Part shown: positions 1 through 64,000 of the stretch, one piece after another
Layout of the letters: each line of letters opens with the position of its first letter
Numbering within the stretch: position 1 is the stretch's first letter
DNA from: Psychromonas sp. Urea-02u-13
GTDB lineage: Bacteria > Pseudomonadota > Gammaproteobacteria > Enterobacterales > Psychromonadaceae
Reading direction: 5' to 3'
Length of the DNA: 64,000 nucleotides
Assembly (NCBI RefSeq): GCF_002835995.1
Contig: NZ_PJBZ01000053.1
Span: forward strand, 1 to 64,000
Position numbers and translations under genes: made by a program
The notes under the pieces: generated by a model
What the model saw: the letters and a program-made list of their open reading frames with translations, nothing else
Databases searched by the model: none
What the model was told of the DNA's origin: nothing

Positions 1-1
1 T

Positions 2-379
2 ATAGACCACTTTAAAAAAGTGAATGATAGCTATGGCCATGACGTGGGCGACCAAGTATTAAAATATTTTGCAATGATTGCCAGTAAGGGCTTACGCAGT
101 GACCAAAGAATTGGACGCTTTGGTGGTGAGGAGTGGTTAGTTGTTTTACCTAATGCAAAACCTGCTGAGCTTGATAACAAATTTAAACAGTTACTAAAGG
201 CTTATCAGGAGAATAGACCAACAACACTGCCTGAAGAACTCGTGCTAAGTTTCAGTATGGGTGTCGTGATCGCTGAGACTGGTGATAATCGTTCTGTTCA
301 GGATCTATTAAAGCAAGCTGATGTCGCGCTTTATAAAGCCAAGGTGGATGGCCGTGGCTGTTACGAGGTTGCTAAATAG
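2..379 (+). CDS. GGDEF-domain protein, C-terminal part (cut by window start)
   Basis: The frame is open from base 2, so the gene begins outside the window and only its last 125 codons are seen. They form the core of a diguanylate cyclase domain: the substrate-binding stretch IDHFKKVNDSYGHDVGD, then RFGGEEW as the active-site loop (a GGEEW form of GGDEF), and the closing helix with ADVALYKAKVDGRG. GGDEF domains make cyclic di-GMP from two GTP. The GGEEF-type signature is usually compatible with activity. Any sensor domain lies upstream and cannot be seen. The stop is followed by the convergent yaiI gene 33 bases away. Confidence 0.9.
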   Translation: MDHFKKVNDSYGHDVGDQVLKYFAMIASKGLRSDQRIGRFGGEEWLVVLPNAKPAELDNKFKQLLKAYQENRPTTLPEELVLSFSMGVVIAETGDNRSVQDLLKQADVALYKAKVDGRGCYEVAK

Positions 380-411
380 ACTCAATAAATCGCGTTAGCT
401 TAATGGTCGCG

Positions 412-870
412 CTATTTGTTAAGGCGTTTGCTTTTTTGTAGCCACTTATCTAATGCATTAGCAAAGCTTTGTTTTTCTTTATCACCAAACTTATTCGGTC
501 CACCGCTTATTTGTCCTGTGTTACGTAATTCCTCTGCCAAATTTCGCATCGCTAATCTCTGGCGAACATTTTCAGGGGTATAAAGCTCTCCACGAGGATT
601 TAGCGCCGTCACACCCTTTTCAACAATCTCTGCCGCCAATGGAATATCTTGGGTTATCACTAAATCTTCAGCTTGAACATGCATTGAAATGTAATTGTCC
701 GCCACATCAAACCCTTGGGCAACTTGAACCGTTTTAATGAGCTCTCTACGTGGCACTGGGAGTGGACTGTTTGCGACAAAAACAAGCGCGACACCTGTAC
801 GCTCACTGGCACGAATTACCATTTCTCGGACGGGAACGGGGCAAGCATCAGCATCTATCCAAATTGTCAT
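412..870 (-). CDS. yaiI: UPF0178 (YaiI/YqxD) family protein
   Basis: A 152-residue protein, the usual length of the family. It starts with the signature IWIDADACPVPVRE and has the conserved internal stretches VANSPLPVPRRELI, DLVITQDIPLA and NPRGELYTPENVRQ. The fold is related to PIN-type nucleases and the acidic residues of the DADAC motif suggest metal binding, but no reaction is established for the family. It is soluble, without signal peptide or membrane segments. It stands alone, convergent with the GGDEF gene. Identity is clear; function is not. Confidence 0.93.
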   Translation of the reverse strand: MTIWIDADACPVPVREMVIRASERTGVALVFVANSPLPVPRRELIKTVQVAQGFDVADNYISMHVQAEDLVITQDIPLAAEIVEKGVTALNPRGELYTPENVRQRLAMRNLAEELRNTGQISGGPNKFGDKEKQSFANALDKWLQKSKRLNK

Positions 871-1143
871 TTTTATCTACCTGTTTAAAAAAGTGTATTT
901 TACACCGATGATCGCGTGAGCTGCAAATTCAGTTATATCAATTGAGTCGAGCCTATGATCTCTTCTCAAAGGTTATTTTTTACTGCGCATCATTGTGCAG
1001 GCCCTTCCTTAATTTATATTAAATTTGACTACAACGGATAAATCCAGCGTCAGTCTTTTGACCAGTACTTTTATCTGAATATCCCTCTGATTTTAAATCA
1101 TTTATAGATAACTTAAATACCTATAAATAATTGCAATTACATT

Positions 1144-1156
1144 GATAATAATTATC
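1144..1156. promoter_or_regulatory. Fur box upstream of the siderophore receptor
   Basis: GATAATAATTATC is a perfect 6-1-6 inverted repeat, and one more matching base on the left gives TGATAAT-A-ATTATCG. This is the core of the Fur operator. It lies 68 bases before the receptor start, so iron-loaded Fur would repress the operon. The rest of 871-1224 is AT-rich spacer in which I see no other site. Confidence 0.85.
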
Positions 1157-1224
1157 GTTTCTATTTACTTGTTGGTATTAATCTATTAAATTGCACGCCT
1201 TGATCTTTTAAAGGAATAATCTGG

Positions 1225-3249
1225 ATGATTAAAAAGCATATAAGTATATCGAAATTAAGCGTCGCAATTACCCTAGCATTAAGTAGTTATAATGCAGTCG
1301 CAGAACAAAAAAAAGTGACTGAAACGATGCAAGTGGTGGGTGAGAAAAATCAAAGCTACCGCGCGGAGAATAACAATAGTGCGTTAAAAACCGATGTCGC
1401 GTTACTACAAATTCCACAAGCGGTTTCAGTTGTTGGTGAGCAAGAGATTGCAGATAAAGGGGCGTTGGTATTAGGTGATGCATTAAAAGGTGTTCCTGGA
1501 ATTAATGCACCTTCCGGCGAAGGAGCACGTGATCATTTCACCATCCGTGGTTACGATGCTTTATACGATGTTTATCGTAATGGGTTACGCGATGGTAGTA
1601 ATAATCAAGCTTACCGTAGCATGAGTAATATCGAACGCATTGAAGTGATCAAAGGATCTGCGGGTGCGCTTTATGGGCGAGGCAGTGCGGGTGGTTTGAT
1701 TAACTTAGTGACAAAAAAAGCAGACCGTGATGTGGCTGAAATTAAGTTACAAGCAGGTAGTTTTAATCGCTTAGGGGTGAGTGCCGACTTAGGTGGGGCG
1801 TTAACGGAAACACTCAGTAGTCGATTGAATATCGAGTATAATCAAGGCGATAGTCATGTTGATAGGGCTGATCACAGTACTTTATTTATTGCGCCAACTT
1901 TTCGCCTAACACTAGGCCAAGATACGCTCGTTGATATCGATATCGAATATATGGATCAACAGGTAACCCCTATTCGTGGCATACCTTCTGTGGATGGCGA
2001 ACCTATTGATGTTGATAGTAGTACTTCCTATGCAAGCAGCAGTGATTTTCAAGAAAACAGTTCAATCAATGCCGCTATCAATCTACAGCATCATTTTAAT
2101 GAACAAACGCATTTGACCACTAAAGCTTATTATTCTCGTGTTGAAATGGAGCAAGCGGGTACGCGTAATGTAAAAGTCACCGACGAGACACTGCAGCGTA
2201 AAGTCGTTGCTTTTGCTTTTGACCCACAGCAAGATATGGGCATGCAAAGCGAATTAAACTTACACTTTGGTATGCATCAGCTATTAATTGGAGGTGATGC
2301 AAACCGTATGAAACGTGTTAGTACTTCAGGCGGTACGACTGCACCTGATTCCCCTCTTTATAATCCCAGTGATTTTACTTACTCGCGACCAGAATTATCA
2401 CCTAATCGTACTAATCAAGTTGACTCAACGGCTCTGTATTTACAAGACATGATCAGCTTTAATGATGCTTGGAAATTGTCATTAAGCGCCCGTTATGACT
2501 GGATCACGAGCACACAAGATAAACATTCAGGCGAACAGTTTGAGATTAAAGATGATAACTTAAGCCCGCGAGCGGGGCTTGTTTTTCTACCTTTAGAAAA
2601 TATGGCGATCTATACAACGATTGGGCGTTCATACGCATTACCTTGGGGTGGGATTTATGCTGCGCCAACAAAAGCTGCATTACTTAAAACAGACCTGAGT
2701 GAATTAGGTTTTAAAGTGGACTTATTTGATGAAAGTCTAACCTTCAATACTGCTATTTTTAATATTGAACGCGAGAATGCACAAACAGATGAGCAAGGCG
2801 TGGTTGTTGAGGTGAATAACGATCGTCATCAAGGTATTGAATTTGAACTAAAGGGCGAGCTTTTAAAAGATTGGCAAATCAGTTCTGGTTACACATATTT
2901 AGATGCCGAAAACCAAGATACAGGTTATCAGCCTAATGATGTGCCTATGCACACAGCATCACTTTGGAATACTTACCAATTAACAGCCGATTTTAAAATA
3001 GGGGGAGGAATTACTTATATTGGCGATCGTTATGTTGGCGGGAAAGAAGCGGTTAAATTGCAGGCTTATAATACCATTGACCTAATGGCGAGTTATCAGT
3101 GGAAGTCGCATCTAATTCAATTGAACGTGAATAATGCAACCAATCAAGACTATTACATCGGTGCAACCGGTGGTGGCAGTGGATCAACACAAATTAACCA
3201 AGGAGCTCCTGCTAACGCGAATTTAACTTATAGTTATGCATTCATGTAA
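1225..3249 (+). CDS. TonB-dependent siderophore receptor
   Basis: A 674-residue outer membrane receptor that would import a ferric siderophore using TonB energy. A signal peptide ending near AVA-EQ is followed by a TonB-box-like ETMQVV. The plug domain covers about residues 50-165, with IPQAVSVV, FTIRGYDA and IEVIKGSAGALYGRGSAGGLINLVTKK, all typical of the TonB-siderophore receptor family. The rest is the 22-strand barrel, including a NLSPRAGLVFLP stretch. The end, TYSYAFM, is slightly unusual because barrels normally finish with Phe. It is the first gene of a Fur-boxed operon with a matching ABC importer. The siderophore cannot be read from the sequence. The start is supported by AAGGA ten bases upstream. 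Confidence 0.93.
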   Translation: MIKKHISISKLSVAITLALSSYNAVAEQKKVTETMQVVGEKNQSYRAENNNSALKTDVALLQIPQAVSVVGEQEIADKGALVLGDALKGVPGINAPSGEGARDHFTIRGYDALYDVYRNGLRDGSNNQAYRSMSNIERIEVIKGSAGALYGRGSAGGLINLVTKKADRDVAEIKLQAGSFNRLGVSADLGGALTETLSSRLNIEYNQGDSHVDRADHSTLFIAPTFRLTLGQDTLVDIDIEYMDQQVTPIRGIPSVDGEPIDVDSSTSYASSSDFQENSSINAAINLQHHFNEQTHLTTKAYYSRVEMEQAGTRNVKVTDETLQRKVVAFAFDPQQDMGMQSELNLHFGMHQLLIGGDANRMKRVSTSGGTTAPDSPLYNPSDFTYSRPELSPNRTNQVDSTALYLQDMISFNDAWKLSLSARYDWITSTQDKHSGEQFEIKDDNLSPRAGLVFLPLENMAIYTTIGRSYALPWGGIYAAPTKAALLKTDLSELGFKVDLFDESLTFNTAIFNIERENAQTDEQGVVVEVNNDRHQGIEFELKGELLKDWQISSGYTYLDAENQDTGYQPNDVPMHTASLWNTYQLTADFKIGGGITYIGDRYVGGKEAVKLQAYNTIDLMASYQWKSHLIQLNVNNATNQDYYIGATGGGSGSTQINQGAPANANLTYSYAFM

Positions 3250-3255
3250 TTATTG

Positions 3256-4353
3256 ATGAAATTCTTTTTACTGCTGTTCTGTTTAGCTTTACCTGTAGTG
3301 GGTAAAGCTTTTGTTGTAACTGACTTGTCTGGCAGGCAAGTTACCTTTAAACAAGCACCTAAAAACATCATGCTCTCGGAAGGGCGCATGTTGTATTTGG
3401 TGATGGCGTTACAACCCAATAAAGTTGATCACAATATCGTTGCGATGGCCGATGACCTGCAAAAAGCAGATATTGATACTTGGTCTAAAGTCACCCAACT
3501 TTTCCCTCAATTATTAAATAAACCTGTTATTGCGAGTCCCGCTACTGGGCAATTTAATGTCGAACAAGCTTTTATATTAAATACAGATCTGGTTTTATTT
3601 AGCCTATCGCAACTCAATAACCTTAAACAATCACAAAGCCTAAAACAGCTGGATGCACTGGGTATTGATTATTTATTCATTGATTATCGACTCAATATTG
3701 CTGAGTATTTAATCCCGAGCATGTTGATATTAGGGCAAGTTTTTGAACAAACTGAGCAAGCGATAAAATTCCAATTGTTTGTTGAGAAACAGCAAGCAAC
3801 AGTGGCGCAAGTATTAAACAAAATATCTATTAAAAAGCCTTTGTTATTAATAGAGCGCGCCGCTGGAATTAACGGAGAGACGTGTTGTCGTGTATTTGGA
3901 CAAGCTAGTTTTGGTGAGTTTGCACAATCGGCAGGTGCAAATAATTGGGGAAGTTTAAAAACCTCTGGTGTATCGGTCGACTTGAATCCTGAAGCGCTAT
4001 TAGTTGAAGAGTTTGATGTAGTGATTGCAACCAGTGGTAACTGGACACATAAAAAGCAAAGCATTGCACCTGCTCTTGGTTATTTAGCACAGCCAACTCA
4101 AGTAAAAATGGGAGTCAATGCATTAGTAAATCGTAAGGGCTGGCAAAGCATGAAAGCGATTCAAGAGAAGGATTTTTATGTTATATGGCACCAGTTTTAT
4201 AATCACCCTGGGTATTTTGTCGCGGTGCAACAAATGGCGAAGTGGCTACACCCGGATTTATTTTCTGATTTAAACCCGGCACAAACTTGGGCTGACTATC
4301 ATCAACAATTTATGCCTTTTCCGCTACAAGGCATTTTTTGGAGCAAATTATGA
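3256..4353 (+). CDS. Siderophore/iron-complex ABC transporter substrate-binding protein
   Basis: A 365-residue periplasmic binding protein of the FecB/BtuF type. It has a signal peptide (MKFFLLLFCLALPVVGKA) followed by VTDLSGRQVTFKQAPKNI, the normal opening of class III binding proteins, where two lobes are joined by a long helix. I chose ATG 3256; a TTG directly before it is also in frame. Only six bases separate it from the receptor stop, and its own TGA overlaps the ATG of the permease. It would hand the siderophore from the receptor to the inner membrane pump. It has no lipobox Cys, so it should be soluble. Confidence 0.88.
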   Translation: MKFFLLLFCLALPVVGKAFVVTDLSGRQVTFKQAPKNIMLSEGRMLYLVMALQPNKVDHNIVAMADDLQKADIDTWSKVTQLFPQLLNKPVIASPATGQFNVEQAFILNTDLVLFSLSQLNNLKQSQSLKQLDALGIDYLFIDYRLNIAEYLIPSMLILGQVFEQTEQAIKFQLFVEKQQATVAQVLNKISIKKPLLLIERAAGINGETCCRVFGQASFGEFAQSAGANNWGSLKTSGVSVDLNPEALLVEEFDVVIATSGNWTHKKQSIAPALGYLAQPTQVKMGVNALVNRKGWQSMKAIQEKDFYVIWHQFYNHPGYFVAVQQMAKWLHPDLFSDLNPAQTWADYHQQFMPFPLQGIFWSKL

Positions 4354-5378
4354 TGCTCGTTAATCAAGTTTACCGTCGCCAGCGATTGGTTAAGGTCCTT
4401 ATCTTAATCACCTTAGCGTTGCTTTTGTTGGTTAGTTTCTTGTGGGATCTTGCCTCGGGTCCAAGCCGTTACGGATTAACAGAGGTTGTATCTTGTATCG
4501 TGGATTGTCAGGATAAAAAGTTAGACCTAATTCTTTGGCAGATTCGCATGCCAGTGGCATTAATGGCGGTCTTAATTGGCGCTATGCTCGCTTGTGCGGG
4601 TTCGCAAATGCAAACTATTTTAAATAACCCACTAGCCGATCCCTTCACGCTTGGAATCTCAGCGGCGGCTGCCTTTGGTGCAGCATTAGCCTTTGTTTTA
4701 GATTGGGGGTTGTTACCTGTTGCAGGCCTGTATTTAGTCTCTGTGAATGCTTTTTTCTTTGCCATGCTTAGCGCTTTGATTTTATTTGCGATCAGTCGAA
4801 TGCGCGGAATGGGTTATCAGACATTAGTGCTTGCTGGTATTGCGCTCATGTTTACTTTCAATGCATTACTGGCATTTTTGCAATACATCGCCAGTGAAGA
4901 TGCACTGCAACAATTGATATTTTGGACGCTGGGTTCATTAGGTCGTGCAAGTTATGAGAAGGTCTTAATTTGTGCTGTGGTATTAAGTGTGACCGTCGCA
5001 ATATTGTGGCGTTATCGTGATCAATTAACCGCGTTACGCTTTGGTGACCAACAAGCCATCAGCATGGGCGTTAATGTTAATCGATTACGTTTAATGACCT
5101 TATTACTGTGTGCATTATTAGCATCGGTTGCCGTAGCGTTTGTTGGCACCATTGGTTTTATTGGTTTAGTTGCCCCGCATATAGCGCGATTATTATTAGG
5201 AGAAGATCAGCGCTTCTTTTTGATCGGTAGCATGTTAACAGGCGCCATTTTATTATCACTGGCGAGTGTTTTTAGTAAGTTAGTGATCACTGGCGTATTA
5301 CTGCCTGTGGGTATTACTACGTCACTAACTGGCATACCTTGCTTCTTTATTTTAATTTTCAGTATTAGGCAAAAATAA
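4350..5378 (+). CDS. FecCD-family iron-siderophore ABC permease
   Basis: A 342-residue inner membrane permease with about nine to ten hydrophobic segments. It carries family hallmarks: RMPVALMAVLIGAMLACAGSQ, NPLADPFTLGIS and FVGTIGFIGLVAPHIAR, the last being the coupling region that contacts the ATPase. ATG 4350 overlaps the upstream TGA (ATGA) and has GGAG at a good distance. A TTG at 4338 gives a four-residue longer form. A single permease gene implies a homodimer. It forms an importer with the flanking binding protein and ATPase. Confidence 0.92.
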   Translation: MMLVNQVYRRQRLVKVLILITLALLLLVSFLWDLASGPSRYGLTEVVSCIVDCQDKKLDLILWQIRMPVALMAVLIGAMLACAGSQMQTILNNPLADPFTLGISAAAAFGAALAFVLDWGLLPVAGLYLVSVNAFFFAMLSALILFAISRMRGMGYQTLVLAGIALMFTFNALLAFLQYIASEDALQQLIFWTLGSLGRASYEKVLICAVVLSVTVAILWRYRDQLTALRFGDQQAISMGVNVNRLRLMTLLLCALLASVAVAFVGTIGFIGLVAPHIARLLLGEDQRFFLIGSMLTGAILLSLASVFSKLVITGVLLPVGITTSLTGIPCFFILIFSIRQK

Positions 5379-5379
5379 A

Positions 5380-6150
5380 ATGAGCTTAAGGTTAAGTGAA
5401 CTTCACTTTTATTACGGTGATAATAAGGTCCTTGATGGTTTTGATTGCGAAGCTATTAAGGGCGGTCTGTTAACTGCATTGATTGGTGCAAATGGCACGG
5501 GTAAATCGAGTTTGTTTCGGGTGATTGCTGGTATTAGCAAAGTGAAAAAAGGTTATATTCATTTAAATGGTCAGGACCTTAGCCTATTAACATTAGGACA
5601 ACGCGTAGCATCAGTCTGTTACGTACCTCAGCTAAGCGAAAGCCAAATTCGCTTATCGGTATTTGAAGCTTTAATGCTTGCACTGAGTTTAAATAAGTCG
5701 GGGTTATCGCAACAGATAAAAGAACATAAAGTCGAAGAGGTTTTATGTTTACTCAATATCAGCTCATTAGCGAACCAATTATTATGCCATTTGAGTGGAG
5801 GGCAAAAGCAACTTGTTGCATTAGGCCAAGGTTTGATACGCGATCCGAAGGTCTTATTATTAGATGAACCAACCAGTGCATTAGATTTGGAGCATCAATT
5901 ACGTATTCTAAGCTTGCTCAGTAAGTATGTGCGCGTTAATAAAATGATCTGTATTATTGCGATTCATGACTTAAATTTAGTGAGTCGATTTTTCCCACAA
6001 TTAATCGCTCTTAAGCAAGGTAAATGCATTGCACAGGGAGTAACAAAAACAACATTAAATTCAGCGCTATCTGAGCAATTGTTTGCCGTTAAATTAGATA
6101 AGCACAATAGTGATTATGGTTACGATTTATTGGATGCACAATTACTTTAA
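5380..6150 (+). CDS. Iron-siderophore ABC transporter ATP-binding protein
   Basis: A 256-residue cytoplasmic ATPase of the FecE/FhuC/BtuD type. Walker A is GANGTGKSS, the ABC signature is LSGGQKQ, and Walker B is VLLLDEP followed by TSALDLEHQ. The switch His is in IIAIHDLNLVSRFF. It starts one base after the permease stop, so it is translationally coupled, and it is the last gene of the Fur-regulated operon. I see no clear terminator after it. Confidence 0.94.
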   Translation: MSLRLSELHFYYGDNKVLDGFDCEAIKGGLLTALIGANGTGKSSLFRVIAGISKVKKGYIHLNGQDLSLLTLGQRVASVCYVPQLSESQIRLSVFEALMLALSLNKSGLSQQIKEHKVEEVLCLLNISSLANQLLCHLSGGQKQLVALGQGLIRDPKVLLLDEPTSALDLEHQLRILSLLSKYVRVNKMICIIAIHDLNLVSRFFPQLIALKQGKCIAQGVTKTTLNSALSEQLFAVKLDKHNSDYGYDLLDAQLL

Positions 6151-6357
6151 TGAGAGATATAGAAAGTCATTCTTATTAACGGCTTAAAGTTATCGAGTGG
6201 CGCTGTGAACTGCTTCTGTGCCTTATTATTACTCGCTTTAATAGTGCCCATGGCAGACGTTTTTTAAGAAAGTATTTTAAATAGAAAATGTTAGATATGA
6301 GAATAAATAATTAGCTTTTTTACCTCTCAAAAAGTTTATGTATCAATCAAATAGATG

Positions 6358-6385
6358 TTGACAGCTTTCAGAAGCAAGCTATAAT
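6358..6385 (+). promoter_or_regulatory. Consensus sigma-70 promoter of the cold-shock gene
   Basis: TTGACA at 6358-6363, a 16-base spacer and TATAAT at 6380-6385: both boxes match the consensus exactly. Transcription would start near 6392, leaving a 5' untranslated leader of about 143 bases before the cold-shock ATG. Cold-induced cspA genes have a similarly long leader. A small hairpin (CCTTG/CAAGG, 6488-6502) lies in the leader. Confidence 0.75.
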
Positions 6386-6534
6386 CTTGTTAGCTTGAAA
6401 GTTCGTTTTATATTTATGTTCAATTTGTTCCGTATTATGTACCGAATCCTATACATCATAAGTAATAGCAACACTTCTAGCCAAATGCCTTGATTTACAA
6501 GGTTAAATTACTCAAATTAAATAGGATGACTATT

Positions 6535-6744
6535 ATGTCTACAACTACTACTGGTACAGTAAAATGGTTCAACGAATCTAAAGGTTTTGGTTTCATCGAG
6601 CAAGAAAACGGTCCTGACGTTTTCGCACATTTCTCTGCAATCGCAAGCACTGGTTTTAAAACTCTTGCTGAAGGCCAAAAAGTACAGTTTACTGTTACTC
6701 AAGGTCAAAAAGGCCCTCAAGCAGAAAACATCGTAGCTCTTTAA
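6535..6744 (+). CDS. Cold-shock protein, CspA family
   Basis: A 69-residue single cold-shock domain, the normal length. RNP1 is KGFGFIEQ and RNP2 is DVFAHFSAI. The opening [12 protein letters not shown] and the ending [11 protein letters not shown] are family standards. It binds single-stranded RNA and DNA and melts RNA structure. The ATG at 6535 has AGGA nine bases upstream; an in-frame TTG at 6490 would add 15 residues unlike the family, so I rejected it. The exact-consensus promoter and long leader suggest high, possibly cold-controlled expression. Which of the Csp paralogs it is cannot be decided here. Confidence 0.95.
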
Positions 6745-6788
6745 TATTGCTTCGATGGACTTTAATTAGTCCATTCTGATTGAATAGA

Positions 6789-6816
6789 AGGTAATCCTAA
6801 GGGGTTGCCTTTTTTT
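6789..6816 (+). terminator. Rho-independent terminator after the cold-shock gene
   Basis: A nine-pair stem (AGGTAATCC / GGGTTGCCT with G-U pairs), a four-base loop and seven T. A second hairpin, ATGGACT/AGTCCAT at 6755-6774, lies between the stop codon and this stem. Confidence 0.85.
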
Positions 6817-6837
6817 ATGTCTGTAAGAAAATTATTG

Positions 6838-6921
6838 AGCTAACAGCTAACAGCTAACAGCTAACAGCTAACAGCTAACAGCTAACAGCTAACAGCTAAC
6901 AGCTAACAGCTAACAGCTAAC
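6838..6921. repeat. Heptanucleotide tandem repeat, 12 copies of AGCTAAC
   Basis: Twelve identical copies of a 7-base unit in 84 bases. The array ends directly beside the stop codon of the sensor kinase on the minus strand (6923-6925). See the related arrays at 32409, 44572 and 59373. Confidence 0.97.
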
Positions 6922-6922
6922 A

Positions 6923-8497
6923 TTAATTCAGCGGTAAAATAACCGTAAAGGTACTGCCTTTTCCTATTTCACTGGAAACTTGGAACTCACCTTTATGTTG
7001 ATGGATAATTGAGTAACTAATTGATAACCCAAGACCCGTACCTCGGCCTAGTGCTTTGGTGGTATAAAAAGGGGTGAAAATATCGTCCAGTTTACTGGGT
7101 TCAATGCCGCTACCACTGTCAGATACTTCAATATAGAGTTTGCCCTGTTTATCGTGCGCTTTAATAAATACGACTTTCTCATCACACTCTTCAACAGCAT
7201 CCTTAGCGTTGATCAACAGGTTTACTAATACTTGTTCTATTTGAGTTTTATTACATAAAATAGAGGGCAATGAAGGCGGTAGTACTTGCCTCAGCTCAAC
7301 GTCTTCTTGGTTATATTGGTTAATCACAATGTTGATAACATTTTCAAAAATATTGGCTGGTGTCTCTTGGTTATAATTATCAAGTTCACTATCACGGCCA
7401 AAGCTGCCTACCTGTTTTACTATTTTCTCAATGCGCTCTACCTGCGATAAAATGGCACGAAAACTTTTGTCTACTAAACGATAATCTTGTTTTTGTAAGC
7501 TCTCTTGGCACATATCTGCATGAATACAAATAACCTGTAAGGGTTGGTTAATTTCGTGGGCGATGCCGGTGGCAATTTCACCTAGGGAGGAAAGCTTATT
7601 CGATTGTATTAATTTTGACTTACTTGCCTTAAAGTCTTTGTTAATTGTTTTTAGATTTGTTTTTTGCACACTAAGTTGAAGGCGCATATTTTTATTCATG
7701 CGTATTAAGTAAAAAAGTTGTGCTAATAAAATAGAGAGAATCAAACCAATAACCGCAGAGTATTGGTAAAAATGGTGTTGATGGATTGGCCATACTATTA
7801 ATTTCCAATGATGACCGAGTAGAGGAATAGTGAACTGCTGTTTCACATCATGAATTAAGACACCTTCAGGCAACACAGTATAAATAGTACGCCCGGTCTC
7901 CGATAATGAAAACGGATAGGTTATTTGAAACATAGCGACTTGCTGATCAAGTAACTGAGTAATGTTCAGCGTTGACTGTAAATAGCCAATTAACTTTTTA
8001 TTGATAAATAGAGGTGCGTGTTGGTAAACAATCACCTGATTGTCTTCCTGTATTACATGTTTGCTCTGAAATGTTGTTGCTTTTTCTGTCTCACTAAGTT
8101 GTTTATTAAGGGGGAACAAATACTTAGCCTGCTGTAATAGCTCGGTATCGCTAGCAAAATAATGCTGTGATTTATTTTCAATGGTTAGCGTGGGTTGAGG
8201 TGCCAACAGATAAATGCTGATATTGCTCATGTTAGGAAGTAGCGTAACTAATGACGTGCTGTATTGTTGCCAATTTTCGTTTATCGCCTGAATTGATTTC
8301 AAGCGTTGCGCTGTAATAGATAATTGCTTTGCGTGTAACAGTATTTGTTGCTGTACGGTATGAGTAATTGACTGGCTCTGGGTTATTAGTTCTTGCTTTT
8401 GATCGTTTAATTCAACTTGCTGAAAATTTTTGGTTACTATATATGTTGCGAATAAGCCAATAATAAAAAGGAGAATACTATATAGATTCAATTTCAA
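6923..8497 (-). CDS. Membrane sensor histidine kinase (orphan)
   Basis: A 524-residue kinase. One membrane segment near residues 8-22 and another near 245-266 bracket a periplasmic sensor of about 220 residues. A short coiled linker leads to the HisKA domain with GIAHEINQPLQV (phospho-acceptor His about 314). The ATPase domain has the N-box NLLINAKDAVEE, G1 DSGSGIEP and G2 GRGTGLGLSIS. The arrangement is that of the DctB/NtrB-like group. No response regulator gene is adjacent, so the partner is encoded elsewhere. The sensed signal is unknown. Confidence 0.92.
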   Translation of the reverse strand: MKLNLYSILLFIIGLFATYIVTKNFQQVELNDQKQELITQSQSITHTVQQQILLHAKQLSITAQRLKSIQAINENWQQYSTSLVTLLPNMSNISIYLLAPQPTLTIENKSQHYFASDTELLQQAKYLFPLNKQLSETEKATTFQSKHVIQEDNQVIVYQHAPLFINKKLIGYLQSTLNITQLLDQQVAMFQITYPFSLSETGRTIYTVLPEGVLIHDVKQQFTIPLLGHHWKLIVWPIHQHHFYQYSAVIGLILSILLAQLFYLIRMNKNMRLQLSVQKTNLKTINKDFKASKSKLIQSNKLSSLGEIATGIAHEINQPLQVICIHADMCQESLQKQDYRLVDKSFRAILSQVERIEKIVKQVGSFGRDSELDNYNQETPANIFENVINIVINQYNQEDVELRQVLPPSLPSILCNKTQIEQVLVNLLINAKDAVEECDEKVVFIKAHDKQGKLYIEVSDSGSGIEPSKLDDIFTPFYTTKALGRGTGLGLSISYSIIHQHKGEFQVSSEIGKGSTFTVILPLN

Positions 8498-8610
8498 CTT
8501 AGTTCCTTATCTCTGTATAATATGTCTAATAATTGAGGTCATCATAGCTTAAAAGAATAAAAAGATTCAATTCGAGCTAACGCTTTTAAAAAAACAGCAA
8601 AGGAATTTAG

Positions 8611-9837
8611 ATGTCAGAGCAAGGTTTTACTACAAAAATAGTACACGCAGACCATTCACTAAACTTAGAAGCGGGCGCCGTTCACGCACCAATTCATAAC
8701 TCTGTTCCTTATGGCTTTAGCGATGTACAAGGTTTAATTGACGTATTTCAAGGCCAACCTGGTCATGCTTATGCTCGTTCTTCAACGCCAACACTTGATG
8801 CGCTGTGCAAAAAAATTCAGATGATGGATCGGGGTGTTGCTACCGCTGTTTTCTCATCGGGCATGTCTGCTATTGTTGCTACCTTTTTAACCCTATTAAA
8901 AGAAGGCGACCACGTTATTTGTAGTCGCTTCCTATTTGGTAATACAACGAGCTTGTTAAGCACGTTAAAAGGTTATGGCATCGAAATAACACTGGTTGAT
9001 GCAACTGACATTAATGACGTTATTAAAGCTAAACAAGAAAATACAAAAATGGTTTTTGTTGAGACCATTGCTAACCCTGTTACACAGGTGAGCGCATTAG
9101 CTGAGATTGGTGACTTTTGTGAGATTGAAGAGCTTGTTTATGTTATCGATAATACCATTACATCAAGCTACCTTTTTGATGCAAGCTCTGTGAAGGCAAG
9201 CTTGATAGCGACATCTCTGTCTAAATATGTTGCTGGCCACGGTAATGCAATGGGTGGTTCTGTTACAGATACTGGTTTGTTTAACTGGGAAAAGTATCCA
9301 AACATTTATGAAGGTTACCGTAAAGGTGATAGTAAAATGTGGGGAATTAGCCAAATCAAGAAAAAAGGCTTACGTGACATGGGCGCTTGTTTAAGTTCTC
9401 AAGGCGCACACCTTATTTCTGTGGGCAGTGAAACGATGGAGCTACGCATGGATCGTCAAGGTCAAAATGCAATGGCGATCGCTGAGTTTTTACAGGCTCA
9501 CCCGAAAGTAGAAAATGTATATTACCCGGGGCTTGTTGATCATCCACAACACGATCGTGCTAAAGCGCTATTCAGTGGTTTTGGTGGTCTATTAAGTTTT
9601 GATTTAGTTGATGGACTAGATTGTTGTGAGTTGTTGAATAAAATGAACCTAGTGATCAGTGCGACTCATCTTGGTGATAACCGAACATTAGCTTTACCCG
9701 TTGCGCCAACTATCTATTTTGAGATGGGTTTGCAATTACGCCAAGAAATGGGCATTAGTGAAAATATGATTCGCTGTTCAATTGGTATCGAAAACACCGC
9801 TGACTTAATCGCAGACTTCGAACAAGCACTTGCTTAA
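8611..9837 (+). CDS. Cys/Met metabolism PLP-dependent enzyme (cystathionine gamma-synthase / methionine gamma-lyase family)
   Basis: A 408-residue fold-type I PLP enzyme. The cofactor Lys is about 205 in SLSKYVAGHGNAMGG, and the Asp that contacts the pyridine nitrogen is about 180 in YVIDNT. YARSSTPT and SGMSAI are the phosphate-binding and substrate-side motifs. The family makes or cleaves thioether amino acids: cystathionine synthesis, homocysteine formation, or gamma-elimination of methionine. The sequence alone does not let me choose. It is a single gene with AAAGGA before the ATG and a strong terminator behind it. Confidence 0.88.
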   Translation: MSEQGFTTKIVHADHSLNLEAGAVHAPIHNSVPYGFSDVQGLIDVFQGQPGHAYARSSTPTLDALCKKIQMMDRGVATAVFSSGMSAIVATFLTLLKEGDHVICSRFLFGNTTSLLSTLKGYGIEITLVDATDINDVIKAKQENTKMVFVETIANPVTQVSALAEIGDFCEIEELVYVIDNTITSSYLFDASSVKASLIATSLSKYVAGHGNAMGGSVTDTGLFNWEKYPNIYEGYRKGDSKMWGISQIKKKGLRDMGACLSSQGAHLISVGSETMELRMDRQGQNAMAIAEFLQAHPKVENVYYPGLVDHPQHDRAKALFSGFGGLLSFDLVDGLDCCELLNKMNLVISATHLGDNRTLALPVAPTIYFEMGLQLRQEMGISENMIRCSIGIENTADLIADFEQALA

Positions 9838-9853
9838 AAAATTCTAAGCTTAT

Positions 9854-9882
9854 AAAAAAAGAGACATTATGTCTCTTTTTTT
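9854..9882. terminator. Bidirectional-looking terminator
   Basis: GAGAC/GTCTC flanked by A and T runs gives a stem of about 12 pairs with a five-base loop, ending in T7. It terminates the PLP enzyme gene and overlaps the longest possible start of the next frame, which argues for the later start at 9896. Confidence 0.9.
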
Positions 9883-9895
9883 GTTTAAGGAACCT

Positions 9896-10243
9896 ATGAA
9901 AGTAACCACTGTTTTATTGCTGCTTTTTAGTCATTCATTAACATGGGCAAATAATATAGATACACATGAGCTAGGCCGATCACTGGCTAATTATCAAGCT
10001 TGCAGTGAAGTATCTGTAATGATGAATGATGATCAGATGTTTAACTATTATCAGAATATGCTTAACGATACGCGTTTCGCTTTACTAGCGCTAACCAGTG
10101 AAAAGTCTAAGCAGGTTTATGTAACTTGGACTAAAAGTGAAGCGGTATTGGTTAATATAGGGGAACAAAGTTTACAGAAGATTTGCTTGAGTCGTTTTGA
10201 TGAATTGTCGCGTAAGATGTTTAATAAAGTAGCCACTAAATAG
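9896..10243 (+). CDS. Small predicted periplasmic protein, function unknown
   Basis: A 115-residue protein with a clear signal peptide (MKVTTVLLLLFSHSLTWA-NN). The mature part is about 97 residues, mostly helical in character, with two Cys (in YQACSEV and QKICLSR) that could form a disulfide. I do not recognise a family. ATG 9896 has AAGGA five bases upstream. The longer frame from 9869 would begin inside the preceding terminator and spoil the signal peptide. It stands between a terminator and the convergent RRM gene. Confidence 0.72.
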   Translation: MKVTTVLLLLFSHSLTWANNIDTHELGRSLANYQACSEVSVMMNDDQMFNYYQNMLNDTRFALLALTSEKSKQVYVTWTKSEAVLVNIGEQSLQKICLSRFDELSRKMFNKVATK

Positions 10244-10288
10244 CATGGCTACTCGTGGCTACGTTAAAGAATGATTTAAGAAGGGCGA

Positions 10289-10756
10289 TTAATAATCGTC
10301 AGATTCTTTTATCTTTCCGTATAGGTTAGCTGCGTTATCATTGTTATTAATTACTTCAGCGTCATTGTTGTTTTTTTCTGTTGTTTTTTCAGCAGTCGTT
10401 TTTTCTGAAAATGTCTTTTTAACAACAGGAGATTTGGCAACATATTTTTTAGCTGCTTGCTTAAATTGTACTGGTTCAGCTTCTTTTTCTGCAACTACCA
10501 CTTCTACTTCAGATGTCTTTTGCTCTGCTTTTTTAACGCGGATAAAATTACCAGCCAGTTTGAATCCATTCAACGTTTTCATTGCTGCTTTTGCATCACC
10601 GATTTTTGGCATCTCTACAAATCCAAATCCTTTAGATTTACCTGTTTTGCTGTCTAATACCAAGCTGCAAGATTGAACTTTGCCATGCTCGCTAAATAAA
10701 CTAACTAATTTTTCTTCGGTTGTTGATAATGCTAAGTTGCGTACTAATAGTTTCAT
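10289..10756 (-). CDS. RRM-domain RNA-binding protein
   Basis: A 155-residue protein. Residues 1-78 form one RNA recognition motif, with RNP2 as KLLVRNLA and RNP1 as KGFGFVEM. A low-complexity Lys/Glu/Asn-rich tail of about 75 residues follows. Small single-RRM proteins occur in many marine gammaproteobacteria and are often linked to cold growth, but their RNA targets are mostly unknown. The chosen ATG starts MKLLVRN, as family members do; an in-frame TTG at 10774 is a weaker alternative. The tail could bind RNA non-specifically. Confidence 0.85.
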   Translation of the reverse strand: MKLLVRNLALSTTEEKLVSLFSEHGKVQSCSLVLDSKTGKSKGFGFVEMPKIGDAKAAMKTLNGFKLAGNFIRVKKAEQKTSEVEVVVAEKEAEPVQFKQAAKKYVAKSPVVKKTFSEKTTAEKTTEKNNNDAEVINNNDNAANLYGKIKESDDY

Positions 10757-10811
10757 GGTCATTCCAGTATTCAATAAATATTATTCTGTATATTAACAGC
10801 TATCAGCGCCA

Positions 10812-11432
10812 TTAACTAAGTATTAACCACAGAGCAACAGTAAACATCATTGTTGCAGCGATGCGGTTCATTATTTTTACATTGCCTTGTTCTTGCAATA
10901 AGTTACGTAATACTTTGCCGCCACTTGCATAAAGCAACATACAGATAAATTCAAAACAAAGAATAATACTAATCAAAATAGTAGCTTGTGGAATGAAAGC
11001 TTGTGACTCGTTAATAAAAGGCGGTAATAACGCAATAAAAAAGGCCCAACCTTTAGGGTTCACTATTGCGGTTACAAAACCCTGTGAAATTAAAGCCGAT
11101 GGCGCAATATCCATTTTCTTTAAATCATTATTCATCGCCATTTTGCCACGAGATAACCAAAGTTGAATAGCTAAGTAGATAAGGTAAGCACCACCGAGAT
11201 ATTTCAGAGCTAAAAATAAGCTTGGGTAGGCTAATAACAGTGCTGAAATACCCACTAGAGAAGAGGTTGCTACTAACGCAACACCGGCCAATTCTCCTAG
11301 CATCATCCATAAGCTACGGCGTACACCAATGGTCATGCCTAACGTTAAGGCTAGCGTCATACATAGCCCAGGCGTTATTGAAACGGCAAAAAAAGTAGGA
11401 ATAAAAAGTAATAATAAATTAGTGTCCATCAT
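10812..11432 (-). CDS. LysE/RhtB family amino acid exporter
   Basis: A 206-residue inner membrane protein with about six hydrophobic segments. The family opening FAVSITPGLCMTLALTLGMTIGVRRS and the middle stretch LKYLGGAYLIYLAIQLW are both present. Members export amino acids such as homoserine, threonine or lysine; the substrate here is not readable. It is a single gene. The adjoining 11433-11756 stretch holds no gene or site that I can support, apart from a small A/T-rich frame of 29 codons at 11579 without a ribosome binding site. Confidence 0.9.
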   Translation of the reverse strand: MMDTNLLLLFIPTFFAVSITPGLCMTLALTLGMTIGVRRSLWMMLGELAGVALVATSSLVGISALLLAYPSLFLALKYLGGAYLIYLAIQLWLSRGKMAMNNDLKKMDIAPSALISQGFVTAIVNPKGWAFFIALLPPFINESQAFIPQATILISIILCFEFICMLLYASGGKVLRNLLQEQGNVKIMNRIAATMMFTVALWLILS

Positions 11433-11756
11433 GTGTCCGGTAATTGTTTCGCTTAATAATTTATTAGCTTACAGGTAACTGTAAGTTTCGCAAAGCTTCG
11501 CTTGAAGCTGAGATTTGTTAAATGTTTATTGAGGGTTAGCAAATAATGACTCTGCTAGTAAGCGAAATCTCCGCAGTATGATGAAAAACATGACTATTAC
11601 CATTAATGATATTCGCTTAAATAGAAAAGCAGCTAAGCTTAATAAGTCATTTCTATTTGTTTGCTAAATAGCTTTTATGAATCATAGGATAATTGCTTTG
11701 TTTGTATTTGTAAGTGCACATAGTGTATTTACATTGAAATAATGAAAAGGTCGATG

Positions 11757-12167
11757 ATGGTTAAAAAATACTTATATATAACACTTGGATTTATCTCATT
11801 AGCAACCGGTTTTGTTGGCATAGTCGTGCCGGGTTTGCCCACCACTTCATTTGCTTTATTAGCGTTGTTTTTCTTTAGTCGTAGCTCAAAAAAATTCCAT
11901 GATAGATTATTGAATAACAAAGTCATGGGGCCGCTCATTGAAAAGTTTCGTTGTGGTCAGGGGTTAACGCGTAAAGATAAAACTAATATTTTGTTATTAA
12001 CCTGGTTTTCAATTTGCTTTGCACTTTTCTTCTTTATTGAAAATGCCTATATTCAATGGTTTTTAGCTATTATTTTACTTTTTAAAACGTGGTTTATCAT
12101 ACGTTATAAAAGCAAAGAAACGCCATTAAATGAACAATCCAACAGTGACAACTTAACCAGTAAATAG
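11757..12167 (+). CDS. ybaN: DUF454 (YbaN-type) inner membrane protein
   Basis: About 136 residues. The signature near the start is YLYITLGFISLATGFVGIVV, then PGLPTTSFALLALFFFSRSS, typical of DUF454. Two or three hydrophobic segments follow, ending in a polar tail of about 25 residues. Its role is unknown. ATG codons at 11742, 11754 and 11757 are all in frame; AAGG at 11746-11749 best serves 11757. It has no operon partner. Confidence 0.85.
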   Translation: MVKKYLYITLGFISLATGFVGIVVPGLPTTSFALLALFFFSRSSKKFHDRLLNNKVMGPLIEKFRCGQGLTRKDKTNILLLTWFSICFALFFFIENAYIQWFLAIILLFKTWFIIRYKSKETPLNEQSNSDNLTSK

Positions 12168-12711
12168 CCTTTAGTTTATTTTTGAAAGACCTCCATTATG
12201 AATTTAACATAGACGACTGAGTTATATTAAATTCAGGCTATCCTGTTAATTTTTATTATTAATTCCTACCTATCAATAGGTAACATAAAGAGGCATCACA
12301 TTTTATTCATTATTTATTAATTATTAATGTTGCCTTATATTGAATATAATATATTCAATGAGTTTGTAGCAAAATTGAGATGTAACTCGATTTTTAAATT
12401 ACGTAAATGGATGGAATGGCTAAATGATTTCATCGCGCATTGAATTTAAACGAACATTCACTCTTTAGCATTGTTGAACATATTACTCCTTAAAATCCCC
12501 CCCCTTCTGTCATTACTACATCTTTATATAATATAAAGCGTGTTGTTGCGTGGGTATGATTAAAAGAAAGATCAGAGCAATAAGAGTGAGGGTTGTGTGA
12601 GTTTGACGTTATGTGAGTGTTGCATAGGCAGAGGATCGAAATGCTAAGAATCGATACTCAAAGCAAAAATAGAATTTAATTAATCTACAATAAATATATG
12701 AAAGGATTTAA
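12168..12711. other. Gene-free stretch before the BCCT gene
   Basis: AT-rich spacer of 544 bases with a run of eight C near 12500. I find no coding frame, repeat or convincing promoter. It presumably holds the promoter of the downstream transporter. Confidence 0.5.
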
Positions 12712-14271
12712 ATGAACACTTCGCAAGCGTTTACAAAAGACAGAGAGGCACCGATGCAAAAAATAAAATTGTTGGATGGAGTCGATATTCCCGTATTTTT
12801 GATCAGTGGTGGCGCGCTTGTGCTATTTGCCCTGTTGGCACTCTATGACATTCAAATGATGTCTAGTTGGGTGAATACAAGTTTTGCTGCATCAACCAAA
12901 ATATTTGGCGCTTATTGGCAAGTGCTACTACTACTTACTTTTTTAATTGGTATTTTCTTAGCGTTAAGTCGAACGGGAAAAGTGGTATTAGGCGGATTAA
13001 CATCGCCGGAAATATCGACCTTTAAATGGATTTCTATCATCATGTGTACCTTGCTTGCCGGTGGTGGCGTGTTTTGGGCCGCTGCTGAGCCGATGGCACA
13101 TTTTACTTCTCCGCCTCCTTATTTTGGTGGTGAAACAGGAACAAAAGAAGCTGCTTTTAACGCATTAGCACAAAGCTTTATGCATTGGGGTTTTTTAGCT
13201 TGGGCTATTCTGGGCAGTTTGACCGGCATCGTGTTTATGCATTTACATTATGAAAAAGGCTTACCACTAAAACCACGTACTTTGCTCTATCCTGTTTTTG
13301 GTGACAAAGTGATGAAAGGGGCCTTTGGTACGATTGTTGACTCTTGTTGTGTGATTGCGGTCGTTGCTGGAACCGTTGGGCCAATTGGTTTTTTAGGGTT
13401 ACAAGTTAGCTTTGGTTTAGAAAAGTTGTTTGGTATTCCGGATACTTACCTCACTCAAGTCATTATATTATTGGCACTTATTTGTCTTTATACTTTATCT
13501 GCCGTGAGTGGAGTCACTAAAGGTATTCAAATATTAAGCCGTCTTAATATCATTTTAGCGGTTTTTTTAATGGCTTTTATTTTGATTTTTGGTCCTACCG
13601 CTTTTATCTTTGATAGTTACATCCACTCCTTTGGCCTTTATATAGATAACTTTATTCCAATGGCGACTTTTCGCGCTGATCCTGCTTGGCTTGATTGGTG
13701 GACAGTATTCTTTTGGGGATGGTTTTTAGGTTATGGTCCTTTAATGGCGATGTTTGTTGCTCGTATTTCACGTGGCCGTACTATTCGTGAAATGATATTA
13801 CTCATTTCAGTGGTTGCACCTATTATCACTTGTTTTTGGTTCACTATCGTAGGTGGTAGTGGTTTAGCTTATGAGTTAGCCACACCTGGTGTTATTTCTG
13901 AACCTTTCACCGGTTTAAATTTACCGGCTGCATTGCTTGCGATTACAGAGCAACTACCAATGGGCTGGCTAATATCGGTATTGTTCTTGATATTAACCAC
14001 CATTTTTGTTGCTACAACGGGTGATTCAATGACCTTTTCTGTGTCAATGGTAATGACTGGAACAGATTCTCCACAGAGTTCATTACGTGTTTTTTGGGGC
14101 GTAATTATGGGCGTGATGGCTGCTTTGCTTATCTCTATTGGCTCTGGAGGAATATCTGCACTGCAGTCTTTTATTGTGGTCACAGCCGTGCCAGTTTCAC
14201 TGGTCTTGTTGCCCTCATTGTGGAATGCACCACAAATCGCGCGCAAGATGGCTGACGAGCAAGGGTTGTAA
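12712..14271 (+). CDS. BCCT family transporter (betaine/choline/carnitine type)
   Basis: A 519-residue inner membrane transporter with about twelve helices. The family core is visible: WWTVFFWGWFLGYGPLMAMF followed by VARISRGRTIREM, and GGGVFWAAAEPMAHF in the early helices. BCCT proteins use sodium or proton gradients to take up compatible solutes such as glycine betaine, or exchange carnitine-like compounds. The charged C-terminal tail that senses osmolarity in BetP is not seen. Start ATG 12712 has AAAGGA well placed. Substrate not decided. Confidence 0.92.
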   Translation: MNTSQAFTKDREAPMQKIKLLDGVDIPVFLISGGALVLFALLALYDIQMMSSWVNTSFAASTKIFGAYWQVLLLLTFLIGIFLALSRTGKVVLGGLTSPEISTFKWISIIMCTLLAGGGVFWAAAEPMAHFTSPPPYFGGETGTKEAAFNALAQSFMHWGFLAWAILGSLTGIVFMHLHYEKGLPLKPRTLLYPVFGDKVMKGAFGTIVDSCCVIAVVAGTVGPIGFLGLQVSFGLEKLFGIPDTYLTQVIILLALICLYTLSAVSGVTKGIQILSRLNIILAVFLMAFILIFGPTAFIFDSYIHSFGLYIDNFIPMATFRADPAWLDWWTVFFWGWFLGYGPLMAMFVARISRGRTIREMILLISVVAPIITCFWFTIVGGSGLAYELATPGVISEPFTGLNLPAALLAITEQLPMGWLISVLFLILTTIFVATTGDSMTFSVSMVMTGTDSPQSSLRVFWGVIMGVMAALLISIGSGGISALQSFIVVTAVPVSLVLLPSLWNAPQIARKMADEQGL

Positions 14272-14283
14272 AGTTAATTAAAC

Positions 14284-14327
14284 TAGCGAACAAGGCACAT
14301 TTTTTAATAAAATGTGCCTGTTCGCTG
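14284..14327 (+). terminator. Long hairpin after the BCCT gene
   Basis: AGCGAACA-GGCACATTTT pairs with AAAATGTGCC-GTTCGCT, about 18 pairs with one unpaired base on each side and a short loop. No T run follows, so it may act as an RNA 3' end or processing barrier rather than a classical terminator. Confidence 0.7.
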
Positions 14328-14784
14328 GTTAAAGATATTGATAACTGTTTTGTTAAATTATTTCAGTGTTTTCCCTCCTCTCGCTACTCTTGTTTACATT
14401 CCTTTGCCGCATCGTCATCAAAAAGCCAATTAACCACTTTATTTGCATATATTGTGCTTGTTCTTAATTGCGCATGAAGTATTTTTGCAGATAATAATAA
14501 ATTTTGTTAAATATCCTTATTATCTCTGTGTTGGTGTATTGATATTAAATGAATTGCTGATCTTAATTTGTTATAGTTGCGCGCACTTAAAATGATATAA
14601 AAATATGCCTGCATTTTACTGCGATTATTTGCAGCAGAGCGGGCGTAAAAGTTAACTAACGAGGTCTGAGTTGATGTAGCTTATTTTATAGAGAACCTAT
14701 TAAAGAATAATATTTACATTATTCATATAAATGATCAGGCGATGACCTGTTCAGTTTAAGCATACAAACAAAGAGAATTATAAA
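14328..14784. other. Gene-free stretch before prfC
   Basis: About 450 bases of AT-rich DNA with no coding frame or repeat that I can support. It must contain the prfC promoter, which I could not place with confidence. Confidence 0.5.
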
Positions 14785-16371
14785 ATGGCAGATGCTAAGT
14801 TTCTAGAAGCCGTCAACAGTCGACGCACCTTCGCAATTATCTCTCACCCCGATGCGGGTAAAACAACGATCACTGAAAAAGTATTACTTTTCGGGAACGC
14901 GTTGCAAAAAGCAGGTACAGTTAAAGGTAAAAAATCGGGTCAACATGCCAAGTCAGATTGGATGGAGATGGAGAAGGAACGTGGTATCTCAATCACGACC
15001 TCGGTAATGCAATTCCCTTACAATAATTCCATTGTTAATCTACTTGATACACCAGGACATGAAGATTTCTCTGAAGATACTTACCGTACATTAACGGCTG
15101 TTGATTCATGTTTAATGGTTATCGATGCCGCTAAAGGTGTAGAGCAACGTACGATTAAATTAATGGAAGTCACACGTCTTCGTGATACACCTATCATCAC
15201 GTTTATGAATAAATGTGACCGTGATACACGTGATCCTATCGATTTAATGGATGAAGTTGAAGATGTTTTAAACATCGCTTGTGCCCCAATTACTTGGCCA
15301 ATCGGCATGGGTAAAGAGTTTAAAGGCATTTATCATATTTTACGTGATGAAGTGATTTTATACTCAACAGGTCAAGGCCATACCATTCAAGAAGTGCGTA
15401 CGATTAAAGGCTTAGATAATCCTGAGCTTGATGAGGTACTACCACTCCACGCTGCTGATTTACGCGAAGAAATGGAATTGGTAGTTGGCGCATCTAACGA
15501 GTTTGATTTAGAGCTGTTTTTAAGTGGTGAGCTAACGCCTGTTTATTTTGGTACTGCACTGGGTAACTTTGGTGTTGATCATGTATTAGACGGTTTAACA
15601 GAATGGGCACCAAAACCATTAGCGCGTATTGCTAAAGAGCGAATCGTTGAACCAACGGAAGAAGACTTTTCTGGCTTTATCTTTAAAATTCAAGCGAATA
15701 TGGATCCAAAACATCGTGACCGTATCGCCTTCATGCGTGTTTGCTCTGGTAAATATGAAAAAGGCATGAAAATGTTACACGTACGCACCGGTAAAAAGGT
15801 AAGTATCTCTGATGCTGTTACCTTTATGGCTGGCGACCGAACGGCAGCTGAAGAAGCTTATCCGGGTGATATTATTGGTTTACATAACCACGGTACAATC
15901 CAGATCGGTGATGCATTTACTTTGAATGAGCAGCTTAAATTTACCGGTATTCCTAACTTTGCGCCAGAAATGTTCCGTCGTATTCGTTTACAAGATCCGC
16001 TTAAACAGAAACAGCTGTTAAAAGGGCTGATGCAACTTTCTGAAGAGGGGGCTGTACAAGTATTCCGTCCGCTACGTAGTAATGATTTAATCGTAGGCGC
16101 GGTCGGTGTACTGCAGTTTGAAGTGGTTGTACAACGTCTTAAATCAGAATACAAAGTAGAGGCTATCTACGAAGGCATTAGTGTTGCGACTGCCCTATGG
16201 GTTGATAGTGAAGACGAGCAAAAAATGGCTGAGTTCGAAAAGAAAGCTTACGATAACCTCGCATTAGACGGTAGTAACAACTTAACGTATGTTGCACCAA
16301 CTATGGTTAACTTAAATCTTGCGATTGAACGTTACCCTGCCGTTAACTTCCGTAAAACACGCGAACATTAA
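14785..16371 (+). CDS. prfC: Peptide chain release factor 3
   Basis: A 528-residue translational GTPase that recycles RF1 and RF2 from the ribosome after termination. G1 is SHPDAGKTT, the G2 region has [14 protein letters not shown]3 is [14 protein letters not shown] and G4 is NKCDR. The C-terminal region matches RF3 ([46 protein letters not shown]). Length equals that of the E. coli protein. A terminator follows at 16380. Confidence 0.98.
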
Positions 16372-16379
16372 TCGCATGC

Positions 16380-16420
16380 GATAAAACCTAGCCTTTTTGT
16401 GGTTAGGTTTTATCATTTTT
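16380..16420 (+). terminator. Terminator of prfC
   Basis: An 11-pair stem (GATAAAACCTA / TAGGTTTTATC) with a 13-base loop, then ATTTTT. Confidence 0.8.
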
Positions 16421-16433
16421 GACCAAGGTTGCC

Positions 16434-17267
16434 ATGAAACAGACTGTATTATGGATGACAGGTGCAATATGTTCATTCTCTCTGATGGCGTTGGCTGGAC
16501 GTGAATTAAGCGGTCAAATCAATACTTTTGAAATGCTCTTTTTCAGAAGCCTACTTGGGCTAATCGTGATAAGTACGGTTATCGCTTGCACTCGAAAAAT
16601 ACAATACTTCCAAAGTGCACAAATCAAAGGTCATCTTATACGTAACAGTTTCCATTTTCTCGGCCAATACGGCTGGTTTATTGGATTAGGCATCTTGCCA
16701 CTTGCTCAAGTCTTTGCGATTGAATTTACGGTGCCATTTTGGACTGCAATTATCGCATCAGTATTTTTAAAAGATCGATTAACACTGACTAAAGTGAGCG
16801 CGATTGTTATTGCATTTGTTGGTGTGTTATTGATTGTGCAACCCTCATTAGAGCACTTTGATAATGCCTCCTTGATCGTACTCGGGGCTGCCATTTGTTA
16901 TGCCTGCGCGCATACTGGCACTAAAGTACTCGCTAAAAATAATCATCCTTTAACTATTTTATTTTATATGTGTTTGATTCAATTGCCGATAGGTGGGGTG
17001 ATGATGATTCCTCATTGGACAAATCCAACGCTGCTTCAGTGGGGTTGGATTCTCATTATTGCACTGACTGCATTAACCGCTCATTTCTGCATGACTAAAG
17101 CCATGTTAACAAGCACAGTGACAACCGTGGTGACACTTGATTTTATGCGCTTACCTTTAATTGCTGTGGTTGGTTTTTTCCTGTATCAAGAAGCCTTTGG
17201 TTTATGGGCAATAATCGGTGCGTGTATTATATTAGGTGCTATGTTTTTGAGTCTTAAATTACCTTAA
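16434..17267 (+). CDS. EamA/DMT superfamily permease
   Basis: A 277-residue inner membrane protein with ten predicted helices in two similar halves, the drug/metabolite transporter layout. The first half has FEMLFFRSLLGLIVI and PLAQVFAIEFTVPFWTAIIA, seen in the S-adenosylmethionine/RarD-like branch. ATG 16434 with AAGG upstream is preferred over the in-frame TTG at 16419, which lies in the prfC terminator. Substrate unknown. The next gene, yjjV, starts 26 bases later and may be cotranscribed. Confidence 0.88.
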   Translation: MKQTVLWMTGAICSFSLMALAGRELSGQINTFEMLFFRSLLGLIVISTVIACTRKIQYFQSAQIKGHLIRNSFHFLGQYGWFIGLGILPLAQVFAIEFTVPFWTAIIASVFLKDRLTLTKVSAIVIAFVGVLLIVQPSLEHFDNASLIVLGAAICYACAHTGTKVLAKNNHPLTILFYMCLIQLPIGGVMMIPHWTNPTLLQWGWILIIALTALTAHFCMTKAMLTSTVTTVVTLDFMRLPLIAVVGFFLYQEAFGLWAIIGACIILGAMFLSLKLP

Positions 17268-17293
17268 TCCCATTAAAATAGTTGAGGTAATAA

Positions 17294-18067
17294 ATGTTTA
17301 CCGATAGCCACTGCCATCTTGATTTTCCTTGCTTTAAGGATGAATTAGACCCTTTATTAGCGGCGTTAAAGCAAAAGGGCATCACTAAGTTAGTTATCCC
17401 TGCAACGCAAGCAAGTGCTTGGCCTATGATAAAAGAAATGGCTAGTGCCCACTCCCCACTTTATTATTCACTGGGAATACACCCGCATTTTTTAGACTCA
17501 TTTGAAGAGGTCCATTTAGCGCATTTGCATGACATGCTGTTAAGTCGTGATGATAAATGTATTGCACTGGGAGAGATCGGGTTAGACAAGTTTGCACAAG
17601 CCTCTCAAACACAGCAAGAATGGGTGTTTGTTAAACAAGTTGAAATTGCGTTGCAACTTGAACTACCTATTATTTTACATTGTGTTAAAAAACAAGGTCG
17701 TGTGTTAGCTATTTTGAAAGCGTTGAATTTCCAACAAGGGGGCGTTTACCATGCTTTCTCTGGCAGTTTAGAAGTGGCGCATGAATTTATTAAGCTGGGT
17801 TTTAAACTCGGTGTAGGCGCGGTGATTACTTATCCTAATTCAACTAAAACGCGCCAAACTTTTGCTACCTTACCACTGGACGCACTGTTGTTAGAAACAG
17901 ATGCCCCGGATATGCCACTTTATCAGCAACAAACAAAAAACAACTCACCGCTCAATATTATCCCTATTTTTGAATGTTTAGCGTCATTACGTAGTGAGCC
18001 AAAAGCACAACTTGCCACACAACTTTATAACAATATGCATAATATTTTTTCTTTATCCAATGACTAA
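17294..18067 (+). CDS. yjjV: TatD-family metal-dependent hydrolase YjjV
   Basis: A 257-residue TIM-barrel metallohydrolase. The metal-binding HCH is in FTDSHCHLDFPCF, the bridging Glu in LGEIGLDKF, later ligands in ILHCVKK and YHAFSGS, and the final Asp in LLLETDAPDMPL. The VIPAT and GVGAVITYP stretches match YjjV rather than TatD or YcfH. Relatives act as 3'-5' exonucleases on DNA; YjjV itself is less well defined. In E. coli yjjV lies close to prfC, as here. Confidence 0.93.
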   Translation: MFTDSHCHLDFPCFKDELDPLLAALKQKGITKLVIPATQASAWPMIKEMASAHSPLYYSLGIHPHFLDSFEEVHLAHLHDMLLSRDDKCIALGEIGLDKFAQASQTQQEWVFVKQVEIALQLELPIILHCVKKQGRVLAILKALNFQQGGVYHAFSGSLEVAHEFIKLGFKLGVGAVITYPNSTKTRQTFATLPLDALLLETDAPDMPLYQQQTKNNSPLNIIPIFECLASLRSEPKAQLATQLYNNMHNIFSLSND

Positions 18068-18129
18068 TGTTGGATTTCAGCGTAAAATAACTGCTTTTTT
18101 CAAATCGTTTAAATTTAAGGTGAAACTCC

Positions 18130-18609
18130 ATGGTTCAATACCCAATGACCGCAACAGGCGTCGCTTCTTTACGTAGTGAACTTGATCAATTAAAGAATGT
18201 ACTCCGTCCAGAGATTGTTGCTTCAATCGCAGAAGCGCGTGAACATGGTGATCTTAAAGAAAATGCAGAATACCATGCTGCACGTGAGCAACAGGGTTTT
18301 TGTGAAGGGCGTATTCAAGATATCGAAGCAAAGCTTTCAAATGTTCAAGTTATTGACGTAAGTAAATTAGCTAATAACGGTAAAGTTATTTTTGGAACAA
18401 CGGTAACGATTGTTAATGTTGATACTGATGCAGAAGTGACTTACAAAATTGTAGGCGATGATGAAGCAGACATTAAATTAAACTTAATTTCAGTAAGCTC
18501 ACCTATTGCACGTGGCTTAATTGGTAAAATGTTAGATGATGAGATCACTATCAAAACACCAGGTGGCTCAATTGATTATGAAATAATCAAAGTGCAGTAC
18601 GTTGTTTAA
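18130..18609 (+). CDS. greA: Transcription elongation factor GreA
   Basis: A 159-residue factor that enters the RNA polymerase secondary channel and stimulates cleavage of backtracked RNA. The N-terminal coiled coil has [20 protein letters not shown], with the tip acidic pair that positions the catalytic magnesium (ENAEY). The C-terminal domain has [16 protein letters not shown] and the ending [10 protein letters not shown]. Start ATG 18130 has AAGGTGA upstream. A shared terminator separates it from convergent yhbY. Confidence 0.98.
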
Positions 18610-18647
18610 TAAAAAATAGTTTAATAAAATAACTTCTTAGCAGATAC

Positions 18648-18675
18648 AAAAAAGCCCAGATAATCTGGGCTTTTT
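18648..18675. terminator. Bidirectional terminator between greA and yhbY
   Basis: A-run, GCCCAGA, three-base loop, TCTGGGC, T5: symmetrical, so it can serve both convergent genes. Confidence 0.92.
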
Positions 18676-18694
18676 AATAAAGGAAGATAAAAAA

Positions 18695-18991
18695 TTACTT
18701 ACGAGGTAAGTCGACTTTTTTCTCTTCGCTTTGACGATATAAAACGACAGTGTGGCCAATTTTAGCTACGTTAATAGCTTCAGTTTCGCGCACAATTGCA
18801 TCAATAATTAATTGTTTCATTTCACGATCATCAGTTGCAATTTTAACTTTGATTAACTCATGGAAACTAAGAGCGTTCTCAATTTCTGCAAGTACACCTT
18901 CAGTTAGACCATTTTGGCCAAGTAGCACTACAGGTTTTAGCGAGTGAGCCAAGCCTTTTAGGTGTTTCTTTTGTTTATTTGATAAATTCAT
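18695..18991 (-). CDS. yhbY: Ribosome assembly RNA-binding protein YhbY (CRM domain)
   Basis: A 98-residue single CRM domain protein. Residues 8-90 hold the KGLAHSLKPVVLLGQNGLTE core, with the exposed GxxG loop (GQNG), and the later IGHTVVLYRQ strand. It associates with pre-50S ribosomal particles. It is transcribed away from rlmE, with which it shares the upstream region containing the first large inverted-repeat element. Confidence 0.95.
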   Translation of the reverse strand: MNLSNKQKKHLKGLAHSLKPVVLLGQNGLTEGVLAEIENALSFHELIKVKIATDDREMKQLIIDAIVRETEAINVAKIGHTVVLYRQSEEKKVDLPRK

Positions 18992-19057
18992 ACAAATTCT
19001 TTCATTTTAGGGTTGAAAACGTGTCATTCTACCCTTAAATAATACCTTTTACTATTC

Positions 19058-19318
19058 ATACCCATGATATTTCAAAATGCAAAGTCAGCAAGGGACGTTT
19101 TTCCAAGATGCTAGGCATAAAATGGAAGTATAATTATTCTACAGCGAGGTTTTATAACAACGCAGATTGGTGAAACGTATCTTGCCCAAAGGGGCACGAG
19201 CTCGAACACTATTTCAGCGTTGCAATAATCGCAAAGGGAATAACCATTACCTCATGTTGCGCCTTGAACTCGCGTCCGAGTTCGTGCCTGACAAAACATT
19301 TTGAATTAACATGGGTAT
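19058..19318. repeat. Family 1 inverted-repeat element, copy A
   Basis: 261 bases between divergent yhbY and rlmE. The ends are inverted repeats: ATACCCATG-A-TA-T-TTCAAAATG on the left and the same with T and A exchanged on the right, 20 of 22 matching. An inner stem pairs GGCACGAGCTCG (19193-19204) with CGAGTTCGTGCC (19277-19288). It shares short blocks with copies at 24477 and 62814, for example TTGCCC, AGCTCGAA, CAGCGTTGCAA and CATGTTGCGCCTTG. No coding frame. Confidence 0.85.
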
Positions 19319-19339
19319 ACAACTATACGAGAAGATTTC

Positions 19340-20008
19340 ATGGGCAAAAAAGTCAACGATGGCGTATCAAAACCGGGTGTATTAAAGAAAAGTTCCTCGG
19401 GCAGCTCGAAACGTTGGATGCAAGAGCACGTTAATGATTTTTACGTAAAAGAGGCAAACCGTTTAGGCTTGCGCTCTCGTGCCGTATTTAAACTCGAAGA
19501 GATCAATAAAAAAGATAAAATCATTAAATCAGGCATGACAGTTGTCGATTTAGGTGCGGCGCCAGGTAGTTGGTCACAGTGGTGTGTAGATAACGTTGGT
19601 TCAAGAGGTAAGGTGATTGCTTGTGATATTTTAGCAATGGACTCGATTGCCGGCGTTGATTTCTTACAAGGTGACTTCCGTGATGAAGCGGTGTTAAATA
19701 CTCTGTTAAAACGTATTGGCGATAATAAAGTTGATGTGGTGTTATCGGATATGGCACCAAACATGAGTGGTAATGCTGCCATGGACCAACCTAAGTCAAT
19801 TTATTTGGTTGAACTGGCATTAGCTATGTGTACCGATGTACTGATTAAAGAGGGCGCTTTTATTGTTAAAGTGTTCATGGGAGGCGATTTTGATAACTTT
19901 ATGCTTGAAGTGAAAAAAGTGTTTAAAGTAGTCAAAACACGTAAACCAGAATCGTCACGAGCACGCTCTCGAGAAGTGTATATAGTAGCGACAGGTTTTA
20001 AAGGTTAA
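19340..20008 (+). CDS. rlmE: 23S rRNA 2'-O-ribose methyltransferase RlmE (FtsJ/RrmJ)
   Basis: A 222-residue SAM-dependent enzyme that methylates U2552 of 23S rRNA in the 50S subunit. The SAM site is [13 protein letters not shown]; the catalytic residues of the K-D-K-E set are in [28 protein letters not shown] and [10 protein letters not shown]. It is slightly longer than the E. coli protein (209) because of an N-terminal Lys/Ser-rich extension. As in E. coli it precedes ftsH; there the pair is heat-shock controlled. Confidence 0.97.
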
Positions 20009-20158
20009 CAATTTAGTGGCTTGGCCCCTTCGTATTTATTAGAAACTTTTAATAATTGGCTAAGGCTGTCATTTTATGGCAACTATCTAGTGGCGACTAT
20101 TTTTAAACTGTAGTAGTCTAACAATTGAATTTTTATTTATTAACATGAGGTTTACATC

Positions 20159-22138
20159 TTGAACGACATGGCAAAAAACCTAATATTGTGGTTGGTTATC
20201 GCAGTGGTACTAATGTCCCTATTTCAAGGGTTTGGTACAGATAGTGGCAAACAAGCTGCAATGGATTACACCACTTTTAACAAAGAAGTAAGCCAAGGAC
20301 AAATTCAACAGGTTCAGATCGATGGTCAAGTGATCAGCGGTCTTAAAACAAATCAGAGTCCTTTTGTTACTTATATTCCAGCACCTGATCTTGATTTAAT
20401 GAACTACCTAATCAAGCACAATGTGAAAGTAGAAGGTACTGCACCTGAAGAAACAAGCTTCTTAGCCTCTATTTTTGTATCTTGGTTCCCGATGTTATTG
20501 CTCATTGGTGTATGGATATTCTTCATGAAGAATATGCAAGGTGGCGGTAAAGGTGGTGCAATGTCATTTGGTAAGAGTAAAGCCAAATTGATGGGCGAAG
20601 ACCAAATCAAAACGATGTTTGCTGATGTTGCTGGTTGTGATGAAGCAAAAGAAGATGTTAAAGAGTTAGTTGATTACTTAAAAGACTCAACTAAATTCCA
20701 AAAACTAGGTGGCCGAATTCCAACGGGTGTTTTATTAGTTGGACCTCCTGGTACGGGTAAAACATTGCTTGCTAAAGCGATTGCTGGTGAAGCAAAAGTA
20801 CCGTTCTTTGCTATTTCAGGGTCTGATTTCGTTGAAATGTTTGTTGGTGTTGGTGCATCACGTGTACGTGATATGTTTGAACAAGCTAAAAAATCAGCGC
20901 CATGTATTATCTTTATCGATGAAATCGATGCGGTTGGTCGCCAACGTGGTAGCGGTGTAGGTGGTGGTAATGATGAGCGTGAGCAAACATTAAACCAATT
21001 ACTCGTTGAGATGGATGGTTTTGAAGGTAATGAAGGTATTATCGTTGTTGCTGCAACAAACAGACCTGATGTATTAGATGCTGCTTTATTACGACCTGGC
21101 CGTTTTGACCGTCAAGTTGTTGTTGGTTTGCCGGATGTACGTGGTCGTGAACAGATTTTAAATGTTCATATGCGTAAAGTGCCGCTGGCTGATGATGTAG
21201 AAGCGAAAATAATCGCACGTGGTACACCTGGTTTCTCAGGTGCTGATTTAGCCAATCTGGTTAATGAAGCCGCTTTATTTGCTGCTCGTTCAAATAAACG
21301 TACGATCACTAAAGAAGATTTCGAACAAGCACGCGATAAAATCCTAATGGGTTCTGAACGTCGCAGCTTAGTGATGCGCGAAGAAGATAAAGAGTCAACG
21401 GCTTACCATGAAGCGGGTCATGCAATTGTGGCTAAATTAGTGCCTCAGCATCATCCTATCCATAAAGTAACGATTATTCCACGTGGACGTGCACTTGGTG
21501 TGACACAATTTTTACCAGAAGGTGATCAAATTAGTCAAAACCGTCAAGAGCTTGAAAGTAGTATTTCTGTTGCATACGGTGGTCGTATTGCAGAAGAACT
21601 TATTTACGGAAAAGACAAAGTATCAACCGGTGCGTCGCAAGATATTAAACAAGCATCAGCGATTGCACGTGCAATGGTAACTGAATGGGGTTTCTCTGAA
21701 AAATTGGGTCCGATTCTTTTAACTGCGGAAGCAAACTCATTACGATCTAATACGGTTTCACACGAAACAGGTAAATTGATTGATGATGAAGTACGTAACT
21801 TTATTGAAAAAAATTACCAACGTGCTTTTCAGTTATTAACCGATAACATTGATATATTACATGCAATGAAAGACGCGTTAATGAAGTTTGAAACAATTGA
21901 TGCATTAATGGTTGATGATTTAATGGCGCGTGTTGAAGTACGTGCACCTTCTAACTGGGATGATAAAGCTGAACCTGAGAAAAAAGAGACAGCAGAAGAG
22001 GCGACAACGGTTAATAAAACGCCTTTTAATATGGACAAGAAATCATCTGTCAACGTAGAAAAAGATACCGATAAAAACGTTGAGACAGAAGAAAAGAAAG
22101 AAGAAAAGAAAGAAGAAGATAAAGAAGACAAAGAGTAA
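20159..22138 (+). CDS. ftsH: ATP-dependent zinc metalloprotease FtsH
   Basis: A 659-residue membrane-anchored AAA protease that degrades misassembled membrane proteins and short-lived regulators. Two membrane segments near the N-terminus flank a periplasmic domain. AAA motifs: Walker A GPPGTGKT, pore FVGVGA, Walker [13 protein letters not shown], second region LRPGRFDRQ. The zinc site is [11 protein letters not shown]. The last 40 residues are a Lys/Glu-rich tail. The TTG start at 20159 (reading M-N-D-M-A-K-N-L) is served by GAGG eleven bases upstream and parallels the E. coli M-S-D-M-A-K-N-L start; ATG 20168 is the alternative. Confidence 0.98.
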
Positions 22139-22167
22139 CCCTCTCTTTTTTATAACAATGATTATCC

Positions 22168-22195
22168 AAAAACCTAAGCTTGCTTAGGTTTTTTT
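22168..22195 (+). terminator. Terminator after ftsH
   Basis: AAAAACCTAAGC, a two-base loop, GCTTAGGTTTTT, followed by more T. folP starts only 15 bases later, so folP may depend on read-through. Confidence 0.88.
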
Positions 22196-22210
22196 ATATG
22201 TGAGATAAAT

Positions 22211-23041
22211 ATGTACTTACGAAGCCGTGATAAAACATTAGATTTAACCACACCCCAAGTGATGGGTATCTTAAACGTAACGCCTGATTCTTTTTCCGAT
22301 GGTGGGCACTTTGCTAATGTTGATAAGGCATTCAAACAAGCCTCAAAGATGGTTGAGCAAGGCGCGACTATTATTGATATCGGAGGAGAGTCTACTCGCC
22401 CAGGCGCTGCTGATGTTGCTACGCAAGAAGAGTTAGACAGAGTTATTCCGGTGATTGAGAAAATGTCACAACATTTAGACTGTTGGATCTCTATTGATAC
22501 CAGTAAAGCGATTGTAATGACTGAAGCGGTTAACGCCGGTGCACATATTATTAACGATGTGCGCGCTCTACAGGAAGAAGGGGCGTTACAGGCTGCCGTT
22601 GCTGCCGGCGTCCCGGTTTGTTTGATGCATATGCAAGGTGCGCCTCGTTCAATGCAAACTGCACCCGAATACACCGATTTATTAAAGGAAGTGCAGTCTT
22701 TTTTATTACAGCGTGCACAGGTTTGTATTAAAGCGGGCATTAAAAAAGACAATATAATATTGGATCTTGGCTTTGGCTTTGGCAAACAGCTTAAGCATAA
22801 TTTTGAACTACTTTCGGCAACGAAACAATTTGTTACATTAGGTTATCCGGTATTAACAGGCGTTTCACGAAAATCAATGTTTGGTCAGTTACTAAATCGT
22901 GATATAAATGGTCGACTCGCAGGGAGCTTAGCGGGGGCGTTAATCGCAATACAGCAGGGATCGCAAATAATTCGAGTGCATGATGTTGCAGAAACAATCG
23001 ACATCATTAAAGTGCTACAAGAAGTTAATTCTTTTAACTAA
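22211..23041 (+). CDS. folP: Dihydropteroate synthase
   Basis: A 276-residue TIM-barrel enzyme condensing p-aminobenzoate with hydroxymethyl-dihydropterin diphosphate in folate synthesis; the sulfonamide target. Loop 1 is LNVTPDSFSDGG, loop 2 IIDIGGESTRPGA, and the pterin site includes LDLGFGFGK and TGVSRKS. The final RVHDV matches the family end. Cotranscription with glmM, as in E. coli, is likely. Confidence 0.97.
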   Translation: MYLRSRDKTLDLTTPQVMGILNVTPDSFSDGGHFANVDKAFKQASKMVEQGATIIDIGGESTRPGAADVATQEELDRVIPVIEKMSQHLDCWISIDTSKAIVMTEAVNAGAHIINDVRALQEEGALQAAVAAGVPVCLMHMQGAPRSMQTAPEYTDLLKEVQSFLLQRAQVCIKAGIKKDNIILDLGFGFGKQLKHNFELLSATKQFVTLGYPVLTGVSRKSMFGQLLNRDINGRLAGSLAGALIAIQQGSQIIRVHDVAETIDIIKVLQEVNSFN

Positions 23042-23142
23042 CAAGTCACTATTCAGACTCATTTTAAATGAAAGAGAGTTGCAAAACAGACTCAAATGAT
23101 GACGAGCTGAGTAGTTACACTAACAACAATAAGAAGATAAAC

Positions 23143-24474
23143 ATGATTAAAAGATATTTTGGTACTGATGGTATTCGCGGCAAAGTTGGCGAATCTTTAA
23201 TTACCCCTGAGTTTGCGCTTAAGTTAGGTTGGGCTGCTGGGCGAGTGCTAGCTAAGACAGGCTCTAAAAAAGTCTTAATTGGTAAAGACCCACGTATATC
23301 AGGTTATATGTTAGAGGCTGCACTTCAGGCGGGTTTAACCGCTGCCGGTTTACGTCCTGTTTTAATGGGCCCAATGCCAACACCTGCTGTTGCTTATTTA
23401 ACGCGCACATTTCGTGCTACTGCTGGTATTGTGATTAGTGCGTCTCATAATCCTTATTATGATAACGGCATTAAATTTTTCTCTGATGAAGGCATTAAAT
23501 TATCAGAAAAAATTGAATTAGAAATCGAAGCTGAGATTGATAAACCACTAAAGTGTGTTGATTCTAGCGAACTGGGTAAAGCGTACCGTATCAATGATGC
23601 GGCAGGGCGTTATATAGAATTTTGTAAAAGTACCTTCCCAAATAAATATAACTTAAGTGGTCTTAAAATCGTGGTTGATTGTGCTAATGGTGCGACTTAC
23701 CATATTGCCCCATTAGTTATCAGCGAGCTAGGCGCACATGTTATTCCGATGGGCGTAGAGCCAAACGGTATTAACATCAATTTAAACTGTGGTGCAACGA
23801 GCATGCAAGCATTATCAGAGCGTGTTGTTGCTGAGCAAGCAGACTTTGGTATTGCCTTTGATGGTGATGGCGATCGCGTCATGATGGTGGATCATACTGG
23901 CCATGTACTTGATGGTGATGAACTGTTGTACATTATCGCACGTGATAAGTTACGTACAGGTAACCTTAGAGGTGGCGTAGTGGGCACTGTCATGTCTAAT
24001 CTAGGTCTTGAGCAAGCATTAAAAACACTCGGTATTCCTTTTGATCGCAGTAATGTCGGCGATAAGCATGTAATGGAATTGATGGTCAAAAACAATTGGT
24101 GTCTTGGTGCTGAAAACTCAGGGCATGTAATATGCTCAGATTATCTACCAACCGGTGATGGTATTGTTTCTGGCTTACAAGTCATTAGTGCAATGCAAGG
24201 TAGCCGCATGTCACTGTTTGAACTGCGCCAAGGCATGAAGAAATACCCTCAAATACTACTGAATGTACGTTTCAACAATGAAATAGATCCACTACAAGAT
24301 GAAGATGTTTTAGCTGAGTTGAAAGTAATAGAAGCATTACTGGAAGACAAAGGGCGTGTATTATTACGTAAATCGGGTACTGAGCCTGTTTTCCGTGTGA
24401 TGGTTGAAGCAGATGAAAAAGAAGAGCTTGTGCGTGAATATGCACAGCGTATTGCCGATAAAGTGAAAGCATAA
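23143..24474 (+). CDS. glmM: Phosphoglucosamine mutase
   Basis: A 443-residue enzyme turning glucosamine-6-phosphate into glucosamine-1-phosphate for peptidoglycan and lipopolysaccharide. The start reads [17 protein letters not shown], as in all GlmM, so ATG 23143 is chosen; the frame is open back to ATG 23068 but those 25 residues are unlike the family. The phosphoserine loop is [12 protein letters not shown], the magnesium loop DGDGDR, the sugar site GAENSGH and the phosphate site [12 protein letters not shown]. Confidence 0.97.
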
Positions 24475-24476
24475 CT

Positions 24477-24741
24477 TATACCCGTCATCATTCAAGATGC
24501 CTAATTCAGCAAGCTGTGGGGTAACCAGATTCTAGGCAGAAAGTTGAAGGTCTAACTGGTTCAATCGAGGCTTTCTAACAACGAAGATGTTTGCCTCACA
24601 ACTTGCCCTGCGGGTCGTTAGCTCGAAAACCAATTCAGCGTTGCAACCTTTGATAAGGGCTAGCCATTGTCATCATGTTGCGCCTTGCCTTGGTGTCCGA
24701 GCTAACGACTGAATAAGGCAGATTGATTGATAACGGGTATA
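24477..24741. repeat. Family 1 inverted-repeat element, copy B
   Basis: 265 bases between glmM and secG. Ends: TATACCCGTCATCATTCAA and the inverted form of TATACCCGTTATCAATCAA. The inner stem is a perfect 12-base pairing, GTCGTTAGCTCG (24614-24625) with CGAGCTAACGAC (24698-24709). Copy A differs at both sides of this stem yet still pairs. Confidence 0.9.
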
Positions 24742-24892
24742 TATCGCATAAAAATTAGACAATCGAACCGTTAAAGTCGTAAAACATTAAAATTGTCGTC
24801 TTATTGTCTTGTGGTTTAGCCCTGTTTTCAGTATTATTCGCCCGCTCTACTAATAGAGTGGGTAAGTTTCTAAGGAATATTAGGTATATTTT

Positions 24893-25216
24893 ATGTATGA
24901 AATACTGTTAGTTGTTTATTTAATTGTTTCAATTATTCTCGTTGGTTTTGTTTTAATTCAACAGGGTAAGGGTGCAGGTATGGGTGCTTCATTTGGCTCA
25001 GGTGCGTCAAATACAGTATTTGGTGCAGGCGGTGCGAGTAACTTTATGACAAAGACAACTGCACTTCTTGCAATTGCTTTCTTTGTATTAAGCCTAGTAC
25101 TTGGTAACTTATCTACTAATAAAGTTTCAGAAGACGAAGTGTTCTCTGATTTAACAGTTGAAGAAACTGTTGTAACACCTGTAGAAGTAGATACCTCAAC
25201 TCAGATTCCTGAGTAA
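24893..25216 (+). CDS. secG: Preprotein translocase subunit SecG
   Basis: A 107-residue inner membrane protein, auxiliary subunit of the SecYEG channel. Two membrane helices (about 3-22 and 55-73) flank a Gly-rich cytoplasmic loop with QQGKGAGMGASFGSG and NTVFGAGGASNF, the family signature. A short acidic tail follows. It stands before tRNA-Leu, as in E. coli. Confidence 0.96.
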   Translation: MYEILLVVYLIVSIILVGFVLIQQGKGAGMGASFGSGASNTVFGAGGASNFMTKTTALLAIAFFVLSLVLGNLSTNKVSEDEVFSDLTVEETVVTPVEVDTSTQIPE

Positions 25217-25232
25217 TAAAGTTTTAAAAAAT

Positions 25233-25317
25233 GCGGATGTGGTGGAATTGGTAGACACGCAGCCTTGAGGGGGCTGTGGCTTAGGCCGTGAGAGTTCAAG
25301 TCTCTCCATCCGCACCA
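25233..25317 (+). tRNA. leuU: tRNA-Leu (anticodon GAG)
   Basis: 85 bases including the encoded CCA. The acceptor stem GCGGATG pairs with CATCCGC. The D arm is GGTGGAATTGGTAGACACG. The anticodon stem is CAGCC/GGCTG with loop TTGAGGG, so the anticodon at 25267-25269 is GAG. A variable arm typical of class II tRNAs and GTTCAAGTC in the T arm follow. Position between secG and rimP matches E. coli leuU. Confidence 0.97.
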
Positions 25318-25322
25318 ATTAT

Positions 25323-25358
25323 AAACCCAAAGTAACGATTGTTACTTTGGGTTTTTTT
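25323..25358 (+). terminator. Terminator after tRNA-Leu
   Basis: AAACCCAAAGTAAC, four-base loop GATT, GTTACTTTGGGTTT, then T run: a 14-pair stem. Confidence 0.95.
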
Positions 25359-25527
25359 ATATCTAAAATAAAAAGTAATGCGGTATGTGGCTGATTAAAT
25401 TAACTAACCGCCACAGATATAAAAAACTACTTCTATTCATTCAAAAAAATTTCCCCCCACATACCTTATCGCGCCGAATAAAGCGCCTTGAAAGGCATTA
25501 CTATCTTTTTAAAAATCTGAATAGTCA

Positions 25528-25556
25528 TTGCTTACAGGCCAAAACTTGTTTATAAT
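25528..25556 (+). promoter_or_regulatory. Promoter of the rimP-nusA-infB operon
   Basis: TTGCTT (25528-25533), 17-base spacer, TATAAT (25551-25556). Transcription from about 25563 would give a leader of about 267 bases. The rpsO promoter uses the same TTGCTT box and spacing. Confidence 0.7.
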
Positions 25557-25562
25557 TCGCGC

Positions 25563-25829
25563 CATTAAGCGAACTGTATAATAACGCTATATACCAATTG
25601 ATAGGCTACTTGCTGCAATTGATATTTGTTAACAGTTTGGCCATTCAGACCAGTTTTGTAAAACGTTGGTCTAGCTTGTTGTAAGCAAGCAACTGAATGA
25701 AGCTCCAATTTATTGGGGCTTTTTTGTTATTTACCGGTTTGAAAATAGCAAACGGGTGAAAAGAATTAGGGCTATATGCCCTTTTTTTGTTTCTGAACCT
25801 AAATGATTAGGTGTTAAAAGGAGATAGAT
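25563..25829 (+). promoter_or_regulatory. Structured leader of the rimP operon with two terminator-like hairpins
   Basis: In order: AGACCA/TGGTCT hairpin (about 25648-25673) with an inner GTTTT/AAAAC pairing, GCTTG/CAAGC, a terminator-like stem AAGCTCCAAT/ATTGGGGCTT followed by T (25700-25725), and a second AGGGC/GCCCT with seven T (25768-25788). E. coli has tRNA metY and attenuator-like terminators here; I find no tRNA in this leader. Confidence 0.6.
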
Positions 25830-26288
25830 TTGGCAAGTTTAGAGCAACGATTAACTGAAATGTTTGCGCCAAGCGTAGAAGATTTAGGTTATGAATTAGT
25901 CGGCATAGAATATGTTCGTGCAGGTAGTCATTCAACATTACGCGTATATATCGACCAAGAAGCAGGTATCTTAGTGGATGATTGTGCTGCTGTTAGTCGT
26001 CAAATCAGTGCGTTAATGGATGTTGAAGATCCAATCACTAATGAGTACACATTAGAAGTTTCATCACCAGGCTTAGAGCGTCCTCTTTTTAATGCTGCGC
26101 ATTATGCATCATTTGCAGGCGAAGTAGTAAAAGTACAGTTACGCATGCCAATTCAAAATCGTCGTAAATGGAAAGGCATTATCGACAGTGTTGAAGGTGA
26201 AATAATTTGTATAAATGTTGATGGTACGCTAGAGCGATTTGCGCTCAGTAATATCCAGAAAGCGAACATTGTTCCACAATTTGATTAA
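25830..26288 (+). CDS. rimP: Ribosome maturation factor RimP
   Basis: A 152-residue factor for 30S subunit maturation. It has the family opening [24 protein letters not shown], split here as [16 protein letters not shown], then the [20 protein letters not shown] and [13 protein letters not shown] motifs, and the end [13 protein letters not shown]. The TTG start is preceded by AAAGGAG at good spacing. First gene of the rimP-nusA-infB-rbfA-truB operon. Confidence 0.97.
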
Positions 26289-26304
26289 TTAAGGCGATTG
26301 GAAA

Positions 26305-27807
26305 ATGAATAATAAAGAGATTTTATTAGTCGTAGAAGCGGTCTCTAATGAGAAAGGCCTTCCACGTGAAGCAATTTTTGAAGCACTAGAAAGTGCATTA
26401 GCAATTGCAACAAAAAAGAAATATGAGCAAGAAATTGAAGTACGTGTATCGATTGACCGTGAAACGGGTGATTTTGAAACGTTCCGTCGTTGGTTAGTAC
26501 TTGCGCCTGATGCTGAAATGGAAAACCCATGTTCAGAAATGACTTTTGAAGCTGCTGAATATGACAACGCAGAAATTCAAATCGGCGAATTCATCGAAGA
26601 TGAAATTGAATCAGTTAAGTTTGACCGTATTGCAACACAAACTGCAAAACAAGTTATCGTACAGAAAGTACGTGAAGCTGAACGTGCTCAAGTTGTTGAG
26701 CAATATGCTGAACAAAAAGGTGAGTTAATTACGGGTGTGGTAAAACGCATGAACCGTGAAAACATCTTGCTTGATCTTGGTGGCAACGCTGAAGCCGTTA
26801 TTTTCCGTGACGAAATGTTACCACGCGAAAATTTCCGTCCAGGCGACCGTTTACGTGGTTTGTTATTTGACGTACGTCCAGAAGCACGTGGCGCACAGTT
26901 ATTTATGACACGTACTCAACCTGAAATGCTGATTGAGCTATTCCGTTTGGAAGTGCCAGAAATCGCAGAAGAAATGATTGATCTAATGGGCGCTGCTCGT
27001 GATCCTGGTTCACGTGCAAAAGTTGCTGTGAAATCAAATGATCAACGTATTGACCCTGTTGGTGCTTGTGTTGGTATGCGTGGCGCACGTGTACAAGCTA
27101 TCTCAAGTGAACTTGCTGGTGAGCGTGTTGATATTATCCTATGGGATGAAAACGCAGCACAATTTGCAATCAATGCAATGTCACCTGCTGAAGTAGCTTC
27201 TATTGTTGTTGACGAAGATACGCACAGCATGGATATCGCAGTTGAAGAAGATAACCTTGCACAAGCGATTGGTCGTAACGGTCAAAACATCCGTTTAGCT
27301 TCTGAGCTAACTGGCTGGACATTGAACGTAATGACAGTAGCTGAGCTTAAAGCGAAGCACCAAGCTGAAGCTGATTCAGTTATTACTGTATTTACTGAAG
27401 CACTTGAAATCGATGAAGATTTCGCGGGTGTATTAGTTGACGAAGGTTTCACTTCTTTAGAAGAGATTGCTTACGTACCAGTAAATGAGTTGCTTGATGT
27501 TGATGGTCTTGATGAAGAGATGGTTGAAGAATTGCGTGCTCGTGCTAAAAACGTTTTAGCAACTAAAGCATTAGCGGCAGAAGAGAATCTAGAAGGTGCT
27601 AAACCTGCGGACGATCTACTAGCGCTTGAAGGTTTAGAAGCTCATCTTGCATTTGTATTCGCAAGTAAAGGCATTATCACGCTAGAAGATCTTGCTGAAC
27701 AAGCTGTAGATGACCTTCTTGAGTTTGAAGAACTAAACGAAGCAAAAGCGGGCGAGCTTATTATGGCTGCACGTAACATCTGTTGGTTTAGCGAAGATGC
27801 TGAATAA
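26305..27807 (+). CDS. nusA: Transcription termination/antitermination factor NusA
   Basis: A 500-residue RNA polymerase-binding factor. The N-terminal domain (about 1-125) is followed by the S1 domain ([19 protein letters not shown]), two KH domains ([21 protein letters not shown]-type and [18 protein letters not shown]) and two C-terminal acidic repeats (about 365-430 and 440-495), as in gammaproteobacteria. It controls pausing, termination and rRNA antitermination. Sixteen bases separate it from rimP. Confidence 0.98.
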
Positions 27808-27827
27808 GCACAGATAGGAGAAACATA

Positions 27828-30458
27828 ATGTCAGATATTTTATTAAATGAGCTTGCAAAAGAGCTAAACAAAACGACTGAAACACTGGTAAAACAGTTTG
27901 CTGATGCAGGTATTACAAAAGCTGAATCAGACAAAGTAAGTCTAGCTGAAAAAGAAACGCTTACGACTTACCTGCAAAAGCAGCACGGTGGTGAGCAACA
28001 GAAAAAAATGACACTTCAACGTAAAACTAAATCTACATTGAATGTTAAAGGTCAGTCTGTAAATGTTGAAGTACGTAAAAAACGTACTTACGTTAAACGT
28101 ACAGATACTGAAGTAGCAGCAGAAAATGAAGCGAAAGCGGCAGAAGAAGCAGCTATCCAAGCTAAATTGCAAGCTGATGTTGATGCTAAGAAAGCCGTAG
28201 CTGAAAAGTTACAAGCGGAAAAATTAGCAGCTAAAAAAGTTGCTGATGAAAAAGCAAAAAAAGCAGCTGCAGCTAACAAAGAGAAACAATCGTCTGTGAA
28301 AGTAGAAAAAACACCTGAGCAAGTGGAAGCTGAAAAAGAAGCTACACAATTGCTAGAAAAAGCGGATAAAGACGCACTTGTAAAAGCAGAAAAAGAAGCT
28401 GTTGAGCAAACTGAAGTTGCTAAGAAATTAGCTGAAGAAAATGCTGAACGTTGGGCCAAAGAAGCCGCTGAGCGTAAACGTTTAGAAGCAGCTCAAGATT
28501 TCCATGTGACTTCATCGGCCGCTGCACAAGCAGCTGAAGATGCTTCTGATTCTAAAGCGGAAGGCCCAAGCCACCGTAAGAAAAAGAAAAAAGCACCAGC
28601 TCCAGCACCTGCACCTCAAGGTCGTCGCGGTCGCCGTGGTAAAAAATCACGCGTAGCAACACCTTCTGCTCTACAACAAGCATTTGAAAAACCAGCTGCT
28701 CCTGTTGAACGAGATATTAAAATTGGTGAAACAATTACGGTTGCTGAACTTGCTAATAAAATGGCCGTTAAAGCTGTTGAAGTTATCAAAGAGATGATGA
28801 AGATGGGCGCTATGGCGACTATCAACCAAGTTATCGACCAAGAAACTGCAACATTAGTTGCTGAAGAAATGGGCCACAAAGTTATTCTAACTAAAGAAAA
28901 TGAGTTAGAAGAAGCGGTAATGGCCGAAGCACAACAAGGCGGAGATAAAACATCTCGCGCACCTGTTGTTACTATCATGGGTCACGTTGACCACGGTAAA
29001 ACTTCACTACTAGATTACATTCGTCGTGCAAAAGTTGCTGACGGTGAAGCCGGTGGTATTACACAGCATATCGGTGCTTACCATGTAGACACAGATAAAG
29101 GCATGATTTCATTCCTTGATACACCTGGACATGCGGCGTTTACGTCAATGCGTTCTCGTGGTGCTAAAGCGACAGATATCGTTGTACTAGTAGTTGCAGC
29201 AGACGATGGCGTAATGCCACAAACAATTGAAGCGATTCAGCATGCGAAAGCTGCTGGCGTACCATTAATTGTTGCTGTAAACAAAATTGATAAAGAAGGC
29301 ATCGACCTTGATCGCGTTAAAACTGAGCTTTCTCAGCATGACGTTATCTCTGAAGAGTGGGGCGGTGAAAATATCTTCGCACACGTTTCAGCTAAAGTAG
29401 GTACGGGTGTTGATGCATTGCTTGATAGCATTCTTCTACAAGCAGAAATGCTTGATTTAGAAGCTGTTGCGACAGGTCCTGCTTCTGGTGTTGTTATCGA
29501 ATCTCGTCTTGATAAAGGACGTGGCCCAGTTGCTTCTATCCTTGTTCAACAAGGTGAATTGAAGCAAGGCGATATCGTTCTTTGTGGTCTTGAGTATGGT
29601 CGTGTTCGTGCAATGCGTGACGAAAACGGTAACCCAATCGAATCTGCTGGTCCATCTATCCCTGTTGAAGTACTAGGTCTTTCTGGTGTTCCTGCTGCGG
29701 GTGATGAAGCAACTGTTGTTAAAGATGAGAAAAAAGCACGTGAAGTTGCGCTTTACCGTCAAGGTAAATTCCGCGATATTAAACTGGCTCGTCAACAGAA
29801 AGCAAAACTTGATAACATGTTCTCTAACATGGAAGCAGGCGAAGTTTCTGAGCTTAACATCGTACTTAAGTCTGATGTACAAGGTTCATTAGAAGCGATT
29901 ACTGAATCATTAAACAAACTATCTACTGATGAAGTTAAAGTTAACATTATCGGTCGTGGTGTTGGTGGTATTACAGAAACTGACGCTTCATTAGCATCGG
30001 CTTCTGGCGCTATCGTGATTGGTTTCAACGTACGTGCTGATGCATCTGCGCGTAAACTAATTGACAACGAAGCGGTTGATTTACATTACTACAGCATCAT
30101 CTACGATCTAATCGATGAAGTTCGCGCTGCAATGGGTGGTTTATTAGCACCTGAATTCAGACAAGAAATCACTGGTATTGCTGACGTTCGTGAAGTCTTC
30201 AAATCACCTAAAATTGGTTTAATCGCCGGTTGTATGGTAACTGAAGGTAGAATCAAGCGTAACAACCCTATTCGTGTATTACGTGAAAACATCGTAGTTT
30301 ACGAAGGTGTACTTGAGTCTCTACGTCGCTTTAAAGATGACGCAGAAGAAGTACGTAACGGTGTTGAATGTGGTATCGGCGTTAAGAACTACAACGACGT
30401 TCGCGTTGGTGACCAAATTGAAGTGTTTGAAATTATTGAAGTTAAACGTACTCTTTAA
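27828..30458 (+). CDS. infB: Translation initiation factor IF-2
   Basis: An 876-residue GTPase that brings initiator tRNA to the 30S subunit. The N-terminal third is an Ala/Lys/Glu-rich helical region (about residues 90-260), highly charged and variable. The GTPase core starts near residue 380 with G1 GHVDHGKT, G3 DTPGHAAF and G4 NKID. The C-terminal domains end in the fMet-tRNA binding region ([14 protein letters not shown]). No internal ATG is needed to explain the frame. Confidence 0.98.
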
Positions 30459-30484
30459 TTTGAAACAAAAATAAAATTAAGATT

Positions 30485-30510
30485 GGAGGCTAACGCCTCC
30501 TTTCTTGTTT
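30485..30510 (+). terminator. Weak terminator-like hairpin between infB and rbfA
   Basis: GGAGGC, loop TAAC, GCCTCC, then TTTCTTGTTT. The T run is interrupted, so partial termination or 3' protection is likely inside the operon. Confidence 0.6.
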
Positions 30511-30563
30511 CGTAGGTCGGTATTTATGCCGTTAAACAATGATGAACGAAAGTTCAACCTACT
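30511..30563. repeat. Small inverted-repeat element between infB and rbfA
   Basis: GTAGGT (30512-30517) and ACCTAC (30557-30562) enclose CGGTATTTATGCCG and GAACGAAAGTTC, two further small palindromes. The compact, self-complementary design resembles a dispersed repeat, but I see only one copy in this window. Confidence 0.5.
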
Positions 30564-30583
30564 TATAAATAGGAAAATTTATT

Positions 30584-31039
30584 ATGGCGAATGATTACAG
30601 CCGTACTTCACGTGTTTCGCAACAGGTTCAAAAAGAGCTTGCGCGTATTTTACAGCAAGAGGTTAAAGATCCTCGTATTGCTATGGTCACTATCTCTGGT
30701 GTTGATATCACACGTGATTTAGCTTACGCAAAAGTATTTGTAACTTTTTTAACTATTGGCGATCAAAGCAACGATGAATCACTTGCAGGATTAAACTCTG
30801 CAGCCGGTTATGTTCGACGTTTATTAGGTAAAGCAATGCGTTTACGTATCGTACCTGAAGTACGTTTTTGCTTTGACGAAACACTGACTGAAGGTTTACG
30901 TATCTCTGAACTTGTTAGTGGCGCAGTAAAAAATGATAAAGTTAAAATTGTAGAGTCTGGTCGTATTGATGAAGATGATCAAAACGAAGAAGATGATGCA
31001 GAAGTAAATGTAGAAGCGAGTGAAGAGGAAAAAGCATAA
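30584..31039 (+). CDS. rbfA: 30S ribosome-binding factor RbfA
   Basis: A 151-residue KH-fold protein for 16S rRNA 5' end maturation and cold adaptation. Family motifs: [58 protein letters not shown] and [10 protein letters not shown], each quoted in parts. An acidic tail ([14 protein letters not shown]) makes it longer than the 133-residue E. coli protein. Its stop overlaps the truB start by one base. Confidence 0.97.
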
Positions 31040-31971
31040 TGGCAAGACGTGGTAAAGGCCGCAGTATAAACGGTGTAGTGTTACTAGATAAACCGACCGA
31101 TATTAGCTCTAACCATGCATTGCAACGTGTGAAACGCATCTTTTTCGCAAATAAAGCGGGCCATACAGGCGCGCTTGATCCACTTGCAACTGGCATGTTA
31201 CCTATCTGTTTAGGTGAAGCGACTAAATTCTCTCAGTTTTTACTCGATTCAGATAAACGTTACATCGTAACTGCAAAGTTAGGTGTACGAACAGATACCA
31301 GCGATTCACAAGGCGCAGTTGTTTGTGAGAAGCCTGTATCAGTAACACAAGAACAACTTGATGTCGCATTGGATACGTTCCGTGGTGATATTATGCAGGT
31401 CCCTTCAATGTATTCTGCATTGAAATTTGAAGGTAAACCTTTGTATAAATATGCCCGTGAAGGCATTACCATTGACCGTCCTGCTCGCCCAATTACTGTT
31501 TATGAGATCAACCAATTACGCTTTGAAGGTGATGAAATCGATCTTGATATTCACGTGAGTAAAGGTACCTACATTCGTACAATTACGGATGACTTAGGTG
31601 AGTTACTTGGCTGTGGCGCACACGTTTCTATGTTACGTCGTACACAAGTTGCTGATTACCCATATGATAAAATGGTAACGATTGATCAATTAGATGAATT
31701 AATTGAACAAGCAAAAGAGCAAGATATTAGCCCTTATGAATTACTTGATGCCTTGTTACTTAAAATGGACACAGCGGTAAAAGATTACCCGGAAGTCAAT
31801 ATCAGTGATGAAATGGGTGATTACATCTTACATGGCCAGCCTGTACAGGTATTTGGTGCTCCCGATGATACGTTAGTGCGTATTACGGTAGGTGAAGAAC
31901 ATACCTTTATTGGTATGGGTGAGATGAATGATGATGGTTTAATCGCACCGAAGCGCCTCGTCAACCTTTAA
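31039..31971 (+). CDS. truB: tRNA pseudouridine-55 synthase
   Basis: A 310-residue enzyme that makes pseudouridine 55 in the T loop of tRNAs. Catalytic Asp lies in [14 protein letters not shown]; other motifs are [31 protein letters not shown] and SKGTYIRTI. The C-terminal PUA-like part ends with [14 protein letters not shown] overlap with rbfA implies coupling. It closes the operon. Confidence 0.98.
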
Positions 31972-31974
31972 TAA

Positions 31975-32152
31975 TTCAGGTCGTTGCCCTTTGGGTAAAT
32001 ATCTTCGTTGAAAGTGCTCACAAATTTATCTGGAATAAATTTGAACATCCGTAGGATGGCCCGTAGGGCGGAGCACAGGACGTGCGTAGTATTGGGTAAA
32101 CCAAGCTCCGCGCTTTCGCCTTGATCTTTAACCCAAATGGCTTAGCCCTGAA
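31975..32152. repeat. Family 2 inverted-repeat element, copy A, with cloverleaf-like insert
   Basis: 178 bases after truB. Ends are inverted repeats: TTCAGG-TCGTT-GCC-C-TTTGGGT against TTCAGG-GCTAA-GCC-A-TTTGGGT. Inside, 32014-32076 forms a closed structure: GTGCTC/GAGCAC around three hairpins, CAAATTTAT/ATAAATTTG, CATCC/GGATG and GCCC/GGGC, the last two with GTA loops. Related copies lie at 55100 and 63943. Confidence 0.85.
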
Positions 32153-32194
32153 TCATTAAATATATAAATTATATTTCTGATTAAAGACATTATT

Positions 32195-32410
32195 ATGACT
32201 AAACTCGATTTCTCTGCTATCAATAAATCTTCTGCTAAATCTTTTAATGAACAGAAAAATATAATTAAAAAGATAGGCAAAGGGCAAACTGTTTTCTGTG
32301 CAACTTGCAAACAACCGTTACAGTTGTGTGTTTCGAGTGAAGGTGAGAATGGTGTGCAATGCGCTAAAGGTTGTACGAAGATCGGTTTGGAAGTGGAAGC
32401 TCAGAAATAG
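32195..32410 (+). CDS. Small Cys-rich protein, possible zinc ribbon
   Basis: A 71-residue protein. Cys spacing is C-x2-C (FCATCKQ) and, after about 17 residues including a third Cys (LQLCV), C-x3-C (VQCAKGC). Four Cys in two pairs suggest a structural zinc site. The first 30 residues are polar and Lys-rich. I recognise no named family. It lies between the truB-side repeat and convergent sdaA. A tandem heptamer region starts at its stop codon. Confidence 0.7.
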   Translation: MTKLDFSAINKSSAKSFNEQKNIIKKIGKGQTVFCATCKQPLQLCVSSEGENGVQCAKGCTKIGLEVEAQK

Positions 32411-32593
32411 CTGTCAGTCATTAGCTATCAGCTGTCAGTAAGAACCCAAACCTCTCAGTTTATTTTTACACTCCTATCTTTATTGGTTACATAGTACTTG
32501 GAGCTGTCCCATTAATTTGTCAGAAAACAGCCGAATTGTCTTAAACTGATCGCTTTTTATAAACAGAAAGCTGACAGCTAACCACTGACAGCT
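32409..32593. repeat. Heptamer-type repeats as an inverted pair
   Basis: 32409-32439 carries AGCTGTC, AGCTATC and AGCTGTC units. 32569-32593 carries the same kind of sequence in reverse orientation. The two 25-base arms match at 22 positions and flank about 130 bases between the small Cys-rich gene and sdaA. They could fold into one long hairpin. Confidence 0.8.
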
Positions 32594-32605
32594 TCTTTTT
32601 GTTTG

Positions 32606-33973
32606 TTAGGTGCAGGTATAAGCAATCTTTATTGCTAAGCCGCCCTGTGATGTTTCGCGGTATTTAGCGTTCATATCTTTACCGGTTTCATACATGGTTT
32701 CGATAACTTTATCGAGTGATACACAGGACATTGATTGGCGACGCATTGCCATACGTGAGGCGTTAATCGCTTTCATTGCAGAGATAGCATTACGTTCTAT
32801 GCAAGGCACTTGTACTTGGCCTGCAACCGGATCGCAGGTTAAACCGAGGTGATGCTCCATCGCAATTTCAGCTGCTTCTGCCACTTGAACTGGTGTACCG
32901 CCCATAATTTCAGTTAAACCAGCCGCTGCCATTGAGCAAGAAACACCAATCTCACCCTGACAACCGACTTCAGCACCAGAGATAGAGGCGTTTGCTTTAA
33001 ATAATCCTCCCACCGCTGACGCGGTTAAGAAAAATCGACTGTATTGGTCAGATTCTACTTTCGCTACAAACTTATCATAATAGGAAAGTACTGCGGGAAT
33101 GATGCCTGCTGCGCCGTTTGTTGGCGCGGTAACAACACGCCCACCGGCAGCATTTTCTTCACTAATCGCCAGTGCAAACATATTAACCCAATCAATTAAA
33201 ATCATCGGGTCCGCGAGCATATTATTATTGATGGCTAGCTGGCGATTTAAAGCAGGTGCACGGCGCGGTACACGTAATGGACCAGCTAACAGACCATCTG
33301 TTGCGCATCCTCGTTCGATGCCTTCCTGCATGGTTTTCCAAATTTTAGCGAAGCGTTCATCAATGTGCGCTTTACTGTGTCGAGATAATTCATTTTTCAT
33401 CATTAACGAGCTGATAGTAATGTTGTTATCAGCACAATGTTTGAGTAATTCACTGGCATAATTAAACGAGTAAGGAAGGTTTTCTTGGTCACTTTGTTTA
33501 TCGTAGAAGCGACTTTCTTCAACAATAAAACCACCACCGGTTGAATAATACGTTTGTGAAAATACCTGTTTGCTACCGATAAAAGCATGTAGTACTAGGC
33601 CATTTTCATGTAGCGGTAAGGCTTCATTAATAAAATTGATGGCACCACGGGCAAACCCTACGCTATGAGCGCCTAAATCAACCGCTAAGGTTTCTGTTAG
33701 TTCAACCTTCTTAATAAAACCTGGAATCATGTCTAAATCAACATGCTCGGGTTCAAAACCACCCAGACCTAAAACAATCGCGATATCGGTATTGTGGCCT
33801 TTTCCGGTTAATGACAGTGAGCCATGGATATCCACGCTGATATCGGTAATGGTGGTGATATCGGTTTCCTGCTTTAGTGCATCAATGAATTGCTTGGCGG
33901 CTTTCATCGGGCCCAGTGTATGTGAGCTAGAAGGGCCAATGCCAATCTTAAAAATATCGAAGACGCTATACAT
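32606..33973 (-). CDS. sdaA: L-serine ammonia-lyase (serine dehydratase), iron-sulfur type
   Basis: A 455-residue enzyme converting L-serine to pyruvate and ammonia with a 4Fe-4S cluster. Opening IFKIGIGPSSSHTLGPMKAA is the beta domain; the alpha domain has NAAGGRVVTAPTNGAAGIIP, GAEVGCQGEIGVSCSMAA and LTCDPVAGQVQVPCIERN, quoted in parts, with the Cys ligands. Length matches E. coli SdaA (454). It follows sdaC in the same direction 57 bases away; the pair takes up and degrades serine. Confidence 0.97.
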   Translation of the reverse strand: MYSVFDIFKIGIGPSSSHTLGPMKAAKQFIDALKQETDITTITDISVDIHGSLSLTGKGHNTDIAIVLGLGGFEPEHVDLDMIPGFIKKVELTETLAVDLGAHSVGFARGAINFINEALPLHENGLVLHAFIGSKQVFSQTYYSTGGGFIVEESRFYDKQSDQENLPYSFNYASELLKHCADNNITISSLMMKNELSRHSKAHIDERFAKIWKTMQEGIERGCATDGLLAGPLRVPRRAPALNRQLAINNNMLADPMILIDWVNMFALAISEENAAGGRVVTAPTNGAAGIIPAVLSYYDKFVAKVESDQYSRFFLTASAVGGLFKANASISGAEVGCQGEIGVSCSMAAAGLTEIMGGTPVQVAEAAEIAMEHHLGLTCDPVAGQVQVPCIERNAISAMKAINASRMAMRRQSMSCVSLDKVIETMYETGKDMNAKYRETSQGGLAIKIAYTCT

Positions 33974-33994
33974 AATTTTTTACCTTTATTAGTG

Positions 33995-34021
33995 TAGCAA
34001 CAGAGCAGTGCTCTGTTGCTA
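33995..34021 (-). terminator. Palindromic hairpin between sdaC and sdaA
   Basis: TAGCAACAGAGCA and its exact complement TGCTCTGTTGCTA surround a single G. As RNA it forms a very stable stem of about 11-12 pairs. It lacks a T run, so it more likely stabilises the upstream sdaC message or limits read-through than fully terminates. Confidence 0.65.
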
Positions 34022-34030
34022 ATTGCTTGG

Positions 34031-35335
34031 TTATGCGAGTAATTTGAAAACAATTGCAGAGATTGCGATAAGGCCCATGCAAGTGATAAATACATTGGCA
34101 ATCGTGCCTTGATACTTCGCCATTGCCGGTACACGTTTGATGGCGTACATAGGCATTAAAAAGAGAATGGTGGCAATAATGGGGCCGCCAAGGTTTTCAA
34201 TCATGCCTAATATGCCAGGGTTTAATACCGAGACTAACCACAGTGTTATGACCATAAATCCAAGCGTAAATTGATTCACTTTTTTAAGGCTGACATTTTT
34301 TCCCATCGATTGCGCTTGTTTCATGATGATGCCGTTCATGCCTTCACGTGCACCTAAGTAATGGCCAAAAAATGAAGAGATAATCGCAACAAAAGCAACA
34401 ATAGGACCAAAGTAGGCAATAAGCGGGCTACTGTGCACATTCGCTAGATAGGAAAGAACGGTGAGGTTTTGTTCTTTAGCTTCTGCCAGCATTTCAGGTG
34501 TTAGGCTTAAAACGACCGAAAAAACAAAGAACATAACAAAACCTAATAACATAGCTGAGGTACGTTTTAAAATGGCATCAGACTTTTCAACCGCGCGATC
34601 ACCATATTGCTCGCGTTGTTTAACGGCAAAACTACTGATGGCAGGAGAGTGATTAAATGCAAAGACCAGTACCGGAATGGTTAACCAAAGTGTGCTTGTA
34701 AAATCAATGGCGTCAGGTACTTGGCTGACTGCGGATAGATTCCAATCGGGTATTAAAAATAGCGACATACCAAAAAGAATAATAACCAGCGGGTAAACTA
34801 AAAACTGGGTTATCTTCAGCATTATCTTTTCACCTGCAAGCATCACCGACATCATGCCGATAATTAGCGTAATAGATAATAACCAACGAGCAGGAGAGAC
34901 CATGCCGAGTTGGTGCACCATAAAGCTGTCAACGGTATTAGTGATGCTCACGCCATAAATAAGCAGGATAGGGTAGATAGCTAAAAAATAGAGTAGGGTA
35001 ATTAATTTACCTGAGCCCGCACCAAAATGTTCCTCGACCACATCCGTGATACCCGCATTAGCCTTGTTTGACGATAAAACAAAACGCGAGAGGTTACGAT
35101 GCGCCCAGTAGATCATTGGTCCAACTAATAGCGCCATAATAACTAATGGCCAAAAGCCACCTAGGCCTGCATTAATGGGTAAAAATAGAATGCCGGCACC
35201 CACTGCGGTACCAAATAGGCTTAATAGCCAAGTTGTGTCTTGTTTGTTCCAGTGATTCGCGTCAAGTGTTTCAGCGTGTTGGGGAGGAGTTGTTGCTTCT
35301 GTAAAATCTGGATTGGTAGCGATTTCTTTGTTCAT
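34031..35335 (-). CDS. sdaC: Serine transporter SdaC (HAAAP family)
   Basis: A 434-residue inner membrane symporter with eleven helices. It closely follows Sda[22 protein letters not shown], then [21 protein letters not shown] and [18 protein letters not shown], each seen in part. It brings serine in with protons. Upstream gene of the sdaC-sdaA pair. The leader (about 35355-35390) holds an ACCTCTG/CAGAGGT hairpin near the start, described under findings. Confidence 0.94.
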
Positions 35336-35768
35336 CTTAAATACCTTTAAACATACCTCTGTTCAAAAGTATTCATTACTTTTCAGAGGTTACATTGCGT
35401 GTGCATTCACCTCTAATTCAATTCCGTTCGTACTAAAGAGTAAAACCATTTGTCCTATTGACGCGCAGATTTAAACGCATTAAGTACACTGTGTATATAA
35501 CTTTTTTTGGGCTGTTACATTTTGTTACAATGGGGCTTTTTGCTGTGATCTGACGCATGCTTTTAGTGTCTTTTAACCTGGCTAAAATCGCGGCAGGCGA
35601 ATAATCATACGACCACGCCATGCTCAGTGATTGAGCTTAAAGGTGTTAGCCCCCTTTAGGCGGTAAGACCAATGTTCCACTGGAAACGATTAACCCCAGA
35701 TGTTTTGCCATTTCAGTATGGCAAAACCGTTAATGCACTTTTCTTGTTTGTTTATTTGTCTTTTGTCG
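35336..35768. other. Gene-free stretch between sdaC and the acetyltransferase
   Basis: 433 bases. It holds the sdaC leader hairpin (35355-35390) and a TTTTGCCAT/ATGGCAAAA inverted repeat at about 35703-35726 that may mark the 3' end of the acetyltransferase message. No gene seen. Confidence 0.6.
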
Positions 35769-36620
35769 TTATTCTAAGTTGGGTCCGCCTAAAATCGCAT
35801 CGTGGCAACGAATGCACTGCGCATTGTCACAGTGAGTAATCTCGGGTGTTGCAATAATTTGTTTGCTGATGCGATTGATAAAAGGTGTAAATTCAAAACA
35901 ATGCCACTGGCTATTACCAACCAATTTTTTTTGAACGAGATGTTCAACCATAGGTTGCAGTGCATTAAACCCCGCTGAACATGAACCGATGCTGACCTCG
36001 ACGGGCATTTTTTCATCATTACTATTTTTAGCCTTAGCCTTAACCTTAACATTAGCCCAAGCACGGAATAGTGTTCTTCCTGATTTTTGCTCTGCATAAT
36101 GGATAGGGGTTACGCCTGTAAAGTCGATACCCATTAATAATAAAGACGCATTTTCCAATTCATAGCAGTATTGATAAGGACCATAAACATCTAATAAGCT
36201 TTGTTGTTCAATAATGTTTTTGGCCTGAGGCCCGATGGCAGTAAAAGAGTTGACTGGGTGAAGGCCTCGGATGCTTTCTGGCCTTGCGAGAATGACCTTA
36301 GATAATACGCCCATTGAATCACTAATTTGTTGGCTATCTTTATCAAAACACTGGGTTAGTCCTTGCAACGCATCTTGGTAAATCGTTAAATCCATACCAT
36401 TTTGAGCATACTCCAAGCCTTTTTGTGGCGGGTAAGCACCGTTATCATAGGTAAAAGTAGGCACGACAAGTGTACAACCTGCGTTAAGAAAACAGTCGAT
36501 AACACAGTTAGGACCTCCTTCTACGCCACCAAAGCTGCCGTATGCAGAGTGTAAAAGGATAACCTTATTATTTAGATTGAGTGTTTTTATAGATTGATCT
36601 AATTGTTGTTTATTAACCAT
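35769..36620 (-). CDS. Aminoglycoside 3-N-acetyltransferase family (AAC(3)) protein
   Basis: A 283-residue member of the antibiotic NAT fold. Motifs: VILLHSAYGSFGGVEGGPN near the start, the TLVVPTFTYDNG strand, RGLHPVNSFTAIG (with the His-Pro and Ser typical of the acetyl-CoA/substrate pocket) and MGIDFTGVTPIHYAEQ with the catalytic-type His. The C-terminal HCDNAQCIRCHDAILGG has several Cys/His. Chromosomal relatives are not always resistance enzymes, so the substrate is uncertain. It stands alone upstream of and divergent from rpsO. Confidence 0.85.
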   Translation of the reverse strand: MVNKQQLDQSIKTLNLNNKVILLHSAYGSFGGVEGGPNCVIDCFLNAGCTLVVPTFTYDNGAYPPQKGLEYAQNGMDLTIYQDALQGLTQCFDKDSQQISDSMGVLSKVILARPESIRGLHPVNSFTAIGPQAKNIIEQQSLLDVYGPYQYCYELENASLLLMGIDFTGVTPIHYAEQKSGRTLFRAWANVKVKAKAKNSNDEKMPVEVSIGSCSAGFNALQPMVEHLVQKKLVGNSQWHCFEFTPFINRISKQIIATPEITHCDNAQCIRCHDAILGGPNLE

Positions 36621-36673
36621 TTTCTTTCCTGATTAGATTTTAATTAATAGTACAAAAATAACGTTAAAAGAGT

Positions 36674-36702
36674 TTGCTTCATAGCGCAATACACCGTAAA
36701 AT
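36674..36702 (+). promoter_or_regulatory. Promoter of rpsO
   Basis: TTGCTT (36674-36679), 17-base spacer, TAAAAT (36697-36702), with a start near 36709. This leaves an 80-base leader, in which S15 could bind its own message as in E. coli. Confidence 0.7.
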
Positions 36703-36788
36703 CCGCGGTTCACTTTATCGCTGAATTAGTGATCGGCGATAATAATTTAAATAGGTTATTCACTAACCAAAAATATTGGAGACATTCT

Positions 36789-37058
36789 ATGTCACTAAGT
36801 GCACAACAGAAAGCTGAAATCGTAGCAAAATTTGGTCGCGCAGAAGGCGATACTGGTTCATCTGAAGTACAAGTTGCTTTGTACACAGCTCAAATCAACC
36901 ACCTTCAAGGCCATTTCAAAGAGCACATCCATGATCACCACAGCCGTCGTGGTCTATTACGCATGGTTGCTCAGCGTCGTAAATTACTTGATTACCTTAA
37001 GCGTAAAGATGTTACATCTTACACTAACGTAATTGCTGAACTTGGTCTACGTCGTTAA
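36789..37058 (+). CDS. rpsO: 30S ribosomal protein S15
   Basis: An 89-residue protein, the standard length. It reads [20 protein letters not shown], and later [20 protein letters not shown] and [16 protein letters not shown]. It binds the central domain of 16S rRNA early in assembly. ATG 36789 has GGAGA upstream; the frame is open back to 36729 but those residues are unlike S15. In E. coli pnp follows directly; here it lies 5.3 kb away. Confidence 0.98.
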
Positions 37059-37080
37059 TTTCGACTTAAACTTTGTTTAT

Positions 37081-37107
37081 AAAAAGAGCCTTATGGCTCT
37101 TTTTTTG
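37081..37107 (+). terminator. Terminator of rpsO
   Basis: AAAAAGAGCC, loop TTAT, GGCTCTTTTT plus two T. Confidence 0.93.
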
Positions 37108-37249
37108 TTTCTAAGCCCTGCACTTTTTTATCAATAAATACCTTTCCTGCCAGTGGCCATTCATTTAGATGAAGGTTTACCTCTTTTTAGTCTGATTTTT
37201 CCTGCCCTGTTTCTGTATATTACTATATTCACTTGTAATCAATTATCTA

Positions 37250-37365
37250 ATACCATTCCGCTTAATTAAATGGTCTAAAATTGCGTAGGAAAAATTGATG
37301 AAAATAACGACGTTATCATCGGTTTTAACCAGCAAGGTAGATCAGATAGTTAAGCGGATGGGTAT
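37250..37365. repeat. Family 3 inverted-repeat element, complete copy
   Basis: 116 bases between rpsO and the antiporter gene. The left end ATACCATTCCGCTTAATTA and the inverted right end ATACCCATCCGCTTAACTA match over most positions. The right half, from ACGTTATCATCG to the end, recurs almost base for base at 53252-53319. Confidence 0.82.
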
Positions 37366-37414
37366 AATATTTCCTTTGTTCACCACCAATATCTTGTTTT
37401 AATTTGGAGAAAGT

Positions 37415-38611
37415 ATGTCTTTTGAAATGATCATGTTAGGCATGGCAAGCTTAATCGTTATTGCTATTTTGTTGCACCATCCTTCTAAAACCTTGGGTAT
37501 TCCTTCGTTGCTTATTTTTATGGCGGTGGGGCTGATATTTGGTAACGGTGAGTTTGATTTTGTTTATGACAATTTACAGCTTACTTCTTTTATTGGTGGC
37601 ATGGCGCTTAACATTATTGTTTTTGTCGGTGGCTTAAATACCTCAACCAAGAGTATTAAGTTGGCCTGGAAAGAGGGCGGAGCACTGTCAAGTGTTGGGG
37701 TGTTATTGACTACGTTATTTTTTGCTGTGATCTTGTATTATTTATTGGATTTCAACTTTTTAACCTGCTTGCTTTTTGCTGCTGTTGTTTCATCGACCGA
37801 TGCTGCTGCCGTTTTCTCTATTTTAGAATCTAAAAAACTTAAACTTAAAGAGAATACCGATACGGTATTAGAGTTTGAATCTGCGACTAACGATCCGGTG
37901 GCATTATTAATGGTTATTCTATTAACGGATATTCTTGTAAGCAGTACGGGGATCGCGCCTTCTGTTGCCAGTATCGGCATGTTATTAGCGCAACAAATCC
38001 TATTTGGCGCATTGGTGGGTTTTATATTAGGAAAATTATGCGTTACTGCACTTAACCATATAAAGCTGGAAGAGTATGGACTTATTCCGGTGTTTATTTT
38101 GGCTTGTTTTATTATCACGGTTTATGGCACTGAAATGATTGCTGGCAACGTGTTAGTGGCTGTTTATATTGCCGGTGTGATTATCGGTAATCAGTTAAAG
38201 CGTGGCGCAGATGTGAATAAACACTTTTACAATGGTCTGGCTTGGTTAGCGCAATCGCTGATGTTTATTATTATTGGCTTGCAGATTTTCCCACAAAACT
38301 TAATCGCTGTTTTTTGGGTCTCCGTTATTCCCGCATTATTGCTTATTTTGGTTGCTAGACCGTTAGCGGTGCAACTCTGTTATTTACCCTTTACAAAAGC
38401 CAGTTGGAAGAAACGTTTGTTTATCTCATCGATTGGACTCAAAGGCGCAACACCCATTGTATTTGCGCTTATTCCTGCCACAGCAGGTGTTGAAGGTTCC
38501 GTGGAAATGATTCATATGGTGTTCTTTGTAGTGCTGTTTTCGGTGTTTTTACAAGGTGGGGCGATAGAGCCGCTAGCTAAAAAGTTAGGCCTTGTTAAAG
38601 ATGAACAATAA
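37415..38611 (+). CDS. CPA1-family cation:proton antiporter (NhaP/CvrA-like)
   Basis: A 398-residue inner membrane protein with about twelve helices. The ion-binding region is VVSSTDAAAVFSIL plus FESATNDPVALLM (the Asn-Asp pair), typical of the NhaP2/CvrA group, and GLKGATPIVFALIPA is a late-helix signature. NhaP2 itself has a cytoplasmic regulatory domain of about 180 residues that is missing here, so this is a membrane-only form. It would exchange sodium or potassium for protons. It starts with GGAGAAAG upstream. Confidence 0.9.
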   Translation: MSFEMIMLGMASLIVIAILLHHPSKTLGIPSLLIFMAVGLIFGNGEFDFVYDNLQLTSFIGGMALNIIVFVGGLNTSTKSIKLAWKEGGALSSVGVLLTTLFFAVILYYLLDFNFLTCLLFAAVVSSTDAAAVFSILESKKLKLKENTDTVLEFESATNDPVALLMVILLTDILVSSTGIAPSVASIGMLLAQQILFGALVGFILGKLCVTALNHIKLEEYGLIPVFILACFIITVYGTEMIAGNVLVAVYIAGVIIGNQLKRGADVNKHFYNGLAWLAQSLMFIIIGLQIFPQNLIAVFWVSVIPALLLILVARPLAVQLCYLPFTKASWKKRLFISSIGLKGATPIVFALIPATAGVEGSVEMIHMVFFVVLFSVFLQGGAIEPLAKKLGLVKDEQ

Positions 38612-38624
38612 ACAATAAACAATT
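38604..38624. repeat. Heptanucleotide repeat at the antiporter stop codon
   Basis: AACAATA, AACAATA, AACAATT: three tandem 7-base units. The stop codon TAA lies within the first unit's end and the second's start. Confidence 0.75.
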
Positions 38625-38635
38625 AATTAGATAAT

Positions 38636-38666
38636 AAAAAAGCCAGATGATTAGTCTGGCTTTTTT
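38636..38666. terminator. Bidirectional terminator between the antiporter gene and secF
   Basis: A-run, GCCAGA, seven-base loop, TCTGGC, T6: symmetrical, so usable by both convergent genes. Confidence 0.9.
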
Positions 38667-38680
38667 ATGTGTGCTTAATG

Positions 38681-39601
38681 TTAGTTATAAACTTCACCCT
38701 CCTTTGGTAGCGCTTTAATTTGGTAATGCTCTCTTTTAAGGCCTAACAATTCAGGTATGGTGGCAGATAAGCATATCGACGATAACGTCCCGACTAAAAT
38801 ACCGATAAACAGCGCAATAGAGAATCCTTGTAATGGAGCTCCCGCGAGTAGCCAAATCGCAGCAACCGTGCCTAAAGTGGTGCCGGAGGTAATTAAAGTG
38901 CGGGTTAAGGTTGAGACAATCGCACTATCAATAATTTCATTAATAGTGCCTGTGGCTTTACTTCGTAATACTTCTCTTATTCTGTCGGAAATCACAATCG
39001 AGTCATTTAACGAATAACCAATAACAGCAAGCAGTGCCGCTAAAACCGTGAGATCAAATTCAATTTGAAATAAAGAAAATACCCCTAAGACAACAATAAT
39101 GTCATGGAATAAAGCCACGACTGATCCCGTTGCTAAGCGCCACTCAAATCGAAAAGAAAGATAAATTAACATCGCCACCAAAGAGGCCAACAACGCTAAG
39201 CCACCCATTTCGACTAATTCGTCACCCACCTGTGGGCCAATCACACTGGCGCTTAATACTTTAATAGAAAAATCAGCATCGATGTTTTGCATTAACAACG
39301 AGGTTTCAGGCATCTGCTCATTGCTAATGGCTTGGCGAATCGACCACTGGTATTCGTTGCCCACATTGGTTAATGAGAAGGGGACTTTAATGACTTGCTT
39401 AAGCGCAACCTGTAAATGTTCTTGGCTTACTGGTTGCGTGGTTTGTATTTCTGTTATGACGCCTCCGGTAAAGTCGACTGCTAGGTTAAAACCTTTATTT
39501 AACATGGCCAACAGAGAAAAGAGTACAAGCGCGATTGAGCAATAAAAACCCATGTAACGGACTAATGTGAAACCTGTTTTTTTCGTTTTATTTATTATCA
39601 T
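38681..39601 (-). CDS. secF: Protein translocase subunit SecF (probable SecF2)
   Basis: A 306-residue membrane subunit that works with SecD to pull exported proteins into the periplasm. Six helices; the periplasmic domain follows AVDFTGGVITEIQTT. Helix 4-5 motifs: VVLGVFSLFQIEFDLTVLAA and GYSLNDSIVISDRIRE, in parts, with the conserved Asn-Asp. Its ATG overlaps the secD stop (ATGA), so the two are coupled. Location behind a VemP-like gene, away from yajC and tgt, suggests the second, inducible SecDF set. Confidence 0.93.
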   Translation of the reverse strand: MIINKTKKTGFTLVRYMGFYCSIALVLFSLLAMLNKGFNLAVDFTGGVITEIQTTQPVSQEHLQVALKQVIKVPFSLTNVGNEYQWSIRQAISNEQMPETSLLMQNIDADFSIKVLSASVIGPQVGDELVEMGGLALLASLVAMLIYLSFRFEWRLATGSVVALFHDIIVVLGVFSLFQIEFDLTVLAALLAVIGYSLNDSIVISDRIREVLRSKATGTINEIIDSAIVSTLTRTLITSGTTLGTVAAIWLLAGAPLQGFSIALFIGILVGTLSSICLSATIPELLGLKREHYQIKALPKEGEVYN

Positions 39602-41481
39602 AGCTGTGCCTGCTGAGTTGTTTGCTTGCTTGTTATTGCTGTTCGTTTATTTTGGCGAGTTGTTTTAGGGTTTTTAGTAGCGACTTGGCCTGGTAACTTG
39701 TGAATGAAAATATTCACTAACGCGCGGGAAACATAAATGCCCGTAAACATGCTGGTTAAAATGCCTAATCCAAGGGTGATAGCAAAACCTTTAATCGGAC
39801 CATAACCAACCGAGAATAAAATTAATGCTGTGATCAAAGAGGTTATATTGGCATCCAAAATGGTGCCTAATGCATTTTGGTAACCGTGATGAATCGCGAG
39901 TGCGGTACTTTTTCCACGTTTTAATTCATCTTTGATACGTTCAAAAATAAGCACGTTAGTATCAACTGCCATACCGATGGTTAGTACTAAACCGGCAATG
40001 CCCGGCAGGGTTAATACCGCGCCAGGTACCAGTGATAACAAACCCATCAAACAGACCAAGTTAAAAATGAGTGCAACATTCGCGATTAAACCCAGCTTGC
40101 GATACCAAAGCGCCATAAAAATAAGCATCATCGATAAACCAAGTGCAATGGCCGCCATGCCATTATCAATATTTTGTTGGCCTAATGAAGGGCCTAATGT
40201 GCGCTCTTCAACGATAGTGACTGGCGCTGTTAAACTGCCCGCTTTGAGTAACATAGCTAACTCTTGTGTGGCTTTAACACTGCCCATGCCAGAGATGGTA
40301 AAACGAGAACCAAGATGTGCTTGAATGGTGGCAACACTGATCACTTTACTGTTTTTCTCACGCAGGCCTTGTTCATTTTGTTGGTACTCTGAAAAAAGCG
40401 TGGCCATCGGTTTACCAATGTGATTTTTAGTAAAGTCAGACATTAATTTACCGCCCGCGCTATCTAGGGTGATAGCAACTTCGGGCTGTCCTGTTTCTCC
40501 AAAGCGAGATTGTGCATCAGTAATATGAGTACCCGACATAATCGGTGATGGATTTAAACGTACCATTTCACCTGAATTACTTTTATATAACGCACCGCCT
40601 TGCTGCTGTAATTGATGAAAGTCCAAAGAAGCGGTTGCACCAATAATCCGTCTTGCCTGTGAAGGGTCTTGTACCCCAGGTAATTCAATGCGAATAAAGT
40701 GATCACCTTGGCGTTGCACGACTGCCTCGGTAATACCTAACGCTTCAATTCTGTCACGCATGGTTTTAATGTTTTGTTGCATTAACGCTTGATGAAAGGT
40801 TTTTGCGAACTGTTCATTTTCGCGTAATGTTGTTTGTTGCGCTGTGTTTACGCGTAGCAGTAATTCTGGATATAACTCAACTAACGCCTGCACACTTAAG
40901 GCTGCTTTTTGCGCGCTATTTTCTGGGTAACGTAAAACAATCTCGCCATTATGTTTTGAGGTAATACGTGTGCCACGTGCGTTAAATTGACGTATTAATT
41001 GACTTAAGTCTTGCTCAATTTGGGCCTTGCGTTCAACCATAGCCGCTTGTGTATCAACGTCCATCACAAATTGCACACCACCGCGTAAATCCAAACCTAA
41101 TTTAATCGGTTTCGCACCTATGTTTTTTAACCAATCGGGGCTGTCTGATTCCATCGCCATGGCGACGCTATACTGTTCACCTAATTGTGTGGCAAGCAGA
41201 TTACGTGCTTTTTGTTGTTGCGTTTTGTTATCTAATAGAACGATGTTTTGTCCCTGTTGTTGGTTAATGCTGTCAACCTGTATGCCTTGCTTAGTTAATA
41301 GGTTAAAAAGAGTGGCGCTATCGATGTTAGGCATTTCTGTTGAATTGCTTTGAACGTGTAATGCTGCTTTCTCACCAAACCAGTTAGGCAGGGCATTTAA
41401 GCCAAGAATAGCAATAGTGAAAATGATCACTAAGTATTGCAATTTTGAATAACGATTGATTGCTTTATGTACTTTTTTCAT
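39598..41481 (-). CDS. secD: Protein translocase subunit SecD (probable SecD2)
   Basis: A 627-residue membrane protein. It has one N-terminal helix, a large periplasmic P1 region with GLDLRGGVQFVMDVD, RIELPGVQDPSQARRIIG and the later TGQPEVAITLD, then five helices with LVLTIGMAVDTNVLIFERI (the proton/sodium-path Asp) and an unusual Lys/Thr/Gln-rich tail of about 30 residues. ATG 41481 (MKKVHKAINRYSKLQY) has GAGGATCC upstream; an open frame to 41520 is not needed. The binding site lies at the end of a structured leader after the VemP-like gene. Confidence 0.95.
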   Translation of the reverse strand: MKKVHKAINRYSKLQYLVIIFTIAILGLNALPNWFGEKAALHVQSNSTEMPNIDSATLFNLLTKQGIQVDSINQQQGQNIVLLDNKTQQQKARNLLATQLGEQYSVAMAMESDSPDWLKNIGAKPIKLGLDLRGGVQFVMDVDTQAAMVERKAQIEQDLSQLIRQFNARGTRITSKHNGEIVLRYPENSAQKAALSVQALVELYPELLLRVNTAQQTTLRENEQFAKTFHQALMQQNIKTMRDRIEALGITEAVVQRQGDHFIRIELPGVQDPSQARRIIGATASLDFHQLQQQGGALYKSNSGEMVRLNPSPIMSGTHITDAQSRFGETGQPEVAITLDSAGGKLMSDFTKNHIGKPMATLFSEYQQNEQGLREKNSKVISVATIQAHLGSRFTISGMGSVKATQELAMLLKAGSLTAPVTIVEERTLGPSLGQQNIDNGMAAIALGLSMMLIFMALWYRKLGLIANVALIFNLVCLMGLLSLVPGAVLTLPGIAGLVLTIGMAVDTNVLIFERIKDELKRGKSTALAIHHGYQNALGTILDANITSLITALILFSVGYGPIKGFAITLGLGILTSMFTGIYVSRALVNIFIHKLPGQVATKNPKTTRQNKRTAITSKQTTQQAQL

Positions 41482-41679
41482 AGGATCCTCAACACACGTT
41501 AGGGATAACGCATGGTGCAAATAAGTTTATTAAGCACTCATCAACGCATTGAGCCAACAAAAGGGGATACAACGCGATCGTCAAATCGACTGAAGACGAG
41601 TGCTTTGAAATAGATGATTTGGGTGTTTGCTGGTGGCGAAAGAGAGTGGTTAAACGACTCGCTACGCACCAACTGGAGG
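41482..41679 (-). promoter_or_regulatory. Structured leader between the VemP-like gene and secD
   Basis: 198 bases. On the minus-strand RNA, in order: CCTCC just after the upstream stop codon, able to pair with the GAGG of the secD ribosome binding site; GTTGGTG/CACCAGC; AAGCACTCGTC pairing with GATGAGTGCTT (11 pairs, one G-U); and GCGTTA/TAACGT directly before the secD binding site. This suits a design in which a stalled ribosome changes the fold and frees secD translation. Pairings were read by eye. Confidence 0.55.
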
Positions 41680-42138
41680 TTAACTAAAGTGGTAGGTAAC
41701 TTTTGATGCGTATTGGCTATTGCTGTCTTTCCAACCTGAAAGACGAGAGTCACTGTTTGCATAGCTCATAAACCAAGCCACAGGGGGCGTTGATAATGTA
41801 CTTTCTAGGTTTGCAAATTCATTGGTTTTTTCTATTAATAATTCATAGATCAATACATATTCAGGGGATGGCTGCTGTTTGTTATTAAGCTGATTGATAT
41901 GCATCGGTTGCACAAAATCAATCGACTTACTGTGGTTTTCTGATGCTGGCTGTGAAGGCGAGTTATCTGTTTCTGACAGTTGCTCATCGGCAGCGCTGTT
42001 ATCGAGAATATTGACTTGGCCGCTATCACTCAGCGTTATCGCATTTGCCAAAGGCAACGATAAGTTAGGTTGTTCTGTTCCAGAAAATGCTGAAAAAGAG
42101 ACAAATAAAGTGATAAGCAGAAGAAATATTCGTAGCAA
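41680..42138 (-). CDS. vemP: VemP-like secretion-monitoring arrest peptide
   Basis: A 152-residue secreted protein with a signal peptide (LRIFLLLITLFVSFSAFSG) and a low-complexity middle. The end, residues 132-143, reads RLSGWKDSNSQY, followed by only nine more residues. Vibrio VemP, as I recall it, carries HRI-x-GWKETNAMYVALN near its end; Arg, Gly-Trp-Lys, Asn and Tyr are shared and Glu/Asp, Thr/Ser, Ile/Leu and Ala/Ser are conservative changes. Position (upstream of secD-secF, same strand, leader between) also matches VemP, which stalls its own translation until it is exported. The leading His is not conserved. Start is TTG; an in-frame stop lies two codons upstream, so no ATG start exists in this frame. 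Confidence 0.83.
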   Translation of the reverse strand: MLRIFLLLITLFVSFSAFSGTEQPNLSLPLANAITLSDSGQVNILDNSAADEQLSETDNSPSQPASENHSKSIDFVQPMHINQLNNKQQPSPEYVLIYELLIEKTNEFANLESTLSTPPVAWFMSYANSDSRLSGWKDSNSQYASKVTYHFS

Positions 42139-42171
42139 GGTTCATGTCCACAGGATAAATAGTACGCGAGC

Positions 42172-42199
42172 ACTATACCCCCTTCACCCCTTAAAACAA
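42172..42199 (-). promoter_or_regulatory. Candidate promoter of the vemP-secD-secF operon
   Basis: On the minus strand, TTGTTT (42199-42194), 16-base spacer, TATAGT (42177-42172). Transcription near 42165 would give a leader of about 27 bases. Confidence 0.5.
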
Positions 42200-42402
42200 G
42201 CTAGGTTGGTCGTTAAAAAGTGTAAATAAATAGGTTACTAATCAAAAAATATCCAATTGCAATGTTAATTGACGCACATATTTTACAACCGCGCTAAAAA
42301 CTCTAAAAAAAATCGGCAAAAACGTTTTAAAGCACAATCTTTGACGTATACTGTGGTCGCGATAAAAAGCATAAAACTAAATATATAATCCAAGGAAAAA
42401 AA

Positions 42403-44505
42403 ATGACTCCTATTGTTAAAAGTTTCCAGTATGGCGAACATACGGTAACACTAGAAACGGGCGTAATGGCTCGTCAAGCAACTGCCGCTGTAATGTGTAG
42501 TATGGACGATACTTGTGTATTCGTTTCTGTTGTTGGTAAAAATGCAGATGATCAAGAGCGTGATTTCTTCCCTCTTACTGTTAACTACCAAGAAAAAACA
42601 TACGCAGCTGGTAAAATCCCAGGTGGCTTCTTCAAACGTGAAGGCCGTCCATCTGAAGAAGAAACGTTAATTTGTCGTCTTATTGACCGTCCAATTCGTC
42701 CTCTTTTCCCTGCTGGCTTTAAAAACGAAGTACAAGTGATTGCAACTGTTGTTTCAATCAACCCAGAAGTTAACCCAGATATCGTTGCAATGATCGCAAC
42801 ATCTGCGGCACTTTCTATCTCTGGTATGCCTTTTAACGGTCCTATCGGTTGTGCTCGTGTTGGTTACAAAGAAGGTCAATACCTACTTAACCCAACTAAA
42901 ACTGAATTAGAAACAAGTGATCTTAACCTTGTTGTATCTGGTACAGACAACGCTGTATTAATGGTTGAATCTGAAGCTGCTATCTTAAGCGAAGACGTAA
43001 TGTTAGGCGCTGTAGTATACGGTCACGATGAGCAACAAGTTGTTATTGAAGCAATCAAAGAATTCGCTGCTGAAGTTGCACGTCCTGCATGGGATTGGAA
43101 AGCACCTGTACGTAATGAAGCATTAGATGCTGCCATTGCTACTGAAGCACAAGTACGTTTCGATGAAGCTTACCAAATCAGTGATAAAGGCGTTCGTTAC
43201 GATGCAATCAAAGCGATCACTTCTGAAGTTAAAGCTAAATTATTAGCTGCTGACGAAACATTAGTTGCTAAGCAAGTTTCTGAATACATCCATGATTTAG
43301 AAAAAACGGTTGTACGTACGCGCATCATCAAAGGTGAGCCACGTATCGACGGTCGTGATCCAGAGAGCGTTCGTGCTCTTGACGTTCGTACTGGTGTTTT
43401 ACCACGTACTCACGGTTCTTCACTATTTACACGTGGTGAAACTCAAGCATTAGTTACAGCGACGCTTGGTACACAACGTGATGCACAAATCATTGACAGC
43501 CTAATGGGTGAGAAGAAAGATCACTTCTTATTACATTACAACTTCCCTCCTTACTGTGTAGGCGAAACTGGTTTTGTTGGTTCTCCTAAACGTCGTGAAA
43601 TTGGTCACGGTCGTCTAGCTAAACGTGGTGTATTAGCAGTAATGCCTACAGTTGAAGAATTCCCGTACACAGTTCGTGTTGTATCGGAAATTACTGAATC
43701 TAACGGTTCATCTTCAATGGCTTCTGTATGTGGCGCATCACTAGCATTGATGGATGCTGGTGTTCCACTTAAAGCTTCTGTTGCTGGTATTGCAATGGGC
43801 CTAGTTAAAGAAGGCGAAGAGTTCGTTGTTCTTTCTGATATCTTAGGTGATGAAGATCATCTTGGTGATATGGACTTTAAAGTTGCGGGTACTGATGCTG
43901 GTATTACAGCACTTCAAATGGATATCAAAATTGAAGGTATCACACGCGAAATCATGCAAATTGCTTTAAACCAAGCAAAAGCTGCACGTCTACATATCCT
44001 AACGGTTATGGATGAAGCGATTTCTGAAGGTCGTAAAGAGATTTCTCAATTCGCACCACGTATTCACACTATCAAAATCCCAACGGACAAAATCCGTGAC
44101 GTTATTGGTAAAGGCGGCGCAGTTATCCGTTCTTTATGTGAAGAAACGGGTACTACAATTGAAATCGAAGATGACGGTACAGTTAAAATTGCTGCCACTT
44201 CTGGTGAGCAAGCTGAAGATGCAATCAACCGCATTAAATCACTGACTGCTGAAGTTGAAGTAGGTACTATCTACGAAGGTACTGTTGTACGTCTAGCTGA
44301 TTTCGGCGCATTCGTTAACATCTTACCTGGTAAAGACGGTCTAGTTCACATCTCACAAATCTGTGAAGAGCGTGTACAGAAAGTTGCTGACCATCTTAAA
44401 GAAGGTCAAGTTGTTAAAGTTAAAGTACTAGAAGTAGACCGCCAAGGCCGTGTACGTCTAAGTATTAAAGAAGCTGCGGAAAAAGCGCCAGCTGCTGCTG
44501 AATAA
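42403..44505 (+). CDS. pnp: Polyribonucleotide nucleotidyltransferase (PNPase)
   Basis: A 700-residue 3'-5' phosphorolytic exoribonuclease, core of the RNA degradosome. Two RNase PH domains: first with [20 protein letters not shown], second with [20 protein letters not shown] and the catalytic region [15 protein letters not shown], quoted in parts. KH domain: [13 protein letters not shown]1 domain: [21 protein letters not shown] 42403 is preceded by CAAGGAAA. rpsO is not adjacent, unlike E. coli. Confidence 0.98.
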
Positions 44506-44530
44506 GGTTTAACTTAATCGGTAAACTATA

Positions 44531-44555
44531 AAGGAAGCTTCGGCTTCCTTTTTTT
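44531..44555 (+). terminator. Terminator of pnp
   Basis: AAGGAAGC, UUCG-type tetraloop TTCG, GCTTCCTT, then T5: a very stable classical terminator. Confidence 0.95.
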
Positions 44556-44571
44556 ATGCCTGAAGAAAAAT

Positions 44572-44690
44572 AGTTGTCAGTTATCGGCTATCGGCTATCA
44601 GTTATCGGCTATCAGTTATCGGCTATCAGCTATCGGCTATCGGCTATCAGCTATCGGCTATCAGCTATCAGCTATCGGCTATCGGCTATC
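44572..44690. repeat. Heptanucleotide tandem repeat, 17 units of the type RGYTATC
   Basis: Seventeen 7-base units: AGTTGTC, then a mixture of AGTTATC, GGCTATC and AGCTATC, with a degenerate last unit AGCTACT at 44691. It follows the pnp terminator by 16 bases. A 66-codon frame across it (44574-44774) is only the translation of the repeat. The rest of the gap to 45050 is AT-rich and shows no site that I can support. Confidence 0.97.
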
Positions 44691-45050
44691 AGCTACTCCA
44701 TTCCATTTTCACTATTATATTCAGCCCTGTATCTCACCTCCGCTATCTCCTTTTTCCATAAATTGAACGTTTAAATGAGTAAGCATTATCAAAACAACAT
44801 GTTACTAAATGATTAAATTTGAATGCTATTTTAGTTAGTTGTTACTTGTTTGTAGGTAATATGCAATATCAAAAATGTAAATAAAGACTCTTTTTAATCT
44901 TTTTGTGTGCTGGCTTTTATTATTGTTTATTCACTGCAGTGTCGAGTTAGGGCATCTCTCATAAACGGCTTTTAGAGAAAAAATATCCGGTGGTTATTGT
45001 TATGGTGACGACGTTAAAATTCCCCCATTAAAACTGATTAAGGATTTTTT

Positions 45051-46505
45051 ATGCAGGATACTGGTAACACAACTTATCGTGATCGACACAAACCGGCGAG
45101 CGACTTTGCCACACGTGAAGAGTATTTAAATCACGAATTGAATATCATTGAGCCTAAACGCTGGCGCATTAACTTGCCTTTTCGCGACTTTGGCATTGAG
45201 ATTGAAGATTGGGTTCCTGCACTTGCTGCGACTATCGGTAAGATTGTTATGGTGGCCGCAATGGCAGGTGCATTTGCGGCGCAGTTTGGATTAGATGCTG
45301 CTTTCATTGCAGAGAATGTTCGCTTTGAAATGCTTATCGCTGGTGTGTTATTTGTTGTTCTCTTCTCTGCTATTTTAAATCCACGTAGTAACCTTGCGGG
45401 CACGCATGGACCGATGATCCCGCTTATTCCTTTAATTGCGGCTGCTGGTGGACATCCATTGGCATTGGGTATTTTAGTGGGCGTATTTGGCCTGATATTG
45501 AGCCTCTCGAAAGGCGGATCTAAACTGGTTACCTTAACAGGCGAGGGCGTTCGAGGCGGTTTACTGATATTTCTTGGTGCGATGGGCACGGTAGGACAGA
45601 TTGGTAATTTTGGTAAGTGGGGAGATAGCATTGGAATGGCAGCCATTCCTTTTACTGTGATTTTAATTACCATTGGTATTTATGCTTACCTTGCGCGCAT
45701 TAAAAAACGCTGGGTTGCGATTCCACTGTGTTCTGCCATTGCCGGTATTGTTGCCTTTACCATGGGCGCACCTTTTGAGTTTGTTACTGAGCCGGGTTTA
45801 CCTAATATGAGTCCGTTTTATTGGTGGGGAGAAACTACTGGCTGGAAACTAGGCTGGCCAGGGCTGAGCGAATATATTGCTGTTGTGCCTTTTGCTATTT
45901 TAGCCGTGGCTATGTGGTCACCCGATTTTCTAGGGCACCGTGTATTTCAAGAGCTTAACTATCCTAAAACAGCCAAAAAAGTATTAATGGATGTTGATGA
46001 TACGATGACAGTGGTGTCGATTCGCCAAGTAGTGGGCTCGCTACTAGGCGGGGCAAACTTAGCCTCTTCATGGGGGACTTATATGATCCCCGCCGCCATC
46101 GCTAAACGACCTATTCCTGGTGGCGCAATATTAACGGGATTTTTGTGTATTGTATGTGCCATTTTAGGTTTCCCAATGGATCTCGCAATGTGGGAACCTG
46201 TATTGCGTGTGGCTTTATTGGTGGGGGTTTTCTTACCTTTATTAGAAGCGGGTATGCAGATGGTCAATGATGAGAAAAGCTCACAAAGTGCGGGTATCTG
46301 TATTTTCTCTAGCGCGTTAGTGAATCCGGTATTTGGCTGGGCAACCACTATGTTATTGGATAACTTAGGCTTCATTGGTGATAAAGCGCGTTCTAAAACA
46401 TTATCATTGATGGATAGATTAGTGATTCCATTAATCACCTTTATTATCTGTGTGGGTTCATTAGCCTTAGTGGGACAGTTACCTGGGATTCCTGCCTTGC
46501 TTTGA
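45051..46505 (+). CDS. DUF3360 multi-pass membrane protein
   Basis: A 484-residue inner membrane protein with about twelve helices. It opens with a 50-residue polar cytoplasmic part, then LPFRDFGIEIEDWVPALAA. Conserved-looking stretches are NLAGTHGPMIPLIPLIAAAGG, quoted in part, and GGANLASSWGTYMIPAA. It looks like DUF3360, with an overall plan related to SulP/NCS2-type anion or base transporters. Substrate unknown. Single gene with terminator behind. Confidence 0.75.
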   Translation: MQDTGNTTYRDRHKPASDFATREEYLNHELNIIEPKRWRINLPFRDFGIEIEDWVPALAATIGKIVMVAAMAGAFAAQFGLDAAFIAENVRFEMLIAGVLFVVLFSAILNPRSNLAGTHGPMIPLIPLIAAAGGHPLALGILVGVFGLILSLSKGGSKLVTLTGEGVRGGLLIFLGAMGTVGQIGNFGKWGDSIGMAAIPFTVILITIGIYAYLARIKKRWVAIPLCSAIAGIVAFTMGAPFEFVTEPGLPNMSPFYWWGETTGWKLGWPGLSEYIAVVPFAILAVAMWSPDFLGHRVFQELNYPKTAKKVLMDVDDTMTVVSIRQVVGSLLGGANLASSWGTYMIPAAIAKRPIPGGAILTGFLCIVCAILGFPMDLAMWEPVLRVALLVGVFLPLLEAGMQMVNDEKSSQSAGICIFSSALVNPVFGWATTMLLDNLGFIGDKARSKTLSLMDRLVIPLITFIICVGSLALVGQLPGIPALL

Positions 46506-46532
46506 TAAAATAAAAAGGGCTATTTTAGACAT

Positions 46533-46561
46533 AAAAAAACCGAGATAGACTCGGTTTTTTT
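46533..46561. terminator. Bidirectional terminator between the DUF3360 gene and satP
   Basis: A7 CCGAG, five-base loop, CTCGG T7. Confidence 0.93.
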
Positions 46562-46597
46562 ATGTTACAAAGCAATCAAAAAGATTGAATGTCTAAT

Positions 46598-47158
46598 TTA
46601 GCCAAGAGGTAAAATTACTTCACCGTACTGCTCATTAATAACTTGAGCCATTGCATCATAAATAGCAGCTAAACCACAACAGATACCAACATAACCAGCA
46701 ATAACACCCGTCATTTCAGAACCTGAAAAATCTTTTGCCGCTAGTAAAAAGAATAAAAGCGTTAAACTTGCAAAAATAAATTGTGATACTTTATTTGAAC
46801 GTAGTGTAGCAATGAACATGAAACCAGTAAAAATACCGTACATAACAAAATACCATGCCATGAATGCAGGAGCAGTTGGTTCAGCAAGACCTAGTTTTGG
46901 GAAGAATAATAAAGCAACAAGGCTTATCCAGAAAAAACCGTATGAAGTAAAAGCAGTTAGACCAAAAGTATTGCCCTTTTTAAACTCCAAAATACCAGCA
47001 ACAACTTGTGCCATACCACCAACACAAAGACCCATTGCAAGAATCATCGAATCTAATGGAAAAAATCCTGCATTGTGAATGTTAAGTAAAACAGTTGTCA
47101 TGCCGAAGCCCATTAGGCCAAGAGGTGCTGGATTTGCTAAGTTAATATTTTGTGACAC
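46598..47158 (-). CDS. satP: Acetate/succinate transporter SatP (GPR1/FUN34/YaaH family)
   Basis: A 186-residue inner membrane protein with six helices. The family signature NPAPLGLMGFG is at the N-terminus. E. coli SatP has 188 residues. The GTG start at 47158 (reading M-S-Q-N-I-N-L) has AAGG eight bases upstream; a longer frame to 47203 would add a non-homologous N-terminus. It imports acetate and succinate with protons. Confidence 0.93.
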   Translation of the reverse strand: MSQNINLANPAPLGLMGFGMTTVLLNIHNAGFFPLDSMILAMGLCVGGMAQVVAGILEFKKGNTFGLTAFTSYGFFWISLVALLFFPKLGLAEPTAPAFMAWYFVMYGIFTGFMFIATLRSNKVSQFIFASLTLLFFLLAAKDFSGSEMTGVIAGYVGICCGLAAIYDAMAQVINEQYGEVILPLG

Positions 47159-47433
47159 GGGTAATACCTTCTTTATTAATAGATAAAATGAGATGGCGCG
47201 CACAATAACATGGTCTGTAATTTTGTAAAGATATTTTCCTATATTTGCACCCGGTCACCTTTTTTGTTTGTTTTTGATCAAAAATGAGACTTAAAAAGTT
47301 GAATTTTTAAAAGTGTTTTTTGTATTTTATATTAATGTAAGGCAGAGCAAAGCTTTGTATTAATTTTAGTATTTAGAGTCTTAAACTTAGGTACAATGTA
47401 GATAATATTCCTATTTAGAAATGAAATTAAGCC

Positions 47434-48201
47434 ATGAGCGAAGCGACGTTATCCATTAAAAACTTACATAAATCCTTTGCTGATAATGAAGTCTTAAAAG
47501 GCATCGATTTAGAGGCACAAAAAGGCGATGTGATCTCAATTTTAGGTTCTTCGGGCTCTGGTAAAAGTACCTTATTGCGTTGTGTTAACTTATTAGAAAC
47601 ACCCACCTCTGGTGAAATACGTGTTAATGGTGAGCTAATCGAGATGAAGCAGGATAAAAAACTCGGTGCCGTGCCTGCTTCTTTCAAACAAGTGGAACGT
47701 ATTCGCAGTCGTTTAGCGATGGTTTTTCAAGGTTTCAATTTATGGTCTCATATGACGGTATTGGAAAACGTGATTGAAGCGCCTGTGCATGTACTCGGTG
47801 TACCTAAAAAAGAAGCCATTGTTAAGGCTGAAGCGATTTTACAGCGTGTCGGATTATATGAACGTAAAAACTATTACCCAGGACAGCTTTCTGGTGGCCA
47901 GCAACAACGTGTTGCGATAGCACGTGCTTTAGCGGTTGAACCTGAAGTGATGTTATTTGATGAACCCACGTCAGCGCTAGATCCTGAGTTAGTTGGCGAA
48001 GTATTAAATGTAATGCGTGGTCTTGCAGAAGAGGGCAGAACGATGCTAGTTGTGACCCACGAGATGGCTTTCGCGCGTGATGTGTCTAATAAAGTAGTAT
48101 TTTTACACCAAGGTTTAGTAGAGGAACAGGGAAAACCAGACGTTATCTTTGAAAATCCATCATCGGAACGTTTCAAACAGTTTATATCATCGGTTTATTA
48201 A
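47434..48201 (+). CDS. Basic amino acid ABC transporter ATP-binding protein (HisP/ArtP/AotP-like)
   Basis: A 255-residue ATPase. Walker A GSSGSGKST, signature LSGGQQQR, Walker B VMLFDEPTSALDPE, switch His VVTHEM. The HisP-type insert (ELIEMKQDKKLGAVPASFKQ) between Walker A and the Q loop is characteristic of the histidine/arginine/ornithine importers. It heads a four-gene set with a binding protein and two permeases; a 244-base repeat-containing gap follows it. Confidence 0.94.
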   Translation: MSEATLSIKNLHKSFADNEVLKGIDLEAQKGDVISILGSSGSGKSTLLRCVNLLETPTSGEIRVNGELIEMKQDKKLGAVPASFKQVERIRSRLAMVFQGFNLWSHMTVLENVIEAPVHVLGVPKKEAIVKAEAILQRVGLYERKNYYPGQLSGGQQQRVAIARALAVEPEVMLFDEPTSALDPELVGEVLNVMRGLAEEGRTMLVVTHEMAFARDVSNKVVFLHQGLVEEQGKPDVIFENPSSERFKQFISSVY

Positions 48202-48206
48202 GGTTC

Positions 48207-48409
48207 GGCTTCAAAATTACTTGAACTTTTGTTTTCAAAATAACCCGTTATTTAGGATTGGCTTCAAAATTACTTGATCTTTTGTTTTTAAAATAGCCCG
48301 TCATTTCAGGCTTTTTAAAACAATTTAGAGCAAGTTATTTTGTAACGATTCCTTAGGGTTTTTTAAAAACAATTTAGAGAAAATTATTTTGTAACGATTC
48401 CTAACCGTA
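48207..48409. repeat. Two tandem duplications upstream of the binding-protein gene
   Basis: Unit A, 53 bases, occurs at 48207-48259 and 48260-48312 with about seven differences. Unit B, about 49 bases, occurs at 48312-48360 and 48361-48409. A contains CAAAATTACTTG; B contains CAAGTTATTTTG, which can pair with it at 11 of 12 bases, so A and B copies may fold together in the message. Confidence 0.85.
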
Positions 48410-48445
48410 AATTTTAATCTATTTCAACAATAAAAAGGAAGTACA

Positions 48446-49213
48446 ATGAAAAAGTTTAGCCTATTAATAGCAGTGTTTGTTCTATCATTTAATGTCGCAG
48501 CCAAAGAGTGGAAAGATATCCGCATCGGTGTTGAAGGCGCTTATCCTCCCTTTAGTAAAACAGAAGCTGATGGTAGTGTGACAGGGTTTGATATTGATAT
48601 CGCCAATGCATTATGTGCACAAATGGAAGTAAAATGTACATTAGTTAAGCAAGATTGGGATGGTATTATTCCTGCTCTAATGGCGCGTAAATTTGATGCG
48701 ATTATTGCGACGATGGACATTACGGAAGAGCGTAAAAAGAAAATCGCATTTTCTGATAAATATCAGCATATCCCAGCGCGTTTTGTTGCATTAAAAGGTA
48801 CTGACTACCAAGCAACTAAAGCATTCATGAAAGGCAAAAAAATTGGTGTACAACGTGCAACAACAATGGATCTTTACATCTCTGATAACTTCCCTAGCGC
48901 TAAAATTAAACGTTACGGTTCTGCTGATGAAGCATATCTTGATCTTAAAGCATCACGTTTAGATTACGTAATGGCCGATTCTGCTGCAATCTCTGATGGT
49001 CTGCTTGCTAAAGACGGTGGCGATAAATTTGAATTTGTTGGTCCTAAATTAAACGATCCTAAATGGTTTGGTGAAGGCGCGGGTATTGCAATTCGTAAGC
49101 AAGATAAAGACCTTGCAAAACAATTGAATGCTGCGATTAAAGCAATTCGTGCAGACGGTACTTATAAAACAATCCAAGACAAATACTTTAGTTTTGATGT
49201 TTACGGCGGTTAA
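48446..49213 (+). CDS. Basic amino acid ABC transporter substrate-binding protein
   Basis: A 255-residue periplasmic protein with a signal peptide (KFSLLIAVFVLSFNVAA-KE). It has the family features IRIGVEGAYPPFS, GFDIDIANALCAQM and the ligand-contacting DAIIATMDITEERKKKI, in parts. Asp and Glu residues in the pocket suit lysine, arginine, ornithine or histidine. The two Cys in ALCAQMEVKC likely form the disulfide common in this family. A hairpin directly after it would raise its expression above that of the permeases. Confidence 0.92.
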   Translation: MKKFSLLIAVFVLSFNVAAKEWKDIRIGVEGAYPPFSKTEADGSVTGFDIDIANALCAQMEVKCTLVKQDWDGIIPALMARKFDAIIATMDITEERKKKIAFSDKYQHIPARFVALKGTDYQATKAFMKGKKIGVQRATTMDLYISDNFPSAKIKRYGSADEAYLDLKASRLDYVMADSAAISDGLLAKDGGDKFEFVGPKLNDPKWFGEGAGIAIRKQDKDLAKQLNAAIKAIRADGTYKTIQDKYFSFDVYGG

Positions 49214-49220
49214 TTACCCG

Positions 49221-49250
49221 AAATAAAGGATGGGAAACCATCCTTTATTT
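49221..49250 (+). terminator. Intra-operon terminator/attenuating hairpin
   Basis: AAATAAAGGATGG, tetraloop GAAA, CCATCCTTTATTT: a perfect 13-pair stem between binding protein and permease genes. Partial termination would explain the usual excess of binding protein over permease. Confidence 0.8.
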
Positions 49251-49270
49251 TCGCTTAAAAAAGAATCATT

Positions 49271-50011
49271 ATGCAAGAACTGTTAAATTATCAGCCCGTC
49301 CTTTTACAAGGCGCATGGTTAACGGTGCAAGTTGCACTGCTTTCATTATTACTCGCGATAACATTAGGTTTGCTCGGCGCACTCGCTAAAACATCGCAGT
49401 CTCGTATATTGCAAATTATCGCGACGTTATATACCACTATTATCCGTGGCATCCCGGATCTTATCTTAATGTTACTTATCTTTTTTGGTGGGCAAATGCT
49501 CATTAATAGCCTCAGTTATAGCATTAACGAAAGCATTAACGAATACTTCACAAGCTATGATATCAATCACGAGTGGTATTCTTATTTACCTGATTACATT
49601 GATATCAGCCCTTATTTTGCAGGTATTGTAACGATTGGTTTTATCTTTGGTGCTTACATGGCTGAAACATTTCGTGGCGCTATTCTGTCGGTTGATAAAG
49701 GGCAAATTGAAGCCGCAACTGCCTATGGTATGAGTCGATCAAAAATATTCATTCGTGTGACTTTTCCACAAATGATGCGTCATGCATTACCAGGTATTGG
49801 TAATAACTGGTTAGTGTTATTAAAAACCACGGCATTAGTGTCCATTATTGGTTTACAAGATATGGTGAAAATAGCAGGGGATGCCTCGGGGTCAACCCAG
49901 CAACCTTTTACTTTTTACCTTGCTGTCGCGTTTATCTTTCTTTTCTTTACTGCTATTTCAAGCGCACTATTAAAACGCCTTGAAGCAAAATATTCAATAC
50001 AAGCGAGGTAA
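49271..50011 (+). CDS. Amino acid ABC permease, HisQ type
   Basis: A 246-residue inner membrane protein with about five helices. The EAA loop that docks to the ATPase is EAATAYGMSRSKIFIRVTFP. The opening YQPVLLQGAWLTVQVALLSL is standard for this class. It pairs with the next gene as the two membrane subunits. The two genes are separated by two bases. Confidence 0.92.
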   Translation: MQELLNYQPVLLQGAWLTVQVALLSLLLAITLGLLGALAKTSQSRILQIIATLYTTIIRGIPDLILMLLIFFGGQMLINSLSYSINESINEYFTSYDINHEWYSYLPDYIDISPYFAGIVTIGFIFGAYMAETFRGAILSVDKGQIEAATAYGMSRSKIFIRVTFPQMMRHALPGIGNNWLVLLKTTALVSIIGLQDMVKIAGDASGSTQQPFTFYLAVAFIFLFFTAISSALLKRLEAKYSIQAR

Positions 50012-50013
50012 AG

Positions 50014-50691
50014 ATGGATTTTTCAATCATCATCAATGAGTACCAATTTTATCTTGATGGATTATGGACAACAACCTGGCTAGTGACCTTATCGTTATTA
50101 TTGGGGCTTTGCATTGCCATTCCGGCGGGCATATTACGCTGTAGCGAGAATAAGTTTATTCGCTTCCCAATATGGGCATTCATGTACTTTTTCCGTGGTT
50201 CTCCCCTGTTAGTACAGCTCTTTATTATCTATTACGGTGCTGCTCAGTTTGAGTGGTTACGTGAAAGCTGGTTGTGGGAATATTTTCAAGAAGCGTGGTT
50301 TTGTGCTTTATTAGCTTTTACTTTGAATACAGGAGCTTATACCGCTGAAATAGTACGTGGTGTTATCTCTACTATGCCTAAAGGTGAGCTTGAGGCTGCT
50401 AAGGCGTACGGTATGAGTCAATGGCAAACATTGCGTCGTATTACATTACCTAACTCTCTGCGTCGCGCTTTACCTGCTTACAGTAATGAAGTGATCTTTA
50501 TGATTCATGGTAGTGCAATTGCAGGTATTGTGACTATTGTTGATATCACCGGTGCCGCACGTGTCGTTAATGCACGTTATTATGCACCATTTGAAGCATA
50601 CCTTGCAGCCGCTGGGCTTTATATGTGCCTTACCTTCAGCGTTATTTTTGCCTTTAAACAGTGGGAAAAACGTTACTGCGTAGAGCAATAA
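50014..50691 (+). CDS. Amino acid ABC permease, HisM type
   Basis: A 225-residue inner membrane protein with about five helices. EAA loop: EAAKAYGMSQWQTLRRITLP. The stretch MYFFRGSPLLVQLFIIYYG is the signature of the HisM side. With the upstream three genes it completes a polar amino acid importer. An inverted repeat follows at 50701. Confidence 0.92.
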   Translation: MDFSIIINEYQFYLDGLWTTTWLVTLSLLLGLCIAIPAGILRCSENKFIRFPIWAFMYFFRGSPLLVQLFIIYYGAAQFEWLRESWLWEYFQEAWFCALLAFTLNTGAYTAEIVRGVISTMPKGELEAAKAYGMSQWQTLRRITLPNSLRRALPAYSNEVIFMIHGSAIAGIVTIVDITGAARVVNARYYAPFEAYLAAAGLYMCLTFSVIFAFKQWEKRYCVEQ

Positions 50692-50700
50692 TCGTATTTA

Positions 50701-50744
50701 TATTCACCGTAAAGTAGAGGGGAAATGACGCTTTACGGTGAATA
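50701..50744 (+). terminator. Hairpin after the amino acid importer operon
   Basis: TATTCACCGTAAAG pairs exactly with CTTTACGGTGAATA around a 16-base loop. No T run follows; probable operon 3' end. Confidence 0.75.
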
Positions 50745-50913
50745 AAAACTAAAAATAATGACTAATTATGTAGTGTTTTTCATTAGTCAATTCAATTCGC
50801 TTAAAACTCAGTTATTTGTTTAAATATTCCCTTTTTTTGCTACAATGGTCACATAAGCAGACACTTCGTAATAAATGGACTTATTATTTAGCTTAAAAAT
50901 AAGGCCATTGCTG

Positions 50914-50991
50914 ATGAAAAAACAACACTCGTTAAACACACTTCGTAACAATATTATTATTCCAACGGACTCTACTGGAGGAAATCAATAA
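50914..50991 (+). CDS. Possible 25-residue leader peptide
   Basis: ATG at 50914, 25 codons (MKKQHSLNTLRNNIIIPTDS followed by TGGNQ) and TAA at 50989-50991. AAGG lies nine bases upstream. Its last codons contain the ribosome binding site GGAGG of the next gene and its stop overlaps that gene's ATG (TAATG), so translation of the two would be coupled. No similarity recognised. Confidence 0.45.
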   Translation: MKKQHSLNTLRNNIIIPTDSTGGNQ

Positions 50992-51221
50992 TGATGACTG
51001 AAAATATTATCTCTTTAGAATCCCTACGTATAAAAGCACAAGTGTGTTTTGAACTTGATAAACGCAAAACAAGCTTACGTCCATGTGATACGGATTTATA
51101 CCCAGAAGTTAATATTGAATGTTTTAAAGATCTTAGAGGTTATGAACTAGGCGATACACTTGAAGTTGATGTTGTTGCAATGCAAAGTAGCAATGGACGT
51201 TCTTACTTTTACAGTTATTAA
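50991..51221 (+). CDS. Small hypothetical protein
   Basis: A 76-residue soluble protein with three Cys (in QVCFEL, RPCDTD, IECFKD) and an acidic composition. No membrane segment, signal peptide or recognised family. ATG 50991 or 50994, both near a strong GGAGG site. The C-terminal half (GYELGDTLEVDVVAMQSSNG) looks like a small beta fold. A heptamer repeat begins three bases after its stop. Confidence 0.65.
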   Translation: MMTENIISLESLRIKAQVCFELDKRKTSLRPCDTDLYPEVNIECFKDLRGYELGDTLEVDVVAMQSSNGRSYFYSY

Positions 51222-51223
51222 AA

Positions 51224-51244
51224 ATTAAAGATTAAAGATTAAGT
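51224..51244. repeat. Heptanucleotide repeat after the small hypothetical gene
   Basis: ATTAAAG, ATTAAAG, ATTAAGT: three 7-base units beginning three bases after the TAA stop. Confidence 0.7.
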
Positions 51245-51360
51245 ATTGCGGATGTTAAAGAAAATCGTGGTTATATAAGATTGGATTGATGTGATTTGAG
51301 AACGGAGAGCACAAGCATGAACTTGTACTCTCTATTTATTTAAGCATTAAAGAATCAAGA

Positions 51361-52842
51361 TTATGATAACTTCAACGTCGCTAAGTTTTTAGCTTTTACA
51401 TCACTCAATAGTGCTTCATTTTCTATTAAAGACTGACCATAAGAAGGAATCATCTGTACCATTTTATCCTTCCAGCTTGAATCACTTAATCTCTCTTTGA
51501 AACATTGTTCAATAACATCAATCATTGCTTGAACTGAGGTTGATGCGCCAGGTGAAGCGCCTAACAATACGGCCAGTGAACCATCTTCTGCTGCTACCAT
51601 TTCAGTACCAAACTCCAACTTTCCTTTACCGTTTTCATCTTTCTTAATAATCATCACACGTTGACCGGCTTTTGCTAAGCTCCAATCATCTTCCTGTGCT
51701 TCAGGGTAGAAGTTGCGTAATGCGTTAACACGTTCTTTATGTGATTGTAGTGATTCTTTAATGAGGTAATGGGTTAGATCTATATTTTTAGAGCCAACAG
51801 AAACCATGGGTTTTAGATTAGATTTTCTCACTGAATTTACAAGATCTAGCTTCGAACCTTTTTTAAGGAACTTCATTGTAAAACCTGCAAATGGCCCAAA
51901 TAACAAGGCTGGTTTGCCATCAATGATACGTGTATCAAGATGTGGAACAGACATTGGTGGAGCGCCAATTGGGGCTTTACCATAGGTTTTAGAGTAATGT
52001 TGTGCCACTACTTCTGGTTTTGTACAGACTAACCATTGACCACTAACAGGGAAACCGCCGTAACCTTTGCGTTCTGGAATCTTTGATTTTTGTAATAGTG
52101 GCAAAGCACCACCGCCAGCCCCAAGAAATACAAATTTTGCGCCAATAATAGCGGAATGCTTACCTGTACGTTCTTTAATGTTAACTGACCAGTTACCACT
52201 TTTTTGTTGTCTGATACGGTTTACGTTGTAATTTAAAACCAATTCAAAGTTAGGTGATTTTTGTAGGTTTTTGATCATGTTACGCGTCAGTGCACCAAAG
52301 TCGACATCTGACCCATAATTTACACGGGTCGCAGCTACGGGTTCATTAGGATCGCGCTGGCTCATTGCAAGTGGCATCCACTCACTGATGACCTTTGGAT
52401 CTTCACTGTATTGCATATCTTTGAATAGGTGATGGGCACTTAATAACTTATAACGCTCACGTAAAAATTTAACGTCTTTCTCGCCCCAAACAAGGCTTTG
52501 ATGTGGAATAGAGTTAATAAATTTATCTGGATCTGGCAGGATATTCTTTTCAACTAAGAATGACCAGAATTGTAGTGTCACTTCAAAAGAAGCATTAATT
52601 GCTTGTGCACGATTGATGCTAACAGTGCCATCATTACTTTCAGGTGTGTAGTTTAATTCGCAATAGCCTGCATGACCTGTTCCCGCATTATTCCATCCAT
52701 GTGTACTTTCATGGGCAACATGATCTAAGCGTTCTACCATGATTATCTTTAGTGATGGATCAAGTTGGTTAAGCATCATGCCAAGTGTCGCGCTCATTAC
52801 GCCACCACCAACGAGTAATACATCTGCAGTTTTTACTTCCAT
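51361..52842 (-). CDS. mqo: Malate:quinone oxidoreductase
   Basis: A 493-residue FAD-dependent peripheral membrane enzyme that oxidises malate to oxaloacetate and feeds electrons to quinone. The FAD Rossmann motif is DVLLVGGGVMSATLG at the N-terminus; ESTHGWNNAGTGHAGYCELNYT follows, seen in parts, and FVFLGAGGGALPLLQKS and LLGASPGASTS are later family motifs. The start ATG 52842 has AAGGTGA ten bases upstream; an open frame to 52896 adds a non-homologous leader. Confidence 0.96.
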   Translation of the reverse strand: MEVKTADVLLVGGGVMSATLGMMLNQLDPSLKIIMVERLDHVAHESTHGWNNAGTGHAGYCELNYTPESNDGTVSINRAQAINASFEVTLQFWSFLVEKNILPDPDKFINSIPHQSLVWGEKDVKFLRERYKLLSAHHLFKDMQYSEDPKVISEWMPLAMSQRDPNEPVAATRVNYGSDVDFGALTRNMIKNLQKSPNFELVLNYNVNRIRQQKSGNWSVNIKERTGKHSAIIGAKFVFLGAGGGALPLLQKSKIPERKGYGGFPVSGQWLVCTKPEVVAQHYSKTYGKAPIGAPPMSVPHLDTRIIDGKPALLFGPFAGFTMKFLKKGSKLDLVNSVRKSNLKPMVSVGSKNIDLTHYLIKESLQSHKERVNALRNFYPEAQEDDWSLAKAGQRVMIIKKDENGKGKLEFGTEMVAAEDGSLAVLLGASPGASTSVQAMIDVIEQCFKERLSDSSWKDKMVQMIPSYGQSLIENEALLSDVKAKNLATLKLS

Positions 52843-53251
52843 TAAAACTTCACCTTTATTCAAAGATAGAACTAAACAAACCGTTTTATATTGCATATAT
52901 ATGCAGAAATTGTGCTTGTAAGCTTTATTTGATTGCTAAAAAAAAGGGAATTCTAGCTAAAAATCAGCTTTTAAACCAGTTAATAAAACATCAATGATGT
53001 TTTGATTTTATTTTTAATATCTTTTGTTGGTTGATTAAATCAATACTAAAACCAAGGGTATAGAATGATTTCTGTGCGAAAAAGCCTTTTCAAGTTGTTG
53101 CTGGAGTGTAGGTGGGAGCTGTGTCGTTTACTTGCGATTATGCATCTCTCTGATGAGATGCATTAATATTCACAATTTAACGCACATTTTTTTAAATGAG
53201 ACTTAATAATCACTTAGTATTAAGTGATATTGTCACTAGCTGGCTATTGGC
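52843..53251. other. Gene-free stretch upstream of mqo
   Basis: AT-rich; contains an ATCACTTA/TAAGTGAT hairpin at about 53210-53228, whose right half (TATTAAGTGATAT) matches the inverted repeat at 54081. No gene seen. Confidence 0.5.
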
Positions 53252-53319
53252 ATTGAAACAACAACGTTATCATCGATTTTAACCAGCAAGGTAGATCAGA
53301 TAGTTAAGCGGATTGGTAT
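53252..53319. repeat. Family 3 element, truncated copy
   Basis: 68 bases nearly identical to the right half of the 37250-37365 element, including ACGTTATCATCG, TTTTAACCAGCAAGGTAGAT and the terminal AGCGGATTGGTAT. The left end is not recognisable. It ends 30 bases from tdk. Confidence 0.8.
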
Positions 53320-53348
53320 TAGTTCGTTAAGCATTAATACTTTAAATA

Positions 53349-53927
53349 TTAATCCCAAAAAAATGGGCGGAAATGTTTTCGACAGACGGATTCATAACTG
53401 TCATTACCACCAATTTCAACTTGCTCACCCTCACGTACTGGGCGACCTTGTGGGTCTAAGCGTAATATCATATTTGCCTTACGCCCACAGTGGCAGATAG
53501 TTTTAAGTTCAACGAGTTTATCTGCCCAAGCCAGTAAATAATGGCTACCTGGAAAAAGCTCTCCTTGAAAATCTGTTTTTATTCCGTAACACAAGACTGG
53601 AATAGATAAACAATCAACCACATAGGTAAGTTGCTTAACCTGCTCTTTACTTAAAAACTGTGCTTCGTCTATCAATATGCAATGCTGTTGCGCTTCTTGA
53701 TGTACTTTATTAATTATTTCACTGAGATTATCCTCTGCACTAAAAGCATAAGCGTCGGTTTCAATGCCAATACGTGAAGCTACTTTGCCCACTCCTGCGC
53801 GACTATCAATGGCCGCAGTTAATACGAAGGTGTTCATACCTCGCTCACGATAATTATAAGAGCTTTGTAAAAGCGAGGTCGATTTGCCTGCATTCATCGA
53901 TGAATAATAAAAATAGAGTTGTGCCAA
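53349..53927 (-). CDS. tdk: Thymidine kinase
   Basis: A 192-residue type II thymidine kinase, phosphorylating thymidine with ATP for nucleotide salvage. Walker A is [12 protein letters not shown], Walker B-like ILIDEAQFL contains the catalytic Glu region, the lasso loop has zinc-type Cys in [11 protein letters not shown] and YESVCRKHF. Length and order match E. coli Tdk. Single gene flanked by palindromic repeats. Confidence 0.97.
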
Positions 53928-54011
53928 AGTAGATGCCTAAAAGTTAGATAGAGAAAAAAGACTATTTTAGCATCCCTAGCCCGCAAAATCGTTTTTTTGT
54001 AACCTACCGTA

Positions 54012-54094
54012 TATATCACTTAATAATGTTTGATCTAACCCCGTCATCGAAGGCTTATTTTGGTGCAAAATACGCAGCCATATTAAGTGATATA
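54012..54094. repeat. Short element with perfect 14-base inverted ends
   Basis: TATATCACTTAATA (54012-54025) and TATTAAGTGATATA (54081-54094) enclose 55 bases between divergent tdk and yhcC. A related half-site lies at about 53218. The layout is either a miniature element or a paired operator. Confidence 0.65.
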
Positions 54095-54113
54095 AATAAT
54101 GAGAGTGTGATTA

Positions 54114-55022
54114 ATGCAATTGACTGATTTTGTTAATACCATTGGTAAAGACCTTAAAAGTCGTTACGGAGAACGGGTACACAAGCTCACCTTACACGGT
54201 GACTTTAGCTGCCCCAATCGTGATGGTACGTTAGGCAAAGGTGGTTGCACTTTTTGTAATGTCGCGGCCTTTAGTGATGAATCACAATCTCAACTATCGA
54301 TCGCCCAGCAATTGCATTTACGCGCAAATGAAGTTGCGCATCGTGCCAGTAAATACCTGGCATACTTTCAAGCTTATACCAGCACCTATGCTGAAATCGC
54401 GCAACTATCATCGCTTTATGAGCAAGCGGTGAGTGAATCAAGCATTGTGGGTATTTGTGTCGGGACACGGCCTGATTGCGTATCTGATGACGTGTTAAAC
54501 CTGCTTAGTAGCTACTTAATGCGTGGATATGAAGTTTGGCTTGAACTAGGGCTACAGAGCGCAAATGATAAGACGTTAAAACGTATCAACCGTGGCCATG
54601 GTTTTACTGAATATGAGAATGTGACACGTAAAGCGCGTGCACGCGGTATTAAAGTTTGCACGCATTTGATTTTAGGGTTACCAAAAGAGTCTGATGTTGA
54701 TTATCAACAAACATTAAAGCAAGTATTGGAAGTCGGTGTTGATGGATTAAAACTACATCCGCTGCATGTCGTGCGTGGATCTCTGATGGAAAAGTCGTGG
54801 CGAGCAGACAGATTACAAACAATGTCGCTTGAGCAATATAGTCAATCAGCCGTTAAATTGATTCAGCAAACACCCCTTAACATTGTTTATCATCGTACAT
54901 CCGCAACGGCAAAGTTAACTGAGTTATTAGCGCCTTTATGGTGTGAAAAACGCTGGCCGGTGCAAAATAGAATGTGTCAGTTGATGGCTGAAAGTGGCGG
55001 GCAGGGAAGTTGGACGGGTTAA
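54114..55022 (+). CDS. yhcC: Radical SAM protein YhcC
   Basis: A 302-residue radical SAM enzyme of the YhcC family. The 4Fe-4S ligands are in FSCPNRDGTLGKGGCTFCN: Cys, nine residues, then C-x2-C, an unusual spacing typical of this group rather than C-x3-C-x2-C. Further motifs: YFQAYTSTY, GTRPDCVSDD, LELGLQSANDKTLKRINRGH in parts and HLILGLPKE. Substrate unproven. Single gene; the inverted repeat in front may contain its promoter. Confidence 0.93.
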   Translation: MQLTDFVNTIGKDLKSRYGERVHKLTLHGDFSCPNRDGTLGKGGCTFCNVAAFSDESQSQLSIAQQLHLRANEVAHRASKYLAYFQAYTSTYAEIAQLSSLYEQAVSESSIVGICVGTRPDCVSDDVLNLLSSYLMRGYEVWLELGLQSANDKTLKRINRGHGFTEYENVTRKARARGIKVCTHLILGLPKESDVDYQQTLKQVLEVGVDGLKLHPLHVVRGSLMEKSWRADRLQTMSLEQYSQSAVKLIQQTPLNIVYHRTSATAKLTELLAPLWCEKRWPVQNRMCQLMAESGGQGSWTG

Positions 55023-55099
55023 GTATTTAGTCGCTTAGCTATAACATTAAAGTAATTACTCAGCACCCTGCTAAAACGTGTGCTTTTTATACGAAAATA

Positions 55100-55226
55100 G
55101 ACAGTAACTGCTCAGGACTAAGCTATTTATGCTTAGTTCAAGGCGAAAAAGCGGAGTTTAGTCGTTTAAATGAGCATTTTTTAACGATGAAATAGGCTTA
55201 AATAGCGACGACCTGAGTAGCTACAG
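55100..55226. repeat. Family 2 inverted-repeat element, copy B (no insert)
   Basis: About 127 bases between convergent yhcC and the small outer-membrane-type gene. Left arm: CTCAGGACTAAGCTATTTAT; right arm inverted: CTCAGGTCGTCGCTATTTAA. Compared with the 31975 copy, both arms have changed in the same way (GCC-TTTGGGT to GCTATTTA). The middle keeps CAAGGCGAAA and GCGGAG but lacks the cloverleaf-like insert. A partial second arm (GTAATTACTCAG) lies just upstream at 55052. Confidence 0.8.
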
Positions 55227-55232
55227 ATTAAA

Positions 55233-55745
55233 TTAAAATGACCACTGTACACTCATCACTAAAATGAGCGGTAACATAAAACCAGCTTCAACGCCGATAT
55301 GTTCATTGAAATTATATTGTGCAGCATGGTAAATGTAAGGGGCAAAAGCAACACCGGTATTTTCTTTGCTGGTTCTATAAATCCCACCTTCTCCACAGTC
55401 ATCAAAGGTATCAAAGAAAAATTCACCGGCATAAGAGTAAACACCTTTAAAGACTAAGCGGTTATTAACCTGGTACCAATCTTTACGTACCCCTAATAGA
55501 AAACATCGATTCGCTTGGCTATTTAAAAAGGTTCCTGCGAGTAAACTGTATTCAGAGTTCTCACTAAATTTTCGTTCGAGGGAAAAATATTGGTTATCAA
55601 AGTATTGATTTGACTCAGTATCGAAGGGAACAAGATGAAACAAGAAAGAGCCGGTGTTCATTGAAATCAGAGTATTTAGCTCAGCATAACTTTTTATCGG
55701 TAATAGGCTGAAAAGCAGTGCAAATAAGGGCAAGCGAAAAGGCAT
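55233..55745 (-). CDS. Predicted outer membrane beta-barrel protein, unknown function
   Basis: A 170-residue protein with a signal peptide (LPLFALLFSLLPIKSYA-EL) and alternating-hydrophobic strands such as YSLLAGTF, RLVFKGVYSYAGEFF and HIGVEAGFMLPLILVM. It ends in VQWSF, a terminal Phe as required by the barrel assembly machinery. Size suits an eight-stranded barrel, like PagP. I do not recognise a named family and see no catalytic motif. Confidence 0.68.
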   Translation of the reverse strand: MPFRLPLFALLFSLLPIKSYAELNTLISMNTGSFLFHLVPFDTESNQYFDNQYFSLERKFSENSEYSLLAGTFLNSQANRCFLLGVRKDWYQVNNRLVFKGVYSYAGEFFFDTFDDCGEGGIYRTSKENTGVAFAPYIYHAAQYNFNEHIGVEAGFMLPLILVMSVQWSF

Positions 55746-55871
55746 TTAACATTCTTAAATAAAGCAAAAAAAGTATTATAGATATTCTATCATTAAAGTC
55801 AGCCTTTTAATAAGGAAAATGAGAGCAAATACAATTATATTTTTCTGATTGTTAAATCAATGACTTATCAT

Positions 55872-57416
55872 CTAGTCTGGGTGTTGTTCTCGCACCTTCA
55901 TTATTTCATCGAAATGTTCTTCTGCAAGATCAACCAGTGAAGGTTGGAATTTAATACCACTTTCCGATTTTATTAATTCAAGTATTTTTTCAGGGCTCCA
56001 AGGTTCTTTGTAACTGCGCTTTGACCCCAAAGCATCAATAACATCAACTAATGCCATAATACGTGCTTCAATCGGAATATCTTCACCTTTCAACCCCTCG
56101 GGGTAACCACTGCCATCCCAATTTTCATGGTGATAATGCGCGAGTGTTCTCCCTAGTTGTGCGATAGGTAATGATGATCTGGCTAGCATTGCCCCGCCTG
56201 CTTCCGCGTGTTGTTTCATTATCTCCCACTCTTCGGGGTCTAACTTACCAGGTTTATGCAAGATGCGCTCTGGTACGGTTATCTTTCCTATATCATGTAG
56301 TGGGGCGGCCGCTTTTATAGCCGCAATAAAAGCCGCTGGCATATTTAGTTTTATTGCGATTAGGTGACATAATAATGCGGTGCGTTTTACATGCGCACCG
56401 GTTTCTTTACTGCGCGCTTCAATGGCGTCTCCGAGAATATACATGAGCTCTCGTTGATTCGTTTCAGACTGCTGATGGCGCACTAAACTTTCTAATACTA
56501 ATGCGACGTTGGTTGAAAAAATCTCTGCTAAATCACTTTGGAAACCTGTTGGTGGGCTGTCAAACTCAATATATAAAACCGCACAAGCATCATGCGATGT
56601 ACGGTAATAACTAATAAAATATTGATCGGTAAATTCACTGGTTTGATCAGAAAAAGCGGTGTTAATTTTTGTTTTAATGAGATCACTCATGTTTTCAATA
56701 TTATCCGGTGTCTCTCCAAACTTGCCACTACACGCTAAATAGGTCTCTTCGATATTATTAAACAGATCGATTTCATGGCGCACTATATAAACGGAAGAAC
56801 TATCGAGCGCCATTAATGACAGTAAGTTGGTGAGGGCCGCGGATGCAAATTCAGAAATTTTATCAACTTTTAAGATGCTAGTAGAGGAAGCAATGAGTTT
56901 TTTAAAGGCATCTAGGCTATTCGATATAGTGGTGATATCGCGGTAACTACGTATAGAAGAGTACACACAAGTGGTTAGTTTTCGCTGGGTGAGTTCGGTT
57001 TTAGTTTTGTAGTCATGAATATCGTATTGGCTAATCACGCTTTCTTCAGGGGCATTACCTGCTTGACCTGTGCGTAGAATAAGTCTGATGGTGGTGTTTT
57101 TTAAATCTTCGCGTATCCAGTTAATAAGATCTAACCCAGCATGTTCGCTTTCCATCACTACATCAATAAATCCCATGCTGAACTCAATGCCAGACTGTAA
57201 TAATACTTTTGCTTCCTGTGCAGAATAAGCTGAATGTAAGGCCAGTTTTCTGTCTAAAATAACGCTGTTTTTTAAAACAAGTCGTGTGACATCATGAATT
57301 GCGGGTTCATCATCGACAATTAATATATGCCATAATTTATCTGATTTTAGGTCATCATTGGTCTCGGGTTCGACGACGTTAATTTCATCTTCTTCTTGAA
57401 ATAAAAACTGAGACAT
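55872..57416 (-). CDS. Response regulator with HD-GYP domain
   Basis: A 514-residue protein with three parts. A receiver domain (about 25-150) has ILIVDDEPAIHD and the phospho-acceptor Asp in FIDVVMESE. A middle GAF-like DUF3369 region covers about 170-320. The HD-GYP phosphodiesterase domain (about 325-510) has HDIGK in PLHDIGKITVPERILHKPG, and HHENWDGSGYPEGLKGE, which contains the H-x-GxGYP-type signature. It would hydrolyse cyclic di-GMP under control of a sensor kinase encoded elsewhere. ATG 57416 is preferred to the in-frame TTG 57425. Divergent PilZ gene next to it. Confidence 0.93.
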   Translation of the reverse strand: MSQFLFQEEDEINVVEPETNDDLKSDKLWHILIVDDEPAIHDVTRLVLKNSVILDRKLALHSAYSAQEAKVLLQSGIEFSMGFIDVVMESEHAGLDLINWIREDLKNTTIRLILRTGQAGNAPEESVISQYDIHDYKTKTELTQRKLTTCVYSSIRSYRDITTISNSLDAFKKLIASSTSILKVDKISEFASAALTNLLSLMALDSSSVYIVRHEIDLFNNIEETYLACSGKFGETPDNIENMSDLIKTKINTAFSDQTSEFTDQYFISYYRTSHDACAVLYIEFDSPPTGFQSDLAEIFSTNVALVLESLVRHQQSETNQRELMYILGDAIEARSKETGAHVKRTALLCHLIAIKLNMPAAFIAAIKAAAPLHDIGKITVPERILHKPGKLDPEEWEIMKQHAEAGGAMLARSSLPIAQLGRTLAHYHHENWDGSGYPEGLKGEDIPIEARIMALVDVIDALGSKRSYKEPWSPEKILELIKSESGIKFQPSLVDLAEEHFDEIMKVREQHPD

Positions 57417-57586
57417 ATTTTCCAACCCGATTTATGTTTGTATTTTAATAGTCTGGCACAAAATAGAGTATTTGCCTGTGAGTTAATAATTAATCATGTA
57501 TGTTGTTCACATATTTTAATTTCGCTGTGATATGAGATTATCAATGATGATAATTTTGTAGCTATACTTTAATAAAAGGAGTGTTT

Positions 57587-58261
57587 GTGCCTGATAATGA
57601 AGAAAATAAATACGCTTACCTAAATAAAATTGCCTGTGAAACAGAGGTACATTTACAAATTGTCACCCTGACAAAAGCAGTGCGTTTAAAAACTCGCCTG
57701 ATTGGTGTAGATCCCAATATGTCGGTGATTGTGGCAATGGGTAACAGTAGCGAATGGATATATGCAAAACAGTATATTAGGGAAGGGCAAAAAGTCATTG
57801 TGCGCCTGATGAATACCGATCAGCCCAATGCAAATTTAGTTGCTTTTCAATCTAACATTCAAAAGTTAATAAGTGTGGCCGGTCGGTGGTTATTACTTGA
57901 TTACCCTAAAGAGGTACAGCAACTACCTTTACGCCAACATAGGCGTTTACCGGTACATGTTGATGCTAAACTTTTACACCCTGAAACGAAAAAAATATGT
58001 TCAAGTGGCTACTTAAACGATTTGTCGATTCATGGTGGTGCTTTTGTTGGAGAACCAATAAAGAAGGCGTCATTGGATAAAAAGTACATTTTACAAGTGA
58101 TGCTTGAGGGAGATACAAAATCGATTGCTATTGTGATTAAAAACACTAAAAAAGCGAACAAAAGAGGGCATTTAATACAGTATGGAGTGGTGATTGAAGC
58201 AGAAGCGGAAAACTCCAAACAGTTTGTTGAGCCTTTATTAATCGATTTTTTATTTAATTAG
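57587..58261 (+). CDS. PilZ-domain protein (YcgR-like)
   Basis: A 224-residue protein. Residues 1-105 form a YcgR-N-type domain. The C-terminal PilZ domain begins with the cyclic di-GMP-binding RQHRRLPVHVDA (R-x3-R) and continues with NDLSIHGGAFVGE (the [DN]-x-S-x-x-G motif), so binding residues are intact. Two GTG codons, 57581 and 57587, are in frame; GGAG at 57578-57581 is better spaced from 57587. It lies divergent to the HD-GYP gene, so both ends of cyclic di-GMP signalling sit together. Confidence 0.85.
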   Translation: MPDNEENKYAYLNKIACETEVHLQIVTLTKAVRLKTRLIGVDPNMSVIVAMGNSSEWIYAKQYIREGQKVIVRLMNTDQPNANLVAFQSNIQKLISVAGRWLLLDYPKEVQQLPLRQHRRLPVHVDAKLLHPETKKICSSGYLNDLSIHGGAFVGEPIKKASLDKKYILQVMLEGDTKSIAIVIKNTKKANKRGHLIQYGVVIEAEAENSKQFVEPLLIDFLFN

Positions 58262-58364
58262 CGGAAAATCAAACACTTTTAGCAAAATTTTATGACTTTA
58301 GATTAATTTAGAAGAAAAAAAGGCAAAGATAACTTAAAATCAGTCACTTTTTCGAGGTGCTCTT

Positions 58365-59369
58365 ATTATTCATTTATCTGTTATTTTCTTATTACTTTTT
58401 TCTCTCTTTACTCATGCTGACTCAGTGAGTGATAAGCGTACTTACGCGAGTCTTTCTTTTGAAAACGATGTTTTTTTCAAAGATGATGGTTTATATAGCA
58501 ATGGCCTGTTTTTGACCTGGGGTTATAACCATGTTGATGCCTTAAATTCTGAAAACCTACCCTATTGGATCGCTTCGTTAGCGCAACAAACCCACCTCGT
58601 TTCTGGCGAAAATAAAAAATATTCAGTCAGTTATGGTTTTGGGCAAGTATTACAGACCGCGATTGATATCTCAGTTGAAGAATTAGTCAAAGAAGATGCC
58701 CCTTATGTCGGGTTATTGGCATGGGAAGTTAACCTATTAGCTTATGATGATTTTGTCAGTGATGAAGTTGGCTTGATTTTAGGTGCAGTGGGTCCGATGG
58801 CGGGCGGGGAGTTTGTACAATCCTTTGTGCATGATTTAACGGGCTCAAAGCAACCAAAAGGTTGGGATAACCAAATCAATAATGAATTTACTTTTCGCCT
58901 CCAAGCAAGACGCACATGGCGACTATATCAAGCAGATTTTAGCAGTGATTTATTGAATACCCAGTTTGACTTTTTAACCGGTGTTGATGGTGGACTTGGT
59001 AATTTACGTAGTGATGTTGCAACGGGAGTTGGTTTTCGTTTTGGCCAGCAACTTGATAAAAACTTTGGCTCAGCTACTGTTTTTCCAGTGCAAAAATTTA
59101 ATGGCATGAACTACAGCCCTTATGGTTGGTACTTTTTTGCTAATGTGTCTGCAAGCTACGTGGCTAATGACATCTTCATTAACGGTAATACTTTTCACGA
59201 TAGTCATAGTGTTGAATTTATACATACTCAAGTGGCGTTCTCTACTGGTATTATGGCCAACATCTATGACTTTTCTATCTTGTATACGTTATTACGCATT
59301 TCCGATGAGTACGAAGGCCAAGCCGAAGCTTCTCGTTTTGGCTCCATCGCGATCACCTATCATTTTTAG
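58365..59369 (+). CDS. LpxR-like lipid A deacylase family protein (DUF2219)
   Basis: About 334 residues when read from the preferred start. A signal peptide (LSVIFLLLFSLFTHA-DS) lies upstream of the first GTG (58425). The barrel follows with the active-site type SFENDVFF, DDGLYSNGLFLTWGY and YVGLLAWEVN, and ends in AITYHF. LpxR removes the 3'-acyloxyacyl chain of lipid A in the outer membrane. The frame has no ATG, GTG or TTG before the signal peptide; GAGG at 58354-58357 points to ATT 58365 as start. A frameshift or sequence error near 58360 is the alternative. Confidence 0.78.
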   Translation: MIHLSVIFLLLFSLFTHADSVSDKRTYASLSFENDVFFKDDGLYSNGLFLTWGYNHVDALNSENLPYWIASLAQQTHLVSGENKKYSVSYGFGQVLQTAIDISVEELVKEDAPYVGLLAWEVNLLAYDDFVSDEVGLILGAVGPMAGGEFVQSFVHDLTGSKQPKGWDNQINNEFTFRLQARRTWRLYQADFSSDLLNTQFDFLTGVDGGLGNLRSDVATGVGFRFGQQLDKNFGSATVFPVQKFNGMNYSPYGWYFFANVSASYVANDIFINGNTFHDSHSVEFIHTQVAFSTGIMANIYDFSILYTLLRISDEYEGQAEASRFGSIAITYHF

Positions 59370-59372
59370 TTA

Positions 59373-59401
59373 TCAGCTTCTAGCTTTATAGCTTTCAGCT
59401 T
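59373..59401. repeat. Degenerate heptamer repeats between convergent genes
   Basis: AGTTATC, AGCTTCT, AGCTTTAT, AGCTTTC and AGCTTCT units fill the gap between the LpxR-like stop and the ggt stop. Same AGCT-starting design as the arrays at 6838 and 44572. Confidence 0.65.
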
Positions 59402-61147
59402 CTAATACCCTAAACTTAATGCTGATGGAGTACGTGGATCTGAAGCCCCATAAATGCCATTTTCGCTACGCATAATGGTTTGTGTACTACCCATAGTCGC
59501 TTGTTTTTTAAGGGTGTGACCTTTGGCTTCTAACAAACGAATGGTATCTATATTAAGGCCTTGCTCATAACGAATGTAATCGGGTAACCATTGATGATGA
59601 ATACGTGGTGCCGCCGTTGCCTGTGCAATATTCATTTTATGATCCACTACATTTAAAATGATCTGTAATGTCGTGGTGATAATACGTGAGCCACCTGGTG
59701 TGCCGGTTACTAAATAAGGCTGATTATCTTTTAAGATAATTGTCGGGCTCATTGAGCTTAACGGGCGTTTATTCGCTTCAATGGCATTGGCTTCGCCACC
59801 AATTAACCCATAACCGTTTGGCTCTCCGGGTTTAGATGAAAAATCATCCATTTCGTTATTTAATAAAATCCCCGTGCCTTTAGCAACAAGGCCTGTGCCA
59901 TAACTAAAGTTAAGTGTGTAAGTATTAGAAACCGCATTACCCCATTTATCGACAATACTAAAATGAGTGGTTTGATTACTCTCATAAGGCGCGACTTTGC
60001 CTGCGCTGATGGTGTTGCTGTCTGTTGCTTTATTAAGATCGAACTCTTTAATGCGTTTCTTCGCATACTCTTTTGAAATTAACGCTTCAATAGGCACATC
60101 TACAAAATCACTGTCCCCTAAATAGGTGGCGCGATCTGCATAAGCACGACGCATGCTTTCACTCATCATATGAATGGTTTGTGCACTATTATGGCCATAT
60201 TCAGCTAGCGGATAATTTTCTAGCATATTGAGTAGCTGTACGATATGAATGCCACCTGAAGAGGGTGGTGGCATAGAGAGAACTTGGTAGCCTCGGTAGT
60301 CCCCTTTAATCACTTCGCGCTCAATCGCTTGATAGTTTTTCATATCCTCAAGGGTAATTAAGCCACCTGCTTGTTGCACTGATTGGCTAATGTTCTTCGC
60401 TATTTGACCTTGGTAAAAGGCCTTTTCTCCTTGTTGACTAATCGCCTGTAAACTTTTTGCTAAATCGGCCTGTTTTAAAGACTCGCCTACTTGATAGCTT
60501 TTACCGTCTTTTTTGTAGAAAATTGTTTTGCTACTTGCCCATTTACTTAAACGTGGTTGCGCTTGATTTAATGATGTCGCTAAATCAGGTGAAACAATAA
60601 TGCCTTCTTTAGCTAATTTAATCGCGGGGGCCATTAATTGCTCACGGCTAAGGGTTCCGTATTTTTTACGCGCTAATTCAAGGCCCATTACTGTGCCGGG
60701 TACACCCACTGCAAGGCCGTGGTAACGAGAGAGTTGTTTTTGAGCATTACCTTGTTTGTCTAAATACATATCACGTGTTGAGCCGGCGGGCGCTTTTTCA
60801 CGATAATCAATGGCAATCGCTTTTTGTTCTTTATTTAAATAAACCAACATAAAACCGCCACCACCTAAATTACCGGCGCGGGGGAGGGTGACGGCAAGTG
60901 CATAACCTACTGCAACAGCCGCATCAACGGCATTACCGCCCTGTTTTAATACATCAACGCCAATCTGCGTAGCAATCGCTTCCTGTGTTGCGACCATTGC
61001 TTCTTTTGCCCATACCGGATGATGGATGGACATTTTACTATAGATAGCTGTTTGTTTGGGGGCTGGTGGACTGGTTGCATAACTCAGTGACGACAAGACA
61101 GGCGAACAAAATAGACAAAGCAGTAAAACAGGTTTGATAAAACGCAT
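59402..61147 (-). CDS. ggt: Gamma-glutamyltransferase
   Basis: A 581-residue secreted N-terminal nucleophile hydrolase acting on glutathione in the periplasm. Signal peptide KPVLLLCLFCSPVLSSLSYA, then GGNAVDAAVAVGYALAVTLP. Autocleavage releases the small subunit at the Thr of TTHFSIVDKWGNAVSNTYTLN, quoted in parts; FGTG-like SYGTGLVAKGTGILLNNEMDDF and the late PLSSMSPTIILKD and TGTPGGSRIITT complete the active site. Length equals that of E. coli Ggt (580). Confidence 0.96.
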   Translation of the reverse strand: MRFIKPVLLLCLFCSPVLSSLSYATSPPAPKQTAIYSKMSIHHPVWAKEAMVATQEAIATQIGVDVLKQGGNAVDAAVAVGYALAVTLPRAGNLGGGGFMLVYLNKEQKAIAIDYREKAPAGSTRDMYLDKQGNAQKQLSRYHGLAVGVPGTVMGLELARKKYGTLSREQLMAPAIKLAKEGIIVSPDLATSLNQAQPRLSKWASSKTIFYKKDGKSYQVGESLKQADLAKSLQAISQQGEKAFYQGQIAKNISQSVQQAGGLITLEDMKNYQAIEREVIKGDYRGYQVLSMPPPSSGGIHIVQLLNMLENYPLAEYGHNSAQTIHMMSESMRRAYADRATYLGDSDFVDVPIEALISKEYAKKRIKEFDLNKATDSNTISAGKVAPYESNQTTHFSIVDKWGNAVSNTYTLNFSYGTGLVAKGTGILLNNEMDDFSSKPGEPNGYGLIGGEANAIEANKRPLSSMSPTIILKDNQPYLVTGTPGGSRIITTTLQIILNVVDHKMNIAQATAAPRIHHQWLPDYIRYEQGLNIDTIRLLEAKGHTLKKQATMGSTQTIMRSENGIYGASDPRTPSALSLGY

Positions 61148-61156
61148 AATTAAGCC

Positions 61157-61795
61157 TTATTGATAAAGTTGGTGGCGTTCAATATAGTCGAAAACTGGCG
61201 TTGGTAATAAGTTTTTTACACTTTTGTGATGCTTGAGGTTATTGCGGATTAATGTGGACGAAATATCAAATTGTGTGGTGTCTTGAAAGTAAATCTTCCC
61301 CGACTGTAATGCATGTAAATCACTGATTGAGATTGTTTGATGTGTTTTTAATAACGCGTTAACGGCATCGTTAAATTCGCCTTTCCAACCGGGTCTGGCG
61401 CAGATAACTAAATGGCAATAGTTAAGGATTTCTTGCCATTGAAACCAGCTATTAAAATTAATCAGCGAGTCCATGCCCATTATAAAGCAGATAGGTGTAT
61501 CTGGATATTCAAGGCGTATCTCTTTTAATGTCTCGATGGTGTAACTGGCACTATCTCGATTTAATTCACGTCTATCGACTTGTAACGCGGTAATGCCTTG
61601 TACGGCAAGCTCAACCATTTCACTGCGTTGCTGAGCATTACAATGACTGCCTGCTTTATGGGGGGCAATATGGTTCGGCATTAAAAATAAGGTGTTGAGC
61701 TGTAAACGTTGTGCCACTTCAATCGCGGGTAATAGGTGTCCGTTATGGATAGGATCAAAGCTCCCGCCTAAAAATCCAATTGCTTTCACTTTCAC
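61157..61795 (-). CDS. nadD: Nicotinate-mononucleotide adenylyltransferase
   Basis: A 212-residue enzyme joining nicotinate mononucleotide with ATP in NAD synthesis. The nucleotidyltransferase motif is GGSFDPIHNGHLLPA; the ISSTLIRNNLKHHK motif is the C-terminal signature. FLMPNHIAPHK binds substrate. Nine bases separate it from ggt on the same strand; nadK lies upstream, also in NAD metabolism. Confidence 0.96.
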   Translation of the reverse strand: MKVKAIGFLGGSFDPIHNGHLLPAIEVAQRLQLNTLFLMPNHIAPHKAGSHCNAQQRSEMVELAVQGITALQVDRRELNRDSASYTIETLKEIRLEYPDTPICFIMGMDSLINFNSWFQWQEILNYCHLVICARPGWKGEFNDAVNALLKTHQTISISDLHALQSGKIYFQDTTQFDISSTLIRNNLKHHKSVKNLLPTPVFDYIERHQLYQ

Positions 61796-61810
61796 TGAGT
61801 TGTTACCTTT

Positions 61811-61849
61811 AAATAGTCTTAATAAATAGTCTTAATAAATCGACTTAAT
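61811..61849. repeat. Three 13-base tandem repeats between nadK and nadD
   Basis: AAATAGTCTTAAT twice, then AAATCGACTTAAT, in 39 bases. No role seen. Confidence 0.8.
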
Positions 61850-61875
61850 AAACAGCAATAGGATTAATCACTCGG

Positions 61876-62775
61876 TTAGAAAAGTTTACTACCCCAACCT
61901 AGCTTGTTTTGTAATACATGGAAGTAGTTATAGTCTTCTGGATGAACCAGTTTCAGTTGATGTTCCGTTTTACGTAGGATCACTTCATCACCGGGTAAAA
62001 CAGATAAATTGACATGGCTATCACAGCTTATTTGCATCTCGCAGCTATTACTTTCTGCAATTTTTAATCGCACAACGCTGTTAGCATCGATAACAATAGG
62101 ACGGCTATTTAAGGTGTGCGGGAACATCGGTAATAAACTTATTGCATCTAAGTTGGGTGTTAAAATAGGACCTCCACCTGAAAGGGAATAGGCCGTTGAC
62201 CCTGTAGGGGTTGAGATAATTAAACCATCAGCACGCTGACTGAGCATAAAGTTGTCATCAACATAGACTTCAAACTCTATCATGTGGGCAATTTTATCTG
62301 GGTGTAATACCGCTTCATTAACGGCGGTATTACTACTTTTCATGTGTCCGTGACTATGTACTTGTGCTTCCAGTAAAAAGCGTTTTTCAACGAGATATTT
62401 ACCTGCTAATACTTCACCCAACGGCGCTTCAAAATTGTCGGGATCAAGGTCGGTTAAAAATCCTAAATTACCACGGTTAACACCAATAACAGCAATATCA
62501 AAACGAGATAAAACACGTGCAGCGCCCAGCATATAACCATCACCACCAATCACAATGGCTAAATCACAACGTTTACCAATACCCACTAAGTTGCTGCTTT
62601 TAACATTATCACAGGAAAGGTCACAGGCGACTCGTTTATCAACAATAACGTTTAGGCCTTTTTTCTGTAGAAATGTATACAGAGATTGTAGCGTTTCTTT
62701 AGCGCCGGCATGTTGTGTTTTGGCAATTAAACCAACTGTTTTAAATTCATTTAAATCAGGCTGTTGAGTGCTCAT
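61876..62775 (-). CDS. nadK: NAD kinase
   Basis: A 299-residue enzyme phosphorylating NAD to NADP. The GGDG motif is [17 protein letters not shown], the NE/D motif VNEAVLHP, and the glycine-rich [11 protein letters not shown] region is the second binding site. The protein starts at ATG 62775. It is divergent from grpE, as in E. coli, and a large family 1 element occupies the gap between them. Confidence 0.97.
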
Positions 62776-62813
62776 AATAACCTTGCTAAAAAAGTGTATA
62801 GATGAATGGAAGT

Positions 62814-63207
62814 ATACCCGTTATCACTCAAGGTGCAAAATTCAGCAAGTGGAGAGGTGAACAGGTTCTAGGCTGGAAGTTGAAGGTCTAACTGGTTCAA
62901 TCAAAACTTTCTAACAAATCATTAAATGCTTGCATTTGGTTGATGTCGCTAGAGGATTGACGAAGTCAATCGCTCGAAAGACAACGAATATGTTTGCCTC
63001 TCCGCTTGCCCTTCGGGTCGCTAGCTCGAAAGCTAATTCTGCGTAGCAATATTCGATAATAACCCGCCATTAAAGGATGAAAGTATTCTTTTTCATTCTA
63101 CCGATAGAGAATTAACGCAGTTAATTTCTCGAAAGATCATCATGTTGCGCTTTGCTTCCGCATCCGAGCTAACGACTGAATGAAGGACTTTGATTGATGA
63201 CGGGTAT
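62814..63207. repeat. Family 1 inverted-repeat element, copy C, with two nested inserts
   Basis: About 394 bases between nadK and grpE. Ends: TATACCCGTTATCACTCAA and, inverted, CATACCCGTCATCAATCAA. It keeps the common blocks and inner stem (GTCGCTAGCTCG 63017-63028, CGAGCTAACGAC 63165-63176, one mismatch). Two inserts, about 62919-62980 and 63062-63137, each end in a hairpin and CTCGAAAGA: GATTGAC/GTCAATC in the first and GAATTAAC/GTTAATTTC in the second. Confidence 0.88.
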
Positions 63208-63313
63208 GTAACTTGTTTAAATGATTTTATTAACAGACTTGAAACTATTATTCGAATCCCCATAATACCCCTATAAAGTATTCAATTTATAGCTAGCTAG
63301 TTAGGAATAAAAA

Positions 63314-63928
63314 ATGAGCGAAGAACAAAAAGTAAGTGTTGAAGAAGCAATTGAAACGGTTTTAGCTGAAGAAGCGAACGCAACTGCACCAGAAGCTGTT
63401 GAAGCTGAATTACTTGAGCCAGAAGTAGTTGAAGAAGAATCAACTAAAGAAGTCAACATGATTGAAGAGCTAGGCAAAAAACTTGCACTTGCTGAAGAAG
63501 ACGTGATTGTACAAAAAGATTTAGTAGTACGTGCAAAAGCACATGCTCAAAACGAAATCCGTAAAGCGGGTCTTGACGCAGAAAGTAAAGTAAAACGTAC
63601 ATTAAAGCGTTTCACTGAAGCACTATTGCCAGTTGCTGATTCTTTAGAGATGGCAGTTAGCCATATTGATAAAGAAAATGAAGCATTAGCTAAAATGGCT
63701 GAAGGTGTTGAGTTAACACTTAAATCAATGATCGATTCTTTTGCAAAAGTAGGCATTGTGCAAATGAACCCGGTTGGCGAGCAAGCGAATCCAGAAAGAC
63801 ACCAGATTGTTAGCCAACAAAAAATCGAAGGCAAAGCAGCTAACGAAGTGATCGTTGTGATGCAAAAAGGTTACGAATATAACGGTCAAGTTATTCGTCC
63901 GGCTATGGTTATGGTTGGCGCTGCTTAA
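63314..63928 (+). CDS. grpE: Nucleotide exchange factor GrpE
   Basis: A 204-residue co-chaperone that releases ADP from DnaK. A Glu/Ala/Val-rich acidic N-terminus (about 1-50) and long coiled coil (about 50-110) lead to the beta-wing domain, with KRFTEALLPVADSLEMAVSH, PVGEQANPERHQIVS and QKGYEYNGQVIRPAMVMV. Start ATG has TAGGAATAAA upstream, AGGA fitting. dnaK would be expected nearby. Confidence 0.97.
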   Translation: MSEEQKVSVEEAIETVLAEEANATAPEAVEAELLEPEVVEEESTKEVNMIEELGKKLALAEEDVIVQKDLVVRAKAHAQNEIRKAGLDAESKVKRTLKRFTEALLPVADSLEMAVSHIDKENEALAKMAEGVELTLKSMIDSFAKVGIVQMNPVGEQANPERHQIVSQQKIEGKAANEVIVVMQKGYEYNGQVIRPAMVMVGAA

Positions 63929-63947
63929 TCTTTCACAACTCAGCCCG

Positions 63948-64000
63948 TCGTCATTTAGGCAAGCTTCATCGTTGAAAGTGCTCACAAATTTTTCTGGAAT
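63948..64000. repeat. Family 2 element, copy C (cut by window end)
   Basis: Starts CAGCCCGTCGTCATTTAGGC and continues CATCGTTGAAAGTGCTCACA, then AATTTTTCTGGAAT, matching 32003-32035 including the first half of the cloverleaf-like insert. Its far end lies outside the window. Confidence 0.8.

Follow-up and report, generated by a model that had tools for sequence, protein, structure and literature searches.

What kind of element keeps its two sides matched while its sequence changes from copy to copy? The question is raised by three related stretches in the window analysed here, the whole of a 64,000-nucleotide piece of DNA from Psychromonas sp. Urea-02u-13. The original prediction had described copies at 19058, 24477 and 62814 with common end repeats and an inner stem but differing sequences, the two sides of each copy agreeing with one another, and direct reading bore this out. 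ATACCCATG was found at both ends of copy A and ATACCCGT at both ends of copies B and C, while the inner stem consisted of GGCACGAGCTCG/CGAGTTCGTGCC with one G.T wobble in A, of GTCGTTAGCTCG/CGAGCTAACGAC in perfect pairing in B, and of GTCGCTAGCTCG/CGAGCTAACGAC with one mismatch in C. The coordinates first given for copy A (19058-19318) did enclose an element, but were one base too wide on each side (Table 1).

Structure of the three copies

The same architecture was predicted for all three copies, namely a terminal stem that surrounds a 5' and a 3' hairpin, and folding was far better than that of dinucleotide shuffles (z scores of -6.2, -7.4 and -8.0 for A, B and C, respectively). In the 5' hairpin of copy A, alignment and fold showed the right arm paired to a left arm found in no other copy. 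Copy C is longer than A and B because of two inserted hairpin blocks. The identities of the neighbouring genes (rlmE, ftsH, grpE, nadK, glmM and secG) were confirmed by NCBIfam.

Table 1. Positions of the three copies, their hairpin arms and their flanking target-site duplicates in the window
Feature	Position	Strand	Length	Sequence or type	Context or basis
Element A	19059-19317	+	259 bp	TACCCATG...CATGGGTA, A-type	between a putative short minus-strand gene and rlmE; end 22 bp before the rlmE start codon
A left target-site duplicate	19057-19058			CA, mutated from TA	empty site in relative L152
A right target-site duplicate	19318-19319			TA	
A 5' hairpin, left arm	19088-19106	+		GCAAGGGACGTTTTTCCAA	fold and alignment
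A 5' hairpin, right arm	19167-19185	+		TTGGTGAAACGTATCTTGC	fold and alignment
A 3' hairpin, left arm	19193-19204	+		GGCACGAGCTCG	read directly, and fold
A 3' hairpin, right arm	19277-19288	+		CGAGTTCGTGCC	read directly, and fold
Element B	24479-24739	+	261 bp	TACCCGTC...TAACGGGTA, B-type	start at most 5 bases past the glmM stop codon; secG next
B left target-site duplicate	24477-24478			TA	
B right target-site duplicate	24740-24741			TA	
B 3' hairpin, left arm	24614-24625	+		GTCGTTAGCTCG	read directly, and fold
B 3' hairpin, right arm	24698-24709	+		CGAGCTAACGAC	read directly, and fold
Element C	62815-63206	+	392 bp	B-type ends and two extra hairpin blocks	between nadK (-) and grpE (+)
C left target-site duplicate	62813-62814			TA	relatives L174/L175
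C right target-site duplicate	63207-63208			TG, mutated	
C first inserted hairpin block	62918-62980 (approximate bounds)	+			distal part of 5' hairpin; match gap and fold
C second inserted hairpin block	63072-63136	+			loop of 3' hairpin

Other repeats were present in the window. A second repeat of 64 bp, unrelated to these elements, occurred at 37302-37365 and 53256-53319 (94% identical), and two 74-bp stretches (31963-32036 and 63927-64000) were 78% alike. Tandem arrays of 7-base units (AACAGCT; TCGGCTA/TCAGCTA) were located at 6836-6919, close behind a match to the cspA thermoregulator (6484-6816), and at 44549-44709, and a neighbouring pair of direct tandem duplications, 53 and 49 bp in length, at 48195-48300 and 48312-48409, respectively.

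Family size, types and distribution

At least 59 copies were read from end to end in this Psychromonas genome, and 157 in all; a pattern for the terminal repeats gave 98 matches in the genome, against 0 for the reversed control. The element has the form TACCC...GGGTA (typically 259-264 bp), with terminal inverted repeats of about 23 bp, TA duplicated at the flanks and no transposase gene. Two main types were distinguished, TACCCATG (A) and TACCCGT (B). Rarer ends (TACCCAAG, TACCCACT, TACCGATG, TACTCG and TAGCCG) were usually matched by the other end of the same copy. Some copies are extended to up to 418 bp by extra hairpin blocks, and in these long copies, C among them, the extra hairpins lie at two fixed places within the hairpins. 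The second block of C matched this genome over more than 40 bp at seven other places, every one inside such elements, and in part, over 27-30 bp, at three places elsewhere; as all of the longer matches lay inside elements, independent mobility of the blocks was rejected. One 65-bp copy (L144; G000:C283:12777-12843) comprised little besides the two terminal repeats.

Out of 148 copies, 138 lay outside open reading frames (no overlap with an open frame of at least 100 codons), and their intergenic settings were tandem (61), divergent (25) or convergent (17). Matches to the conserved pattern were obtained in P. arctica, P. aquimarina, P. ossibalaenae, P. antarctica, P. hadalis and one Photobacterium. 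A wider search of the order produced a match in 33 of 395 genomes (6 of 115 genera), and a search of a plasmid collection one partial match only, in Photobacterium. Such repeats are not described in the portion of the P. ingrahamii genome paper considered here.

Empty sites and target-site duplication

The original prediction had pointed to related strains as the place to look for empty sites, and clean ones were found at two of the three loci. At the rlmE site, relative L152 carries CTATT-TA-TAACTATACG (CTATTTATAACTATACG) where this genome has CTATTCA[element]TACAACTATACG, and at the nadK-grpE site relatives L174 and L175 carry AAG-TA-TAACTTG (AAGTATAACTTG) where this genome has AAGTA[element]TGTAACTTG. 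The glmM site was too diverged in relatives for an exact empty site to be defined. A profile search of the loci of relatives scored the element at 0 of 21 rlmE, 0 of 14 grpE and 0 of 22 glmM loci. Given these profile-negative relatives and the clean empty sites, the copies are therefore insertions. A lone sequence resembling an A-type end (TTGAAGTGACATGGGTATA) was seen about 60 bp upstream of grpE in relative L179, with no profile score; it is possibly a decayed separate insertion at another position.

Among 50 copies with intact ends, TA was present at the left flank in 40 and at the right flank in 37; a target duplication longer than TA was looked for in copies with intact ends, and none was detected. 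In one nested case (L095), an A-type element had inserted at a TA within a B-type element. The family is mobile, as seen from the empty sites, the TA duplication and the nested copy.

IS630 elements with matching ends

IS630-family transposases were present in 19 of 24 Psychromonas genomes. Three full-length IS630 elements of sister species (L294, L295 and L302; 1114-1120 bp) have the same terminal repeat as the short element. The ends of L295 (TATACCCGTCATCATTCAAGATG) read CCCG at both ends and those of L294 (TATACCCATCATACTTCAAGATG) CCCA at both ends, so that the TACCCG and TACCCA versions occur in IS630 elements as they do in the short repeats; the end of copy B was identical to that of L295 at 23 of 23 bases. 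Intact transposases of 341 aa are encoded by L294 and L295 (NF033545, E value 1e-64 or better), while L302 has one degenerate end and no visible long intact transposase frame, and a further IS630 element, L293, has mismatched ends (CCCG/CCCA). No intact IS630 was found in the assembly of this strain, only truncated IS630 genes at contig ends. One of these has an end (TACCTGACACACTTCAACTTGC) that is related but not identical to that of the short element, and a transposase 73% identical to that of L295 over 158 aa.

Being short and lacking a transposase gene, with terminal inverted repeats, TA duplication, empty sites and, in L294, L295 and L302, potential autonomous partners with matching ends in sister species, the repeats have the features of a family of miniature inverted-repeat transposable elements (MITEs). 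The matching IS630 ends in both versions, taken with the insertions, suggest that an IS630/Tc1-mariner transposase acting in trans is the most likely mover of this family. Origin of the interior as a simple deletion derivative of IS630 was rejected: comparison of the interior with the IS630 elements gave no convincing match, and essentially the ends alone agree.

Paired changes and maintenance of the fold

Paired changes were counted on a tree of 145 distinct copies, with ancestral states assigned by parsimony (event counts are consequently approximate) and 14 slid partner registers as control. Double changes from one Watson-Crick pair to another numbered 130, at 53 of the 84 stem pairs, compared to 3-13 in the slid registers. 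The two sides thus change together far beyond chance, as the original prediction had claimed of the arms, and the pairing is therefore maintained in some way. The fold was likewise retained outside Psychromonas: 18 full-length elements from four other families (f2, f4, f13 and f16; 261-267 bp) share the three-helix architecture, and their majority pair differs from that of Psychromonas on both sides at 5 of 12 pairs in the 3' hairpin and 5 of 23 in the terminal stem. The three-helix fold is conserved while its stem sequences are replaced.

Changes were also separated by branch, the terminal branches including long ones to single representatives and being not purely post-insertion. Terminal branches carried 135 double changes (96 paired), against 44-66 (17-30 paired) with slid partners, and internal branches 65 (53 paired), against 7-15 (2-6 paired). 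Compensated double changes were commoner relative to pair-breaking single changes on internal than on terminal branches (53:175 versus 96:665, p 0.0002). The shortest terminal branches, the youngest tips, held 61 single and 0 double changes, a comparison that is weak alone (p 0.02-0.12). On terminal branches, stem columns changed as fast as other columns (ratio 0.91-1.07). This pattern is in keeping with a propagating lineage that is under constraint and resident copies that drift.

Taken as a whole, the repeats are very probably a MITE without genes of its own, moved by an IS630/Tc1-mariner transposase, of which foldable copies propagate and resident copies drift. The transposase would come in trans from a full-size IS630 element that shares the ends (TACCC...), would recognise both terminal repeats and excise the MITE, and insertion at a TA would duplicate that TA. 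Copies able to fold, with matched ends and interior hairpins, would be those propagated, the relevant form probably being DNA that is extruded or single-stranded while it is replicated or excised. After insertion, copies would drift with no visible constraint.

Arm homogenisation without selection, in which one hairpin arm templates the other during replication (quasi-palindrome correction or template switching), is a possible, if somewhat unlikely, reason for the retention of the fold; it bears on that point only, and the element would remain an IS630-type MITE. Rare variants mirrored at both ends of one copy are what such a process would leave (L022, TACTCG/CGAGTA; L033, TAGCCG/CGGCTA; L030, TACCGATG/CATCGGTA), as are entire inner helices that differ between A-type and B-type yet remain paired. 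An E. coli ERIC copy (L291, 601-727) similarly has the ends TACTCG and AGAGTA, and ERIC ends may also change together. Many one-sided intermediates were seen, however (internal branches carried 175 single changes that break a pair and 95 that restore one), which fits stepwise compensation, and the youngest tips lacked double changes although a process linked to replication should affect residents too. The inner helix also kept, uncorrected, a tandem T.G/G.T wobble (columns 44-45/114-115) in both A-type and B-type copies (16/36 and 62/109, respectively), while neighbouring pairs around it are replaced between copies. Selection for foldability and mechanical copying of arms were not separable with these data; the best reading is that the fold matters for propagation, or that arms are copied from each other in replication, and not that it is kept as a host regulator.

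Comparison with ERIC and other known repeats

ERIC, the enterobacterial repeat, was first described in 1991, and its divergence in the Gammaproteobacteria was reportedly treated by Zo in 2011. Like ERIC (IRU/RU-1; MITEEc1; MITEPlu5), the present family is intergenic, non-coding and of high copy number, with a strong fold and TA duplication. Ends beginning TATACCCGTCAT and continuing to TTCAAG.TGC are shared, and TATACCC..TTCAAG ends with TA flanks were recognised by eye when the E. coli copy was set against the Psychromonas ends. That the element simply is ERIC is nevertheless improbable. The ends (TATACCCGTCAT...TTCAAGTTGCA) and TA flanks are indeed held in common (sequence table of PMC2759123), but ERIC measures 123-127 bp, whereas the elements here are about 260 bp, with three helices and optional hairpin blocks. 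Their terminal stem surrounds two long hairpins, which are separated by a CCC/GGG mini-hairpin. The interior as read in the sequences differs from the ERIC core and is not recognisably ERIC, apart from a 13-nt look-alike (CTTATTTATGTAA versus CTTACTTATGTAA) noted by eye only. The family is built like ERIC at twice the length and is related to it by its ends.

The CCC-type IS630 elements (L294 and L295 here; ISPlu3/8/19 in Photorhabdus) share the terminal repeat, the TA target and the CCCG and CCCA versions, but carry the 341-aa transposase gene, and no homology to them was found in the MITE interior. For MITEPlu5, an ERIC relative in Photorhabdus, a connection to CCC-type IS630 elements and a duplicated TA has been published (PMC6267812). 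Correia/NEMIS and RUP are likewise small, foldable repeats flanked by TA, but reside in other hosts and span about 100-160 bp, and as far as found no three-helix architecture has been reported for them. IS630-Spn1 is the proposed mover of RUP, and transposases matching such repeats had mostly not been found at the time of a 2008 review (PMC2229807).

DNA or RNA, and host regulation

The original prediction had left open whether the fold is maintained as DNA or as RNA. Maintained pairing was upheld, as described above; RNA was not suggested. In RNA helices, selection on one strand should favour G.U, and single changes away from Watson-Crick pairs were balanced between G.T (284) and A.C (266; p 0.47), which is not what selection on a one-strand RNA would leave. 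Taken alone, the 5' hairpin favoured G.T (135:74) and the 3' hairpin A.C (69:122). We tentatively consider, as a rather doubtful extension, that an IS630-type transposition pathway requires of its substrate the complete three-helix DNA fold and not just the terminal repeats; interior hairpins would then co-evolve in an RNA-like manner with DNA as the form under selection, and the 5' and 3' hairpins, given their opposite G.T biases, would act on opposite strands.

A structured RNA or cis-regulatory element kept for the regulation of host genes, such as heat-shock genes, is very unlikely. The predicted fold is very stable (z -6 to -8) and, among the three copies of the window, A and C are upstream of rlmE-ftsH and grpE, respectively, genes that the original prediction had described as heat-shock controlled in E. 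coli. ERIC within mRNAs affects transcript stability in Yersinia (review PMC10969869). A heat-shock link was not supported, since the element was absent by profile from the rlmE, grpE and glmM sites of relatives and copies occur in all intergenic contexts, and heat-shock regulation was rejected on the empty orthologous sites. An overall excess of G.U over A.C was absent, and the terminal-branch rates given above also speak against a regulator. A search of the window at Rfam gathering thresholds returned only cspA, the S15 leader and a tRNA, with none at the element sites, and a known RNA family was rejected accordingly. Outward promoters or terminators supplied by the element were rejected as well, a consensus scan being near chance. 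A general host-regulatory function of the repeats is thus largely refuted. A transcribed copy of the MITE would add a hairpin to an mRNA and may alter expression, selection for which has left no sign here.

Chance, or matching arms inherited from a few founders by recent duplication only, is already refuted: near-identical recent duplicates exist (L004, L005, L007 and L008), but double changes fall on many branches and at far more pairs than the 3-9 of the slid registers, arms within one copy are more alike than arms between copies (0.83 versus 0.72 in the terminal inverted repeats and 0.77 versus 0.57 in the inner helix), and in four other families the fold persists although the stem sequences differ.

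Conclusions

The repeats belong to an ordinary class, the MITEs, of which they are an unusually clear example with a rich structure. They form a longer relative of ERIC whose ends recur, in both versions, on IS630 elements of sister species; clean empty sites are available, and covariation of the interior stems could be quantified across several bacterial families. A covariation test is passed by the element, which yet shows neither an RNA-strand bias overall nor visible constraint on resident copies; covariation alone is therefore no proof of a functional RNA.
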